A stretch of 64,000 bases of DNA, from the NCBI RefSeq assembly GCF_001693755.1, contig NZ_LYST01000039.1, forward strand, positions 62,001 through 126,000, in the 5' to 3' direction. Source of the stretch: Gilliamella sp. wkB171 (lineage in GTDB: Bacteria; Pseudomonadota; Gammaproteobacteria; Enterobacterales; Orbaceae). The translations under genes were made by a program, and so were the position numbers. Below, in pieces: positions 1 to 64,000 of the stretch. The stretch's first letter is position 1; every line of letters starts with the position of its first letter. The notes below the pieces were generated by a model. That model did not search any database, was not told where the DNA came from, and saw nothing but the letters and a program-made list of their open reading frames with translations.

Positions 1-606
1 CGCATATTAGCAATAGTAGATAAACTTAAATCTGAAAATATTCATATTAAACATATTGATTTAGGTGGTGGATTAGGCGTGCGTTATGATCAAGAGCAAC
101 CGCCTTCAGCATCGTTGATTGTTAACGAATTAAAGAAAAAATTAGCTAATTACAGTGATCTTGAGCTTTTATTAGAGCCTGGGCGTTCAATTGTTGCTAA
201 TAGTGGGTTATTGATTACAAAAGTTGAATATACCAAACACCAAGATGAAAATCATTTTGCTATTGTTGATGCTGGGATGAATGATTTGATTCGCCCCGCA
301 CTTTATAAAGCTTGGATGCAAGTTTTACCAGAAAAAGAACCGAAACCATCCGATCAACGTTTTATCTATAATGTTGTTGGACCGATTTGCGAATCGAGTG
401 ATGTACTGGCATATAAGCGAGAACTTTCAGTGCAGCAAGACGATCTGTTAATTATTTGTAGTGCTGGTGCTTATGGATTTAGCATGGCTTCAAATTATAA
501 TAGCCATCCAAGGCCAGCTGAAGTTATGCTGACCGATGAACAACATCACAAACTTATTCGTCAACGTGAATCGTTTGATGATTTATGGCGAGGAGAGACC
601 CTATAA
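1..606 (+). CDS. lysA: Diaminopimelate decarboxylase, C-terminal part (5' end outside window)
   Basis: Catalyses the last step of lysine synthesis, PLP-dependent decarboxylation of meso-diaminopimelate, in the cytoplasm. The frame is open from base 1, so about 200 C-terminal residues are visible. The glycine-rich phosphate-binding stretch DLGGGLGV, the EPGRSIV motif, DAGMNDLIRPALY and the GPICESSD active-site motif all match the alanine-racemase-fold decarboxylase family. The first internal ATG at 79 lies after the glycine-rich motif and is not the real start. dapF, whose product makes the substrate, follows 121 bases downstream, so the pair probably forms a lysine/peptidoglycan module. Confidence 0.95.
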   Translation, partial: RILAIVDKLKSENIHIKHIDLGGGLGVRYDQEQPPSASLIVNELKKKLANYSDLELLLEPGRSIVANSGLLITKVEYTKHQDENHFAIVDAGMNDLIRPALYKAWMQVLPEKEPKPSDQRFIYNVVGPICESSDVLAYKRELSVQQDDLLIICSAGAYGFSMASNYNSHPRPAEVMLTDEQHHKLIRQRESFDDLWRGETL

Positions 607-727
607 TCTTATTTATGGTTAATCAACATGTTAACCAGCGCTTTGTTAATTATCCTAGACTACTTTTTTAATGGATAGTGAAAATAAGTAAATAGATAAC
701 AATGTTTTTAATAGAAGGTAAGTGACG

Positions 728-1552
728 ATGAACTTTTCAAAAATGCATGGACTTGGAAATGATTTTATGGTCATTGATGCGGTAACGCAAAATGTTCATC
801 TTTCAACAGAAATGATAAAACGCCTTGCTGATAGATACACTGGTGTTGGTTTCGATCAGCTTTTGCTTGTAGAGCCTCCTTACGCTCCAGATACTGATTT
901 TCATTACCGAATTTTTAATGCTGATGGAAGTGAAGTCCAGCAGTGTGGGAATGGCGCTCGCTGTTTTGCTAGGTTTGTTCGTTTAAAAGGTTTAACTAAA
1001 AAACGTGTTTTAAAAGTGAGTACGGTAAAAGGGAATATTGTACTGACAGTTAATGATGATGAAACCGTTAGAGTTAATATGGGGCAACCTATTTTTGAAC
1101 CAAGTAAAGTACCGTTTAAAGCAATAAAAGAAGAAAAAACTTATATTATTCGAGCACAAGAGAACACCGTATTATGTGGCGTGGCTTCAATGGGAAATCC
1201 CCATTGTGTACTGCAAGTCGATAATATTGTCACAGCTGAAGTGGCAACACTTGGACCGCTATTAGAACAACATGAACGTTTTCCTGAACGGACAAATGTT
1301 GGATTTATGCATATCATTAATCGCAACAATATTGATTTACGTGTATTTGAGCGTGGCGTTGGCGAAACACAAGCTTGTGGAACTGGTGCTTGCGCAGCTG
1401 TTGCGGTTGGCATTAATCAGGGATTATTAAATAATAAAGTCAATGTAAACTTACCTGGTGGTAAGCTTTTAATTGAATGGCAGGGAATGAATCAACCACT
1501 TTATATGACAGGGCCAGCAACCCATGTCTATGATGGATTTATTGCGATATAA
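728..1552 (+). CDS. dapF: Diaminopimelate epimerase
   Basis: Converts LL- to meso-diaminopimelate for lysine and peptidoglycan. The 274-residue protein has the family length. The two catalytic cysteines sit at residue 73 (CGNGARC) and residue 217 ([10 protein letters not shown]), as in the E. coli enzyme. The ATG at 728 is preferred to the in-frame GTG at 722: AAGG at 715-718 lies 9 bases before it, and the protein then begins [13 protein letters not shown] like its homologues. Downstream gene order (DUF484, xerC, yigB, uvrD) matches enterobacteria. Confidence 0.96.
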
Positions 1553-1680
1553 CTATAAGATTAGTCGTTTTGTAGTCATAAATTCGTCATTAAATAACTT
1601 GATAGTTTAAATGGATGCAGTGATTCTCTTTGAGTTTTATTTACACAAATATCATAAATAAGTGATAACAGAGATTAAGC

Positions 1681-2415
1681 ATGGTTGCTAAAATAACACG
1701 CGCTCATAAAGCAAAATATACAAGGCGAGTTGCCGACAAGCCTAATTTGAATGATGAAATAGTCAGTCAATATTTGATGGATAACCCCGATTTTTTTATT
1801 CGTAATGCTAATCATCTCCAAAGCATGCAGATCCCTCATCCTATACGAGGTGGGGTTTCATTACCTGAATGGCAAATGGCAAGGCAACGTAACAAAATTG
1901 GTCAGCTAGAGTCCGAAATTACTTTATTAATGGAATATGCCAGTAATAATGAATTGCTTTTTAATCAATTTATGGATTTGCAAGGACAATTAATTAAAGC
2001 AAACGATCTAAATGATTTAGATAATATATTAAAAAGTTGGGCAAAATCTTTAGGTCTTAGCGGTGCTTATTTATATCTTTTTGATGATAAATGGTTACTT
2101 AATGCACCTTCTATTCATCATCACTATGCATTAAATTGCCTACGTTTTGATTTTATAAGAGTTAGGCATTTGCAATATAGTCATCAGTATTTGGGCACTT
2201 TAAATACTACTGAGCTAGATTTTCTTTTGCCAGAACATGGTTATGTCGGTTCAGTTGCTTTATCGTTATTAGGTCAATTTGGCGATTTAGGATTGCTCAT
2301 GTTTACTAGTGCCGATCCTCATCATTATCAAGCTGAGCAAGGAACATTGTTGTTAGAAAGAATTAGTCTAATATTACCAATACTAATTGAAAAATGGGTC
2401 ATGCGAAAAAAATAA
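1681..2415 (+). CDS. DUF484 family protein (GAF-like)
   Basis: A 244-residue protein of the DUF484 family that commonly sits between dapF and xerC. The family has a GAF-like fold; its biochemical role is not established. An N-terminal helical part contains YLMDNPDFF, followed by the conserved [13 protein letters not shown] region and a probable coiled coil, then the GAF-like part. The next gene, xerC, starts 8 bases after the stop, so co-transcription and possibly translational coupling are likely. Identification rests on both sequence pattern and position. Confidence 0.85.
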
Positions 2416-2423
2416 GGCAGATT

Positions 2424-3347
2424 ATGAATCTTTCATCTCAAAAAAATGTCGATTTATTAACTCAGCCAGTCGAACAGTTTTTAAATTATATCAAATCAGA
2501 AAAGCAACTTAGTTTAAATACTCAAATTAATTATAAACGTCAACTTTATGCACTTATTTCATTAGCGCAAGAAATCGAACTGATTAAGTGGCAAGATTTA
2601 GATTCATCAGCAGTAAGATTATTAATTAGCCGGAGTAAACGCACAGGTTTACAGGCTAGAAGCTTATCTTTAAGATTATCTGCCTTACGAAGTTTTTGTG
2701 ATTGGATGGTAAAAAATGAACTTATTGTCGCCAATCCTGCACGTGGTGTTTTAAATCCTAAAGTAGGGCAACATTTGCCTAAAAATATTGATATTGATGA
2801 GATTAATCAACTATTGGATATAGAATACAACGATCCGTTGTCGGTACGAGATCGAGCCATGCTTGAGCTTATGTATGGTTCTGGTTTACGGCTGTCTGAA
2901 CTGGTTAATCTTAATTGCCGGCAGTTAAATTTAAATGATGGTGAAATAAAAGTGATGGGAAAGGGCAGCAAAGAGCGTAAATTGCCATTAGGTCGAGAGT
3001 CGATAAAATGGATCAAGCATTGGCTATCTATGCGTGATTTTTTAGAACCGCAAGATGATGCCCTGTTCATTTCTAAACTGGGTAAACGCATATCCCCACG
3101 GAACGTAGAAAAACGATTTGCACAATGGGGGGTTAAGCAAGGTTTAAGCGTGCATGTGCACCCTCATAAATTACGTCACTCATTTGCCACTCATATGTTA
3201 GAATCAAGTGGTGATTTAAGGGCTGTACAAGAATTGCTCGGTCACGCTGATTTGTCAACAACACAAGTTTATACGCATTTGGATTTTTCACATTTGGCAG
3301 AAGTTTATGATTCTGCCCACCCCAGAGCGAAAAGAGGAAGTAAATAA
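2424..3347 (+). CDS. xerC: Tyrosine recombinase XerC
   Basis: Site-specific recombinase that, with XerD, resolves chromosome dimers at dif. From the ATG at 2424 the protein is 307 residues. That start has AAGG at 2414-2417 and gives a sensible N terminus; an ATG at 2394 overlaps the previous gene and lacks this support. The core-binding domain spans about residues 10-95 and the catalytic domain about 115-295. The catalytic set is visible: R156 (GLRLSEL), K180 (GKGSKER), H248 and R251 (HPHKLRH), H274 (LLGH) and nucleophile Y283. Its stop overlaps the yigB start by one base (TAATG). Confidence 0.96.
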
Positions 3348-4060
3348 TGCATTTTTACCGTTCAATTAATTCTATTAAAGCCATTACTTTCGATCTTGAC
3401 GATACACTGTATGACAATAGTACAATTGTTGAAAAATCTGAACAAGAAATGATAAAAACTCTGCATATTTGTCCTCAATTACAGGATGTGACTTTAGCTG
3501 ATTTTCATTTTGAAAAAAATGCTGTTCTATTGGCCAACCCTAAAATCTATCACGATGTGATTATTTGGCGTATTGAGACGATTAAATCACTTTGTATCAA
3601 AGCTAAAATTGCAACCGATAAGATTGCACAGATAGTTGATGATGCAATGACAACGTTCAATTTTTGGCGCCATACAATGCACGTTCCTCAATCTACGCAT
3701 ACTTTGTTAGCTTTGTTAGCAACGAAATTTCCTTTAGCTGTGATCACTAATGGAAACGTTGACATTAACAAAATCGGTTTAGGTAACTATTTTCAATTTT
3801 CCCTTCGTGGTGGTGCAAATGGTCGTTCTAAGCCTTTTCCTGAAATTTTCAATTTAGCGGCTGATAAGCTAGCGCTACCTGTAGGTAATATCTTACATGT
3901 TGGTGATAATTTAATGACTGATGTTAATGGTGCGATTAATAATGGTTTTTTAGGCTGTTGGCTAAATATTTTTGATCAAGATATTTTGCAGCTTCCAGAT
4001 GCAAGATGTTTACCTCATATTGAGATAACACAATTGCCTGAATTAGAGAATCTGATATAA
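3347..4060 (+). CDS. yigB: HAD-superfamily phosphatase, YigB-like (FMN phosphatase)
   Basis: A 237-residue HAD hydrolase close to E. coli YigB, which dephosphorylates FMN and other small phosphate esters. The motifs appear in order: motif I FDLDDTLYDN with the nucleophilic aspartate, motif II ITNGN, the lysine in SKPFPEIF, and motif IV HVGDNLMTD. It overlaps the xerC stop by one base, so its translation is probably coupled. The uvrD promoter elements lie at its 3' end. Confidence 0.9.
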   Translation: MHFYRSINSIKAITFDLDDTLYDNSTIVEKSEQEMIKTLHICPQLQDVTLADFHFEKNAVLLANPKIYHDVIIWRIETIKSLCIKAKIATDKIAQIVDDAMTTFNFWRHTMHVPQSTHTLLALLATKFPLAVITNGNVDINKIGLGNYFQFSLRGGANGRSKPFPEIFNLAADKLALPVGNILHVGDNLMTDVNGAINNGFLGCWLNIFDQDILQLPDARCLPHIEITQLPELENLI

Positions 4061-4061
4061 T
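4034..4061 (+). promoter_or_regulatory. Candidate sigma-70 promoter of uvrD
   Basis: A perfect TATAAT at 4056-4061 is preceded by an extended -10 TG (4053-4054). TTGCCT at 4034-4039 lies 16 bases upstream as a -35. The elements overlap the last codons of yigB, and the predicted start (about 4068) falls just before the LexA box. Confidence 0.6.
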
Positions 4062-4072
4062 TCTCGCAAAGT

Positions 4073-4088
4073 CTGTATAAATAGACAG
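4073..4088 (+). promoter_or_regulatory. LexA (SOS) box upstream of uvrD
   Basis: CTGTATAAATAGACAG fits the CTGT-N8-ACAG LexA consensus exactly. It sits just downstream of the candidate -10, where bound repressor would block transcription. uvrD is a known LexA target in E. coli, so the placement is as expected. Confidence 0.85.
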
Positions 4089-4250
4089 TAAAGCTAACAG
4101 TAATTATAAGTTATTGTGATTTAAAACCTATCTTTTATCCTATTTGCTTATCGTCTACATACGACATCTAAAAAATAATGAAAGAATGAATAATGTATAT
4201 AAAATTGATGCCGGTTACCGGTTTGTATTATCAAAATGGGTTAATTTATA

Positions 4251-6479
4251 ATGGAAATTAGACAATCATTATTAGACGACCTAAATACCGAACAAAAAAA
4301 TGCAGTGACTACTGATAACCAATATACCGTTGTTCTAGCCGGTGCGGGAAGTGGTAAAACTCGGGTTTTGGTTCATCGTATTGCTTGGCTCTGCATGGAA
4401 AAACAATACCCTTCTAATTCAATTTTCGCCGTTACTTTTACCAATAAAGCTGCCGCAGAAATGCAAGAGCGTATTGAAGCATTAGTTGGCGAAGGGTACT
4501 TTAGTGGTATGTGGATTGGTACCTTTCATGGATTAACGCACCGATTATTACGCATGTTTGCCGAGCAAGCTAAGTTGCCATCGAATTTTCAACTCATTGA
4601 CTCTGAAGATCAAATTCGGCTTATCAAACGAATTTTTCGAGAATTGAAAATTGATGAAAAACAGTGGTCGGCAAAAGAGTGCGTCGCATTTATATCAAGC
4701 CAAAAAGAAAAAGGTTTTCGTGCTAATGATATGGTTCCTGAAGATCCTAAACAGGTCATGTGGCAAACCATCTATCGCGATTATCAAGCTATTTGTGATA
4801 GAGTAGGATATGTTGATTTCTCGGAATTAATTTTAAGAGTTTACGAATTACTTTGTCAAAATGATGATGTGTTAAATTATTGTCATCACCGTTTTTCAAA
4901 TATTTTGATTGATGAATTTCAAGATACCAATCTGATTCAATACCGATTAGTACAAAAACTAGCGGGTCATACTGCCAATGTTATGATTGTTGGTGATGAC
5001 GATCAATCTATCTATAGCTGGCGGGGCGCTAATGCTGACAATTTACAATTATTTATTCGCGATTATCCAGATTCTGACATTATCCGTTTAGAGCAAAATT
5101 ACCGTTCAACAAGTAATATTTTAGATGCAGCCAATATATTAATTGCCAAAAATCAAAATAGACTCGGTAAAAATTTATGGACAGATAGTGGTGATGGCGA
5201 AAAAATCTCGCTTTATGTTGGTTTTAATGACATTGATGAAGCCCGATTTGTGGTTGGTCAAATAAAAAAACACCATGAAAATGGTGAAAACTATGCGAGT
5301 TGTGCCATTTTATATCGAAATAATGTGCAATCACGTATTTTTGAAGATACGTTACTGCAATCAGGTGTGCCTTACCAAATTTATGGTTCTATTCGCTTTT
5401 ATGAACGGCAAGAAGTTAAATTAGCTTTAGCTTATTTACGATTATTGCATGATCATAATAATGATATGGCTTTTGAAACCACAATAAATACCCCTACAAG
5501 AGGTATCGGCAATGTCACGCTTGATAAAGTTAGGCTAACAGCTAAGCAGCATAGTCTTTCATTATGGGATGCTTGCTTAATGTTAATCCAAAGTAATTCG
5601 TTAACTGAACGTCAGCGTTCTGGGCTGAGCCGCTTTTTACAATTGATGGATTCAATCTATGATGAAGTCGGTTTGTTACCTTTTTATAAACAGCTCGATG
5701 TCATAATTCGTTTATCTGGTTTACAGCAAATGTATGAGCAAGAGCCCGGAATAAAAGGTCAATCAAGATTAGAAAACCTTGAAGAGCTGGTATCGGCAGC
5801 AGAACAGTTTTTTAAAATCAATGAAAATACCGTAATTGAAGATAGTCAAACCGGTAAAACACTAACAGTATTAGAGTCATTTTTAGCTTTTACCTCACTG
5901 GAAAGCCGTGATGTGATTAAAGAGCAAGATTCTGTTCAACTAATGACACTCCACGCTGCAAAAGGTCTGGAGTTTGATAATGTGTTTATCGTGGGTTTAG
6001 AAGAAGGTATATTCCCAGCACAACGCTCTATTAAAGATAATGATAAAATGGAAGAAGAGCGCCGTTTGGCATACGTCGGTATTACTCGAGCTCGAAAACA
6101 TTTAACGTTAACATTATGTGAATTAAGACGGCTTTATGGGCGTGAAGAACGTAACTTACCGTCACGTTTTTTGAGTGAATTACCGGTTGAAAATCTTAAT
6201 GAGGTAAGTTATCGAGGTATGATGACTTCATCAGAATTTAAATCTGATGATTCAAGTCATGATGCACAATTTTATCATGAACGTAAAAAGTCTTACCTCA
6301 AAAAGCAACGTGAAAATGATGATTATGTATTAGGTCGCAAAGTTAAACATCAACGATTTGGTGAAGGTACAATCATTAATTTAGATGGTGAAGGCGATCA
6401 TCGACGCGTACAGATTGCTTTTATTAATGAAGGCATTAAATGGCTGGTGGTTAAACTGGCAAATCTTACATTACTATAA
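4251..6479 (+). CDS. uvrD: DNA helicase II UvrD
   Basis: Superfamily-1A 3'-5' helicase acting in nucleotide-excision and mismatch repair. The 742-residue protein shows Walker A AGAGSGKTR, TFTNKAAAEM (motif Ia), GTFHGL, DEFQDTN (Walker B), GDDDQSIYSWRGA (motif III), QNYRST (motif IV), TLHAAKGLEFDNVF (motif V) and VGITRAR (motif VI). The C terminus carries the UvrD-type KVKHQRFGEGTI segment, which separates it from Rep. A 160-base leader separates it from its LexA box. Confidence 0.97.
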   Translation: MEIRQSLLDDLNTEQKNAVTTDNQYTVVLAGAGSGKTRVLVHRIAWLCMEKQYPSNSIFAVTFTNKAAAEMQERIEALVGEGYFSGMWIGTFHGLTHRLLRMFAEQAKLPSNFQLIDSEDQIRLIKRIFRELKIDEKQWSAKECVAFISSQKEKGFRANDMVPEDPKQVMWQTIYRDYQAICDRVGYVDFSELILRVYELLCQNDDVLNYCHHRFSNILIDEFQDTNLIQYRLVQKLAGHTANVMIVGDDDQSIYSWRGANADNLQLFIRDYPDSDIIRLEQNYRSTSNILDAANILIAKNQNRLGKNLWTDSGDGEKISLYVGFNDIDEARFVVGQIKKHHENGENYASCAILYRNNVQSRIFEDTLLQSGVPYQIYGSIRFYERQEVKLALAYLRLLHDHNNDMAFETTINTPTRGIGNVTLDKVRLTAKQHSLSLWDACLMLIQSNSLTERQRSGLSRFLQLMDSIYDEVGLLPFYKQLDVIIRLSGLQQMYEQEPGIKGQSRLENLEELVSAAEQFFKINENTVIEDSQTGKTLTVLESFLAFTSLESRDVIKEQDSVQLMTLHAAKGLEFDNVFIVGLEEGIFPAQRSIKDNDKMEEERRLAYVGITRARKHLTLTLCELRRLYGREERNLPSRFLSELPVENLNEVSYRGMMTSSEFKSDDSSHDAQFYHERKKSYLKKQRENDDYVLGRKVKHQRFGEGTIINLDGEGDHRRVQIAFINEGIKWLVVKLANLTLL

Positions 6480-6495
6480 AAAGTTTGAACGTTCT

Positions 6496-6537
6496 AATTC
6501 AACAAGGAAAAAATGCAATATTTATCCTTGTTGAATT
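6496..6537. terminator. Bidirectional terminator between uvrD and cyaY
   Basis: A perfect 13-bp inverted repeat (AATTCAACAAGGA at 6496-6508 with TCCTTGTTGAATT at 6525-6537) lies between two convergent genes. The loop is 16 bases and AT-rich. The position suits termination from both sides. Confidence 0.7.
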
Positions 6538-6542
6538 ACTCT

Positions 6543-6854
6543 TTACAACGCTGCTTGTTCTTGAACTGATTCGGTAAAAATCTTATCAAAAGATTGATCT
6601 GTACGATTACAAATCCATTGCTTATTGACATAATCGAAATGGTATCCTTGCTTAGCTGTAGCTAACCAAATTTGGAAAAGCGGCTCTTGAGTATTGACAA
6701 TAATTTTACTGTGATTAGGAAAACTGATAGTAATAACATTGCCATTAGTTTCGTAGTCAATATCTATGTCTTGTTCGTCAGCAAATTTATCTAAATAAAG
6801 CTCGATCTGATTATAAAGTTGATCGGTAATAGCATGAAATTCGGTTATATTCAT
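6543..6854 (-). CDS. cyaY: Frataxin homologue CyaY
   Basis: Small (103-residue) iron-binding protein that modulates iron-sulfur cluster assembly on IscS/IscU. The acidic N-terminal helix (EFHAITDQL, then DEQDIDIDYE) and the conserved beta-sheet motifs ISFPNHSKIIVN, QEPLFQIWLA and GYHFDY are all present. It matches the E. coli protein along its whole length. It converges on uvrD across a strong hairpin. Confidence 0.94.
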   Translation of the reverse strand: MNITEFHAITDQLYNQIELYLDKFADEQDIDIDYETNGNVITISFPNHSKIIVNTQEPLFQIWLATAKQGYHFDYVNKQWICNRTDQSFDKIFTESVQEQAAL

Positions 6855-6902
6855 AGAAAAATAATCTAAATAGACAATGGAAAGATTTTAACATAAACCC
6901 TG

Positions 6903-6931
6903 TTAACCTGCCACAATCAAGTGGCAGTTAA
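6903..6931 (-). terminator. Stem-loop after the 6946-7473 gene
   Basis: TTAAC-TGCCAC (6903-6914, with one bulged C) pairs with GTGGCA-GTTAA (6921-6931) around a 6-base loop. It lies just beyond the stop of the minus-strand exported-protein gene. There is no strong T tract, so its role as a terminator is only likely. Confidence 0.5.
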
Positions 6932-6945
6932 ACAGTTATCCGTAT

Positions 6946-7473
6946 TTATTCAGTTATAGGTAAAGAGCAGGCTACAATGAGTAATCGGCGTAGTTCATCG
7001 TCGTTATTTGTCATTGCGACCCAGCGGTTTGGAGTATCATTAGTACCAATTAAATCACCTTCGCCAAAGTAATTTGCAAATAACTGTATATTTCCTTTAG
7101 CCATTTCCATTTTGTCACAATTTGCAAATTGTTCAATGACTAATGAGCGATATGAAATTTTATTACCATCACTATTATCTTGTTCGATTGCTGGTACATA
7201 GTTGACAATTTGCGAAAATACTCGAATTCGTTTGTTGTAAGGGTGGAGGATAATAGATGTTTTATCTATGAATGAATAACCAGTCGATTTGTCTTCTTTA
7301 GATTTACTTATTGAAATAAATTGCTGGCCAACGCGTTCATTATTTAAAATTTTATTTACTTCTGTTGTTGTTTTTTCGTCAACAGTATCATTGATTGGTG
7401 CTATTTTAGTATCGACACTATTACCAAACGCAGAAAAAGAAGACAGAATCAATAATAAATATAATTTTTTCAT
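6946..7473 (-). CDS. Putative exported protein (possible surface-adhesin-E-like fold)
   Basis: A 175-residue protein with a clear N-terminal signal peptide (MKKLYLLLILSSFSAFGNS). The mature part has two cysteines, one in FANCDKM and one in the C-terminal LIVACSL. The pattern of a mid-protein cysteine, a Y..GEGDLIG segment, then RWVAMTNNDDEL and a final cysteine, resembles the surface-adhesin-E-like family. That assignment is tentative. The start codon follows the stop of the upstream gene directly (TAA then ATG), so the two genes are almost certainly translated from one message. Confidence 0.55.
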   Translation of the reverse strand: MKKLYLLLILSSFSAFGNSVDTKIAPINDTVDEKTTTEVNKILNNERVGQQFISISKSKEDKSTGYSFIDKTSIILHPYNKRIRVFSQIVNYVPAIEQDNSDGNKISYRSLVIEQFANCDKMEMAKGNIQLFANYFGEGDLIGTNDTPNRWVAMTNNDDELRRLLIVACSLPITE

Positions 7474-8271
7474 TTAAATCTTATCCCCGCCTTTTAATTT
7501 ATTTTCTGTTGATGTATTGCTAATGTCCTTCTTTTGTTGAGACTTCAGATTTTCTTCATTCTCTTTTTGTTTTTTTAGCTTATAAGCTTTAATTTTTTCT
7601 TGACGTTTAGCTTCAATTTCAGCTTCTAATGGTTTCATATCTGGGCGAATTAAATAAAGAATATCTTTTTCTATATCGCCTTGAATAGAACAGGCTATTC
7701 GGCTCTGATTATTGGCAATATTTTCTAAATAGAGTGATTTTTCAACTGTCCAAAGTCGTGGAATAACCATATCAATGGAGTATGGGTTATCCTGCCAAAG
7801 AGCGGCTTTATTTTTTTGATCATAAATTTTAGGATTAGCGATATAGACTTCATTATTATAAGGTAACCAGTTGAGGTTTTTTAAATTATTTTTAACTTCA
7901 TCTAAATTATTATTAAAGATAAATCCCCAATAATAAAATTTGCCAGATAATGTTGTGGGAATAAAGATGTTTTGATAACCAACTATAGTTAATCCTTTAT
8001 AGTTAATTGGTTTTTTCAACATCGTTGTATTGTTATTATCATATTCCATTGATTTAACGGGAATATAGGCAATATTTTCAAAGGAATCTAAGTCGGCATA
8101 CTGGCTAAAATATTTTTTATTCTTAGCTAACTGTTCAAAAAATTGACTGTCGCATTGCATAAATGAATCAATTATTTCATCTGTATAATTCTCTTTTGCA
8201 GCATTTTGTGCAAAAACCATGCAAGAAAGTAATGAAGTGCAAATAAAAATAGAAAGTTTCTTTATAAGCAT
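7474..8271 (-). CDS. Exported protein of unknown function
   Basis: A 265-residue protein I do not recognise. A signal peptide (residues 1-21, ending CMVFA before QNAAKEN) is followed by a globular part rich in Asn and Tyr. The last 55 residues or so form a highly charged, probably coiled tail (EAKRQEKIKAYKLKKQKE). Two cysteines remain after cleavage (MQCDSQ and IACSIQ), which could form a disulfide. Its stop directly abuts the next exported-protein gene. The two are likely a functional periplasmic or surface pair. Confidence 0.6.
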   Translation of the reverse strand: MLIKKLSIFICTSLLSCMVFAQNAAKENYTDEIIDSFMQCDSQFFEQLAKNKKYFSQYADLDSFENIAYIPVKSMEYDNNNTTMLKKPINYKGLTIVGYQNIFIPTTLSGKFYYWGFIFNNNLDEVKNNLKNLNWLPYNNEVYIANPKIYDQKNKAALWQDNPYSIDMVIPRLWTVEKSLYLENIANNQSRIACSIQGDIEKDILYLIRPDMKPLEAEIEAKRQEKIKAYKLKKQKENEENLKSQQKKDISNTSTENKLKGGDKI

Positions 8272-8343
8272 GGAGAGGATCCTTTTAAAATAATTCTTCT
8301 GCCAATGAGTGCAAAGTATTGTAAAGTAATGTAAATAATTTTG

Positions 8344-8979
8344 TCAATCATCTGTATGTAAATCTTCAATGAAGATAAGTAACGTACCATTTTTAAATGA
8401 TATTTTTACTAAATCACTGATTGCCTTATTTCGTAAACTTGTTAACTCACCTAACTTCAACGTTGCATTAGTTAGCGGATATTGAACACCATCAATAGAT
8501 AACTTTATTACTTTTGGAAAAGGCATCAATGAGATAATTCGGTTTTTTATACCGGTGAGAACTTGCTGGTGTTGAGCAAAAAAGAAATGGCAAAAATTAT
8601 CATAAAAAATGATATCAAATTGTTGATGATATTGTTTTGCAACCGATAAGTTACCTAAAAAATGATCGCTAGCATGGCCGCAGGCTCCATACACAATAAA
8701 GCGTTTTATTCCTTTATTGGCTAAAAATAGCATCGCTTTTTCAAAGTCAGTTTTATTTTGATCAGGCGTATGAATCACTTGAGTGGTGTTTGGCGTATTT
8801 TTATCACCGTTAAAACTATCTAAATCGCCAATAATATAATCGGGAATGATTGAGGTCGATGATAAATAATTATGATAGGCCCCGTCAGTTGCCGCTATAC
8901 AGCAATAGTTATCGCTAGTTTTAGGGTAGTGCTTTGGCGGCTCCCCATTAACAAATAGTAGTGCAGTATGGTTTTGCAT
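8344..8979 (-). CDS. Thiamine pyrophosphokinase
   Basis: Transfers pyrophosphate from ATP to thiamine to make the cofactor thiamine diphosphate directly. The 211-residue protein has the thiN-family motifs: AATDGAYH, the metal-binding IIGDLDSF, DQNKTDFEKAM and GACGHASDHFLGNL, in that order. Most enterobacteria use ThiK/ThiL instead; this type is common in Pasteurellaceae and Gram-positives. It lies 17 bases downstream of rimI on the same strand, so it is probably the last gene of the holD-rimI operon. Confidence 0.85.
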   Translation of the reverse strand: MQNHTALLFVNGEPPKHYPKTSDNYCCIAATDGAYHNYLSSTSIIPDYIIGDLDSFNGDKNTPNTTQVIHTPDQNKTDFEKAMLFLANKGIKRFIVYGACGHASDHFLGNLSVAKQYHQQFDIIFYDNFCHFFFAQHQQVLTGIKNRIISLMPFPKVIKLSIDGVQYPLTNATLKLGELTSLRNKAISDLVKISFKNGTLLIFIEDLHTDD

Positions 8980-8996
8980 TCTTATATTCCTCTGTT

Positions 8997-9458
8997 TTAT
9001 AAGGCTAATGTCAAAGCCATGATAATTGCATCTTCTTGTTTACCATCTGTAGTTGGATAATAATTTTTTCTAATCGTAATTTGATTAAAACCAAGTGAAT
9101 GATACAACAAAATAGCAGCCTTATTTGATTGTCGAACTTCTAACCATAGCGTGGTGATAGGGTTGGATGGATTGATTGTCATTAACTTGTCAATAAGGCA
9201 ATTGAGCAACTCTTTTGCTAATCCTTGTTTTCTAAAATTGGGATGTATTGCGATATTAAATAAGTTTGCTTCATCGGCCACTAATTGGCATATGCAAAAT
9301 CCAATTATTTTGTTATTAATCGTGAGCTTTAAATTTAAATAATGGTCGCCTTGGTTAGAGAAGAACGTCTGTTTAGACCATGCAATAGGATGGCAAAGTT
9401 GCTCTAATGCATAAGCTTCTGATAAATCATGCTCGTTTAGGATGGAAATAGTTTTCAT
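8997..9458 (-). CDS. rimI: Ribosomal protein S18-alanine N-acetyltransferase RimI
   Basis: GNAT-fold enzyme that acetylates the N-terminal alanine of ribosomal protein S18. The start at 9458 (MKTISILNEHDL) aligns with the E. coli start; the frame is open upstream only because it overlaps holD. The acetyl-CoA-binding motif is FRKQGLAKELL, and the C-terminal YYPTTDGKQEDAIIMAL is strongly conserved. The gene overlaps holD by 32 bases, an arrangement shared with enterobacteria. Confidence 0.93.
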   Translation of the reverse strand: MKTISILNEHDLSEAYALEQLCHPIAWSKQTFFSNQGDHYLNLKLTINNKIIGFCICQLVADEANLFNIAIHPNFRKQGLAKELLNCLIDKLMTINPSNPITTLWLEVRQSNKAAILLYHSLGFNQITIRKNYYPTTDGKQEDAIIMALTLAL

Positions 9459-9834
9459 ATTGACATAATTGTTGCCAAAGCTGGCGTTTTTGTTGTGGTG
9501 CATTGGCTAATGCATCTAAATTTGTTGTTTGAATCAATAACTGATTTTGCCACGATTCATCTGGTTGAATGTCAATAAACCACACCACTTTATTTATTTC
9601 ATTAGCAGGGGTAATGAGTTGCGATGGTGTAAGCACCAATACTTGTTCAGCGCTAAGACTAATGGCATTTAAAATATCCTGATATATTTTTTGTGTTGGT
9701 TTTTGTTCTGCAACAACAATTAAGCGGATTTCATCACTAATATGTGTTGCAAGTTCACCTTTGAACGCGGCTGCATTACGTAAAACATATTGTGTGATAT
9801 TACATTGTTTTAAATACCAATCTTGTTCAGTCAT
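9427..9834 (-). CDS. holD: DNA polymerase III psi subunit
   Basis: The 135-residue psi subunit links the clamp loader to SSB through chi. Recognition rests on the N-terminal chi-binding segment (DWYLKQCNITQYVLRN), the central VLVLTPSQL strand and the C-terminal WQQLCQYENYF, all resembling E. coli HolD, plus the conserved holD-rimI overlap and the divergent rsmC. The family is poorly conserved, so context adds much of the confidence. Confidence 0.9.
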   Translation of the reverse strand: MTEQDWYLKQCNITQYVLRNAAAFKGELATHISDEIRLIVVAEQKPTQKIYQDILNAISLSAEQVLVLTPSQLITPANEINKVVWFIDIQPDESWQNQLLIQTTNLDALANAPQQKRQLWQQLCQYENYFHPKRA

Positions 9835-9924
9835 GATTAAGAAAGTGTTTTTTTGTTAGAGATTAAAGGACGTTAATTGTATAATCAACGGCTAAATTTA
9901 TAAAGGTTTTTTCATCGAGGTAAT

Positions 9925-10965
9925 ATGGCAACATCTGCTTTTACACCAGCAAGTCAAGTAATAGAGCGACACGAGAGTATCTTTAACAATAAAAATGTTA
10001 TCTTTGCTGGCGACATTCAAGACAGTTATCCGGCAAGTTTTTCGGCGCATAACATTAAAATTCATTGTTCTCAGTTTCATACCTATTTACGACTAAAAAA
10101 TTATGCACATAAGGCCGAAGCGCTTTTTGCTTTGCTACCTGATTCTACCTTTTATACAAACATGGATACGGTCATCTACTATTGGCCAAAAACAAAAAGT
10201 GAAGCGCAATTTCAGTTGTCTTACCTATTACATAACATGGCTAAAGGGAGTGATATTTTTATTGTTGGCGAAAACCGCTCAGGAATTAAAAGTGTTGAAG
10301 CTTTGTTAAATGAGTTTGGTTCCATCCAAAAAATAGATAGTGCAAGACGTTGCAGTTTATATCATTTTCAAGCCGATCATCGTTTGGCTTTTGAGTTTGA
10401 AAAATGGTGGTTGAGCTATCATTTAACAATCGATAATCACGACATTGAAGTGAAAAGTTTACCTGGCGTATTTAGTCAAAAAGGGTTAGATGCGGGTAGT
10501 GAATTGCTATTAAATGCATTGATGGAACATGCAGACATTGTTAAAGGACATGTTTTAGATGTCGGATGTGGCTCGGGTATTTTGGCAACAGTGCTTGGTA
10601 AATTATTTCCTGATATTACGTTAACGCTGTCTGACGTTAATAGTGCGGCATTAGAATCAAGCAAGGCAACGTTAGCGAGTAACCATTTATCTGCAAGTGT
10701 TGTTGCCAGTGATGTTTTTTCTAATTTAAATGATAAATACCATTTAATTATATCAAATCCGCCTTTTCATGATGGTAAACAGACCGATTATACTGCGGTT
10801 AATGCCTTAATTAGCCAAGCCAAAAAACATTTAAAATTAAATGGTTATTTGTGTCTAGTAGCAAATTCATTTTTACCCTATCAAACCATTTTGAATGACA
10901 CGTTTAAAAGTGTAGAAGTGATAGCACAAACGACAAAATTTAAGGTATATTTAGCCTGTCATTAG
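9925..10965 (+). CDS. rsmC: 16S rRNA (guanine-1207-N2)-methyltransferase RsmC
   Basis: SAM-dependent enzyme that methylates G1207 of 16S rRNA in the 30S subunit. The 346-residue protein has the expected two-domain build. The degenerate N-terminal methyltransferase domain (about 1-170) contains VIYYWPKTKSEAQFQL and GENRSGIKS. The catalytic C-terminal domain has SAM motif VLDVGCGSGIL and the NPPF substrate motif in ISNPPFHDG. It is divergent from holD; a TATAAT at 9880-9885 is the best -10. Confidence 0.95.
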   Translation: MATSAFTPASQVIERHESIFNNKNVIFAGDIQDSYPASFSAHNIKIHCSQFHTYLRLKNYAHKAEALFALLPDSTFYTNMDTVIYYWPKTKSEAQFQLSYLLHNMAKGSDIFIVGENRSGIKSVEALLNEFGSIQKIDSARRCSLYHFQADHRLAFEFEKWWLSYHLTIDNHDIEVKSLPGVFSQKGLDAGSELLLNALMEHADIVKGHVLDVGCGSGILATVLGKLFPDITLTLSDVNSAALESSKATLASNHLSASVVASDVFSNLNDKYHLIISNPPFHDGKQTDYTAVNALISQAKKHLKLNGYLCLVANSFLPYQTILNDTFKSVEVIAQTTKFKVYLACH

Positions 10966-11015
10966 TTGATTATTATCTCTGGCGAAATTGTTAACGCACA
11001 GATCTGTTTTTTGAT

Positions 11016-11051
11016 TTGGGTAAAATAAAATGTTCACATTTTTTTACCCAA
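11016..11051. repeat. AT-rich inverted repeat downstream of rsmC
   Basis: TTGGGTAAA (from 11016) pairs with TTTACCCAA (to 11051), and the stem continues inward with AAAATGT/ACATTTT around a small loop, with a 2-base bulge. It could end rsmC transcription. The rest of the 300-base gap up to 11265 shows no recognisable gene. Confidence 0.45.
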
Positions 11052-11265
11052 TGACTATCAATATTTAGTTTTGATGACGTAAAGCAAATTGTCTAAAATT
11101 ACTTTATTAACCGTTTAATTTATAGTATGGTAATACACAACTTTTATATATCAATATGTAACGTTGTCTTTTTATATTTTGCGGATATATAAATGACTCA
11201 TTTAGTATTACTTTTAAAAAAGCATTAATTATCAAAGCGTTGTTAATTGTAGGAAAGGTGTTTTT

Positions 11266-12892
<1,627 letters not shown>

Positions 12893-12962
12893 TATTACTC
12901 GAATATGTTTTTATTTGTAAAAAAACCTTAGACATTTAACTAACAAAATTAATAGCAACAAT

Positions 12963-12987
12963 GTAGGGCGAAAGCTTGCTGAGCCCT
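12963..12987 (+). repeat. REP-like hairpin with GTAG head
   Basis: GTAG (12963-12966) leads into an imperfect palindrome: AGGGC (12965-12969) pairs with GCCCT (12983-12987), with inner AGC/GCT (12973-12980) and small internal mismatches. A GTAG-type tetranucleotide at the foot of a GC-rich hairpin is the known signature of REP elements mobilised by RAYT transposases. One such gene starts 16 bases downstream. Only this copy was noticed in the window. Confidence 0.5.
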
Positions 12988-13003
12988 CATTTATCGATGA
13001 AAG

Positions 13004-13408
13004 ATGAATTCAACTCGAACGCGATTAGCAAATGTAAATTATTCTGCTGATCATTTCTACTTTATTAAAATAGAGATTGCACCAAATACCACTATCTTTG
13101 ATCATTCAAGTCAATTATTAACGCAATCAATTTGGTTTGAACAAGTTAATCGATATTCGATCATTTATTCTCACCACTTTTTTATCGATGCAAATCAATT
13201 ACAAGCCATTTTAGAATGGCGTAGTGATAGGGTAGCGCCTTATAAAAATCCGGTATCACTGACTAAATTTATTGCACAATTCAAATCAAAGTCGACCGTT
13301 TTTTTGCGTAAAAACGGCGCATCTGATTTCTGTTGGCAACGTGGCTTTTTTGAACGGATAATTCGTAATAAAGCTGAATTTGATCACTTTAAACAAAAAC
13401 TCAAATAA
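13004..13408 (+). CDS. RAYT / IS200-like transposase-related protein, probably truncated
   Basis: A 134-residue protein resembling REP-associated tyrosine transposases of the Y1/HUH family. The clearest match is the C-terminal CWQRGFFERIIRNKAEFDHF, equivalent to the conserved WqrgyyD..IR segment. YSHHFF may correspond to the HUH metal site, although the usual H-x-H is not clean. The usual Tyr-x-x-x-NP C-terminal part is missing, so it may be a domesticated or decayed copy. Its end overlaps the end of hemN by 8 bases. A REP-like hairpin lies just upstream. Confidence 0.55.
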   Translation: MNSTRTRLANVNYSADHFYFIKIEIAPNTTIFDHSSQLLTQSIWFEQVNRYSIIYSHHFFIDANQLQAILEWRSDRVAPYKNPVSLTKFIAQFKSKSTVFLRKNGASDFCWQRGFFERIIRNKAEFDHFKQKLK

Positions 13409-14804
13409 CCCTTGAGAATTGTTGCTGTCTTGCCATACGGCGCATATAAATATCAAAACACATACAAATATTGCGAATTAATAAATGTCCTTTGGGTTGT
13501 ACAACAATGGTATCATCACTAATCATGACCAGACCATCTTGTTGTAGAGGTTTGAGTAACGATAAGTCTTGCGCAAAATAATCATCGAACTGAATATTAA
13601 ATTTTTGCTCTATTTGTTTTTTGTCTAAATAAAAATGACAAATAAGCTGTTTAATCACATCACGCCGAATAATATCATCATTATTTAAATTAAAGCCTTT
13701 CCATAAACCATTGCCGGTTTGTTCAACTTGGTTTTGATAAATTTTTAGATCTTTTTGGTTTTGCGCATAACTATCACCCAGCATGCTAATTGCCGATACA
13801 CCAAGTCCCAGTAAATCAGCATCACCTTGAGTGGTATAACCTTGAAAATTACGGTGCAATTTATTTTGCTGCTGAGCGATTGCCAGTTCATCAGTGGGTT
13901 TAGCAAAGTGATCCATACCGATAAATTGATAACCAGCTTGGGTTAATTTTTCGATACAGGTTTGTAAAATCTGCAATTTTTGATTAGCGTTAGGTAAATC
14001 CTGATCTTTGATCTTTCGCTGAGCGGCAAAACGACTAGGAAGATGAGCATAATTAAAGACACTCAGTCGATCTGGTGAAATATCGATAACCTTATTTAAG
14101 GTTTCGGTAAAACTTTCTACTGTTTGTTTAGGTAATCCATAGATTAGATCCAAGCTAATTGAATGGAAATGGTTTTTACGTGCTTGCTTAATTAATGAGC
14201 GGATTAGGTTTTCATCTTGTTCACGATTAATTAAATTTTGAATTTCGTGATTAAAATCTTGAATTCCCATACTCAGTCGATTAAATCCGAGATCAGCAAG
14301 ATGATCAATTGTTTGAGGACTAATTTCCCTTGGGTCAATTTCAATTGACAGTTCAGCATTTTGCGCAAAATTGAAATGCTTTTTTAGCGAAACAATCAGG
14401 CGGGTAATTTCATCGTTGGTCAAAAAGGTCGGAGTGCCGCCACCCCAATGCATTTGCGAAACAATACGGTTTTTGAATAGTTGTGATCGCTTTTCAATTT
14501 CAATATCGAGTATATCTAAATATTTAGTAACTTTTTGAGTCTGGCGGGTAACAAGTTTGTTACAACCACAAAAATAACAAAGCTTATGGCAAAAAGGGAT
14601 ATGAACATAAAGCGATAATGGTCTATCTGGATAACGATTGGCCGCTGCTAAAAAATCTTGGTCATTAAAATTTTCATTAAATTCGAGCGCTGTTGGGTAC
14701 GATGTATATCTCGGGCCAGAATAATTATATTTTTCAATTAATCTTTGATCCCATAATTGCGTTTGAATTTTATTATTATTTTTATTTAATTCGGCATCTA
14801 ACAT
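13401..14804 (-). CDS. hemN: Oxygen-independent coproporphyrinogen III oxidase
   Basis: Radical-SAM enzyme that decarboxylates coproporphyrinogen III to protoporphyrinogen IX without oxygen, in the cytoplasm. The iron-sulfur motif is CHKLCYFCGC, and the YNYSGPRYTSYPTALEF start region, GGGTPTFL, IDPRE, QGYTTQGDADLLG and the RNICMCFD tail match the E. coli enzyme. The ATG at 14804 is preferred because GGAA lies 6 bases before it. An in-frame ATG at 14816 has no Shine-Dalgarno, so the protein is 467 (or 471) residues. yihI lies upstream on the same strand, as in E. coli. Confidence 0.95.
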   Translation of the reverse strand: MLDAELNKNNNKIQTQLWDQRLIEKYNYSGPRYTSYPTALEFNENFNDQDFLAAANRYPDRPLSLYVHIPFCHKLCYFCGCNKLVTRQTQKVTKYLDILDIEIEKRSQLFKNRIVSQMHWGGGTPTFLTNDEITRLIVSLKKHFNFAQNAELSIEIDPREISPQTIDHLADLGFNRLSMGIQDFNHEIQNLINREQDENLIRSLIKQARKNHFHSISLDLIYGLPKQTVESFTETLNKVIDISPDRLSVFNYAHLPSRFAAQRKIKDQDLPNANQKLQILQTCIEKLTQAGYQFIGMDHFAKPTDELAIAQQQNKLHRNFQGYTTQGDADLLGLGVSAISMLGDSYAQNQKDLKIYQNQVEQTGNGLWKGFNLNNDDIIRRDVIKQLICHFYLDKKQIEQKFNIQFDDYFAQDLSLLKPLQQDGLVMISDDTIVVQPKGHLLIRNICMCFDIYMRRMARQQQFSRVI

Positions 14805-14946
14805 TGCTATTTCCATGATTTTTTTTAATTGGTTTTTGTTTAGTTTTGATTCTGGTTCTATTTTTTATACGATTGGTTTTTTTTAAAAATAGTAGCGTAC
14901 AAATCAATAATCCAAAATATAAACTAAGCATTATTAGTAATGGCAT
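14782..14946 (-). CDS. Candidate small membrane protein (54 aa)
   Basis: A short reading frame between yihI and hemN, overlapping the hemN start in another frame. It encodes one hydrophobic helix (MPLLIMLSLYFGLLICTLLF) followed by a very basic tail (KKTNRIKNR, then KTKQKPIKK). The inside-positive helix design is typical of small inner-membrane proteins. The ribosome site is weak (GAGA about 9 bases upstream). I do not recognise a family; it could be chance coding in AT-rich DNA. Confidence 0.35.
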   Translation of the reverse strand: MPLLIMLSLYFGLLICTLLFLKKTNRIKNRTRIKTKQKPIKKNHGNSNVRCRIK

Positions 14947-15003
14947 TATGTTCTCATTATTTATCTAAGCTGATTTGTATTGAACAATACCGATTTTAAG
15001 ATA

Positions 15004-15037
15004 ATATCAATTAAAATAACTGTATCTTAATTGATAT
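15004..15037. repeat. Perfect 11-bp inverted repeat between yihI and hemN
   Basis: ATATCAATTAA (15004-15014) and TTAATTGATAT (15027-15037) are exact reverse complements, separated by 12 bases. It lies past the yihI stop and upstream of hemN. No T tract follows on the minus strand, so it may be a regulator site or RNA hairpin rather than a simple terminator. The half-site ATCAA/TTGAT resembles FNR half-sites but in the wrong orientation and spacing. Confidence 0.5.
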
Positions 15038-15092
15038 GACTTAAATACTTTATAATCACATTAACGTCGAATTATGATTATTTAATCGATTT

Positions 15093-15587
15093 TTAATGAC
15101 GTTTTAATAAATTGACAATATCTTCTTTCGATTCATCTTGTTCATCATCAAAATCATCATCACTATAACCAAGCTGTTGCATCAGCTCTTCTATACGGTT
15201 TAGTTTGCTATCAAGGTATGACTGTTGTTCTTTGGTTAATTTACTATCACTTTCGACTAAATCAAGTAGTTGCTCTAATTTTTCATCATTTTCTAATTGT
15301 TCTAACTCTTCTTGAGGGGATAAGCGTTTTTTAATCGGTTTTGGCTCTTTGACTAAAACAGGTTTGCTTGTTGCATCATCAGCAACTAAAGCAATTGGCT
15401 TTTTGCTACCAATTCTTGGATCTGTATTCAAGGTTGATGCTTTTTTATTTTTCTTACCGTCACTATTATTGAAACGTGAACCGCTCGGTAAACCTTTGTG
15501 TTTACGTTTACGTTTCAGTTCACGCGACTCTTCATTTATTTCTTGACGGCTTTTTTTGGGTTTTAGCTTCGATTTAGTTTTTAACAT
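15093..15587 (-). CDS. yihI: Der GTPase-activating protein YihI
   Basis: A 164-residue protein that in E. coli stimulates the ribosome-assembly GTPase Der. It shows the family's build: a lysine/arginine-rich N terminus (KSRQEINEESRELKRKRKHKG), the conserved PSGSR and DPRIGSKKPI motifs, and an acidic C terminus (SPQEELEQLENDEKL, then LDSKLNRIEELMQQLG and a DDDFDDE run). Position upstream of hemN matches enterobacteria. Confidence 0.9.
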   Translation of the reverse strand: MLKTKSKLKPKKSRQEINEESRELKRKRKHKGLPSGSRFNNSDGKKNKKASTLNTDPRIGSKKPIALVADDATSKPVLVKEPKPIKKRLSPQEELEQLENDEKLEQLLDLVESDSKLTKEQQSYLDSKLNRIEELMQQLGYSDDDFDDEQDESKEDIVNLLKRH

Positions 15588-15755
15588 ATAATCTCAATTT
15601 TATATTCAAGTTAAATTTTACGTTTATATTTTATCAGTAACTCACTTAGATAGCTACGATGAAGCATCAATGCTAATTTGTGATTGTAAAAAAATAGATT
15701 TAGTATAATCTGAGCCGAATATTTTAGAATCAATCATCATAGAGAAGAATAAAAC

Positions 15756-16691
15756 ATGAAGAATCATTTGAGTCCTTATATGCAATTTAGCCGTAAAGAG
15801 TGGGCAAGTTTGCGTAATGCGGTACCAATGACTTTAACAGCAGAAGAATTAACTTCGTTACAAGGTATTAATGAAGATTTATCGATGGATGAAGTCAGTG
15901 AAATTTACTTGCCTTTATCTCGATTACTTAATTATTATATAAGCAATAGCTTTAGTCGTCAGGCAGTCTTATCAAAGTTTCTAGGTAAAAGCCAGAAAAT
16001 TCCTTATATTATTGGTATTGCAGGTAGTGTGGCTGTCGGTAAAAGCACCACTGCTCGTGTCTTACAAGCATTATTAACTCGTTGGCCAGAACATCGCAAA
16101 GTCGCATTAGTGACAACCGACGGCTTTTTATATCCAAATCGTTATCTTGAAGAACGTGGCATGATGAATAAGAAAGGATTTCCACAATCTTATGATATTA
16201 AAAAGTTGATTAATTTTGTTGCTGATGTAAAGTCAGGACAGTCAGAAGTTAAAGCACCCGTTTATTCTCATTTGGTTTACGATATTGTTGAAGACGAACA
16301 GATTACTGTCGATAGTCCTGATATTTTGATTCTTGAGGGATTAAATGTTTTACAAGGCACCCTAAATTATACTCAAGCTAACAATCGGGTATTTGTGTCT
16401 GATTATGTCGATTTTTCAATATATGTCGATGCTCAATTACCGTTGTTACATGATTGGTATGTCAATCGATTTTTAAAATTTAGAGCTGGAGCATTTAGTG
16501 ATCCTAATTCCTATTTTCACCATTATTCACAGTTGCCAGAACAAGAAGCTGTGAATATTGCCAACCGACTTTGGCGGGAAATTAATGAATTAAATTTGAT
16601 CGAAAATATTCTGCCAACACGGGAACGAGCAAGTTTAATTTTAACCAAAGGTAAAGATCATAAAGTTGATTGTGTACAACTGAGAAAATAA
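15756..16691 (+). CDS. coaA: Pantothenate kinase, type I
   Basis: Phosphorylates pantothenate in the first committed step of coenzyme A synthesis and is feedback-inhibited by CoA. The 311-residue protein matches the E. coli enzyme throughout. It has Walker [10 protein letters not shown], the TTDGFLYPN motif, [19 protein letters not shown], the pantothenate-contacting FLKFRAGAF...YFHHY region and the C-terminal [20 protein letters not shown] at 15704-15709 is the likely -10. Confidence 0.97.
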
Positions 16692-16709
16692 ATTATTGGG
16701 GAAATGAAT

Positions 16710-17162
16710 ATGAAAAAAGTAATAAAGTTAGTCAGTAAATTAAGTATTTTGACTTTGCTAACAACCTGCTCAATGAACAGCTTTGCGCAAAATCATCAAT
16801 CAGAAGGGCTAACTTGTGAAAGCAAAAAGCAGGCTATTCAAGCCGAAATTGAACAAGCTAAAAACCATAATAATAGTCATAAAGTTACCGGGCTTGAGAA
16901 AGCGCTTGATGAAGTTAATACACATTGTAGTAATGCCGATTTAGAGTCAAAATATAAGCAAGATATTGCCGAAAAAACGGATAAAGTTGCTGAAAGAAAG
17001 AATGAATTAGCTCAAAAAACTGAAAAATACGCTAAAGATAGTAAAAAGTTCGATCAAGAAAAAATTGATAAGTTAAAAGCAAAAGTACAAAAAGCCGAAC
17101 AAGAATTAGCAGACGCTAAACAAAAACTTGCTGATTATTATCAACAAGTAGCAGTTAAATAA
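16710..17162 (+). CDS. Periplasmic DUF1090 family protein (YqjC-like)
   Basis: A 150-residue protein with a signal peptide (MKKVIKLVSKLSILTLLTTC, ending NSFAQ). The mature part is the DUF1090 pattern: CESKKQAIQAEIEQAK, then HKVTGLEKALDEVNTHC, with two cysteines and a long charged coiled coil. E. coli YqjC is the best-known member; function is unknown. The ATG at 16710 is chosen because GGGGAA lies at a normal distance, while the ATG at 16704 is too close. A terminator follows. Confidence 0.85.
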   Translation: MKKVIKLVSKLSILTLLTTCSMNSFAQNHQSEGLTCESKKQAIQAEIEQAKNHNNSHKVTGLEKALDEVNTHCSNADLESKYKQDIAEKTDKVAERKNELAQKTEKYAKDSKKFDQEKIDKLKAKVQKAEQELADAKQKLADYYQQVAVK

Positions 17163-17190
17163 ATTGCTAACCTGCTTATTTTTTATCTTC

Positions 17191-17222
17191 ACGCTATCAA
17201 GCTTAATATTGATAGCGTTTTT
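17191..17222 (+). terminator. Rho-independent terminator after the DUF1090 gene
   Basis: ACGCTATCAA (17191-17200) pairs perfectly with TTGATAGCGT (17209-17218) around an 8-base loop. A run of T follows at 17218-17222. Confidence 0.85.
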
Positions 17223-17269
17223 AACATCGCGTTAGACAGCTATTATCCTAGACTTTTGCCATTAAAAAT

Positions 17270-17289
17270 AGTAAGGTGTGCGCCTTACT
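17270..17289 (+). repeat. Hairpin immediately 5' of the preQ1 riboswitch
   Basis: AGTAAGG (17270-17276) pairs exactly with CCTTACT (17283-17289) around TGTGCG. It ends two bases before stem P1 of the riboswitch. It has no T tract and may help fold or insulate the leader. Confidence 0.5.
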
Positions 17290-17330
17290 ACGTGGTTCGT
17301 GAACCTCCCACGCTAAAAAACTAAGGAAAA
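17290..17330 (+). promoter_or_regulatory. preQ1-I riboswitch
   Basis: The short class-I preQ1 aptamer is recognisable. P1 is CGTGG (17291-17295) with CCACG (17308-17312), and the loop carries GGTTCG...AACC. The tail is A-rich (CTAAAAAACTAAGG). The loop CCT (17304-17306) can pair with AGG (17324-17326) to close the pseudoknot. That AGG belongs to the AAGGA Shine-Dalgarno of queF, so ligand binding should hide the ribosome site and repress translation. The genes downstream make and import the ligand's precursors, which supports the call. Confidence 0.88.
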
Positions 17331-17334
17331 TTTA

Positions 17335-17808
17335 ATGAGTAAAATTACACTACTTGGCGACCAATCTGTTCGCTATCCAACTGACTATTGTCCAAATATT
17401 TTGGAAACCTTTGATAATAAACATCCTGGTAATGATTATTTTGTTAAATTTAACTGCCCGGAATTTACCAGTCTTTGTCCGATAACCGGTCAACCTGATT
17501 TTGCTACGATTTATATTTCGTATGTACCAAATATTAAGATGGTTGAGAGTAAATCACTCAAACTGTATCTATTTAGCTTTCGTAATCATGGCGATTATCA
17601 TGAAGATTGCATTAATATCATCATGAAAGATCTGATTAAGTTAATGGATCCTAAATATATTGAGGTTTGGGGAAAATTTACACCGCGCGGCGGTATCTCA
17701 ATTGATCCTTATGCCAATTATGGTAAAGCTGGTACCAATTGGGAACAGATAGCGATGAACCGTTTGGCTAATCACGATCTCTATCCTGAAAAAGTTGATA
17801 ATCGCTAA
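17335..17808 (+). CDS. queF: NADPH-dependent 7-cyano-7-deazaguanine reductase (unimodular type)
   Basis: Reduces preQ0 to preQ1, the free base inserted into tRNA on the way to queuosine. The 157-residue protein is the short YkvM-type form rather than the roughly 280-residue E. coli type. The catalytic cysteine lies in [14 protein letters not shown] and the QueF motif in [21 protein letters not shown]. The C-terminal [15 protein letters not shown] is conserved. It heads an operon with queC and yhhQ under a preQ1-I riboswitch. Confidence 0.95.
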
Positions 17809-17844
17809 TTTTTTGTCGAAAAAATCAAATCGGAACAGTTAAAA

Positions 17845-18501
17845 ATGCAAAATCGTAAAGCACTAGTGATATTTTCTGGTGGGCAAGACTCTACCACCTG
17901 TTTACTGCAAGCCATTGCAGATTATGGACGTGAAAACGTCGAAACCATTAGTTTTCAATATGGACAACGACATGCCATTGAGCTTGAAAAAGCTAAATGG
18001 ATTGCTGAAGATCTTGGTGTGAAACAAACCGTCATTGATACTTCAGTGATCAAACAAACGACCAATAATGCGTTGATTGATGACGCGCAGGAAATTAAAG
18101 CTGCCAAAGACGGGGATTATCCTAATACCTTTGTTGATGGGCGCAATATGTTATTTTTATTGTTAGCGGGCTGTTATGCCAAACAACACGGTATTAAAGA
18201 TATTATTATTGGTGTATGTGAAACTGATTTTAGTGGTTATCCGGACTGTCGAGATATCTTTATCAAATCGATGAATGTGTCAATGAATTTAGCTATGGAT
18301 TACGCTTTTAATATTAAAACGCCTTTAATGTATCTTACCAAAGCTCAAACATGGGAAATGGCTGATAAGTTAGGTTATTTGGATTATATCCGAAACCATA
18401 CCCATACTTGCTATTATGGGGTAGAGGGTGGATGTGGTAAGTGTCCTAGCTGCATTCTTCGCGAGAAAGGTTTAAACCAATACCTTAATCATTCAAATTA
18501 A
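17845..18501 (+). CDS. queC: 7-cyano-7-deazaguanine synthase
   Basis: ATP-dependent enzyme that converts 7-carboxy-7-deazaguanine to preQ0. The 218-residue protein has the PP-loop [13 protein letters not shown], the conserved SFQYGQRH and [10 protein letters not shown] segments and [12 protein letters not shown]. The zinc site near the C terminus is [10 protein letters not shown] plus an earlier cysteine. It lies 36 bases after queF, so it shares the riboswitch-controlled message. Confidence 0.96.
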
Positions 18502-18546
18502 TTGACATACTGGGTTCACTCACCCCATTAAAAAAAGGAAAAATTT

Positions 18547-19218
18547 ATGTATCTGAACACGCATTCAGAGCAAACAAGCAAATTTACTCACACACAACAA
18601 ATGAAAGCCCTTGGCTGGCTTTCGTTTTTTCATATTTTGGTTATTGCTTCAAGTAATTATTTGGTGCAAATCCCGTTTGATATCTTCGGTTTTCATACCA
18701 CTTGGGGCGCTTTTACCTTTCCATTTATCTTTCTGACTACCGATTTAACCATTCGAGTATTCGGTGCTAGCCTTGCCAGAAAAATTATCTTTGTTGTTAT
18801 GATACCGGCATTACTGTTCTCTTATTCCATTTCGGTCGTATTTTTTGAAGGACATTGGATGGGATTTTCAGCTTTGTCTGATTTTAACAGTTTTGTTTTC
18901 CGTATTGCCTTAGCCAGTTTTGCCGCTTATTTAGTTGGGCAATTGATGGATATCACTGTGTTTAATTATTTACGTAAAAATAGAGCATGGTGGGTAGCAC
19001 CTTCGGCATCAGCTGTATTAGGTAATGGTATTGATACTATTGTCTTTTTTGCGATCGCATTTTATAAAACGAGCGATGAGTTTATGGCAACGCATTGGGT
19101 TGAAATTGCTGCTATCGATTATAGTTTTAAAATTATTATCTGTGGCTTATTCTTTTTACCGCTTTATGGCATTATTTTGAATTTTATCCTAAAAAAATTA
19201 ATTATAAAAGCATCGTAA
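18547..19218 (+). CDS. yhhQ: Queuosine precursor transporter YhhQ
   Basis: An inner-membrane protein of 223 residues with about six hydrophobic helices, from the VUT family. E. coli YhhQ imports preQ0 and preQ1. Family signatures include the polar helix TWGAFTFPFIFLTTDLTIRVFG and GNGIDTIVFFAIAF. It lies 45 bases after queC in the preQ1 operon, matching a salvage role alongside de novo synthesis. Beyond it a GU-containing hairpin spans 19261-19292; I see no gene in 19219-19478. Confidence 0.92.
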   Translation: MYLNTHSEQTSKFTHTQQMKALGWLSFFHILVIASSNYLVQIPFDIFGFHTTWGAFTFPFIFLTTDLTIRVFGASLARKIIFVVMIPALLFSYSISVVFFEGHWMGFSALSDFNSFVFRIALASFAAYLVGQLMDITVFNYLRKNRAWWVAPSASAVLGNGIDTIVFFAIAFYKTSDEFMATHWVEIAAIDYSFKIIICGLFFLPLYGIILNFILKKLIIKAS

Positions 19219-19478
19219 ATCAGTTATTAATTATCGAATAATATTAGAAAATATAGATACTTAGAGCTTATTGACTTCATGATAAGTTCTAAATCTCATA
19301 CGCCTCCTTCAATAACCTCATTCCGCTAATTTTTTTACTAATATGAAAAATTTATTTATCTCAAGATAGGCTAAAAATCTTGATAAAGATTCTTTGCTAA
19401 TTTTTATGCAATAGGACATAATATCGTCAATAAAATAACAAGTATATTTACCTGTAATAGTAAGGATTAGATGAAAAA

Positions 19479-22400
19479 ATGAGATTGATAAAACAGTTGG
19501 CTGTGTTAGGTTTGTTTTTGACTTTATGTGCTTGTGACGATCAAAAAGAGAAAACTGTCGATTTAGAAAATACTAATAAAACGGAATTAATTACAGATAA
19601 TACTACGCATAATTCGAATGTTAATTCGCAATCTCATAGCCCATTTAATCCAACACCTGAATTAATTGAAAAATATAAAGGTAAAAGCCTAAAAGTTATC
19701 GATAGTTCAGAAGTTATTATTGATGGTTCAAGTACTTTAGTTGTGACGTTTTCTGTTCCTATCAATCCAAAATTGAATTTTTCAAATTTATTAAGATTGG
19801 TTGACAAAGAGAGTGGTGTGGTTGATGGCGCTTGGGAGTTGTCTGATAATGGCCTTGAATTAAAACTTCGTTATCTTCAACCAGATCGTAAATTAGTTTT
19901 AACTATTGATAAAATGTTATCAGCTATTAATGATAGTCATTTACCCGAAGTTTATCAAACCGAGATAACCACTCAAGACCGTAAGCCAACAGTCGGCTTT
20001 GCAAGTACTGGATTATTATTACCAAGTAAATCGATGAGTGGGTTACCTATTACCACGCTCAATGTTGACAAAGTTGATATAAACTTTTTCAAAATTAAGC
20101 CAGAAAAATTATCCAGTTTGATCGATAATTATGGCTTTATTAATATGTTATCTATTTGGCGTTCGCAAGAGATGAGCGAATTTACTGACTTAGTTTATTC
20201 CTCAAGATTTGATCTTAATCCTAAACCGAATGCTCAAGAAACCATTATCGTTAACCTTTCTAACATTACTAAACTCAATCAAGAAGGGGTTTATATTGCG
20301 GTAATTAATCAAGCAGGAACTTATAATGAATATAACTCAGCAACAATATTTTCAATAAGTAATATTGGGGTTTCACTTCATCACTATAAAAATGGTAAAT
20401 TAGCGGTAATGGCTCATGGTTTAGATAACGGTAAACCACTCGCCAATATTAATTTATCACTGCTATGCCAAACCGAAAATAGTAACAAAACATGTAAAAA
20501 CCTGACAGCAACAACAGATAAAGATGGTTATGCTGAATTTACCAAAACAAAAAGCTCTGCCTATAACATATTGACGGCTACTGATGGCCAGCAAACCTCA
20601 TTTGTGACTATTGATCGAAACGCACTCAATTTAACGGATTTCAATCTATCTGGTACGCCTTTTTATCAAAAACAATTGTTTGTTTTTGGCCCTCGTGATC
20701 TTTATCGTCCAAAAGAAACCGTCTATTTCAATGCACTATTACGCGACGCAGATGGTCAGCCATTACCTGAACAACCAATCATCGCTGAGGTGATATCGAC
20801 TAATGGTCGAGTTGTTGAAACTTTCCATTTAAAAAGTCGTGCAGATACCAATGGTTTATATCAACAACAGTTTGTTATTCCCGATGATGCCGCAACAGGT
20901 AATTGGACAATTCGTTTTAATTTAGGTGATGATAACTTTCGCCAATGGAACTTCAAAGTAGAAGAGTTTTTGCCAGAACGTATGGCAATGGAAATTCACA
21001 GTTTATCTGATGAGCCAATTCTAAAGGATGAAGATGTTTCCTTTGATATCAAAGGTTGGTATTTATATGGCGCACCTGCATCCGGTAATCGCTTAGATGC
21101 GAATCTTTATTTAAAGAAAGCCGACACTATTGCTGGATTAGCTGATTTTAAAATTGGTCCAGTTACTGATGATAATCTATATGAGGATCTAGATTCTTTA
21201 GGGTTGGAGTTAGATAACGATGGCTTAACTCAAATTGATGTGAAGAAAGTTTATTGGTCCGAAACGCAATCGCCTGTCAAAGTTGTTTTACAAGCTAGTT
21301 TGCTAGATTCTGGCGGTAGGCCGGTTACACGTTATGCAACGCAAACTATTTGGCCAGCACCTAAAATGCCGGCAATTCGAGCATTATTTGAAGACTCGCC
21401 TTATTATGATTGGAATAGCGATAATTATTTACAGCGTCCTACTGTAGACATAAATAGTAATGCTGAATTCGAAATCGCTTACGTTGATACGCATGGTGAA
21501 AAATTAGGTACAAATTCATTAAAAGCTAGACTGATTCGTGAGCGTTATAATTATTATTGGGTGTGGTCAGATGTAGATGGCTGGAGCCAAAGTTACAACT
21601 CCAAGGAGTTTGTAGTTTCGGAAGATCAGTTATCGATTGAGCCAGGCAGTACCACAAAAATAGCCTATCAACCAACCGATTATGGTTCTTATCGTGTTGA
21701 AGTTGTCGATACTAACACTAAAGTCGTAACAAGTTTTCGATTCTGGTCTGGTTATGACTGGGAGGATAATACTCAAGGTACTAAATCGGTACGTCCAGAC
21801 CAAGTTAAGTTAAGTATTGATAAGCCATCTTACAATCCTGGCGATGTCGCTAAAGTTAATGTTCAAGCACCTGTAGCAGGTTCTGGCTATATTTCTCTTG
21901 AAACCAACGATGGCACCATTTGGAAAAAAGCCATTACAGTTGGTGAAGAAGGTTTAGATGTCGACATTCCTATTGAAAAATGGGGAAGACATGATATTTA
22001 CATTAGTGCCATGATTGTTCGCCCGTCGACGGACGCGTCAGTGCAAACCATAAAACGCGCAATTGGTTTGCTTTATTTACCGATTGATACGGCTAATCGT
22101 CAATTAAATTTTTCAATTGATGCACCGGTACAAGTACAACCAGAAAGTGTTGTGCCGATTAAAATTAAAATGGATAAATCATCTATCCAAAAAGATAAAA
22201 AAGTGACTGTATTGGTTTCAGCAGTTGATTCAGGTATTTTAAATATTACTGATTATGTCACTCCCGATCCTTATGCTGGGTTCTTAGGGCGTAAACGTTA
22301 TAATGTCGATATTTATGATGTCTATGGCAAACTAATTGAAGCTACCGGCCGTAATGTTAACATGAGCTTTGGTGGTGATGCGATGGGCGCTGGCGGGAAA

Positions 22401-24557
22401 AAACCGTCAAATGACGTTCAAATTGTTGCACAACAACTTAATACCATTGAGTTAAATGACGAAGGTGAAGGTGAGATTAATTTACCTTTACCTAATTTTA
22501 ATGGTGAACTACGAATAATGGCGCAAGCATGGGATGATAACCGTTTTGGTAAAGCGGATAAAAAAATGAAAGTTGCAGCGCCGGTCGTTGTTGAATTATC
22601 TACGCCGCGATTCTTATCTGGTGGTGATCGTGCAGTATTAGCGTTAGATGTGCATAATTTGACTGATAGTACACAAACTATGCAAGTTGAAGTATCAACC
22701 GCGGGTTTGATTAAGCAAAATGAAGCAAAAACGATATCGGTTAAACTTGATAGTAAACAAAAAGATATTATTCAAATTCCTGTGATTGCTGATTATGGTT
22801 ATGGTGCAGGTTCAGTGAAGATAGCGGTCAAAGGTATTTTACTAGAAGATAATTCAGAGGTTAACATTGAACGTTCATGGTCAATAGGCGTAAGACCAGC
22901 CTATGCTGGCACAACACGATCTTATGTTGCAGCATTAAATGCCAATCAAAGTTGGCAATTACCAGACCAAGCATTAACTGGGTTAATTGATAACACTGTT
23001 GCAGGACAATTGGTTATCTCTAATCAACCACCATTAAATATTGCTCAATATATCAAAGCATTATTTGCATATCCTTACGGTTGTTTGGAACAAACAACCA
23101 GTGGTTTATTCCCATCGCTATATGCCAATAGTGAACAACTTGCAGAGTTAGGCATTAAAACCGACGCTGATGATAAACGTCGTGAAAAAGTACAATTAGG
23201 TATTTCACGTATCTTATCAATGCAACGCAGTAATGGCAGCTTCGGTTTATGGAATAGTCATAACGAAGAAGAGCATTGGTTGACTGTGTATGCAACGGAC
23301 TTCTTATTGCAAGCTAAAGAACGGGGTTATCAAGTTAGTGATAAAGCACTTGATTTAGCAATGACACGTATAGGCCAATATATCTATGATGCATCTGCAT
23401 TTAATAATCTTAATTATTATGGAGATTCGCGTAATCTAGAGTTTACCAAGTTGTCAATCAAAGCTTATGCGTTAATGGTGCTAACTAAACAAAATAAAAT
23501 TACCTCAGCAATGCGTAACGAGATAAATTATTTATCAGACAAAATTAATAGTGATAAGTCATTTATCTATTCACCATTACCTTTAGCACAATTAGCGGTT
23601 GCTGCAAAATTGAATGGTTATCAACCTATCTATGAACAATTATTACCATTAATTTTCAGCACGCCATATCAGTATAATAATAACTGGTTAGGTAATTACG
23701 GCAGTGAAATACGTGATAAAGCATTAATACTCTCTTTACTGTTAGATAACAATATGGCTCAAAATAATCAAGCTAGTTATTTATTTAATTTATCAGATTT
23801 ATTAAATGATAAACGCTATTTTTCAACACAAGAGCTAAACGCATTGTTTATTGCTGGTTGGTCATTAGAACAACATAGCACTGGTCATAAATTCAAGGTG
23901 ACGATAAATGGTAAAGTTAATGACGTGAATTCGGTTTTTTCACACTCTTATGATTATGATGGGTTAGCTCAAGGGTTAACGATTAATAATGCAGAATCGA
24001 GTGAGCCACTTTATATTAAGTTTTCTGTTACTGGTTATTCCAATACACAACCAGCACCAACGTCACCTGATGATTTCTTTAATATCAGTCGTCGCTATTA
24101 TGATTTGCAGGGTAATAACATATCACCAGCAACTTTAGAGGTTGGTTCAATGATGGTTGTAGTTTTAGATGTAACGGCTAAAAAAACTGTTAATGATGCC
24201 TTGATTGTTGATTTTTTACCAGCAGGTTTGGAACTTGAAAATCAAAATCTTTCTAATAGTAGTGTAAATTTATCATCAATTCCTGCTATAGCGGATTTAA
24301 TGAAAGGTGAGGATATTAGTGATATTAAATATCAAGAATATCGAGATGATAGATATGTTGCCGCCGTTAATCTGCAAAAATATGTAGCGCGAGATACCTA
24401 TCGTAAACGTATCGTTTATTTAGTTAGAGCGGTAACGCCAGGCGATTATATGATCCCTTATCCTTATGTTGAATCTATGTATCGTCCAGAACGCTTTGCG
24501 ATAGGACAATCACATGATTTGATGACTATTTCAAATCCGAAAAAGGAACAAAATTAA
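19479..24557 (+). CDS. yfhM: Bacterial alpha-2-macroglobulin lipoprotein (YfhM type)
   Basis: A 1692-residue lipoprotein thought to trap proteases that reach the periplasm. The signal peptide ends in a lipobox (LTLCACDDQ). The protein then carries macroglobulin-like domains, including the long FVFGPRDLYRPKETVYFNALLRD region. The reactive thioester motif CLEQ has its cysteine at residue 1202 (PYGCLEQTTSGLFPS), followed by the alpha-helical thioester domain. It is paired with pbpC as in E. coli, consistent with a joint envelope-defence/repair role. AAGGA at about -16 is a rather distant ribosome site. Confidence 0.95.
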   Translation: MRLIKQLAVLGLFLTLCACDDQKEKTVDLENTNKTELITDNTTHNSNVNSQSHSPFNPTPELIEKYKGKSLKVIDSSEVIIDGSSTLVVTFSVPINPKLNFSNLLRLVDKESGVVDGAWELSDNGLELKLRYLQPDRKLVLTIDKMLSAINDSHLPEVYQTEITTQDRKPTVGFASTGLLLPSKSMSGLPITTLNVDKVDINFFKIKPEKLSSLIDNYGFINMLSIWRSQEMSEFTDLVYSSRFDLNPKPNAQETIIVNLSNITKLNQEGVYIAVINQAGTYNEYNSATIFSISNIGVSLHHYKNGKLAVMAHGLDNGKPLANINLSLLCQTENSNKTCKNLTATTDKDGYAEFTKTKSSAYNILTATDGQQTSFVTIDRNALNLTDFNLSGTPFYQKQLFVFGPRDLYRPKETVYFNALLRDADGQPLPEQPIIAEVISTNGRVVETFHLKSRADTNGLYQQQFVIPDDAATGNWTIRFNLGDDNFRQWNFKVEEFLPERMAMEIHSLSDEPILKDEDVSFDIKGWYLYGAPASGNRLDANLYLKKADTIAGLADFKIGPVTDDNLYEDLDSLGLELDNDGLTQIDVKKVYWSETQSPVKVVLQASLLDSGGRPVTRYATQTIWPAPKMPAIRALFEDSPYYDWNSDNYLQRPTVDINSNAEFEIAYVDTHGEKLGTNSLKARLIRERYNYYWVWSDVDGWSQSYNSKEFVVSEDQLSIEPGSTTKIAYQPTDYGSYRVEVVDTNTKVVTSFRFWSGYDWEDNTQGTKSVRPDQVKLSIDKPSYNPGDVAKVNVQAPVAGSGYISLETNDGTIWKKAITVGEEGLDVDIPIEKWGRHDIYISAMIVRPSTDASVQTIKRAIGLLYLPIDTANRQLNFSIDAPVQVQPESVVPIKIKMDKSSIQKDKKVTVLVSAVDSGILNITDYVTPDPYAGFLGRKRYNVDIYDVYGKLIEATGRNVNMSFGGDAMGAGGKKPSNDVQIVAQQLNTIELNDEGEGEINLPLPNFNGELRIMAQAWDDNRFGKADKKMKVAAPVVVELSTPRFLSGGDRAVLALDVHNLTDSTQTMQVEVSTAGLIKQNEAKTISVKLDSKQKDIIQIPVIADYGYGAGSVKIAVKGILLEDNSEVNIERSWSIGVRPAYAGTTRSYVAALNANQSWQLPDQALTGLIDNTVAGQLVISNQPPLNIAQYIKALFAYPYGCLEQTTSGLFPSLYANSEQLAELGIKTDADDKRREKVQLGISRILSMQRSNGSFGLWNSHNEEEHWLTVYATDFLLQAKERGYQVSDKALDLAMTRIGQYIYDASAFNNLNYYGDSRNLEFTKLSIKAYALMVLTKQNKITSAMRNEINYLSDKINSDKSFIYSPLPLAQLAVAAKLNGYQPIYEQLLPLIFSTPYQYNNNWLGNYGSEIRDKALILSLLLDNNMAQNNQASYLFNLSDLLNDKRYFSTQELNALFIAGWSLEQHSTGHKFKVTINGKVNDVNSVFSHSYDYDGLAQGLTINNAESSEPLYIKFSVTGYSNTQPAPTSPDDFFNISRRYYDLQGNNISPATLEVGSMMVVVLDVTAKKTVNDALIVDFLPAGLELENQNLSNSSVNLSSIPAIADLMKGEDISDIKYQEYRDDRYVAAVNLQKYVARDTYRKRIVYLVRAVTPGDYMIPYPYVESMYRPERFAIGQSHDLMTISNPKKEQN

Positions 24558-24583
24558 TCAAATATCAATAAACTTGACTGATT

Positions 24584-24613
24584 ATTCCGCCAAAATATTT
24601 GGCGGAATTTTTA
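24584..24613 (+). terminator. Strong terminator between yfhM and pbpC
   Basis: ATTCCGCCAAA (24584-24594) and TTTGGCGGAAT (24598-24608) form a perfect 11-bp stem with a 3-base loop, followed by TTTTT. It separates two genes usually treated as a unit, so pbpC expression probably needs read-through or its own promoter. Confidence 0.85.
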
Positions 24614-24651
24614 TTTGTAAGTATATTTAGCAAGGTCACATAACAACGATA

Positions 24652-26949
24652 ATGAAAAAACACTTTTATAAATTATTCAAATTTGTATTGATATTATTAG
24701 TTTTATTAGTCGGTAGTTTTTTGATTGCTGATCATCTTTTTCCATTATCTATTTCCCAAAATAAAACTACGCAAACGGTTGTTGCTGAAGATGAAACACC
24801 CTTATGGCGATTTGCAGATCAAAATGGTGTTTGGCGTTATTCGGTCAGCCTTGATGAAGTGCCAGACTATTATCTTGACGTTTTATTAAATTATGAAGAT
24901 CGTTATTTTTACGATCATATTGGTATCAATCCGGTTTCTTTAGTTCGTGCTGCTTGGCAAAATATATCCAATGATCGAATCATTTCCGGTGGTAGTACTC
25001 TCTCTATGCAAGTGGCGAGATTATTATATCCACACGATCGAACTCTGCTCGGTAAGCTAAAACAGCTCTTTCGAACCCTGCAACTTGAATTACATTATAG
25101 TAAAAAAGAGATTTTAACTTTATATATTAATCATGCTCCTTATGGTGGCACAATAGAAGGTATTGGCGCAGCAAGCTGGTCCTATTTTGGTAAACATCCC
25201 AAAGCGTTAACAAGAAGTGAAGCTGTATTATTAGCCGTATTACCTCAAGCGCCCAGTCGATTGAGGCCTGATCGATTTCCTGAAAGAGCTAAGCAAGCTC
25301 GCGATAAAGTATTAGATAGATTGGCGGAATATAAGGTGTGGTCCAATGATTTGATCGATCAAGTTCGACGTGACGAAGTTTGGGTCTATCCACGAAAAAC
25401 GCCGCAGTTGGCGCCTTTATTAGCTTATCGTTTAAAACAGAAATATCCGAATGAGGATATTATTCATTCCACTATTGATGCTTCGCTTCAATATAATTTA
25501 GAAGATTTAGCCATAAACCGAGCAGCACAACTACCGCCTAAAACATCATTGGCTATTTTAGTTGTCGATCATACTGATATGACAGTTAAAGCGTATATTG
25601 GTTCAGCTGATTTTAATGACAAAGAGCGCTTTGGCCAAGTGGATATGATTAGTGCGTTAAGATCGCCAGGCTCTACACTAAAACCCTTCATTTATGCCTT
25701 TGCCATTGATGATGGCATGATTCACTCTGAGTCGTTATTACAAGATGTTCCACGTATTACTACTGATTATCGACCCACTAATTTTGATGAGGGATTCAAT
25801 GGCCCGGTTAGCGCATCGGATGCATTAAGTAAATCATTAAACTTACCAGCAGTTCAATTAATTGAGTTATATGGACCAAAACGATTTGCCGGTAAATTGG
25901 CTGGCATTGGTTTACCTTTATCGTCCATAGCAAATGAGCCTAATATCTCGTATATATTAGGTGGCGCTTCAGTGAGAATGGATAATCTTGTCAGCGCCTA
26001 TAGTGCATTTGCAAGGCATGGTGAGGTGAGTTCTTTGCGCTTTACTCAACAAGAGCCATTAATTAATAAACCCCTTATTTCAGATGGTAGCAGTTGGATA
26101 ACAAGACAAATGCTAATTAATAATAATTTATTAGCTTATAAAACCGGAACCAGTTATGGCTATCGCGATGCTTGGGCGATAGGTATTAATCCACGATATT
26201 TAATTGGGGTTTGGGTAGGGCGACCTGATGGAACGCCTGTTGTGGGGCAATATGGTTCAATCTCTGCAATGCCGATTTTACAACATGTTAATTCTATTTT
26301 ATTAAATAGAGAAAACCGTTTAAATCGACCACTTACTGCTTATGAAAAACCAGAATCAGTATCGTCTATAAAAATTTGTTGGCCATTAGGGCAACCGCTT
26401 CCTGAGTCAGATGCGAACTGTCACCGTCAAAAAACAGCATGGGTATTGAATAATATTGTTCCACCAACATTAAGCACCTATAGTGAGTTAAAAAATAATA
26501 TTTATCGTTCTGGTTGGATAACGATTTGGGTTAATGAACAAGGTAAGCGTGTGGCGGCGGATTGCCCCAGTGCGCAAAAAAAACAAGTCGCACTATGGCC
26601 AGTATCATTAGAAAACTTTCTATTAACCAAAGAGAAAAGGCGGACTTTATTGCCACCAATTGATAAACATTGTCCGGTAATGGGGCAAGATATTTTCTCA
26701 CCACTCAATATTGTTGGGTTAAATGATAAACAACTACTTAGAGCATTGCCCGGCAATAATCAAGTCACCGTTGATTTAACACCTGAGGGGGGATATGGGG
26801 AAAAATGGTGGTTTTTAGATGGCAATCTTATTGCACATTCGATGGATAGTGATAAAGTTGCAGTCACTTTATCACAAAAAGGTGAACACTTTTTATTATT
26901 GCTAGATGAAAGTGGTCAAATTGCGCGCGTCAAATTTACCTTCAATTAA
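24652..26949 (+). CDS. pbpC: Penicillin-binding protein 1C
   Basis: Bifunctional peptidoglycan glycosyltransferase/transpeptidase-type protein of 765 residues. Its order is an N-terminal membrane anchor (residues about 8-27), a glycosyltransferase-51 domain (EDRYFYDHIGINPVSLVRAA, GGSTLSMQVARLL), a transpeptidase domain with active serine S341 (SPGSTLKPF) and the KTGTSYG motif, then a C-terminal PBP1C-type domain. E. coli PBP1C binds alpha-2-macroglobulin YfhM, whose gene lies just upstream. ndk follows after 13 bases. Confidence 0.96.
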   Translation: MKKHFYKLFKFVLILLVLLVGSFLIADHLFPLSISQNKTTQTVVAEDETPLWRFADQNGVWRYSVSLDEVPDYYLDVLLNYEDRYFYDHIGINPVSLVRAAWQNISNDRIISGGSTLSMQVARLLYPHDRTLLGKLKQLFRTLQLELHYSKKEILTLYINHAPYGGTIEGIGAASWSYFGKHPKALTRSEAVLLAVLPQAPSRLRPDRFPERAKQARDKVLDRLAEYKVWSNDLIDQVRRDEVWVYPRKTPQLAPLLAYRLKQKYPNEDIIHSTIDASLQYNLEDLAINRAAQLPPKTSLAILVVDHTDMTVKAYIGSADFNDKERFGQVDMISALRSPGSTLKPFIYAFAIDDGMIHSESLLQDVPRITTDYRPTNFDEGFNGPVSASDALSKSLNLPAVQLIELYGPKRFAGKLAGIGLPLSSIANEPNISYILGGASVRMDNLVSAYSAFARHGEVSSLRFTQQEPLINKPLISDGSSWITRQMLINNNLLAYKTGTSYGYRDAWAIGINPRYLIGVWVGRPDGTPVVGQYGSISAMPILQHVNSILLNRENRLNRPLTAYEKPESVSSIKICWPLGQPLPESDANCHRQKTAWVLNNIVPPTLSTYSELKNNIYRSGWITIWVNEQGKRVAADCPSAQKKQVALWPVSLENFLLTKEKRRTLLPPIDKHCPVMGQDIFSPLNIVGLNDKQLLRALPGNNQVTVDLTPEGGYGEKWWFLDGNLIAHSMDSDKVAVTLSQKGEHFLLLLDESGQIARVKFTFN

Positions 26950-26962
26950 TAAGGATTAACTC

Positions 26963-27388
26963 ATGGCTATAGAACGAACTTTATCAATTATCAAGCCAAA
27001 TGCAGTTCGTAAACAGATAATTGGTGAGATTGAAACTCGTATATCACAAGCAAAATTGAATATCATTGCTTTAAAAATGTTAAAGTTAACAAAAGAACAA
27101 GCAGAGGGCTTTTATGCTGAACATCAAGGTAAACCGTTTTTTGACAATTTAGTAAAATTCATGACATCTGGTGCAATTGTTGTGCAAGTTCTTGAAGGTG
27201 AAAATGCAATTAAACGCTATCGTGAATTGATGGGGCCAACCGATTTATCTAAAGCCGCTGCGGGCACGTTGCGAGCAGATTTTGCTGACAGTGTGACTGA
27301 AAATGCAGTACATGGCTCGGATTCAGCAGAATCAGCCGAAAGAGAGATTGCTTACTTTTTTGTCGAAAATGAAATAGTAGGAAGCTAA
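26963..27388 (+). CDS. ndk: Nucleoside diphosphate kinase
   Basis: Equilibrates nucleoside di- and triphosphates through a phospho-histidine. The 141-residue protein has the N-terminal [12 protein letters not shown] motif and the active-site histidine in the [16 protein letters not shown] motif. AAGGA sits 8 bases upstream of the start. It follows pbpC by 13 bases, as in E. coli. I see no gene in the 288 bases that follow. Confidence 0.97.
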
Positions 27389-27676
27389 AGCGGTTTATAA
27401 AATGAAGATGTTATTCGAGTTAGCAACAACATATCGCGCAAACAGACATCTAAAAATATTTTTGATTAACCATCTATATCAACGTTAAGTATTGGTTTTT
27501 CAGCATTTTAATTAACAAACAGCAATCATTAGTCACTCAATCATGAGAAAGTAGGGTTGCCGCTTTTAATATAACTATTAGTTATAAGCATGTAAAAATT
27601 TATTATTTATTTACCTGAGTTATTTGCTGTTAGACTTTAGTTGTACTTAACACTATCCTTATTTGGGGAAATCAAG

Positions 27677-28504
27677 ATGAAATTTTTAACTAAAACGCTA
27701 ACAGTAGTAGCATTAATTGGTAGTTTATTAGGAACGAACTCTGCTTTTGCGGATCGTTTGGATGATATTGAAAAACGCGGTGAAATTAAAATAGCCGTAT
27801 TTGATAGTAATCCGCCGTTTGGCTTTATTGATGAAAAAACGAATAAAATTGCAGGGCTTGATGTTGATTATGCCAATGAAATTGCTAAAGCGTTAAAGGT
27901 TAAAGTTGATCTTGTACCAACTAATCCCGCTAATCGTATTCCTTTACTAACCTCACAAAAAGCAGATTTAATTGTAGCAAACTTTACGGTAACTGATGAA
28001 CGCGCTAAAACAGTCGATTTTAGTTTACCTTACTTTGCTACCGGGCAAAAATTTATTGCCAAAAAAGGGTTATTAAAATCGCCTGATGATTTAAAAAATT
28101 TACGTATTGGTGCTGATAAAGGTACGGTAATGGAAATTACTTTACGTGAAAAGTACCCAACAGCTAAAGTGATCTCATATGATGATACGCCTTTTGCTTT
28201 TACTGCATTGCGTAATGGTGTGGTTCAAGCTATTACTCAAGATGATGCTAAATTAATTGGGTTATTAGCAAATGTTCCTGACGAACAACGCGCTGCATTT
28301 GAAATTTCGCCATTTAGTATTACGCAAGAATATCAAGCTGTTGGTATTCCAAAAGGGGAAACTCGATTGAAAGAAAAGGTTGACCAAATACTATTAAAAC
28401 TTGAAAATGATGGTGAAGCGTTAACGATTTATAATCGTTGGTTTGGACCAGAAACCAAATCAGCTATGCCGCGCGGTGATTTTAAAATAGGTCAAGGTTT
28501 ATAA
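27677..28504 (+). CDS. Amino-acid-type ABC transporter substrate-binding protein
   Basis: A 275-residue periplasmic solute-binding protein of family 3 (polar amino acids). The signal peptide (MKFLTKTLTVVALIGSLLG to SAFA) is followed by the typical RLDDIEKRGEIKIAVFDSNPPFGFID start. Later family segments include GLDVDYANEIAKALKV, VANFTVTDERAKTVDFSLPY and DDLKNLRIGADKGT. The ATG at 27677, with GGGGAA 6 bases upstream, is preferred to an upstream in-frame alternative start. Two permease genes follow at 3- and 2-base gaps. The substrate cannot be named from sequence alone. Confidence 0.9.
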   Translation: MKFLTKTLTVVALIGSLLGTNSAFADRLDDIEKRGEIKIAVFDSNPPFGFIDEKTNKIAGLDVDYANEIAKALKVKVDLVPTNPANRIPLLTSQKADLIVANFTVTDERAKTVDFSLPYFATGQKFIAKKGLLKSPDDLKNLRIGADKGTVMEITLREKYPTAKVISYDDTPFAFTALRNGVVQAITQDDAKLIGLLANVPDEQRAAFEISPFSITQEYQAVGIPKGETRLKEKVDQILLKLENDGEALTIYNRWFGPETKSAMPRGDFKIGQGL

Positions 28505-28507
28505 TTT

Positions 28508-29236
28508 ATGTTTGAGCAGTTACTAGAACCACGGTACTTATGGTGGTTATGGGATGGTTTTTTAGTCACTATTGCTATCTCGGTTTTAACAATCATTTTA
28601 TCTACTCTATTGGGTTTTTTGCTAGTTATTGCTCAACAAAGTCATATCAAAATTATCAAAGGCGTTGTAATTAGCTATAACGCCATTTTTCGTTATTCGC
28701 CATTATTGCCTCAACTGTTTTTTTGGTACTTTGGCATTGGAAGTTTATTACCTGCTGAATTTAAAATGTGGTTATTTGATGAACCACAGATTAATTTATT
28801 TTTGTTCACTTTAAAAATGCCGTCATTTGAATTTATTATTGGTTTGATTGCTTTAACATTTTATTCTAGTGCGTTTATTGCTGAAGAATTTCGAGCAGGA
28901 ATATCCGGAGTGAGTAAAGGTCAACAGCAGGCATCATCGGCACTCGGGTTGACTTGGTGGCAAAGTATGCGTTTTATTATTTTGCCGCAAAGTTTTCGTA
29001 TCGCATTCCCACCATTAATTGGTCAATATATGAATATTATCAAAAATTCATCCCTGACCATGGCCATTGGCGTATTAGAGTTGTCTTACGTTTCTCGACA
29101 AGTAGAAACTGAATCGCTTAAAACTTTTCAGGATTTTGCCATTGCAACGTTTTTATATATTTTAGCTATAGTGATTGTAGGCACGATCGGCAATATTTAT
29201 CAGGCAAAACGGCTGCAATTTGGTAACAAGGTTTAA
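28508..29236 (+). CDS. Amino-acid ABC transporter permease
   Basis: A 242-residue inner-membrane permease of the HisM/GlnP family. It has about five hydrophobic helices and the EAA loop EEFRAGISGVSKGQQQASSALGL...ILPQSFR that contacts the ATPase. It is tightly packed between the binding protein and a second permease, so the pair would form a heterodimeric channel. No ATPase gene lies nearby. Confidence 0.9.
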   Translation: MFEQLLEPRYLWWLWDGFLVTIAISVLTIILSTLLGFLLVIAQQSHIKIIKGVVISYNAIFRYSPLLPQLFFWYFGIGSLLPAEFKMWLFDEPQINLFLFTLKMPSFEFIIGLIALTFYSSAFIAEEFRAGISGVSKGQQQASSALGLTWWQSMRFIILPQSFRIAFPPLIGQYMNIIKNSSLTMAIGVLELSYVSRQVETESLKTFQDFAIATFLYILAIVIVGTIGNIYQAKRLQFGNKV

Positions 29237-29238
29237 TT

Positions 29239-29922
29239 ATGGAACTTAAAGGTTTAGCACTTATTTGGAATAACCTAGATTATTTAATGTGGGGAAACTT
29301 TCCTGGCGGCATTTTTTTGACACTATTAATGAGCATTGCGGCTATCTTTTTTTCTACACTTTTGGGGATTTTAGCTGGGGTAGGCTTAACGGTGACCAAA
29401 GGTATATGTCGTTATATATTAATTAGTTTATTGGGTTTTTTAAGAGCTATTCCTGTCATTATGCTAATTTTTTGGACTTACTTTTTATTACCTATATTAC
29501 TTGATATTGATGTGCCGGCTATAGCTACTGTGATATTCGCGTTATCCTTAATTGGCGCGGCTTATATTGGTCATTCAGTTTATGCGGGTATGATTGCGAT
29601 TGCCAAAGAACAGTGGCAAGCCGCTTATTCGTTAGGTTTAACTAAAAGACAAGTTATTATTTTTATTATTCTGCCGCAAGCATTAAAAATGATGTTGCCA
29701 TCTTTTGTTAATCAATGGGTTTCACTCATCAAAGATACCTCTTTAGCTTATATTGTTGGTGTGGCCGAATTTACTTTTGTTGCAACACAGATTAACAATC
29801 GTAGTATGGTTTATCCAACCGAGATATTTTTATTTGTCATTGTTGTTTATTTTATTATTTGTTGGTTGTTGGATTTTTCTTTATCTATGCTATCAAAAAG
29901 TCGGCTATTTCGTATTAATTAA
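29239..29922 (+). CDS. Amino-acid ABC transporter permease
   Basis: The second 227-residue permease of the same importer. Its EAA loop reads AGMIAIAKEQWQAAYSLGLTKRQ...ILPQALKMMLPSF, followed by a typical helix set. It starts 2 bases after the first permease. The operon ends here without an ATP-binding subunit; the 208 bases after it contain no recognisable gene. Confidence 0.9.
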   Translation: MELKGLALIWNNLDYLMWGNFPGGIFLTLLMSIAAIFFSTLLGILAGVGLTVTKGICRYILISLLGFLRAIPVIMLIFWTYFLLPILLDIDVPAIATVIFALSLIGAAYIGHSVYAGMIAIAKEQWQAAYSLGLTKRQVIIFIILPQALKMMLPSFVNQWVSLIKDTSLAYIVGVAEFTFVATQINNRSMVYPTEIFLFVIVVYFIICWLLDFSLSMLSKSRLFRIN

Positions 29923-30130
29923 TCAATATGGTTGACCCACCTAACTAACCATAATTTATGACTATTTTAAGTTTGGTAAAATTATTATCTCTTTATCAAA
30001 TAGAGTATTATTCCACTTATTTGGTATATCAAACTGATATGGAATTTATATTTGAAATTTATTTTATTAAGGTTGAATTAAGATTTATTCATTAAATTAG
30101 TCCATATAATAAATAACATAGGTTTTTTTT

Positions 30131-30682
30131 ATGTGGCACAATGTGAATACTCAACTTTTTTTACTCATCAATGCATCAGAACAAGCCTCAAAAACATTTG
30201 TCTATTTTGCTGTTTTTTGTGCAAATTATTTAGTCTATTTGCCTGTTATTGTTTTAGGCATTTATTGGTTTTTACAACCTTGTTCTCGACAATTAATTAT
30301 TAAAATAGCACTTAGCTTGGCTTTAGCATTATTGGTCACCTTTATTCTTCGCCATCTCTTTTATTTACCGCGTCCTTTTACACAAAATATAGGGACCAAT
30401 TATTTATATCACGATAAAACAAGTTCTTTTCCTAGCCAACATGCGGTTTTTGTTTGGACCATTTGTTTAGTCATTTGCTTAAATTATGGCGCTAAATTAA
30501 AAAAACTTTTATTGCTATTTACCGTCGTGGCTATTTTAGTCTGTTGGAGCCGTGTCTACCTAGGTGTCCATTGGCCATTAGACATAGTAGGGGGCTTTAT
30601 AGTGAGTTTAATTTCAGCTTATTTAATACAAAAGTTATGGCCGATTATTTATAAATTTCTATCAATGATTTTTATTCCCTAA
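30131..30682 (+). CDS. PAP2-family phosphatase (undecaprenyl-pyrophosphate-phosphatase-like)
   Basis: A 183-residue polytopic membrane protein with the three acid-phosphatase motifs: a C1 variant R-x6-RP in RHLFYLPRPF, C2 FPSQHA and C3 SRVYLGVHWPLDIVGG. Short PAP2 proteins of this kind (BcrC/YbjG) usually recycle undecaprenyl pyrophosphate; LpxT-type enzymes instead modify lipid A. Its place 109 bases before eptA hints at an envelope role, but either substrate is possible. Confidence 0.85.
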   Translation: MWHNVNTQLFLLINASEQASKTFVYFAVFCANYLVYLPVIVLGIYWFLQPCSRQLIIKIALSLALALLVTFILRHLFYLPRPFTQNIGTNYLYHDKTSSFPSQHAVFVWTICLVICLNYGAKLKKLLLLFTVVAILVCWSRVYLGVHWPLDIVGGFIVSLISAYLIQKLWPIIYKFLSMIFIP

Positions 30683-30791
30683 GCATTATTTTTATTAAAT
30701 AAACATCATTCATTTTTTACATATTCATTAACGTTGATAGCTAAACATGAACTTCCTTTAGGGATAGGTATAAATGTAGTATAGGTTTTTT

Positions 30792-32456
30792 ATGAAAAGA
30801 ATAATTCAAATGCTTTTATCTCGTCCTATATCACTGCGTACGTTGATTGTGTCAGTTGCAGTATATCAAGCGACAATTTTGAATATCAGTTTTTACAAAC
30901 AAGTTTTAATCAAATTATCTTTAGATTCTTTTGAAAATATTGCCTTTTTTGTATCCATGCCTGTTGTTGTTTTTTGTACCATTTTTATCCTGCTAACTCT
31001 GCTATTAAATCAATGGTTAGTTAAAATAGTAGCAAGTAGTTTAGTCATAATCGGTTCAGCACTCTCTTATTTTATGCTCAAATTTGGCATTATGATTGAT
31101 CGCAGTATGTTGCAAAATACGTTAGAGACGAGTTTTACTGAATCGGCACCAATGATAACATTTGAATTAATAAACTGTATTTTACTGTTAGGTGTTTTAC
31201 CCTGTGTTGTCATTATACTTGTTAAAATTAAACCAAGAACGATAGGATTATATTTTTTATTTAAGCATGTCATGATTGTGTTATTAGCGCTGCTTTTGGT
31301 CGGGCTTATTGCACTTATTTTTTACAAAAATTATGCTACGTTTATGCGCAATAATAGCAAAATAATCAAATATCTACTTCCATCCAATTATATTGGTGCA
31401 CTATATGGACAATATCAATTTGAACAAAATAAACATCGCCCTTTTTTAACGATTGGGGATGATGCTCATCGGCAAGTTGTTGATAGTGACAGTAAATCTA
31501 TTAAAACAGTTGTTGTGCTAATTGTTGGCGAAACAGCGCGTAGTGAAAATTTTGCACTAAATGGTTATGGTAAAAACACAACGCCTTTGTTAAACAAACG
31601 TGATGATGTTATCTCGTTTCAAAATACAACGTCGTGTGGTACTTATACTGCATTTTCTATCCCTTGTATGTTTTCGAATATGGAACGTAAAAATTACGAT
31701 GAAGCTTCAGCTTTACGCCAAGAAAATATACTCGATATTCTAAACAAACAAGGTATAAATGTGATTTGGTTGGATAATAATACTGGTTGTAAAGGTGTTT
31801 GCAACAGGATTGAAAATGAAAATATAACTAAAAAGTATATAAATAGTGGCAGCAAACTTTGCCAAGATGGCGGGTGTTATGATGAAGTGCTTGTCAAGGA
31901 GTTAGCGATAAAGCTGCAACATCTTGATAAAGATTCCTTAATTGTTTTACACCCTTTAGGTAGTCATGGTCCAAATTACTATCAACGCTACCCTGAACAA
32001 TTTAGAACATTCACGCCAACATGTGATACTAATCAGATAACTAATTGTGACTCAGGCAGTTTGGTTAATACTTACGATAATACGATTGTGTATACTGATT
32101 ATATTATCAATCAAACGATTGAACTTTTACAAAGTAAGCAAAATAACTATAACACAATGCTGATCTATCTATCCGATCATGGCGAATCGTTAGGTGAAAA
32201 TGGTCTATATTTACACAGTTTTCCTTATTCAATTGCGCCAGCACAACAAACTAAAATTCCATTTATTTTGTGGATTTCTCAGCATTTAGCAAAGTTAAAT
32301 CGTATCAATACAGCATGTATAAAAAATCATGCAAAACAGGACCTTTTATCGCATGATAATTTGTTTCATTTATTATTAGGCATTTTTGCTATTCAGACTA
32401 AAGAGTATAATCAATCACTCGATAGCTTGAATTATTGTAAAAATGCTCGTGGATAG
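30792..32456 (+). CDS. eptA: Lipid A phosphoethanolamine transferase
   Basis: Adds phosphoethanolamine to lipid A phosphates, lowering negative charge and so binding of cationic antimicrobial peptides. The 554-residue protein has five N-terminal membrane helices and a periplasmic sulfatase-fold domain. Metal and catalytic motifs are VGETARSENF, the nucleophile region TTSCGTYTAFSIPCMFS, HPLGSHGPNYYQRYP and LSDHGESLGENGLYLH. Cysteines for structural disulfides are conserved (CKGVC, LCQDGGC, CDTNQITNC). It lies 11 bases ahead of basR, as in E. coli eptA-basRS. Confidence 0.94.
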   Translation: MKRIIQMLLSRPISLRTLIVSVAVYQATILNISFYKQVLIKLSLDSFENIAFFVSMPVVVFCTIFILLTLLLNQWLVKIVASSLVIIGSALSYFMLKFGIMIDRSMLQNTLETSFTESAPMITFELINCILLLGVLPCVVIILVKIKPRTIGLYFLFKHVMIVLLALLLVGLIALIFYKNYATFMRNNSKIIKYLLPSNYIGALYGQYQFEQNKHRPFLTIGDDAHRQVVDSDSKSIKTVVVLIVGETARSENFALNGYGKNTTPLLNKRDDVISFQNTTSCGTYTAFSIPCMFSNMERKNYDEASALRQENILDILNKQGINVIWLDNNTGCKGVCNRIENENITKKYINSGSKLCQDGGCYDEVLVKELAIKLQHLDKDSLIVLHPLGSHGPNYYQRYPEQFRTFTPTCDTNQITNCDSGSLVNTYDNTIVYTDYIINQTIELLQSKQNNYNTMLIYLSDHGESLGENGLYLHSFPYSIAPAQQTKIPFILWISQHLAKLNRINTACIKNHAKQDLLSHDNLFHLLLGIFAIQTKEYNQSLDSLNYCKNARG

Positions 32457-32467
32457 GTTTAAAAATC

Positions 32468-33133
32468 ATGAAAATATTAATTGTTGAAGATGATAATCTG
32501 TTACAAAAAGGGTTGTATGATGGTATCACCGCTAATGGTTATGTTTGTGAAGTGGCGGCAACAGGAGAACAAGCTGAACAACATTTATTATTTGGGCAAT
32601 TTAGTTTAATTATTTTAGATCTTGGCTTGCCTGATTGTGATGGACTTGAGCTTTTAACTCGCTGGCGTAAAAATAAAATTAGTATACCAGTACTGATATT
32701 AACCGCTCGAGATACTATCGAAGATAGGGTTCAAGGATTAGATCTTGGTGCGGATGATTACTTAATTAAACCCTTTGCTTTGACCGAATTATTAGCACGC
32801 ATTCGAGCGCTAATACGTCGGCATCAGGGAATTGCCGAAAACCTTATTAGTTATGGTCCTATCACCATTGATATAAAACAACAAAAGACCATTATGTCTA
32901 ATCAAGAAGTGATGCTTACCCCTAAGGAATTTATTGTGTTATCTCGATTAATGTTAAAAGCCGGTGAAAAAGTCCATCGAGATCTGTTACAAAATGATTT
33001 GTATGATTGGCAAAGTGATCCGAGTTCAAATGTACTGGAAGTTTATATCCATGGGCTACGAAATAAATTGGGTAAAAATTTGATACGCACTGTAAGAGGT
33101 TACGGTTATCAGCTTAATACTCAAGACGATTAA
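32468..33133 (+). CDS. basR: Response regulator BasR/PmrA
   Basis: A 221-residue OmpR/PhoB-type transcription factor. The receiver domain shows the acidic pair VEDDN, the phospho-acceptor aspartate in LIILDLGLPD, the threonine in LILTARD and the lysine in DYLIKPF. The winged-helix DNA-binding domain ends RTVRGYGYQL. Its position between eptA and a sensor kinase identifies it as the PmrA/BasR type, which senses metals and cationic peptides through its partner in enterobacteria. Confidence 0.92.
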   Translation: MKILIVEDDNLLQKGLYDGITANGYVCEVAATGEQAEQHLLFGQFSLIILDLGLPDCDGLELLTRWRKNKISIPVLILTARDTIEDRVQGLDLGADDYLIKPFALTELLARIRALIRRHQGIAENLISYGPITIDIKQQKTIMSNQEVMLTPKEFIVLSRLMLKAGEKVHRDLLQNDLYDWQSDPSSNVLEVYIHGLRNKLGKNLIRTVRGYGYQLNTQDD

Positions 33134-33135
33134 CT

Positions 33136-34254
33136 ATGCACAATCAATTAAGAAAAAATTTTATGATCATAAATTCTATCAGTAAAATTCGTCACACAAT
33201 TCGCTGGAATCTATTTTTTACTTTGGGCGCTATTATGCTGATTTGTCAAATCATCACCGTGTTTTGGTTATGGCATGAAAGTAAAGAACAGATTGATGTT
33301 TTAGTGAATTTAACTTTAAGCCAAAATAAAATTGACGAAGTTGTCGAACATGAAGAACTTGAAGCTATCTTTGCTTTATTTTGTTCAGCTTTTTCGATGA
33401 TGCTAGTTACGTTATTTTTAGCTTATAAGGCAATTAAATGGATAACAAAACCACTAGAAGTTCTTGAGCACGATCTTAACCAACGTACTGAAGAAAATCT
33501 TAAACCCATTGCCCCAATTAGTAATATGCGAGAGATCAAATCGATTACTACGGTACTAAATAATCTATTTTTAAGATTGAATAACACGTTATCACAAGAG
33601 CGACTTTTTACTGCTGATGTTGCTCACGAAATGCGAACGCCTTTAGCCGGTATTCGTCTCCATTTGGAATTATTAGAAACTAAACATCACATTGATTGCC
33701 ATGAATTAATTGAACGAATTGATCGTTTGGTCAATACAGTTGAACAATTATTGATGCTCGCTAGAGCCAGTCAAAAATTTACTATTGGTCAATATCAAAA
33801 AATTAATTTTTATCAAGATGTCATGATTCCATTAACCGATGAGTTAAGCGAATTAACTTCGCAAAAAAATCAGTTAGTTTTGTGGCAGGTTATTGACCAT
33901 ACTGTAACGTTTAATGGTGATGCGACGTTAATTCGTCTATTAGTTCGTAATTTAGTCGAAAATGCTCACCGATATAGCCCTGAAAATACTAACATCACTG
34001 TTAGTTGTGTTAAAGACGACAAAGATATCATTATTTCGGTTATCGATGAAGGGATGGGCATTGATGAGTCAAAAAGTGAAAAACTGACCCAAGCTTTTTT
34101 CCGTATGGATAGAAAACATAATGGAATAGGGCTTGGGTTAAGCATCGTTAATCGTATATCTAATTTACATCATGGCGTATTCACCCTTAGCAATAGACAA
34201 GATAATATCAAAGGTGCAGTAGCAACATTGCGCCTTACTGATTCACCTCGTTAA
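33136..34254 (+). CDS. basS: Sensor histidine kinase BasS/PmrB
   Basis: A 372-residue membrane kinase starting 2 bases after basR. Two membrane helices (about residues 25-50 and 90-110) flank a short periplasmic loop with acidic residues (EVVEHEELE) that could bind metal. A HAMP linker follows, then the phospho-histidine motif DVAHEMRTPLAGIRL, N box NLVENAHRYSP and G boxes DEGMGID and GIGLGLSIV. An alternative ATG at 33163 is possible. Its 3' end overlaps the convergent yrbL by 20 bases. Confidence 0.9.
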   Translation: MHNQLRKNFMIINSISKIRHTIRWNLFFTLGAIMLICQIITVFWLWHESKEQIDVLVNLTLSQNKIDEVVEHEELEAIFALFCSAFSMMLVTLFLAYKAIKWITKPLEVLEHDLNQRTEENLKPIAPISNMREIKSITTVLNNLFLRLNNTLSQERLFTADVAHEMRTPLAGIRLHLELLETKHHIDCHELIERIDRLVNTVEQLLMLARASQKFTIGQYQKINFYQDVMIPLTDELSELTSQKNQLVLWQVIDHTVTFNGDATLIRLLVRNLVENAHRYSPENTNITVSCVKDDKDIIISVIDEGMGIDESKSEKLTQAFFRMDRKHNGIGLGLSIVNRISNLHHGVFTLSNRQDNIKGAVATLRLTDSPR

Positions 34255-34855
34255 CTAATTGAGTGATTAACTGATTGTGTTTGTTTTCTCTGATTAATGA
34301 AGCTAAAAACCGTTGCCAAGTACGTTCAATTTTGGCTTTAGCAAAATAAGAAACATAATTAGCGATAGGAATTAATGTCGAATTACCAATATTATCAATA
34401 ATAATTAAGCGATTTTCTTTTGGTGATAAATGTTGAAATAGAATATTTTTACTTTTGATTGTCATGGTAATAATTCGATCATTTAACAATGCTGTTTTTA
34501 ATGCTTTTAGCGAGATGACTAATGCATCAAAATATTGTTTGGTTAGCTCTTCATCCAACAAATATTTTTCAAGTGGAGTCGCTATTTCACCGTTATAATC
34601 ACGAATGAGTTCAAACACATGACCTTGGCCATAATTAGTGTTTATCGGACCGTAATATTGTGCTAATGCATCCCATGATATGTGGCGTTTAATAAGATGC
34701 TTATAATAGGCTATTTCGCGGTTGGTTTCTTCTTCTGCCCCTTGATTATAATTGACTTTGATGCACTTATTCGGATCATCAGGATGGTGATAGCATTTAC
34801 GGTGTAACCCTTTGCTTATATAATCTTTTTCGGTAAGTTGAATTAAATTTTCCAT
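34235..34855 (-). CDS. yrbL: YrbL family protein (PhoP/BasR-network protein)
   Basis: A 206-residue cytoplasmic protein resembling E. coli YrbL, a PhoP- and BasR-regulated protein with a kinase-like fold and no settled activity. Shared motifs are GLHRKCYHHPDDPNKCIKV, the NREIAYYKHL segment, IITMTIKSKNILFQ and IIDNIGNSTLIPIANY. Convergent overlap with basS places it physically beside the regulator that controls it in E. coli, a linkage not present there. Confidence 0.88.
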   Translation of the reverse strand: MENLIQLTEKDYISKGLHRKCYHHPDDPNKCIKVNYNQGAEEETNREIAYYKHLIKRHISWDALAQYYGPINTNYGQGHVFELIRDYNGEIATPLEKYLLDEELTKQYFDALVISLKALKTALLNDRIITMTIKSKNILFQHLSPKENRLIIIDNIGNSTLIPIANYVSYFAKAKIERTWQRFLASLIRENKHNQLITQLVNEVNQ

Positions 34856-34959
34856 CTAATTTTTAACGCGTTATTGAAAGTTTGCTTAGAGTTTATCAGC
34901 AAGTGTTTTCGCATGCCATGATTTTTTATTTAAAATGTAGCGCTTTTATTATATTTCTG

Positions 34960-34965
34960 TATAAT
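34960..34965 (+). promoter_or_regulatory. -10 element of the rplM-rpsI promoter
   Basis: A perfect TATAAT lies 165 bases before rplM; no good -35 is visible. It leaves a leader long enough to contain the hairpins at 34983-35006. Confidence 0.5.
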
Positions 34966-34982
34966 ATTGCAACCCACGTTAC

Positions 34983-35006
34983 AACAGTGTTTTTCCCAAC
35001 ACTGTT
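34983..35006 (+). promoter_or_regulatory. Leader hairpin of rplM-rpsI (candidate L13 leader)
   Basis: AACAGTGTT (34983-34991) pairs perfectly with AACACTGTT (34998-35006) around TTTCCC, just after the likely transcription start. Nearby ACAAC and GTTGT segments offer further pairing. Ribosomal-protein L13 leaders occur here in gammaproteobacteria and mediate autoregulation; assigning this hairpin to that class is an inference from position. Confidence 0.5.
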
Positions 35007-35129
35007 TTCGGTTGTCAAAGTTAATGTAACAACTCGAAGGGGTTAGTTAGTTAATAGCAACAATCAAAAAGTGTAAATAAATCAAATGATTTATTAACGT
35101 GAGATTAATTAAAAATTGGATAATTACGA

Positions 35130-35558
35130 ATGAGTACTTTTTCAGCTAAACCAGAAACAGTTAAACGCGACTGGTATGTTGTTGATGCAGCAGGTAAAAC
35201 GTTAGGTCGTTTAGCTACTGAAATCGCAAGCCGTTTGCGTGGTAAACACAAAGCAGAATATACACCACATGTTGATACAGGTGATTATATTATCGTTATC
35301 AATGCAGAAAAAGTTGCTGTAACAGGCAAAAAACGCACTGATAAGATCTATTATCGTCATACTGGCTACATCGGTGGACTTAAAGAAGCGACTTTTAAAG
35401 AAATGATTGAACGTCATCCTGAACAAGTCATCGAGATTGCTGTCAAAGGCATGCTACCGAAAGGTCCTCTTGGTCGTGCAATGTACCGTAAACTAAAAGT
35501 TTATGCTGGTAATGAGCACAATCATGCGGCACAACAACCGCAAGTATTAGATATTTAA
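35130..35558 (+). CDS. rplM: 50S ribosomal protein L13
   Basis: The 142-residue L13 protein, one of the early-assembling 23S rRNA binders. The start [20 protein letters not shown], the [20 protein letters not shown] segment and [21 protein letters not shown] match E. coli L13 closely. rpsI follows by 11 bases, the standard two-gene operon. Confidence 0.98.
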
Positions 35559-35566
35559 GGGGATAG

Positions 35567-35962
<396 letters not shown>

Positions 35963-35996
35963 TTATTTTTTGTACAAAGGTTACAAAATTGTTTGC

Positions 35997-36024
35997 AAAA
36001 ACCCAGTTTCGACTGGGTTTTTTT
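35997..36024 (+). terminator. Rho-independent terminator of rplM-rpsI
   Basis: ACCCAGT (36001-36007) and ACTGGGT (36012-36018) enclose a TTCG tetraloop, with A's before and a run of seven T's after. From here to the sspA promoter (36024-36255) the DNA is AT-rich and shows no gene. Confidence 0.92.
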
Positions 36025-36258
36025 ATATGGATAGTAATTAGATGCTAATTAATAGTCTGACGGGTAAATGTAATTTTGTTAATTGATAAAACACATTAAT
36101 TTTATTAATTTATTGTTTTTAATTTAGTTTATTACGTTAACTAAATTCAATCCTTTGTTCTAAGATGTATATTTATCCTTAAACTTTTGTCAAATTGCTA
36201 TTGTTTAGAGAAAGATAACAAGAAAATTAATTTTTTTTAACAAATTTGTTATCCAATT

Positions 36259-36267
36259 TGCTAGAAT
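36259..36267 (+). promoter_or_regulatory. Extended -10 promoter of sspA
   Basis: TGCTAGAAT is an extended -10 element (TG-N-TAGAAT) 45 bases before the sspA start. No convincing -35 lies upstream. Confidence 0.45.
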
Positions 36268-36311
36268 AGTTAAATTCTAAACTTTTTTAATTTTGCATAT
36301 TTGGAGTGAAC

Positions 36312-36944
36312 ATGGTTGTTGCTGTTAATAAACGTTCTGTAATGACATTATTTTGTGATACAACAGATATTTACGGCCATCAAATTCGTTTTGTGCTGGC
36401 GGAAAAAGGGGTAACTGCTGAAATTGAGTTTGTAACGGCAGATAATTTACCTCAAGAACTTCTAGATCTTAATCCCTATGGTACAATTCCAACTTTGATT
36501 GATCGCGATCTAACATTGTATGAACCTCATATTGCGTTAGAATATCTTGATGAACGCTTCCCTCATCCACCTTTAATGCCTGTTTATCCGATTGTTCGTG
36601 CAAATTCTCGTTTAACCATGTACCGCATTAAAAAAGAGTGGTATAGCGCTTATGAAACCATCATTGCCGATCCTAACAGCCAAGCTGCAAAAACTGCGCG
36701 TAAAAATTTGCTTGATGATTTGGTTTCAATTTCGGTTATGTTTAAAGAAAAACCGTATTTTATGAGTGATGATTTCACATTATGTGATTGTTATTTTGCC
36801 CCATTACTATGGCGTTTACCAATGATTGGTATTGAATTGCCAAAAGTAGCCGAGAAGAATTATCTAGCTTATATGGCACGCATTTTTGAACGTCCAGCTT
36901 TTGTTAACTCATTAACCGAAGATGAGAAAAAGATAAGATCTTAA
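36312..36944 (+). CDS. sspA: Stringent starvation protein A
   Basis: A 210-residue RNA-polymerase-associated protein with a glutathione-transferase fold that helps survival during starvation and acid stress. KRSVMTLFCDTTDIYGHQ at the N terminus and LDERFPHPPLMPVYP are close to E. coli SspA, including the PHPP motif needed for its activity. The ATG at 36312, with GGAG 7 bases upstream, is preferred to a GTG at 36306. sspB follows after 46 bases. Confidence 0.95.
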   Translation: MVVAVNKRSVMTLFCDTTDIYGHQIRFVLAEKGVTAEIEFVTADNLPQELLDLNPYGTIPTLIDRDLTLYEPHIALEYLDERFPHPPLMPVYPIVRANSRLTMYRIKKEWYSAYETIIADPNSQAAKTARKNLLDDLVSISVMFKEKPYFMSDDFTLCDCYFAPLLWRLPMIGIELPKVAEKNYLAYMARIFERPAFVNSLTEDEKKIRS

Positions 36945-36990
36945 ATAAATTTTTATCTCGTTGATAAAACTGTTGAAATAGGTAGTTTTT

Positions 36991-37401
36991 ATGGATCTTG
37001 AACAAATGACACCAAGACGCCCTTATTTATTTAGGGCTTTTTATGATTGGATTATTGATAATGAACTAACGCCATATATTGTTGTTAATACTTCAATTTA
37101 TGGAGTGATTGTTCCTCAAGAATTTATCCAAAATAATCAGATAGTCTTAAATATTGCGCCACATTCAGTAGGTCAATATTTTGCGTCTAATGAACAAATT
37201 GAGTTTAATGCTAGATTCTCTGGTGTTCCTCAACATATTGTTGTGCCAATGGCTGCCATTGAAGCTATTTATGCACGAGAAAATGGGGTTGGAATGGGAT
37301 TTGAAGATGAACCTCAATATCATGCTCAGCCCAAAAACAGTGACACACAATCTGGAACAACCAATAAAAAAACAACTAATCCATTCCGAGTTGTAAAATA
37401 A
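36991..37401 (+). CDS. sspB: ClpXP adaptor SspB
   Basis: Delivers ssrA-tagged proteins to ClpXP. The 136-residue protein starts with the conserved MTPRRPYLFRAFYDWIIDN and has a flexible linker from about residue 105. It ends FRVVK, matching the ClpX-binding tail of E. coli SspB (LRVVK). It is shorter than the E. coli protein (165 residues), mainly in the linker. Confidence 0.94.
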   Translation: MDLEQMTPRRPYLFRAFYDWIIDNELTPYIVVNTSIYGVIVPQEFIQNNQIVLNIAPHSVGQYFASNEQIEFNARFSGVPQHIVVPMAAIEAIYARENGVGMGFEDEPQYHAQPKNSDTQSGTTNKKTTNPFRVVK

Positions 37402-37418
37402 TTAACCTTTCATAACTG

Positions 37419-37447
37419 TTATAACAAGGTTATTTGCCTTGTTATAA
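37419..37447 (+). terminator. Stem-loop after sspB (first of two)
   Basis: TTATAACAAGG (37419-37429) and CCTTGTTATAA (37437-37447) form a perfect 11-bp stem with a 7-base loop, 18 bases after the sspB stop. The following sequence lacks a T run, so termination is likely but not certain. Confidence 0.55.
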
Positions 37448-37460
37448 AACCTGCTAATGT

Positions 37461-37484
37461 CTTGTTTACATTGATGTAAGCAAG
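37461..37484 (+). repeat. Second stem-loop after sspB
   Basis: CTTGTTTACAT (37461-37471) pairs with ATGTAAGCAAG (37474-37484) with one G-T pair. It stands 13 bases after the first hairpin and before the Fur-type promoter. Confidence 0.5.
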
Positions 37485-37576
37485 GCTCAATACTATGCTG
37501 ATCAATAATTAATCTATAACTGCAATAGTTATTTTATATTAACTAAATAGGTAAAAAATATTGTTATTTTATTTTT

Positions 37577-37602
37577 TATAATTGATAATGATTATTATTA
37601 TT
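37577..37602 (+). promoter_or_regulatory. Fur box and -10 of the ABC transporter operon
   Basis: TATAAT at 37577-37582 is directly followed by GATAATGATTATTATTATT (37584-37602), which matches 16 of 19 positions of the classical Fur consensus. Bound Fur would cover the transcription start. The ATG of the first transporter gene is 21 bases further. This points to induction in low iron. Confidence 0.75.
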
Positions 37603-37623
37603 AAATGATAGTTGGTTCATTTT

Positions 37624-39492
37624 ATGAAGTCCAGTAATAAGACTGCAAGTTCAAGACTTTGGGAGTTAGCATTTAATTATAAGGTTTTAATTACTTTCGC
37701 TTGTCTATTTTCAATTGTTAGTGTAGTCATTTCTTTTATCCCATTTATCGCCGTCTATTTTATTATCAATGAAATTGTAATGAGTATCAGTCGTGCTGCG
37801 GCTTTAAATAATGATTTAATTATCAATTATGGTTGGTTAGCATTTATTTCAGCAGCTGTATCTATTTTATTGAACTTTTTGGGATTATGTTTTTCGCATA
37901 TTGCAGCTTTTAAAACTCTCTATCATTTAAAATATAATTTTGTAAGATACTTATCCTTATTGCCACTAGGTTTTTTTTACACGCATTCGAGTGGAGAATT
38001 ACGTAAGATTGTTGATGATGATATCGAAAAAATTGAACAATTTATCGCTCACCAACTACCCGATATGGTTGGGGCGTTTGCTTCCCCTGTTATTATTTTA
38101 ATTATTTTAGCTGTCTTTGATTGGCGATTAGGTTTAGCGACGTTATTTCCTATAATGCTTGCCTATATTGTGTTAATCAGTGGTTATAAACGCCAAGATG
38201 TTAAACATCATCAACAAGAATTTCAAAAAAGATTGATTGACATGAGTAATGCATCTGTCGAATATATTCGTGGTATTACTGTCGTTAAAGCCTTCAATCA
38301 AACCTTTTTCTCGTTTAAACGATTTTATGAATCAATTAAAGCTTACCAGTTATATTGCTTAAAATTTATCTATTGTTTTAAATATCATATGGCTTTTTTC
38401 CTATTGATATTAAATAATATTTATCTTTTTATTATACCTATCATTATTTTATTATTAGGTCATACAGATAATTACGCTCATTTTATTTTGTCTGCTATTT
38501 TTTATTTGATTTTTTCTTTAGGGTTACCTGCACCGTTCTTTAAATTACTTTATGTCACTAGGAATTTTCAAAATTCAACAACTAGTGTGCAAACTATGGA
38601 TGCAGTATTAAATATGCCTTTGTTGGTTGAACCTAAAAATGGTTCAACAACCGATCATTATGATATATGTTTTAATGATGTAAATTTTTCTTACTATAAC
38701 AATCAAATTGATGAGAAATATGCCAATAATAATGCAATCAGTCATATAACATTCACTGCAAAACAAGGTCAAACTACAGCTTTAGTTGGTTTATCTGGCA
38801 GTGGTAAAAGTACCATTTCTTTACTGATACCGCGATTTTTTGATCCTACCAGTGGGTATATCACTATTGGTGGTGTTGATTTAAAGCAGATGAAGAGTGA
38901 TTACTTGTTATCGTTAGTCAGTTTTGTTTTTCAGGATGTTTTTTTATTCAAACAAAGCATTTTAGACAATATCAGAATCGGCAAACCTCATGCATCACTT
39001 GATGAAGTAATTGCTGCTGCGAAAGCGGCACAATGTCATGATTTTATTGAAAAGCTACCGGATGGCTATAATTCTGTTATTGGTACACAAGGTTTACATC
39101 TATCGGGGGGTGAAATGCAACGTTTGGCTATTGCAAGAGCATTATTAAAAAATTCGCCTATTTTGATCTTGGATGAAGCGACGGCATTTGCCGATCCTGA
39201 AAATGAATATAAAATTCAACTAGCATTAAAAGCGTTAATGAAAGATAAAACAGTCATTATGATTGCCCATCGGTTGTCTACCATCAAAGATGCCGACCAG
39301 ATAATTGTTTTAGATAAAGGTCATATTGTTGAAAAAGGTACGCACCAAATACTAATTGACAATCATGCAACCTATTACAACATGTGGCAGTACTATCAAA
39401 AAACATTAGATTGGGATATGCCACAAAGTAATCAGGCAGTTGAAGCAAATGATAGGCAAATAAATCATGTTAATGAGGTGCGAGATGTTTAA
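37624..39492 (+). CDS. ABC transporter, fused permease/ATPase (first of a heterodimer)
   Basis: A 622-residue half-transporter of the exporter fold: six membrane helices (to about residue 300), then an ATPase domain. Walker A is GLSGSGKST, the signature LSGGEMQR, and Walker B ILILDEATAF, so it looks catalytically intact. The ATG at 37624 is chosen over an upstream TTG. With its partner it resembles the YbtPQ/IrtAB kind of siderophore-related transporters. The Fur box supports an iron role, but the direction of transport and the substrate are not shown by sequence. Confidence 0.85.
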   Translation: MKSSNKTASSRLWELAFNYKVLITFACLFSIVSVVISFIPFIAVYFIINEIVMSISRAAALNNDLIINYGWLAFISAAVSILLNFLGLCFSHIAAFKTLYHLKYNFVRYLSLLPLGFFYTHSSGELRKIVDDDIEKIEQFIAHQLPDMVGAFASPVIILIILAVFDWRLGLATLFPIMLAYIVLISGYKRQDVKHHQQEFQKRLIDMSNASVEYIRGITVVKAFNQTFFSFKRFYESIKAYQLYCLKFIYCFKYHMAFFLLILNNIYLFIIPIIILLLGHTDNYAHFILSAIFYLIFSLGLPAPFFKLLYVTRNFQNSTTSVQTMDAVLNMPLLVEPKNGSTTDHYDICFNDVNFSYYNNQIDEKYANNNAISHITFTAKQGQTTALVGLSGSGKSTISLLIPRFFDPTSGYITIGGVDLKQMKSDYLLSLVSFVFQDVFLFKQSILDNIRIGKPHASLDEVIAAAKAAQCHDFIEKLPDGYNSVIGTQGLHLSGGEMQRLAIARALLKNSPILILDEATAFADPENEYKIQLALKALMKDKTVIMIAHRLSTIKDADQIIVLDKGHIVEKGTHQILIDNHATYYNMWQYYQKTLDWDMPQSNQAVEANDRQINHVNEVRDV

Positions 39493-41218
39493 ACGTTTAC
39501 TGATGCTGTCAGATGTGGGAAACAAAAATCTAATTCAAGCAACGATTGCTTGCATTATTTCTAATCTGACATTAATGCTACCTTTTATTATTTTATTGCA
39601 AGTTATGGTGTTACTGATAAACCCATTAATCAATAATGTGCCTATTAATAAAAATGATTTATGGATAATGCTTGCCTTTGGCGTTTTAGCCGCTTTGTTA
39701 TTTTTATATTGTTATCAACGAGAATATAAAAAAACTTACGCGAGTGCTTTTGGACAAGCCGCTAATACACGAATTGAAGTCGCCGAAAAAATTAGAAAAC
39801 TTCCCCTAAGCTTTTTTAATCGTAAGGATTTATCTGAATTGACGACCAATATCATGGGTGACTGCTCAACGATTGAAAGTATGTTAAGTCACGTTATCCC
39901 CCAAATAATTGGTTATTCGTTTAGTAGCATAATTACCTGTAGTTTACTTGCTTTTTATGACTGGCGAATGGCTGGAGCCATATTGTGTACATTACCATTA
40001 TCATTGCTGATTGTAGTTGTCGGTAAGATGATTGAAAAAAAACTAAGCCATAAGCATATTGAATCCAAATTAGCAGTGTCGAATGAAGTACAAGAATATC
40101 TTGACGGTATCAAAATTATTAAAGGTTTTGGAAGCAGTGGAGAAAAATTTCAAAAACTGGATAAAGCATTAAAGAATATGATGTGGGCATCGATTAAATT
40201 CGAAGGCATTGGCGGTATATTTGTCACGTTATCTATCATGATGTTACAGGTAGGGCTGGGGGTAGTGGTATTAGTGGGGGTAAAATTAATGGTTTCAGGT
40301 AGCTTAGCACCCATTACTTTTTTAGCATTTGTGATAATTAGTTCTCGAATTTACAGTCCTTTAATTTCGGTACTAACGCTATTACCTGAACTGTTTCATA
40401 TGTTAGTTTCGATTGAGCGTATGAAGAGCCTTAATAAAGAATCAGTTATGGAAGGTCGTGATGATGTTGTTTTAAATGATTTCACAATTGATATTAATCA
40501 TATTAATTTTTCCTATCATCAAAAAACTGTTATTGACGATTTAAGTTGCGTTATACCCTCAGGAAAAATGACAGCATTAGTCGGCACATCTGGCAGTGGT
40601 AAAAGTACGTTATTACAATTAATTGCGCGTTTTTGGGATGTCAATAGTGGCACAATTAGCATTGGTGGATATGATATTAAAGATCTCGATCCAGAAACCT
40701 TGATGCGTTATATGTCGTTTGTTTTTCAAAATGTTGTGTTATTTGATGATACCATTTTAAATAATATCCGTATTGGTCGCCATAATGCGACAGATGAAGA
40801 AGTGATGCAAGCTGCAAAAAAAGCGCGTTGTGATGAGTTAATTGCACGCTTACCAAATGGTTGGAATACTTTAATTGGTGAAAATGGTAGTAAGCTTTCT
40901 GGTGGTGAAAGACAACGTATTTCAATAGCGAGAGCTTTATTAAAAAATGCGCCAATTGTGTTACTTGATGAAGCAACAGCTTCACTTGATCCCGAAAATG
41001 AAGTTTATATTCAGCAAGCTATTGCTGAACTGGTGAAAGATCGCACGGTAATTGTTATTGCGCATCGTTTAAAAACCGTAATTTCGGCAGATCAAATAAT
41101 AGTATTAGATAAAGGTACTCTTGTCGAACAAGGTAGTTATCAACAATTAATGAATAACAATCAATTGTTTGCTAAGCTTTATAAGCTACAAAAACAAACC
41201 TTTTCGTTGGCACCTTGA
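39485..41218 (+). CDS. ABC transporter, fused permease/ATPase (second of a heterodimer)
   Basis: A 577-residue half-transporter with the same plan as the preceding gene. Walker A is GTSGSGKST, signature LSGGERQR and Walker B IVLLDEATASLD. The start MFKRLLML at 39485 has GAGG 6 bases upstream and overlaps the previous stop by 8 bases, so translation is coupled. The membrane half includes a RKDLSELTTNIMGD segment typical of the YbtQ-like side. Both ATPase sites appear functional. Confidence 0.85.
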   Translation: MFKRLLMLSDVGNKNLIQATIACIISNLTLMLPFIILLQVMVLLINPLINNVPINKNDLWIMLAFGVLAALLFLYCYQREYKKTYASAFGQAANTRIEVAEKIRKLPLSFFNRKDLSELTTNIMGDCSTIESMLSHVIPQIIGYSFSSIITCSLLAFYDWRMAGAILCTLPLSLLIVVVGKMIEKKLSHKHIESKLAVSNEVQEYLDGIKIIKGFGSSGEKFQKLDKALKNMMWASIKFEGIGGIFVTLSIMMLQVGLGVVVLVGVKLMVSGSLAPITFLAFVIISSRIYSPLISVLTLLPELFHMLVSIERMKSLNKESVMEGRDDVVLNDFTIDINHINFSYHQKTVIDDLSCVIPSGKMTALVGTSGSGKSTLLQLIARFWDVNSGTISIGGYDIKDLDPETLMRYMSFVFQNVVLFDDTILNNIRIGRHNATDEEVMQAAKKARCDELIARLPNGWNTLIGENGSKLSGGERQRISIARALLKNAPIVLLDEATASLDPENEVYIQQAIAELVKDRTVIVIAHRLKTVISADQIIVLDKGTLVEQGSYQQLMNNNQLFAKLYKLQKQTFSLAP

Positions 41219-41284
41219 GTATTTGTATTTCTCAGTTAAATCGGTATATGATATGTGTAAATTATCATTATAGACTATAGATTA

Positions 41285-42223
41285 ATGAACGAAATCGAAT
41301 TGAAGTTTGAAATAACTAATCGCCAAATTGCTGATCTAACGTTGTTTTTAAACCAGTGGGTTAATTGTGATGCTGCTGAGTATCTAGATAGTGGACAAAC
41401 GCAGCCAAGAATTTCGCAATTAATCCTATTAAACACTTATTATGATACTACAGACTATTATTTGCGTAATAATGGCTGTGGATTAAGAGTCAGGGTAAGC
41501 GAACAAGGTTCAAATCAACATTGTGAAATGACTCTCAAGCGTGATTCTCAATCAATAGCGGGTTTGCATCAACGCGCTGAATACAATATTGATTTACCCA
41601 GCCCACACCTTGATATAACGGTTTTGCCTAAAACTGCATTACCAAAAGATTGCGATATTAACCAACTACAAAATCATCTTAAGCCTTTATTTAGCACCAA
41701 TTTTAAACGCCAAGCTTGGTTAATTTTATTTGCTAATAGCGAAATAGAAGTAGCTTTAGACCAAGGTGAAATCGAGTCTAATGGAACAAAATTACCAATC
41801 CAAGAAGTTGAATTAGAAATAAAACAAGGTAATAAGCAAGATTTGATTAATTTTGCTATTGAATTAGCTCGGTTTAATTTGCACCTTTTTTCGCAAAGTA
41901 AAGCAGCAAGAGGTTATCGTTTATTAAAAAATCAACCAATTAACCACAGTGAAATTAATTTAAGTTATCAACAAAGCTTACCTGATATTTTAAAATTCTG
42001 GCAACAAAATGAAGAGTATGCCTTAGCTAATAACGATCTCAACTTTTATCAACACACATTACAACAAGTTCAACAAACTTTGTTAGAAAAGGGTGTTTTA
42101 ATTGAACCTGAATTCAATCAATGGCAGCATGCGTTACAATCGATTAAATCAGTAAGCGATTTTGCTTATAGTGAGGTAAATACTAAATTGAAGTTAATGT
42201 TATTAGCTCAAAATAACCGGTAG
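41285..42223 (+). CDS. ygiF: CYTH-domain inorganic triphosphatase, shortened YgiF
   Basis: A 312-residue protein. The N-terminal CYTH domain (about 1-205) carries the diagnostic EIELKFE motif, the YYDTTDYYLRNNGCGLRVR segment and conserved acidic/basic strand residues (VEVALDQGEI-like, EVELEIKQG). E. coli YgiF cleaves triphosphate and is 433 residues with a C-terminal CHAD domain. Here only about 90 helical residues remain after the CYTH domain, so the CHAD domain is largely missing. The gene keeps its place upstream of glnE. Confidence 0.85.
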   Translation: MNEIELKFEITNRQIADLTLFLNQWVNCDAAEYLDSGQTQPRISQLILLNTYYDTTDYYLRNNGCGLRVRVSEQGSNQHCEMTLKRDSQSIAGLHQRAEYNIDLPSPHLDITVLPKTALPKDCDINQLQNHLKPLFSTNFKRQAWLILFANSEIEVALDQGEIESNGTKLPIQEVELEIKQGNKQDLINFAIELARFNLHLFSQSKAARGYRLLKNQPINHSEINLSYQQSLPDILKFWQQNEEYALANNDLNFYQHTLQQVQQTLLEKGVLIEPEFNQWQHALQSIKSVSDFAYSEVNTKLKLMLLAQNNR

Positions 42224-42262
42224 TATTTTAGCAATATGTTTTAAATCATTATGGAACATTAA

Positions 42263-43243
42263 ATGCCCGTTAATTTTTTTAAATTACCTTTATTGACGAT
42301 ATTATTTTTTCTGCTAATTAACGTTATTTTGCTAACAGGTTATTATTGTTTTTTTGACATTAGCCTGTTTTTTTCACCAACCATCGGACAGGGATCGTTT
42401 TATTCGATAGGGAGTAATGTTCTTTTAACGCATTTCTTAATTCAACTACCCAATTTATTATTTATTTTTATTATCTCAACACTGCTTTTATCTCGACAAG
42501 CTATTTATCAAATCCAATGGCGTAATGTCAGTTTTATTTTCATTATTTCAATTGTCATCACATTGATAACGATGGTTAGTCAATACTACCTAAATCAATA
42601 TATTGATCCTCTCTTAAATCAAAGTTCAGCATCGATACTGTCTATATTAACCTCTTGGATAGTGGTTATAGTATTGATGATAATTGACTATATTGTGATA
42701 GCAATGATGTTTTATTTAGGCATGAAATTATTTAAAAAATACCTTATTTATACCCATTATTGCCTAACTAGGCAGCAAAATAAAAATTTACATTTATCAT
42801 TGTATATCGCGCTATTTAATTGGTACTTTTTAACTTTGTTATTTAGTTTTTTTTACATACAGAACGTTTTTTATACGTCTTTGCTTGCTAATTTGGTTAG
42901 AACTGGCATATTGTTTACTTTTCTAATTGTAGTAAATACATTAGGTTATTTTGCCTTACGTAACTGTTTTACGGCTGTAAAAACCCATTTAGAAATAAAA
43001 AAACTGATCTTGAGTTCTTTATGGGCTTTTTTAATTCTTTGTTGTTTAACGTTAGCATTGATGTTTGGATTAATCCGATTGATGGAATTAATCTCAAATG
43101 AATATATATCAGACACCATAGAAATAGGTTTGTGGTACCTATTTCTTTTGATTTTGTGCGTGTTAAGTTGTTTTGTCACTAGAGTATCGGTAAAACTGTT
43201 TTTTAAACAGCGTCAACTTGTCAATCAACCCAATTTTGTATGA
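42263..43243 (+). CDS. Polytopic membrane protein of unknown function
   Basis: A 326-residue protein with about seven or eight long hydrophobic helices, starting with FFKLPLLTILFFLLINVILL and ending in a basic tail (KLFFKQRQ). I do not recognise a family. It sits between ygiF and glnE, which are adjacent in E. coli, with gaps of 39 and 9 bases, so it is probably co-transcribed with glnE. Confidence 0.7.
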   Translation: MPVNFFKLPLLTILFFLLINVILLTGYYCFFDISLFFSPTIGQGSFYSIGSNVLLTHFLIQLPNLLFIFIISTLLLSRQAIYQIQWRNVSFIFIISIVITLITMVSQYYLNQYIDPLLNQSSASILSILTSWIVVIVLMIIDYIVIAMMFYLGMKLFKKYLIYTHYCLTRQQNKNLHLSLYIALFNWYFLTLLFSFFYIQNVFYTSLLANLVRTGILFTFLIVVNTLGYFALRNCFTAVKTHLEIKKLILSSLWAFLILCCLTLALMFGLIRLMELISNEYISDTIEIGLWYLFLLILCVLSCFVTRVSVKLFFKQRQLVNQPNFV

Positions 43244-43252
43244 GCTAATAAT

Positions 43253-46090
43253 ATGTCAGAATTAACTTCACTATTTAATGATAAAAAACAGAAAATTATC
43301 TCACAATTGACTGAATGTGATCCTAATGATGTTCAAGTTAATTTAGATATTTTGGTTCAAAGTGATTTTGTCGTTGATGCTTTTTGTCGCTTTCCAGAAT
43401 GGCTGACAGACATTGTTAACAATCCTCCTCAGGCTGATGAAAGAGGTAACTATCAACAATGGTTAAATCAAAAGTTAGCGTTGGTATCTGATGAATTGAC
43501 GCTCATGAAAGCGTTAAGATTATTTAGGCGTTATATCTTAGTGAGGCTTGAATGGTCACAATTAACGCAAACCAGTAGCGATGAGCAAATTTTATTGCAA
43601 CTTACTCACTTGGCTGAGGTGATTATTATCACCGCACGAGATTGGCTTTATGAACTGAGTTGTAAAGAGTGGGGGACGCCGTGTAATTCGCAAGGGCAAG
43701 CGCAACCTTTACTTATTCTTGGTATGGGAAAATTAGGGGGCGGAGAACTTAATTTTTCATCTGATATTGATCTTATTTTTACTTATCCTGAACACGGACA
43801 AACACAAGGCGGTCGTCGCGAATTAGACAATGCTGTGTTTTTTACGCGTTTGGGACAACGTTTAATTAGGGCATTAGATCAGGTTACCGAGGATGGTTTT
43901 GTCTACCGAGTTGATATGCGCTTACGTCCTCTAGGCGATGGTGGTCCGCTTGTTTTAAGTTTTTCGTCGATGGAAGACTATTATCAAGAACAAGGTCGCG
44001 ATTGGGAACGTTATGCGATGGTTAAAGCAAAAGTACTTGGTAACCAACAAGATCATTATACTGTTGAACTCTATCAACTTCTTAAGCCATTTGTTTATCG
44101 TCGTTATATTGATTTTAGTGTATTACAATCATTGCGTAACATGAAAAGTATGATTGAACGTGAGGTTCGTCGTCGAGGTTTAAAAAATAATATCAAATTG
44201 GGTGCAGGCGGTATTCGTGAAATTGAATTTATTGTACAAGTTTTTCAACTTATTCGTGGCGGGCGAGTTGTTGGATTACAGACTCGTTCGCTGTTAACCG
44301 CACTACAAGTCATTGAACATGAACAGTTATTGAATTATCAAGAAGTCTCAATTTTACGTGAAAACTACCTATTTTTACGTCGTTGTGAAAATGTGTTGCA
44401 AGCAATCAATGATGAACAAACACAAACACTTCCCGACGATGAATTAAATAAAACTCGGTTATCATTGTCTATGGGGTTTGGCACTTGGCATGAATTTGAA
44501 ACGGAATTATTTGTTCGAATGCAGGCGAATCGTCAAATATTCAATGAATTAATTGGTGAGGATGACAATGAGTCCTCTCCTAAAACTAAACCTTATAATG
44601 ACCAATTTGATGAATTATGGGTACCTGATTTGCAATTGAGTGATGTGCAAGCAGTATTACCTGATTATTCAGATGAGAAAGCTAATCAGCTCTACCAATT
44701 ACTTTTACAGTTTCGTGATGATATTGGTAAACGCACTATCGGCGTACGTGGACGAGAAATACTCGATCAGCTCATGCCACGTTTACTTGATGCTTGCTGT
44801 AATGACAGTCATAGCCATAGCTTGATGGTATTATCACGTATTTTGCCATTATTGGTAAATATTGTAAGCCGTACCACCTATTTAGAACTGTTATTAGAAT
44901 ATCCAACTGCATTAAAACAATTAATTCGATTATGTAGTGCATCGCCTATGATTAGCGATCAGCTTGCGCATTATCCAATTTTGCTTGATGAGTTAATTGA
45001 TATCAATTCATTGTATCAAACGCCCGCTCCAGATGAATATAAAAACCAACTTTATCAATATTTATTACGTATTTTATCGGATGATGAAGAACAACAACTT
45101 GAGGCATTAAGGCAATTCAAACAAATGCAACTACTGCACATCGCAGCGGCTGATGTTGAACATGTATTATCGACCATGAAAGTCAGTGATCATTTAACCT
45201 ATGTTGCAGAATCGCTCCTTGATTTTGTTGTTCAAATGGCCTGGAATCAGATGGTTAGTCGTTATGGTAAACCTGATTATTTAGTGGATAACCAGAAAGG
45301 ATTGGTGGTGGTTGCTTATGGTAAATTAGGTGGATGGGAGCTGGGCTACGGTTCAGACTTAGATTTAGTTTTTTTACATGATTGCCCCGTTCATAGCATG
45401 ACCAATGGTAATAAGCAGATCGATAGTCGTCAATTTTACTTACGATTAGTGCAACGAATAATTCACCTATTTAATGTACGAACCAGTTTTGGTATTCTTT
45501 ATGAAGTTGATGTCCGCTTGCGACCACAAGGTGATGCAGGACTATTAGCGTGTAGTTTGGATTCATTTGAAGATTATCAGATGAATGAAGCATGGACATG
45601 GGAACACCAAGCTTTGGTTCGAGCAAGAGCTGTTTATGGAGAACCCGCACTCATCCATCGCTTTAATCAGATTCGTCATAGTATTTTAAGCCAGCCTCGA
45701 GATGAAAATCGATTAAAAACTGAAGTACGAGAGATGCGCGAAAAGATGAGAAGCCATTTAGGCTCCACACAATCAGACTTATTTAATTTAAAAATTGATG
45801 AAGGTGGGATTGGCGATATTGAATTTTTGTCTCAGTTTTTGGTACTTAATTATGCTCATCAACAACCTAAAATGACGCAATGGAGTGATAATGTACGTAT
45901 TTTAGAGTTGGCTGCAAAATATCAAATTATGGATAGTGAACAAGCGCAGCAATTGACAAAAGCTTATATCGACATGCGTAACGAAATTCATCGTTTGGCC
46001 TTGCAAGTTTTACCCGGTACTGTTGATAATTCTTGTTTTACACAGGAAAGGGCAATAGTAAAACAGAGCTGGAATAGATGGTTAAATTGA
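43253..46090 (+). CDS. glnE: Bifunctional glutamine synthetase adenylyltransferase/adenylyl-removing enzyme
   Basis: Controls glutamine synthetase by adding or removing AMP in response to PII signals. The 945-residue protein contains two nucleotidyltransferase domains with the G-x-x-D-x-D active sites: [20 protein letters not shown] in the N-terminal half (adenylyl removal) and [20 protein letters not shown] in the C-terminal half (adenylylation). Length and motifs match E. coli GlnE. Confidence 0.96.
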
Positions 46091-46161
46091 ATGTTTAATA
46101 TTGGTTAATAAGCGAGTTTGATTTCAAAAAACAATAATGCTAAACATCTTATTAAAACTAA

Positions 46162-46174
46162 CCTAATCGTTAGG
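46162..46174. repeat. Short inverted repeat upstream of the LacI-type gene
   Basis: CCTAA-TCG-TTAGG lies 72 bases after glnE and 151 before the regulator gene. It may end glnE transcription or serve as a regulator site. A second pair AAGTTTG/CAAACTT (around 46185-46211) follows. No other feature was seen in 46091-46324. Confidence 0.3.
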
Positions 46175-46324
46175 CTCTATTTTCAAGTTTGATAAAGATT
46201 CAACAAACTTAAATTAAATAGAGTGATAATCTAAGGTTAAAATAAGATTTTAATATCAACACGTTATCATATAGTTAGTTAATTTGAGTGGTTTATTACC
46301 GGTTATTTATGGAGTTTAAGATTA

Positions 46325-48487
46325 ATGGCAACGATCAAAGATATCGCTAAGATGGCAGGTGTATCACATGGTACGGTGTCAAATGTACTAAATGGTCGCG
46401 GTAATGTCAGTGTCAAAAAAATTAAACTTGTTGAGCAAGCCGCTCAAGCATTAGGGTATCAACTAAACTTACAAGCAAAGTTTTTAAAACAAGGAACGAC
46501 CAAAACGATTTCGGTCTTATTACCCAATATTACCTCTGAACAGTACGCCGATTTATATGATGGGCTTTTTAGTTATTTAAATCGATTAGGTTATGGACTA
46601 ACCTTATATTTAACCTATGATTCAAAAGAGTTTGAATTACAACTCATCCAAGAAATTGCAGTAAAACGCGATTATGCGGTAATTGTGGTAAGCGCTTTAG
46701 ATAGTGCACAAAGTTATTACCAAACGTTAAAAATAGACAAAGAAAAAATTATTTTTGTTTATCGTAAACCAAAATCCGCGCTGAAATTCATATCATTAGA
46801 TTTTGAAAAAGCTGGGCATGATATTGCGTGCGAAATGATAAAAAATAATTATCGGCATATCGGCTTATTTAGTAACTCTGACCAACATACTCATTCGCAA
46901 TCTTTCAAAAAAGGTTTACAGCAAACCTTTAAGCAACAAAACTATCATGTCGATATAAATTGCATTGCTTCAATGCCTTCAAATAGTACCTATAATTTAT
47001 CATTCAATTTTTTTGCAAATGAGCAAGTAGGGTACGATGCCATCATTACCATGGATATGGAGCGCGCACATTTTGTTCGAAATGCTAATTATTTTGGAAG
47101 TTTACAACCTTGCCCACCAATTTATACATTAACGAAGAATAGTTTTTTTTATGAAAACCATTTTTATCAATATCATATGAATTATGGGATATTAAGTCGG
47201 CAAATTGCCAATCTAATTGAGGACCAGCCAATTACTTTACCTGAAAATAAAGGATTTACCTTACTTCCTGATTCATTGCCCCACGACAAGACTAACTATG
47301 GTGATGAAATTAATTTTTTAATTCTTCCCAGCCCGTCAACCCAAGCCGTAGCCAAATTATTACCTCACTTTAGCAAAATAAGTGGTATTAACGTTAATTT
47401 AATAGTTAAACCTTTTGATGAGATTTATCACATACTTAATCATGTAGAACATCATAAATATCTGGATATTATTCGGATTGATATGGCAGGGCTACCTTGG
47501 TTTGCCCCTTCAATATTTAAGCCATTATCTGAGCTGCAAATTGATTTATCTCACATCTTTGCACGCTATACACCTGAAATAATAGACCGTTTTAGTTATG
47601 TGAATAATATCGCTTATGCCTTGCCGTTCGATCCAAGTGTGCAGATGCTTTTTTACCGTAAAGATCTTTTTGATGATCCTTTAATTAAACGCGCTTATTT
47701 TGAACAGTTTCGTCAACAACTTGATGTACCGACTAATTTTGCTGATTTTAATCAAATATCGGCTTTTTTTAATCGACAGCAAAATGGGGAGTCGCAAGTA
47801 GAATTTGGTAGTTGTTTTACCTCAGGTAATGATGAACTTATCGCTTCCGAGTTCTTAGTCCGCTATTATGCACAAGGTGGAAAATTATTTAATCATTCCC
47901 AACCACAGCTCAATACTGTTATAGCACTTACAACGTTAACTCAATTACACTCTTTTATTAAACTAGCTAAAAATATAAATGCCACTTGGTGGCAAGATTC
48001 AGTGAAATTATTTGAACAAGGCAAGCTAGCGATGCTAATTGTTTATATGAATTTGTTTAGTTGTATAAATCATCGTAACATTTTGCCGTTGGTGGGGTAT
48101 GCTAAAGTGCCGGGTAATAAGCCTTTATTTGGTGGTGGTTCTTTAGGTGTATCAAAGTACAGTCAAAAAGATGCAGCAATAAAATCTTTTTTTGAGTGGC
48201 TATATTCACCAGAAATTAGCGAACAAATTGCGTTGTTGGGTGGGGCAACGGCACAAAACTCTATTTTTCAAAATCAACGCATTATCAATAGTTATCCGTG
48301 GCTTACTGTGGCTCAGCAGCAGTACGCTAACGGTATTCGTGAAAATAGTATAAAAGGTAAGGCTGTGAATTTAAGGTGTGTTGAAAACATCATAGGCAAT
48401 TATTTATCAAAGTGGATGACTAAGCAATACGATTCAAAACAAGTTATTGATTTAATTAATGATGAGATAAAAAAACAATATTGCTAA
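46325..48487 (+). CDS. LacI-family regulator fused to a solute-binding-protein-like domain
   Basis: A 720-residue chimera. Residues 1-58 form a LacI helix-turn-helix and hinge (IKDIAKMAGVSHGTVSNVLNG, then LQAKFLKQG). Residues about 60-320 are a LacI-type periplasmic-binding sensor (TISVLLPNITSEQYADLYDG, FISLDFEKAGHDIA). Residues about 325-720 resemble an ABC sugar-binding protein of family 1: YALPFDPSVQMLFYRKDLF, WWQDSVKLFEQGKLAMLI, LFGGGSLGVSKYSQKDAAIKSFFEWL. There is no signal peptide, so the whole protein should be cytoplasmic. It converges on a nucleoside permease gene whose operon carries a LacI-type palindrome. LacI regulators are normally about 340 residues. Confidence 0.85.
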   Translation: MATIKDIAKMAGVSHGTVSNVLNGRGNVSVKKIKLVEQAAQALGYQLNLQAKFLKQGTTKTISVLLPNITSEQYADLYDGLFSYLNRLGYGLTLYLTYDSKEFELQLIQEIAVKRDYAVIVVSALDSAQSYYQTLKIDKEKIIFVYRKPKSALKFISLDFEKAGHDIACEMIKNNYRHIGLFSNSDQHTHSQSFKKGLQQTFKQQNYHVDINCIASMPSNSTYNLSFNFFANEQVGYDAIITMDMERAHFVRNANYFGSLQPCPPIYTLTKNSFFYENHFYQYHMNYGILSRQIANLIEDQPITLPENKGFTLLPDSLPHDKTNYGDEINFLILPSPSTQAVAKLLPHFSKISGINVNLIVKPFDEIYHILNHVEHHKYLDIIRIDMAGLPWFAPSIFKPLSELQIDLSHIFARYTPEIIDRFSYVNNIAYALPFDPSVQMLFYRKDLFDDPLIKRAYFEQFRQQLDVPTNFADFNQISAFFNRQQNGESQVEFGSCFTSGNDELIASEFLVRYYAQGGKLFNHSQPQLNTVIALTTLTQLHSFIKLAKNINATWWQDSVKLFEQGKLAMLIVYMNLFSCINHRNILPLVGYAKVPGNKPLFGGGSLGVSKYSQKDAAIKSFFEWLYSPEISEQIALLGGATAQNSIFQNQRIINSYPWLTVAQQQYANGIRENSIKGKAVNLRCVENIIGNYLSKWMTKQYDSKQVIDLINDEIKKQYC

Positions 48488-48534
48488 TGATAAACACACT
48501 AACAATATTGTTTAATTCAATAATTAAAATCAGA

Positions 48535-49761
48535 TTATTTTGATTTTTCTTTTGGGGCTATAATTACATCTTTATCTTTGAACAATAACCAAAAACCAAT
48601 AGCAACAATGGCTGCCACTACAGCAGGATAGATCCAAAACTCTTGCCATTGTGGCCCAGCATTTGGCAGCGTTTTTTCGGTAACCACGCGATTGTTGATA
48701 AATCCACAAACCGATGCGGCCATAAATACGCCAAAGCCATTAGAAACAATAAAACGTAATCCTTGCGCTTGTGCTTTGATTTCTGGTCCTGCCTTTTTAT
48801 CTACATAAATATCACCAGCGGTAAAGAAGAAGTCCCAACAAACACCTTGTAAAAGTAATGTGCCAATAATGTAAAAGAACATCGTACTACCGTCGGCAGT
48901 CGCGGCTAACGATAACATCAAACTACGAATAACCCAGCAAATTGCGCCAAATAAAATGATTTTTTTGAAACCAAAACGACCTAATAAGAAAGATAAAAGG
49001 AACATAAATAAAACTTCAGTGGCGATAGCTATTTGCATCATTGATGCAGGCTCTAATCCTAAAACAGGTAGATAAACCGGTAAATAAGCACTATAAGCTG
49101 TTTTAGTTATCATTAAGATAAACGTTGATAACATAAAAATAGTAAAGTATTTGTCTTTAAATAGTGATAATGCATCTAAACACATCGCATCGCGCAAAGA
49201 GAATTTTTTATTTTTGCTAGTTGGTGGTGTATTAGGTAAAGTGAAACAATAAATGCCATAAACCACAGATGCACCTGAAGCAAGTAAAAATGAATTGATA
49301 GAACTAGAAAAACCCGTGTAACCAAGAATTAACCCTACAATCATAAAGCCGATGGTACCAAATACACGAATAATCGGGAACCAGCGCACACCATCTATAT
49401 GTCTAAAGCTAACGCTATTAGCTAATGCCGTTGTTGGATAGAATAATAAACCAACGATGAAAATCATGATTAAAAAGCCAGCAATATTGCCGTTTTCAAC
49501 AAAGTTAGGAATCAAGAATAATACAACGGCATTAAGAATATGTAATATGCCCATCACTTTTTGTGATGCGATAAATCTATCCGCAATCATGCCAATGAAT
49601 AACGGTGAAATAATGGTTGCGATACCTAATACAGAGTAAGTTGATCCAACAATCTCTTTTAATCCATAAGCAGCGAGTACAGCCCCAATAACCATATTCC
49701 ATGCACCTTGCACAAAATATTGTAAAAACATCATTACCAGTAGACGTGGTATTTTAAACAT
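48535..49761 (-). CDS. Nucleoside:H+ symporter-family MFS transporter
   Basis: A 408-residue inner-membrane protein with about twelve helices, resembling the NupG/XapB/YegT nucleoside permeases. It begins RLLVMMFLQYFVQGAWNMVIG and has conserved GIATIISPLFIGMIADRF, NSVSFRHID and FGTIGFM segments. It is co-oriented with a PhnP-like hydrolase whose stop lies 13 bases upstream of its start, so both form an operon. Substrate choice among nucleosides is not visible. Confidence 0.88.
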   Translation of the reverse strand: MFKIPRLLVMMFLQYFVQGAWNMVIGAVLAAYGLKEIVGSTYSVLGIATIISPLFIGMIADRFIASQKVMGILHILNAVVLFLIPNFVENGNIAGFLIMIFIVGLLFYPTTALANSVSFRHIDGVRWFPIIRVFGTIGFMIVGLILGYTGFSSSINSFLLASGASVVYGIYCFTLPNTPPTSKNKKFSLRDAMCLDALSLFKDKYFTIFMLSTFILMITKTAYSAYLPVYLPVLGLEPASMMQIAIATEVLFMFLLSFLLGRFGFKKIILFGAICWVIRSLMLSLAATADGSTMFFYIIGTLLLQGVCWDFFFTAGDIYVDKKAGPEIKAQAQGLRFIVSNGFGVFMAASVCGFINNRVVTEKTLPNAGPQWQEFWIYPAVVAAIVAIGFWLLFKDKDVIIAPKEKSK

Positions 49762-49774
49762 AAAAAACTCCGTA

Positions 49775-50602
49775 TTAAATTGTTTTTATTAAGCCGTCAT
49801 AAGCGACTTCTATATTATGAGGTTTGAATATTTCCACTAATTCATCGTGCATAAAGCCACTACTATGTGAATGATGCGACGTTATTAGTTGTGTTTTATC
49901 ATGGAAAATATTTTCACTAATCATGCGTTGTTGTGCGGCGATCACAGTTTCAATGCTCATATGATTATTGGTGCGGTCGTTCTGTTTATAGCCATAGGTA
50001 CATTCAAAGATAGCTAAATCAATTTTTTTGCCGCTATTTTTAAGCCATTGCCAAGTGAGTTCAGGAAAATAGCCTGAATCATGACCATGAAGAATAGTTT
50101 TCCCATCTTTTTCAATTAAGTAGATGAAACAAAATTCCCATTTTGCATGATTCGATAGTAAAGGCGTTACATGATAGCCAGCAGAGCTGGTAATAGTCTG
50201 ATACGGGACCAATAAATTAAAAACAAAGCGTTCAGGGCTGTAACCTGGTAGTACATGTAAGCACCCATTTATTGCAATATCATTGCCGTAGATATAAAGC
50301 GGGTGATCAATGTTAAAGCCATAATCTACCATACGGCTAAATAGATCACCGACATTAAAATGGTCTGGATGGGTATGCGTAAATAACAAATCTTTGATTT
50401 TAGTTACATCAATATTTTCTCGCATGACTTGGTAACTAAATTCGGGTGCAAAGTCAATTTGCATGATTTCATCAATGATAACGGAGCTTCGACTCCTGAT
50501 ATTTTTACCTTTTTGTATGCGGGTTTTCTCGCAGATTTCACATTTACAAAAAGGATTTGGGATACCTTCCGAGGCTGCTGTACCCAAAAACTGTAGTTTC
50601 AC
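49775..50602 (-). CDS. Metallo-beta-lactamase-fold hydrolase, PhnP-like
   Basis: A 275-residue hydrolase. The metal motif HTHPDH (LLFTHTHPDHFN), a GHDSGYF segment and C-terminal SHHSHSSG histidines mark an MBL fold. An N-terminal CKCEIC matches the extra zinc site of PhnP, the phosphoribosyl cyclic phosphodiesterase. No phosphonate genes are nearby; the partner is a nucleoside permease, so a ribose- or nucleotide-derived substrate is a fair guess. The start has GGAG about 7 bases upstream. Confidence 0.8.
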   Translation of the reverse strand: MKLQFLGTAASEGIPNPFCKCEICEKTRIQKGKNIRSRSSVIIDEIMQIDFAPEFSYQVMRENIDVTKIKDLLFTHTHPDHFNVGDLFSRMVDYGFNIDHPLYIYGNDIAINGCLHVLPGYSPERFVFNLLVPYQTITSSAGYHVTPLLSNHAKWEFCFIYLIEKDGKTILHGHDSGYFPELTWQWLKNSGKKIDLAIFECTYGYKQNDRTNNHMSIETVIAAQQRMISENIFHDKTQLITSHHSHSSGFMHDELVEIFKPHNIEVAYDGLIKTI

Positions 50603-50664
50603 ATTGTTCTCCTATAATTCAATGATTCAAATTGTTGTCATTTTATTTCTTGATATAAAGCATT

Positions 50665-50688
50665 TAAAATTGGAACGTTCCAATTTTA
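50665..50688. promoter_or_regulatory. Perfect 24-bp palindrome, candidate LacI-type operator
   Basis: A perfect palindrome centred on CG with core TTGGAACGTTCCAA, flanked by AAAA/TTTT. It lies 63 bases upstream of the PhnP-like hydrolase start. Symmetric sites with a central CG are typical of LacI-family operators. The LacI-type chimera at 46325-48487 is the only such regulator in the window and is adjacent to this operon, so it is the obvious candidate binder. Confidence 0.65.
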
Positions 50689-50805
50689 TTGAAATGACTT
50701 GAATTCCACAATAAAATTAATTAATTTTTTGTTAATTCGTGAGGAAGATCAAAATTTGTAAGGGGTGATGAGTGTCGAAATATAAAATTAATGAGGGGAG
50801 AAGAT

Positions 50806-50833
50806 TATCGGCGATTTTACTCATTCGCCGATA
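50806..50833 (-). terminator. Stem-loop after ttcA
   Basis: TATCGGCGA (50806-50814) and TCGCCGATA (50825-50833) make a perfect 9-bp GC-containing stem, 34 bases beyond the ttcA stop. A weak T-rich stretch follows on the minus strand. Confidence 0.6.
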
Positions 50834-50866
50834 GATCGTTATTTAAAAGTAGATAATGGGTAATAT

Positions 50867-51763
50867 TTAGTTTGCTTCTTTCCAAAGAATTAAGTCTTGA
50901 TCCTCAAGGTCAGATGCATCAAATCCAACTACTGGGGGAAGATCTTCGCGATCAAACGCTATGTCGCCACCATTGACATCAATATCCCCTTTTTTGATAC
51001 CTTTAAAATCATAAAGGTTGGTATCACATAAATGTGAAAGCGTAATATTTTGCGTGGCTCTAAACATGGTTTCTATACGACCAGGAAACTTTTTATCCCA
51101 ATCGTTTAGCATCTCTTTAATCACTTGGCGTTGTAAATTAGGTTGTGAACCACAAAGATTACATGGAATGATTGGGAATTGCTTAATTTCAGCATATTTT
51201 GCAATATCCTTTTCTTTACAGTAAGCAAGCGGTCGAATAATAATATGTTCGCCTGAGTCATTAACCAATTTGGGTGGCATTGCTTTAAGTTTGCCACCAT
51301 AAAACATATTTAAAAATAACGTTTCTAGAATATCATCACGATGATGACCTAAGGCAATTTTGGTCGCGCCAAGCTCCGTTGCGGTGCGGTATAAAATACC
51401 ACGACGCAAACGAGAACAAAGTGAACACGTTGTTTTGCCTTCTGGAATTTTTTCTTTTACGATACCATAAGTATTTTCTTGAACAATTTTATATTCAATA
51501 CCTAATGACTCTAAGTACTGAGGCAAAACATGTTCAGGAAATCCGGGTTGTTTTTGATCTAAATTGACGGCAATTAGTTCAAAATTGATCGGGGCACTGA
51601 TTTTCAAATTTAATAAAATATCAAGTAGCGTATAGCTATCTTTACCACCTGATAAGCAAACCATAATCCGATCACCATCTTCAATCATATTGAAGTCGGC
51701 AATGGCTTCTCCCGTTAGGCGACGTAACCGTTTATGTAATTTATTTTGATTATATGTATTCAT
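50867..51763 (-). CDS. ttcA: tRNA 2-thiocytidine(32) synthetase TtcA
   Basis: Thiolates cytidine 32 in a subset of tRNAs using a [4Fe-4S] cluster. The 298-residue protein has the PP-loop [12 protein letters not shown], the cluster cysteines in CSLC and CNLCGSQ, and the [20 protein letters not shown] motif. The start ATG at 51763 follows a GTG at 51766 directly; either could serve. efpL ends 13 bases upstream. Confidence 0.96.
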
Positions 51764-51776
51764 CACGATTTTTAGA

Positions 51777-52349
51777 TTATTCAGCTCGGCTCATATAACG
51801 GCGTTCAGCAATATGAATTTTCACTTTTTCGTTATTATCAATGTATTCTGGAACCTGGATAACTAAGCCTGTTGATAAGGTTGCTGGTTTTGTGCGTGCA
51901 CTGGCAGACGCACCTTTGATGCTAGGTGAAGTTTCAATGATTTCTAAATCAACTGTTTGAGGTAACTCTAATGCAACTACCTCGCCATCAGCCATTAGCA
52001 CTTGAATACCGTTCATTCCACCTTCAGGAATAAATAATAGCTCTTCTTCGATTTGTGCTTTTTTGAAGATAAACGGCGTGTAATCTTCATTATCCATAAA
52101 GACATACTCATCACCATCGATATATGAAAAACTAACCGGACGACGAATTAATTCAATGGTTTCGATAATATCATCACCTTTAAAACGTTCTTCGACTTTA
52201 CCGCCAGTTTTTACATCAGTAAATCGCATTTTATAAAGGGTGCTAGCGCCACGTGCACTAGGGCTTTGAACATCAATATCTTTAACCAATAATAATTTAC
52301 CGTTATAAGTGACTGCATCACCACGTTTTATTTCATTTGCTTTAGCCAT
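51777..52349 (-). CDS. efpL: Elongation factor P-like protein (YeiP/EfpL)
   Basis: A 190-residue EF-P paralogue that relieves ribosome stalling. The three beta-barrel domains are present. The tip of domain I reads [15 protein letters not shown] with an arginine where EF-P has its modified lysine, which marks the YeiP/EfpL subfamily. [13 protein letters not shown] at the N terminus and the [15 protein letters not shown] terminus agree. Divergent from yeiW as in E. coli. Confidence 0.93.
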
Positions 52350-52453
52350 AATATCTTCTTCGTGATTATTAATAATAGAGTTGAAAATTAGCTCGCTATT
52401 TTAGCGCTATCTTGCTATTGTCACCAACAAAATTTACCGAATAATGTCAAATT

Positions 52454-52732
52454 ATGAAAAAAACAACGGATAGCTTATTTCAATGTCGAAAAAACTGCGG
52501 TGCTTGTTGTATTGCGCCTTCAATTTCGTCAATGATTCCCGGTATGCCAAATGGTAAACCCGCTGGAGTTGCGTGCATTCATTTAAATGGTAATTTTCAA
52601 TGTGACTTATTTGGACAGTCATCAAGACCACAAGTTTGTGGTCGGTTAAAGCCTTGTATTGAGATGTGTGGCAACAATCGTGTACAAGCTTTAAATTATT
52701 TAACTCAATTAGAACAGTTAACTAGCGTTTAA
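52454..52732 (+). CDS. yeiW: YkgJ-family cysteine-cluster protein (YeiW-like)
   Basis: A 92-residue protein with eight cysteines in the YkgJ/UPF0153 pattern: CRKNCGACCIAPSIS, a central CIHL/CDLF pair, and VCGRLKPCIEMC. Such spacing suggests metal or iron-sulfur binding; the function is unknown. It matches E. coli YeiW, including the PGMPNGKPAGVACI stretch, and sits opposite efpL as in E. coli. Confidence 0.9.
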   Translation: MKKTTDSLFQCRKNCGACCIAPSISSMIPGMPNGKPAGVACIHLNGNFQCDLFGQSSRPQVCGRLKPCIEMCGNNRVQALNYLTQLEQLTSV

Positions 52733-52950
52733 CTATTGCTAATATTTAATAAACGAGTTTTATTATTAGAATTATTTATCTCGCGTCGTTTTTTTTTTGA
52801 TAAACTTCATCGCATTTCATTATTTAATGATAAATGACCATATTAATTAGATTAGTCTTCAGTTAATTATTGATAGGATTGCTGTATCACACTATTAACT
52901 GAATTTTTCTTATTGTCTTTTTTAATCTTTTTAAACAGAAGAATATTGTT

Positions 52951-54393
52951 ATGAATAATAAATTAAAACGGGACTTAAAATCTCGGCATTTAGCCATGAT
53001 TGCTATTGGCGGTTCAATTGGTACAGGGCTTTTTGTTGCTTCTGGCGCAACGGTTGCTCAAGCGGGGCCCGGTGGTGCATTACTTTCGTATGCTATTATT
53101 GGTGTTATGGTGTACTTTTTAATGACAAGCCTTGGTGAACTAGCGGCGTATTTACCGGTATCAGGTACCTTTGCTACGTATGGCGCTCGTTATGTTGATG
53201 AGGCTTTTGGTTTCGCAATTGGATGGAATTATTGGTATAACTGGGCAATTACTGTTGCAGTAGATTTAGTTGCTGCTCAGCTTGTTATCTCTTATTGGTT
53301 TGATGCAGGTAGTTATAGTTGGCTTTGGAGCTTACTGTTTTTAAGTATCATCTTTTGTTTAAACTATATTTCTGTAAAAGGATTTGGTGAAGCCGAGTTT
53401 TGGTTCTCATTAATTAAAGTTGTCACAGTTATCGTGTTCATTGTGATTGGTTTGTTGATGATTGTTGGCATTTTAAAAGGGAGTGAAAACGCAGGTTGGC
53501 AAAATTGGACTATTGGTGATGCGCCTTTTGTTGGTGGTTTTTCATCGATGATAGGGGTTGCGATGGTTGTTGGCTTCTCATTTCAAGGTACGGAGCTAAT
53601 AGGAATAGCGGCTGGCGAGTCAAAAGATCCAGAAAAAAATATTCCAAAAGCGATGAAGCAAGTTTTTTGGCGAATTTTACTGTTTTATATTTTTGCTATT
53701 TTGGTCATTAGCTTAATTATTCCTTATACAGATCCAAATTTATTACGTAATGAAGAAACTGACATCAGTGTCAGTCCATTTACCTTAGTTTTTCAGCATG
53801 CAGGACTATTATCCGCTGCGGCAATTATGAATGCGGTTATTTTAACATCGGTATTATCGGCGGGTAATTCGGGTTTATATGCCTCAACGCGGATGCTTTA
53901 TGCATTGGCTAAAGAGGGGAAAGCCCCTAAAATCTTTTCAAGATTATCTTCATCAGGGGTACCTAGATTTGCACTTATCGCAACGACAATTATTGCTATG
54001 CTATGTTTTTTAACTTCGATGTATAAAGATCAAGAAGTTTATTTATGGTTGCTTAATATGTCAGGCATGACAGGTTTTATAGCTTGGCTTGGTATTGCAA
54101 TTAGTCACTACCGTTTTAGAAAAGGTTATATTGCACAAGGATTAGATGTCAATAAGTTACCTTATCGTTCAAGCTGTTTTCCATTTGGTCCAATATTTGC
54201 TTTTGTTCTATGTTTGATTATTACACTAGGTCAAAATTATGAAGCATTTTTACAAGAGACTATTGATTGGAATGGCGTAATAGCAACATATGTCGGTTTA
54301 CCACTATTTTTGGTAATCTATTTTGGCTACAAAATTGTGAAAAAGACCAAATGGGTTAAATATTCAGAAATGGATTTCTCACAAGTAAATTAA
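52951..54393 (+). CDS. lysP: Lysine-specific permease
   Basis: A 480-residue APC-family inner-membrane transporter with twelve helices. Similarity to E. coli LysP is very high from SRHLAMIAIGGSIGTGLFVASGATV through the NYWYNWAITVAVDLVAAQLVIS, FSFQGTELIGIAAGES and SPFTLVFQHAGLLSAAA segments. LysP imports lysine with protons and in E. coli also represses the CadC regulator. The first cytoplasmic tail is shorter than in E. coli. The 218-base upstream gap shows no lysine riboswitch that I can recognise. Confidence 0.94.
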   Translation: MNNKLKRDLKSRHLAMIAIGGSIGTGLFVASGATVAQAGPGGALLSYAIIGVMVYFLMTSLGELAAYLPVSGTFATYGARYVDEAFGFAIGWNYWYNWAITVAVDLVAAQLVISYWFDAGSYSWLWSLLFLSIIFCLNYISVKGFGEAEFWFSLIKVVTVIVFIVIGLLMIVGILKGSENAGWQNWTIGDAPFVGGFSSMIGVAMVVGFSFQGTELIGIAAGESKDPEKNIPKAMKQVFWRILLFYIFAILVISLIIPYTDPNLLRNEETDISVSPFTLVFQHAGLLSAAAIMNAVILTSVLSAGNSGLYASTRMLYALAKEGKAPKIFSRLSSSGVPRFALIATTIIAMLCFLTSMYKDQEVYLWLLNMSGMTGFIAWLGIAISHYRFRKGYIAQGLDVNKLPYRSSCFPFGPIFAFVLCLIITLGQNYEAFLQETIDWNGVIATYVGLPLFLVIYFGYKIVKKTKWVKYSEMDFSQVN

Positions 54394-54420
54394 TTAGCAT
54401 AATAGTATTTAAGCTCTTTT

Positions 54421-54449
54421 TTCCGTCGACATAAGTCGACGGAATTTTA
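54421..54449 (+). terminator. Terminator after lysP
   Basis: TTCCGTCGAC (54421-54430) and GTCGACGGAA (54435-54444) form a perfect 10-bp stem with an ATAA loop. TTTTAT follows and T's precede, so it could also act on transcripts from infA. Confidence 0.85.
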
Positions 54450-54515
54450 TTAAAAAAGAGAATAAACCGTTTTAGATTTAATAATGATTAAATAACAATT
54501 CTGATGATAACGATA

Positions 54516-54743
<228 letters not shown>

Positions 54744-54966
54744 TTATTAATAAATACAAATTAAATATACTCATATCATCATCCATTTATTCCCATATCA
54801 TCTGGGGATAACGTGACAACTAAAAACTTTTTTAAAACTGCTTTTATCGACTTTTGTACATATAGATTAATTGACATTGAGTATAAGCTATAAAATCACT
54901 GAATTTATAATATATAAAGACAGCGGCAAAATAATGCCGAAAAAACTGACAGAAGTAAAGACCTTT

Positions 54967-55623
54967 CTAATTTTTCTTTGCATTATAAAGCCCTTGCTCA
55001 CAAATATAATGCCATACTTTGGGTGGTAATAAATTTTTACAACTTTGTTGATTATGAATATTTTGTCTAATTTCTGTTGCTGATATATTTTCTAAAGGGG
55101 TATGTGCAAAATAGATGTAACCAGCTGGAAAATTATGCAAATCGTGAATATTGGTTGTTTGATGTTGAGTGATCCACGCTTGAAGTTCATTGTCAGTCGT
55201 ATTTTCGGTATAACCTGGACGTCTACAAATAAGTAAATGGCAGTAATTAAGTAGTATTTTCCAATCTTTCCAGGTGGGTAAATTTAATAAAGAATCTTGT
55301 CCCATGATAAAGGCTAGACCAGAGAGCTTACCATGTTGGTGACGCCACTGTTGCAGTGTGTCGATAGTGTAAGAAGGTCGTGTTAAATTTTGTGGTAGTA
55401 TTTCTCTGGTATCAATTGAAAATAACGGCATATCGCTTATAGCTAAATTCAACATAGCTAGGCGCTGTGTTGTTGTTGCTTCAGGCTGCGGTTTATGAGG
55501 GGGAATATGATTGGGTAATAAGCTAATTTTTGTTAAGCCAACCTCTTTTGCTAGCGCAATTGCTGGGTAAATGTGTCCATAATGAATTGGATCGAAAGTA
55601 CCACCGAACAATGCTGTTAACAT
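54967..55623 (-). CDS. nadD: Nicotinate-mononucleotide adenylyltransferase
   Basis: Joins nicotinate mononucleotide and ATP in NAD synthesis. The 218-residue protein has the nucleotidyltransferase motif ALFGGTFDPIHYGH and the C-terminal ISATEIR motif (SxTxxR type). LLPNHIPPHKPQ and FIMGQDSLLNLPTWKDW are also typical. Its start overlaps the holA end by 7 bases, as part of the leuS-lptE-holA-nadD operon. Confidence 0.95.
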   Translation of the reverse strand: MLTALFGGTFDPIHYGHIYPAIALAKEVGLTKISLLPNHIPPHKPQPEATTTQRLAMLNLAISDMPLFSIDTREILPQNLTRPSYTIDTLQQWRHQHGKLSGLAFIMGQDSLLNLPTWKDWKILLNYCHLLICRRPGYTENTTDNELQAWITQHQTTNIHDLHNFPAGYIYFAHTPLENISATEIRQNIHNQQSCKNLLPPKVWHYICEQGLYNAKKN

Positions 55624-56621
55624 TTATTTAATCCCATAAATTGCATTGTTAAAGCCGATAGTGCATCCCACACTCGTAGTTGATTATCATGTTTCAAGCT
55701 GATTTCAATTTCAGTAAGTAGAGCCAGCGTTGAAAATAGATCTTTAATATCATTACGATTTAAATAATTGGTATACATTGCTCTTTTGTTTTGCCAAATT
55801 TTATATTCATCAAAAGTTTGTTTTAACGGTTTTGATGATAAACCTTTTTTTAGATTGATGATCAAAATCAGCTCACGTTGAATAATCCGGAGTAATATTA
55901 ATGGTTCAAAATCATTCATCTTTAATTGCTGTAAAATGTGAGTTGCTCGCTTTGTTTTATGAGCAACCATTGCATCAATCCAGTGATACGGAGTAAATAT
56001 GGCGGAATCATTAATATTACTTTCAACTTGATCATAAGTTATTGTTTGGTTTGTATAGAGTAACTTTAGTTGCTCAATAATTTGCGTTAATGCCAGTAAA
56101 TTTCCTTCGTAATAATAACAAAGAAGATCGATAGCTTCAGGTTCAACCACTATTTGCTTTTGTTGAAGATGATTTTTAATCCATTGTGGTAATAAAGCTG
56201 TGTCAGGCGTAGTACAATTGACGACGACTAAATTATCGGATAATTTTTTATACCAAACTGCATTTTCCTGAGTTTTAGTAATTTTGGTTAAACTGATAAT
56301 TAATGCAATATCAGGATTGAGTATTTCACTTAAACTATTCAGTTTCGAACTCGTCGCTGTATTGATTGTGTTTTCACCAAAATCTAAAAAAATAAGCGTA
56401 TTGGTTGAAAATAGATTCATTGCATGACAACAATCATAGATAGGCTGCCAATCAGTTTGATTATCTATGCTAAATGTCAGTTGTTCATTAAAGCCAGCTT
56501 GTTTAAAAGCGGTTTTTAGCTGCGATTGGCTATAATATTGTAAATAAGGATCGTTGCCTAACAGTAGATAATAGGGCGATCCTAATTTTGTCGTAATTTG
56601 GTCTGCGTTGATTTTAATCAT
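55617..56621 (-). CDS. holA: DNA polymerase III delta subunit
   Basis: The 334-residue clamp-loader subunit that opens the sliding clamp. The N-terminal YYLLLGNDPYLQYYSQSQLK segment resembles the family's LLL.GNDPLLLQES start, and the AAA+-like region and the C-terminal collar helices follow. Position between lptE and nadD is the same as in E. coli and supports the call. Confidence 0.93.
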   Translation of the reverse strand: MIKINADQITTKLGSPYYLLLGNDPYLQYYSQSQLKTAFKQAGFNEQLTFSIDNQTDWQPIYDCCHAMNLFSTNTLIFLDFGENTINTATSSKLNSLSEILNPDIALIISLTKITKTQENAVWYKKLSDNLVVVNCTTPDTALLPQWIKNHLQQKQIVVEPEAIDLLCYYYEGNLLALTQIIEQLKLLYTNQTITYDQVESNINDSAIFTPYHWIDAMVAHKTKRATHILQQLKMNDFEPLILLRIIQRELILIINLKKGLSSKPLKQTFDEYKIWQNKRAMYTNYLNRNDIKDLFSTLALLTEIEISLKHDNQLRVWDALSALTMQFMGLNKC

Positions 56622-56630
56622 GTCAAAAAG

Positions 56631-57125
56631 TTAATTAACAGCATCAACCGATTTCAATTTTCGAATAATTTGCTTAGCTGCTTGTTTATACATTTCATCT
56701 TCAATTAAATCTTGCTCGGTTGTTTTAGCAAGTGCTGCTGTTGGGTTATCAAAAAATGTACGGAAAATACGAACACTAATTGGGTATACCTTTTCACTTG
56801 CAACAATAACTTGAGCGTCAACATTTAAGACTAATTGATATTCCGCCGCCTTACCATCTTGGTAAATAGATATCGTACTACGATCAATGGACTCTCTTAT
56901 AATATTTAAAGAGGGATAATTGTGTGATACATCATTGTTAGCTAATGTAACTTTATTATCCTTTAATAACTCTTTAATATTTCTTGAAAGCTGTCCATAA
57001 GGATCATAACTGATATAAGCCATTGTTTTAAATCTTGCCGGTATTTCAGTTTCATTTTGTAGATGAAAACCACACCCCGTCAGTGATACTGCCATTAGCA
57101 TAAATAAGGCTATATATTTTTTCAT
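56631..57125 (-). CDS. lptE: LPS-assembly lipoprotein LptE
   Basis: Outer-membrane lipoprotein that plugs the LptD barrel for LPS export. From ATG 57125 the 164-residue protein has a signal peptide with lipobox LTGCGF, followed by the GFHLQNETEIPARFKTM segment typical of LptE. An open frame extends 48 bases further upstream, but that start would bury the signal peptide. It starts 34 bases after leuS stops. Confidence 0.92.
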   Translation of the reverse strand: MKKYIALFMLMAVSLTGCGFHLQNETEIPARFKTMAYISYDPYGQLSRNIKELLKDNKVTLANNDVSHNYPSLNIIRESIDRSTISIYQDGKAAEYQLVLNVDAQVIVASEKVYPISVRIFRTFFDNPTAALAKTTEQDLIEDEMYKQAAKQIIRKLKSVDAVN

Positions 57126-57159
57126 AAGTATTACCACCCATGTTTTAATTTTAACAGTA

Positions 57160-59742
57160 TCAACCAACAACAAGATTTAATAATTTACCCGGCACATAAA
57201 TAACTTTACGAATAGTAACGTCCGCTAAGTATTTTTGGATATTCGGTTCTTGTTTTGCTTGTGCCAATACCAAATCTTGGTCGGCATCAGCAGGTACGGT
57301 AAACTTACCACGTACTTTACCATTAATTTGCACAACAATCAGTTTTTCATCTTCGACCATGGCTGACTCTTCAGCTATAGGCCATGTCGCATTATCAATT
57401 GTTTCACTATGGCCTAAAGCTTGCCACATGACAAAACAAGCATGAGGCATCATTGGATAAAGCAAACGAACAATCGCATTTAAAGCTTCATCCATAAGCG
57501 CATGGTCTTGAGCTGATTCTTGTGGTGCTTTTTGCAAACGATTCATAAACTCCATTACCGCAGCGATAGCAGTATTGAAAGTTTGACGACGACCAATATC
57601 ATCACTGACCTTAGCAATTGTCTTATGTAACTCACGTCTTAATGCTTTTTGATCGGCATTTAAAGCATTAACATCAAGTTTATCCGCACTGCCTTTTTGC
57701 GCATGTTCATAAACTAAACGCCAAACACGCTTAATAAAGCGATTGGCACCTTCAACGCCAGACTCTTGCCATTCAAGGGTCATCTCGGCTGGTGAGGCAA
57801 ACATCATAAACAAACGTACAGTATCGGCGCCATATTTTTCGACCATTTCTTGTGGATCAATACCGTTATTTTTTGATTTAGACATTTTAGTCATACCGGC
57901 ATGCACCAGCTCATTACCTTTGCTATCTACCGCTTTCACAATACGACCTTTTTCATCACGTTCGATTGTGACCTCCGTTGGTGATACCCAAATACGTTCA
58001 TTGGTTGGGCTGGTATAATAAAACGCATCAGCTAACACCATACCTTGGCAAAGCAAACGCTTAGCCGGCTCATCTGATGATACTAGACCAAAATCACGCA
58101 TTAACTTATGGAAGAATCTAAAATAAAGTAAATGCATAATGGCATGTTCAATACCCCCTACATATTGATCGACTGGCAACCAATAATTGGCAGCTTTTTC
58201 GTCTAACATGCCTTTGTCATAATGTGGACAAGTATAACGAGCATAATACCAAGATGATTCCATAAACGTATCAAAGGTATCCGTTTCACGCAATGCTGGT
58301 TGTCCATTAACTGTGGTTTTTGCCCAATTAGGATCGGCTTTGATTGGACTGGTAATACCGTTCATTTCAACGTCTTCAGGTAAAATAACTGGCAGCTGAT
58401 CTTCTGGTGTAGGAATTGTGGTGCCATCTTCAAGGGTCACCATTGGAATTGGTGCGCCCCAATAACGTTGGCGAGAAACCCCCCAATCACGTAGACGGTA
58501 ATTAACTTTACGTTCACCAATACCTAACGCTATGAGTTTATCGGCAATGGCATTAAACGCTTGCTCAAAATCAAGACCATTAAACTCACCCGAATTAAAC
58601 AATATACCATGTTGAGTATACGCATTTTCGGAAAGATCCGGCGCTTTGCCATCTTGATCTAAAATTACCGGTTTAATTGGCAAATTGTATTTACTTGCAA
58701 ACTCATAATCGCGTTCATCATGGCCTGGTACTGCCATTACTGCACCAGTTCCATATTCGATTAAAACAAAATTAGCAATCCAAACCGGAACTTTATCACC
58801 TGTTAATGGGTGAATAGCAAAAAATCCTGTCGCCATACCTTTCTTTTCCATGGTCGCCATATCGGCTTCGGCAGTTTTAGTATTTTTGCATTCAGCAATA
58901 AATTCAGCAATTTTGCTGTTATTTTGGGCTGCTAATTGTGCTAGTGGGTGTTCTGCCGCAACAGACACAAAACTCACCCCCATTAATGTATCAGGTCGTG
59001 TAGTATAAACTCGTAACTTATCCGCATAGTTTTCAACCGTAAAATCAAACTCTACACCTTCAGAGCGGCCGATCCAGTTACGTTGCATGGTTTTAACTTG
59101 TTCTGGCCAGTTTTCTAATGTATCTAAATCGTTAAGTAACTCTTCGGCATAATTAGTAATTTTAATAAACCATTGTGGGATCTCTTTGCGTTCAACGGGG
59201 GTATTACAGCGCCAACAGCAACCTTCAACCACCTGTTCATTAGCAAGGACGGTCTGATCGTTCGGACACCAGTTAACAGCGGATGTTTTTTTATAGACTA
59301 AACCTTTTTCAAACAATTTAGTAAAAAACCACTGCTCCCATTTATAGTATTCAGGACGGCAGGTTGTCACTTCACGATCCCAATCATAACCAAACCCTAA
59401 TAACTGTAGTTGCTTTTTCATGTAAGCAATATTTTCATAGGTCCATTTAGCCGGTGCGGTGTTATTTTTCACTGCCGCACCTTCTGCCGGTAAACCAAAA
59501 GCATCCCAACCAATAGGTTGTAAAACATTTTTGCCATTTAAACGTTGATAGCGTGAAATGGTATCACCGATAGTATAATTTCGAACATGACCAAGGTGTA
59601 ACCGCCCAGAAGGGTAAGGTAACATTGATAAGCAGTAATACTTTTCTTTTGAGGGATCTTCGGTAACATGGAATGTTTTATTTTCTTGCCAATGTTGTTG
59701 AACTTTGGCTTCAATCTCATCGGGGCGATATTGTTCTTGCAT
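57160..59742 (-). CDS. leuS: Leucyl-tRNA synthetase
   Basis: The 860-residue class-I synthetase. It carries the HIGH motif ([12 protein letters not shown]), a zinc-type insertion ([12 protein letters not shown]), the CP1 editing domain ([13 protein letters not shown]), and the KMSKS loop ([14 protein letters not shown]). Length and sequence match E. coli LeuS. It heads the operon with lptE, holA and nadD. Confidence 0.98.
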
Positions 59743-59922
59743 GACGAATTAATGTCCTATCTATTATTGCTAATAAAAATAATTTGCTAATTGTATTGGT
59801 TATTGTCACGTTTTACAAACGATATGTGAATGTATGAATAGATTTATTAAAGAGGATAATTTAGGCAACTCATTAATAAGATTAACAAACAGAGTAATTG
59901 CTAGCTAATAATTTTAGTGATG

Positions 59923-59941
59923 GGCGGGTAATTATCCCGCC
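59923..59941 (-). terminator. GC-rich hairpin after bamD
   Basis: GGCGGG (59923-59928) pairs with CCCGCC (59936-59941) around a 7-base loop, 10 bases beyond the bamD stop. The T tract is poor on the minus strand. Confidence 0.5.
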
Positions 59942-59951
59942 TCTTACGGCT

Positions 59952-60746
59952 TTAGTTACCATTAAATACGCTGGTTAAGCGTGATAAAAATGAGCGCTGT
60001 TCTTCTTTAGGCATGTTTTCAAGATTTGCTTGAATAAGTGTATCGGTTTTTTGTGTTTCATTAGTTAAGCCTAGTTCATTATAGGCATCGCGCATTAACA
60101 GTAGACCTTGTTTAGTTGAATCAGTATCTGGAAATAACGCAATCATTTGGCTAACACGATTAATAACCGCAACATAAGCACCGCGCTGAGTATAATATTC
60201 CGCTATTTTAAGTTGATATCTTGATAGTCTATTTTTCAAAAATACCAAACGTTTTTGTGCATCAGCGGCGTAAATACTGGTTGGAAAACTTGAAACCAGA
60301 TAAGTGAAATCTTTAAAAGCAGCGGTAGCAAAGTCAGGATCTCGGTCTGAACGATCAACATTGAACCAACCTTGGATCATATTGTTGTCTTGAGCCATAT
60401 TGGCTAAACCACGCATATAAATAACCCAATCAATATTAGGATGAGTAGGGTTTAATTTTAAAAATCGGTCAACCGACGCGATAACTAATGGGAAATTAGC
60501 AGATTTATAATAAGCATAAATTAAATCAAGTTGCACTTGTTGCGAATAAGGACCAAATGGATAATTTTTATCCATTGCCTCTAATATAGTGATACTGGAT
60601 TTTATGTTACCACTTTCTAGCTCGGTTTGAGCTTTGTTGTGGAGTTCTAATTCTGATACATTTTCAACATCAGGCTTTGTTGTTGTGCAACCAATTAACA
60701 TGCCACTTAAAGCAATTGCTAACAAAGAGTGTAAACGTAGTTTCAT
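59952..60746 (-). CDS. bamD: Outer-membrane protein assembly lipoprotein BamD
   Basis: An essential part of the BAM complex that inserts outer-membrane beta-barrels. The 264-residue lipoprotein has a signal peptide with lipobox LIGCTT and five tetratricopeptide-like repeats (AQTELESGNIKSSITILEAM, LDLIYAYYKSANFPLVIASVDRF). The conserved VIYMRGLANMAQD segment is present. It is divergent from rluD as in E. coli. Confidence 0.95.
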   Translation of the reverse strand: MKLRLHSLLAIALSGMLIGCTTTKPDVENVSELELHNKAQTELESGNIKSSITILEAMDKNYPFGPYSQQVQLDLIYAYYKSANFPLVIASVDRFLKLNPTHPNIDWVIYMRGLANMAQDNNMIQGWFNVDRSDRDPDFATAAFKDFTYLVSSFPTSIYAADAQKRLVFLKNRLSRYQLKIAEYYTQRGAYVAVINRVSQMIALFPDTDSTKQGLLLMRDAYNELGLTNETQKTDTLIQANLENMPKEEQRSFLSRLTSVFNGN

Positions 60747-60839
60747 TCAGTTCTCAATCCAAAATATAAATAAACATTAAAGTCTATGAATAGTATATAA
60801 TACTCTAAAACATATCAGCTTAAAATAGATAAATTACAT

Positions 60840-61814
60840 ATGCTCGAGTTAAAATTATCAACAGAAATAGAACAAACACAACTCGGAATGCGTTTAGATC
60901 AAGCGTTATCCGAGCTTTTTCCTGATTATTCACGTTCCAGAATAAAAGAGTGGATTGTGAATAATAAAGTGACAGTTAACGGTATTATTGTTAATAAGCC
61001 TAAAGAAAAAGTACTAGGCGGTGAAAAAATTACCATTAGTGCAGAAATTGAGCAAGAAACATATCATCAACCTGAAAATATAAAATTGAATATTGTTTAT
61101 GAAGATGATGATATTTTAGTTATTAATAAGCCGCGTGATTTAGTTGTCCATCCTGGTGCGGGCAATCCTAATGGCACCGTATTAAATGCATTACTTTATC
61201 ATTATCCAGAAATAGCACGAGTTCCGCGCGCCGGTATTGTCCATCGCTTAGATAAAGATACCACAGGTTTAATGGTTGTTGCCAAAACAATCATTGCACA
61301 AACACATTTAGTTGAATCGTTGCAATTACGTGAAATTACGCGGGAATATGAAGCCGTTGCCATGGGCATTATTACCGCAGGTGGGACAATTGATGAGCCG
61401 ATTACTCGTCATCCAACAAAACGAACACACATGGCGGTATTTCCAACTGGCAAACCCGCTGTTACACACTATCGGGTAATGGAAAAATATCGGCTCCATA
61501 CGCGTCTACGTTTAAGACTCGAGACAGGACGGACACACCAAATACGTGTGCATATGGCTCATATTGCTCATCCATTAGTTGGCGATCCTCTATATGGCGG
61601 ACGACCAAGACCACCAAAAGGTGCAAGCGAATCATTTATACAAACATTACGCGATTTTGATAGACAAGCCTTACATGCTGCTATGTTACGGTTATTTCAT
61701 CCTATTACTGGAGAGCAGATGGAATGGCATGCACCTATCCCAGAGGATATGCAAAAGTTAATTTTAGCGCTTCAAGAAGATACCCAACAACATAAAGATG
61801 AATTAGATTGGTGA
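60840..61814 (+). CDS. rluD: 23S rRNA pseudouridine(1911/1915/1917) synthase
   Basis: Modifies helix 69 of 23S rRNA, needed for normal ribosome assembly. The 324-residue protein has an N-terminal S4 RNA-binding domain (RLDQALSELFPDYSRSRIKEWI) and the catalytic aspartate in HRLDKDTTGLMVVAK. The C-terminal GRTHQIRVHMAHI motif is typical. pgeF follows within 10 bases. Confidence 0.97.
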   Translation: MLELKLSTEIEQTQLGMRLDQALSELFPDYSRSRIKEWIVNNKVTVNGIIVNKPKEKVLGGEKITISAEIEQETYHQPENIKLNIVYEDDDILVINKPRDLVVHPGAGNPNGTVLNALLYHYPEIARVPRAGIVHRLDKDTTGLMVVAKTIIAQTHLVESLQLREITREYEAVAMGIITAGGTIDEPITRHPTKRTHMAVFPTGKPAVTHYRVMEKYRLHTRLRLRLETGRTHQIRVHMAHIAHPLVGDPLYGGRPRPPKGASESFIQTLRDFDRQALHAAMLRLFHPITGEQMEWHAPIPEDMQKLILALQEDTQQHKDELDW

Positions 61815-61824
61815 GGTGAGCATC

Positions 61825-62598
61825 ATGATTAAATCGATTTCTCCTTATTGGCCAGCCCCGAAAAACATTCGGGCATTTACCACCACTCGAAAGGGTGGGG
61901 TAAGCCTAGCACCTTTTGAAAGTTTAAATTTGGGAAGTCGCACCGGTGATGATTTAGATCATGTTACGGAAAATTGTCGGCGATTAATTAAAGCAGAACA
62001 GATTCCCAGTGAACCTTATTGGTTAAATCAAACGCATAGTACAGTTGCACTAGATATTACTGAAGTTGAATTGCAACCTGCTATCGGCATTATTGCTAAT
62101 GATAGGTTTGAAGCTGATGCGTCGTATACTCGGCAAGCTAAGCAGGTAAGTGTGGTGTTGACAGCTGATTGTATGCCAGTACTGTTTTGCTCGGTTAATG
62201 GCGATGAAGTTGCAGCGGCTCATGCTGGTTGGCGTGGACTTTGCAATGGAATTTTAGAACAGACTATTAAAAAGTTTTCATGTCCTAAAAATCAGATCCT
62301 TACTTGGATGGGGCCTGCTATTAGTGCAAAAAAATTCGAAGTGGGTGGTGAAGTGAAAGCACAATTTGAAGCAATTGATCCTCAAGCTGAACAGGCTTTT
62401 ACATTGATTAACCAAACAGAACAAAAATACCTTGCGGACCTCTATTTAATCGCTAGACAAAGATTAACTGCTATGGGAATAAATAAGATTTTTGGTGGTA
62501 ATTTTTGCACTTTTACTGAACAGGATTTATTTTTCTCTTATCGTCGTGAAAACAGAACCGGTAGGATGGCATCGATGATTTGGTTTGAAAATCCATAA
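61825..62598 (+). CDS. pgeF: Peptidoglycan editing factor PgeF (YfiH family)
   Basis: A 257-residue laccase-domain protein. Members act on purine nucleosides and on misincorporated peptidoglycan precursors; the family was earlier annotated as polyphenol oxidase. Conserved metal-site segments are LNQTHSTV, TADCMPVLFC, AAHAGWRGLCNG and GNFCTFTE. The ATG at 61825 with GAGGTG upstream is preferred to a GTG at 61816. In E. coli clpB follows; here a decayed region does. Confidence 0.92.
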   Translation: MIKSISPYWPAPKNIRAFTTTRKGGVSLAPFESLNLGSRTGDDLDHVTENCRRLIKAEQIPSEPYWLNQTHSTVALDITEVELQPAIGIIANDRFEADASYTRQAKQVSVVLTADCMPVLFCSVNGDEVAAAHAGWRGLCNGILEQTIKKFSCPKNQILTWMGPAISAKKFEVGGEVKAQFEAIDPQAEQAFTLINQTEQKYLADLYLIARQRLTAMGINKIFGGNFCTFTEQDLFFSYRRENRTGRMASMIWFENP

Positions 62599-62639
62599 CC
62601 ATCCTATAATTTCAAAAGCGGTAATATTGTGAATAATTA

Positions 62640-63000
62640 TAATAATAAGGTATTAACCAGAATGATGAAATTTAATAATCCTCAGCCAAAAGCACGATAA
62701 CAATTACAACAGAATTTCGAATTTGAAGATGTTTTAATGATTACCGAAAGACCTGTTACTTTTAGCTTTTTTGAACAAGATTGGCGATGTGCATAAACTA
62801 ATTGCCTCCTTTTTTAAAATAGGATGATTCTTAGGGGGGGGACTCATTAGCGGCGATCTTTTTAGCGCATATAGCTAAGAAAATCATATATTGGATGAAA
62901 AAAGCGACAAAGTTTTAATAGAAAACTTTCTGACTCAGTCGTTATTCGTTGCGTGCAAGATGCATGAGATGATACAGAAATCTTTTGTAACAAAGCTTTA
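62640..63000 (+). pseudogene. Degenerate coding remnant (unidentified)
   Basis: The 467-base gap between pgeF and queE has no intact gene but shows protein-like stretches broken by stops in several frames. Examples are FEDVLMITERPVTFSFFEQD, NKIGDVHKLIASFFKIG and LDEKSDKVLIENFLTQSLF, with a G7 run at 62835-62841 between two of them. This looks like one gene broken by several frameshifts and stops. I cannot name the family. Confidence 0.35.
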
Positions 63001-63065
63001 AATCAATACTGAAAATTCAAACAATATTACATTAATTTAAATAATTTAAAAAAATAGCTCATTTA

Positions 63066-63680
63066 TCATTCGATATTCGCAAATTTATGGGTTTGAATGC
63101 TAAGTAACCATTTATTTTCCCTGCGCTGTTGATTTATTTTGCCGAGTAATTCAATGGTTTCAAACATGTTAAATTCACCATTTTTTTCACAAGGCGATAA
63201 AAAATAACGTTTGGCTTTGATATGTTTTTCCATGTAGCAGCAAAAAGGTAAAAATTCAGGGTGGTTTTCTGCCACAATTCGCACTTCATCTGCGGTGGAT
63301 TGAACAATTTTTTGATAGCGTGTTTGATAACAGAACTTCGGGCTTAAGGCAATATAATCGATTAATGAATCGACTTTACCTAAACCATTACTTTCAATTG
63401 CAATAAAATAATTAGCTTGCTTAAGTGGTGCTAACAATTCGGGTAATGCTTTTACCATTGTTGGTTCGCCACCAGTAATAATAATATTTTTACTTTGGTA
63501 ACTTTTTACTTTAGCTAATATGTCCGCTAACGTGTATCGTGTAAATTGACGGAAATTGGTATCACACCACTGGCAATTTAAATTGCAACCAGCAAAGCGA
63601 ATAAAAATAGCTGGCATGCCTGTATTATAACCTTCGCCCTGTAAAGATTCGAAGATTTCAACAATGCGAAACTCTGTCAT
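63066..63680 (-). CDS. queE: 7-carboxy-7-deazaguanine synthase
   Basis: Radical-SAM enzyme that forms the deazaguanine ring in queuosine synthesis. The 204-residue protein has the SAM cluster motif CNLNCQWCDTNF and the start EIFESLQGEGYNTGMPAIFIR. The IITGGEPTM glycine motif is also present. Its start overlaps the queD stop by 4 bases (ATGA), so the two are coupled. Its product feeds queC at 17.8 kb. Confidence 0.95.
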   Translation of the reverse strand: MTEFRIVEIFESLQGEGYNTGMPAIFIRFAGCNLNCQWCDTNFRQFTRYTLADILAKVKSYQSKNIIITGGEPTMVKALPELLAPLKQANYFIAIESNGLGKVDSLIDYIALSPKFCYQTRYQKIVQSTADEVRIVAENHPEFLPFCCYMEKHIKAKRYFLSPCEKNGEFNMFETIELLGKINQQRRENKWLLSIQTHKFANIE

Positions 63681-64000
63681 TTTTCGCTCCGATGATATTC
63701 ACAATAAGAAGTGGGTGTTTCCCACAATTTAATCATCGAAACGGGTAGGTATTGTGACAAACAATCAAAAATAAATTTACTCATTGCTTCGGCAGTGGTC
63801 CGACAAGGAAAAGCAAAAGTTTTTCGATTCATTTCGTGTAATAAAGCCGCGATGCGACACTCATTATCATTATTTTGATTATAAAGATAAGCGTGATCGA
63901 GTGGATCAACAATATGCTGTTTGACAATTGACTTTAGATCTGCGTAATCCATCACCATATCAGCACTTGAACCATCGGCAATAAGGTTACCACTAATCTC
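63677..64000 (-). CDS. queD: 6-carboxy-tetrahydropterin synthase, C-terminal part (5' end outside window)
   Basis: Converts 7,8-dihydroneopterin triphosphate to 6-carboxytetrahydropterin, the first dedicated step to preQ0. The frame stays open to the window edge, where it reads EISGNLIADGSSADMVMDYADLK, the usual middle of PTPS/QueD proteins. DPLDHAYLY carries a family DH motif. The C-terminal VSMIKLWETPTSYCEY holds the conserved glutamate. The apparent ATG at 63958 is internal. Confidence 0.92.
   Translation of the reverse strand, partial: EISGNLIADGSSADMVMDYADLKSIVKQHIVDPLDHAYLYNQNNDNECRIAALLHEMNRKTFAFPCRTTAEAMSKFIFDCLSQYLPVSMIKLWETPTSYCEYHRSEK

Follow-up and report, generated by a model that had tools for sequence, protein, structure and literature searches.

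A LacI-type regulator joined to a complete cytosolic solute-binding domain is predicted to control a hydrolase–transporter operon in Gilliamella

The window, a 64,000-nucleotide stretch of the genome of Gilliamella sp. wkB171, contains a gene on the plus strand (46325..48487, stop included in the coordinates) encoding a protein of 720 amino acids, in which a LacI-type DNA-binding regulator is joined to a complete type-1 solute-binding protein (SBP) without a signal peptide. We consider this protein, with fair probability, to be a repressor of an operon for phosphodiester uptake and cleavage that uses its SBP domain to detect, in the cytosol, a substrate or product of the operon. In the mechanism that we propose, the cytoplasmic LacI-type repressor, carrying the non-secreted SBP as an attached effector-sensing module, would bind the palindrome ATTGGAACGTTCCAAT at 50669-50684 and repress the operon encoding an MFS importer together with a PhnP-like phosphodiesterase. 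Once a product of the operon, or its substrate (a glycerol or sugar phosphate or a small phosphodiester), builds up in the cytosol, the SBP cleft would close, and the LacI core would pass this closure on to the hinge and the helix-turn-helix (HTH), releasing the repressor from the DNA. Computation shows the fusion with its fold and conservation, as well as the predicted operator and regulon. Gilliamella is a genus of bee-gut symbionts.

The gene forms a single open frame in the window, and all of its domains are encoded on the plus strand. The LacI HTH (GVSHGTVSNVLNGRGNVS; 46331..46462, residues 3-46) stands right at the N-terminus and matched PF00356 in Pfam (E 1.4e-13; 50.9 bits, against a curated cut-off of 27). 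It is followed by the hinge helix (46463..46498, residues 47-58), in which A51 and L54 are invariant in 38 aligned sequences; we take L54 to be the minor-groove leucine of the LacI family. The LacI-type core, or sensor/dimer domain (46499..47263, residues 59-313), was delimited from the alignment and the AlphaFold2 model. Its alignment with LacI proteins, CcpA included, extends to about residue 250 (CcpA profile positions 3-251, E 3.3e-26); Peripla_BP matches in Pfam, at residues 60-216, were sub-threshold only, and no NCBIfam LacI equivalog scored above its own cut-off for the fusion protein. A flexible linker (47264..47302, residues 314-326; pLDDT below 50 at 314-324) leads to the SBP domain (47303..48484, residues 327-720), which was assigned from PF01547 (SBP_bac_1; residues 347-630, E 5.8e-13, 49.9 bits against a curated cut-off of 26) and from structure superposition.

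The AlphaFold2 model, calculated from the 38-sequence alignment (mean pLDDT 86.3, pTM 0.78), contained a complete SBP fold. Residues 323-719 superposed on the solved SBP 5iai with a Z of 43.2 and an rmsd of 2.3 Å over 376 residues, and the SBP domain matched SmoF (7ofy) with a Z of 38.9; its sequence identity to solved SBPs is about 18%. The closest folds were sugar or polyol binders (5iai, MalE3, and SmoF), while Mtb UgpB with glycerophosphocholine (6r1b) was at Foldseek rank 50. The structure matches listed all fell on the SBP domain, which takes up the whole list; that the LacI core is unrepresented there does not count against its presence. The initial annotation had described a 720-residue frame with a LacI HTH, a LacI sensor, and an SBP-like C-terminus without a signal peptide; Pfam, the alignment, and AlphaFold2 confirmed this architecture, and residues 327-720 indeed match a solute-binding family, both by PF01547 and by the 5iai fold. 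A Pfam search found neither SgrR_N nor SBP_bac_5 in the fusion at E up to 1, and no equivalent of the UgpB-like Trp clamp (as in PMC12718374) was found in the SBP domain by sequence. We rejected the idea that the SBP domain was copied from a neighbouring ABC binding protein, as the best neighbour scored just 23 bits with the SBP profile. No ABC permease lies beside the fusion in the window.

Convergent with the fusion gene in the window is a two-gene operon on the minus strand. Its first gene (49775..50602) encodes a PhnP-like hydrolase of the metallo-beta-lactamase fold with a THTHPDH motif, and its second (48535..49761) an MFS transporter of the Nuc_H_symport family (PF03825, E 4.4e-75). The hydrolase matched TIGR03307, the PhnP model, with an E of 3.6e-20 and 72.4 bits against an equivalog cut-off of 272; it also matched the PhnP structure 3g1p (E 1.3e-11, residues 3-271) and lay above the Pfam cut-off for PF12706. 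By its sequence, it is a relative of PhnP and not PhnP itself.

The predicted operator ATTGGAACGTTCCAAT is a perfect palindrome with a central CG, located in the promoter of the hydrolase–MFS operon, and is the sole exact site in the window's genome. The other operator-like sites of this genome carry two mismatches and occur at about background frequency, and we therefore rejected a wider regulon there. With two mismatches at most, ATTGGAACGTTCCAAT or ATTGACACGTTCCAAT was present in 60 of 155 upstream regions of genes belonging to the module (the fusion and its recurrent partners), compared with 0.15 expected from shuffled regions, and the motif was found in 60 of 175 module upstream regions versus 1 of 110 non-module regions, counts that include related sequences and shared divergent promoters. 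Counterparts of the motif were observed in module promoters from Gilliamella to Clostridium and Treponema. These cross-phylum sites fit the recognition helix of the fusion, whose HTH is near-invariant from Clostridium to Gilliamella. Four same-genus genomes that lack the fusion were searched for the site, and the two whose matches were listed, G002 and G012, had two-mismatch sites only.

The strongest operator evidence comes from Orbus-type genomes. In three of these, the fusion and the hydrolase are separated by 39 kb (G083), 69 kb (G237), and 1.16 Mb (G186), and each genome has one exact operator, which precedes the hydrolase by about 66-74 bp. The position of the exact site near the hydrolase, despite the distant fusion, indicates that the site accompanies the operon it controls and that the regulator acts in trans. 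The E. coli plasmids have an exact operator between the fusion and the hydrolase, and in Mannheimia and Rodentibacter the motif lies upstream of a gene for a GDPD-family phosphodiesterase (GDPD). In the latter two genera, we also noted paired operators 33-34 bp apart. The half-site of the ATTGACACGTTCCAAT form holds TTGACA, the -35 consensus hexamer, in the direction towards the operon. Because the predicted operator overlaps the promoter and contains this hexamer in its ATTGACACGTTCCAAT form, we infer repression, by promoter occlusion, rather than activation. As computed, the DNA target and the regulon of the fusion are well supported, with binding predicted.

Conservation differs sharply among the parts of the protein. 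Across the 38 members, columns conserved at 90% or more accounted for 54% of the HTH, 5% and 2% of the LacI core parts, and 13% of the SBP domain (53 of 393 columns; the LacI core has 9 of 267). Conservation is thus highest in the HTH and hinge and lowest in the LacI core. The positions of the PurR ligand residues R196 (Arg) and D275 (Asp), assigned by sequence alignment only, are not conserved in the LacI core, and the Pasteurellaceae fusions have a shortened core with one segment missing. This conservation pattern, the unconserved PurR positions, and the Pasteurellaceae deletion favour sensing by the SBP domain, with the core serving as dimer scaffold and relay. The SBP domain is therefore likely to be the effector sensor, and would bind the ligand itself. 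A decaying LacI core was also considered and rejected: among Orbaceae, dN/dS is about 0.13 for the core and the SBP domain alike, at a dS near saturation, which indicates purifying selection on the core.

The initial annotation had offered two readings: a cytoplasmic transcription factor with two ligand pockets, possibly integrating two sugars, or a domesticated binding protein used as an oligomer or effector module. The analysis supports a transcription factor in the cytoplasm that uses a domesticated SBP as its effector module. Pockets for two sugars seem less likely: the core is variable and its PurR/LacI contacts are unconserved by alignment, yet it is under purifying selection and may have a ligand of its own. 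A broader form of the two-ligand idea, in which the LacI core and the SBP domain each bind an effector (a substrate and a product, or a sugar and a phosphodiester, for example) and the operon is induced by the combination only, seems unlikely, but draws on several observations. Both domains are present and well predicted, they are under similar purifying selection, and Y74, Y78, E104, Y283, and Y287 of the core are near-invariant. These features must be set against the ligand-contact positions that are unconserved by alignment, and against a core that is the most variable part and partly deleted in Pasteurellaceae. It is improbable that the SBP domain is a ligand-free module for oligomerisation or protein interaction, with the LacI core remaining the sensor. 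An intracellular location does take away the transport role, and the low identity to solved SBPs would fit such a loss of function; nevertheless, the fold is complete, its conservation exceeds that of the LacI core, the clusters PFDPS (434-438), WW (555-556), and GGG (603-605) are invariant, and none of the full-length members examined has dropped the domain. That the protein is a solute-binding protein exported or held at the surface, with an incidental HTH or a mis-called start, is very improbable and was rejected: copies of the fusion on E. coli plasmids are publicly annotated as 'extracellular solute-binding protein', but no signal peptide or lipobox was found, the protein begins with MATIKDIAK, which is the HTH, at a start kept in orthologues, and the highly conserved HTH and hinge are matched by a predicted operator conserved in module promoters. 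Sensing by the SBP domain of a cytosolic repressor thus remains our preferred reading.

A first search for relatives recovered the fusion as an uninterrupted frame, at 52-96% identity, in 12 of the 35 genomes from the same genus and in one from a different genus of the family. Of 394 genomes belonging to the order, 18 contained it, as did 23 of 250 from Enterocloster's family (Lachnospiraceae), some with two or three copies, and 7 of 245 Paenibacillaceae genomes. Within Orbaceae and Enterobacterales, a scan with one genome per species recovered Gilliamella, Orbus, Frischella, Zophobihabitans, Budvicia, Pragia, Serratia, Raoultella, and Pluralibacter; further occurrences were in Aggregatibacter, Haemophilus, Mannheimia, Rodentibacter, Paenibacillus, Bacillus, Clostridium, Lachnospiraceae, and Treponema. 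All 38 aligned members contain PF01547 and 37 contain PF00356, the exception being a start-truncated ORF with its called start after the HTH. The probability that two adjacent genes were merged by a frameshift or by an assembly error, the latter considered near 47300 in the initial annotation, is negligible, as the join is conserved in single-frame orthologues of 30-96% identity from many independent assemblies, including several one-contig genomes. No unfused pair of LacI and SBP genes was found among the loci examined. A locus in a Chloroflexi MAG (L106) was considered as an ancestral state with separate genes and rejected: it contains a frameshift, and the SBP continues in a different frame from inside the LacI gene.

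In a tree of 57 sequences, the Gammaproteobacteria, with Paenibacillus chitinolyticus placed in their midst, stood beside GDPD-type loci of Bacillus and Paenibacillus, nested within Bacillota sequences; the root was placed at the midpoint and does not prove the direction. A second LacI–SBP subfamily (100/100 support; L193-L207) adjoins ribose-type (CUT2) ABC importers, accompanied in some loci by a rhamnose-mutarotase-like or other sugar gene. Its position beside ribose-type importers suggests that fusions of this kind are a sensor design of general use. The cassette is also carried by E. coli plasmids, with high coverage in 43 of 5,426 complete genomes. It comprises the genes for MgtC, the MFS transporter, the metallo-hydrolase, and the fusion together with the operator (L208, NZ_CP100527.1). 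The E. coli plasmids carrying it come from poultry, among other sources, and IS elements lie downstream of the fusion in the plasmid cassette.

The hydrolase and MFS genes adjoin the fusion in all 13 of the first relatives. They do so in Zophobihabitans as well, where the rest of the surroundings is unshared. Exactly the 12 of 35 Gilliamella genomes having the fusion also have the hydrolase, a coincidence that may reflect one gain or loss of a linked block. The same pair of genes occurs in Serratia, Raoultella, Aggregatibacter, Haemophilus, some Paenibacillus, and the E. coli plasmids, in many cases together with an MgtC-family gene. In Bacillota and Treponema, the partners are a GDPD and an ABC importer of the PhnT or CUT1 type; the Bacillota importers showed low similarity to curated PhnS/PhnT models, below the equivalog cut-offs. 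In Mannheimia and Rodentibacter, the MFS gene is accompanied by GalT, a GDPD, and a UhpT-type antiporter, and the PhnP-like gene is missing. The importer and the hydrolase are therefore swapped between lineages, while the theme of import and phosphodiester cleavage stays.

Other genes were observed in or near these loci. The module repeatedly includes a gene of the MgtC family, in Enterobacterales, Pasteurellaceae, Bacillota, and the E. coli plasmids (L042, L076, L091, L095, L102, L208, and others); the window's copy lacks this gene. GalT is included in the Pasteurellaceae modules L084, L088, L089, L090, and L091. In a Clostridium locus, two related ORFs of a repeated type (L099:7726-8322 and L099:6211-7140) lie between the fusion and the GDPD, and their coiled C-terminus recalls transposase-like proteins. 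Elsewhere in the window, a membrane protein of 326 amino acids (42263-43243, plus strand), with no Pfam or NCBIfam match, is encoded between a CYTH-like gene and glnE; this slot is hypervariable among Gilliamella genomes, holding various orphan membrane or large proteins, or nothing.

The ligand class is the least secure step of the proposed mechanism. A phosphodiester or a glycerol or sugar phosphate is suggested by the two importer families, by the GDPD partners, and by the relatedness of the hydrolase to PhnP, and we offer a small molecule of this kind as a lead. Members of both importer families, GpxB (PhnT family) and UgpB (CUT1), bind glycerol-1- and glycerol-3-phosphate (PMC12718374). 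The gene context thus points to organophosphates or phosphodiesters rather than plain sugars, at least in this subfamily, and the GalT, GDPD, and UhpT-type antiporter of the Pasteurellaceae modules hint at a galactose- or hexose-linked phosphodiester. On the other side, the predicted structure of the SBP domain, whose nearest folds are sugar and polyol binders, does not appear to point to phosphodiesters, and the MFS transporter belongs to a family of nucleoside symporters, which is a counter-indication.

We see an even chance that these proteins constitute a distinct and widespread class of one-component regulators, LacI repressors whose effector pocket has been taken over by a complete cytosolic SBP, perhaps as a general device that re-uses SBPs for new ligands, here a phosphodiester. 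If this is true, LacI repressors can gain new ligands by capturing a whole binding protein, and the fusion would provide a ready-made two-domain sensor for biosensor design. It would also explain why a protein annotated as an 'extracellular solute-binding protein' resembles a cytoplasmic repressor. The conserved operator makes the regulator model directly testable, and the module proposes a phosphodiester uptake route that has kept its regulator and the DNA site of the regulator, although different lineages use different importers and hydrolases.

Compared with the LacI/GalR repressors (CcpA, PurR, Cra, and RbsR), the fusion shares the N-terminal HTH, the hinge leucine, the periplasmic-binding-like core, a local operon target, and a palindromic operator with a central CG, which is predicted here. 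Those repressors stop at about residue 330-350, whereas the fusion adds a whole type-1 SBP and is thus distinguished by an added rather than a missing domain; in addition, the canonical ligand residues of the core are not conserved in the alignment. The SBP domain shares its family profile and complete two-lobe fold with the UgpB/SmoF/MalE-type SBPs (SBP_bac_1) of CUT1 importers. In contrast to these, the fusion lacks a signal peptide, is joined to a DNA-binding protein, and has no ABC permease beside it in the window. With respect to the GpxB (PhnT family) and UgpB (CUT1) uptake systems, the Bacillota importers beside the fusion are from the same ABC families and adjoin a GDPD, but they are only distantly PhnS/PhnT-like, with a predicted substrate, and the window has an MFS transporter instead.

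The closest parallel in design is SgrR of E. coli, which consists of a DNA-binding domain and a C-terminal solute-binding domain homologous to SBPs, and senses sugar-phosphate stress. Activation of SgrR is attributed to the binding of a small molecule at the C-terminus (PMC7786190). Both proteins use a cytosolic SBP-like domain on an HTH as the effector sensor, which for the fusion is our proposal; they differ in their HTH and SBP families, and SgrR has no LacI core between its two parts. We found no description of LacI–SBP fusions in the open-licence literature, an absence that carries little weight, as subscription papers lay outside the search. The parts of the protein are known families and the design principle is known from SgrR; their combination as a LacI–SBP regulator is, as far as we found, new.
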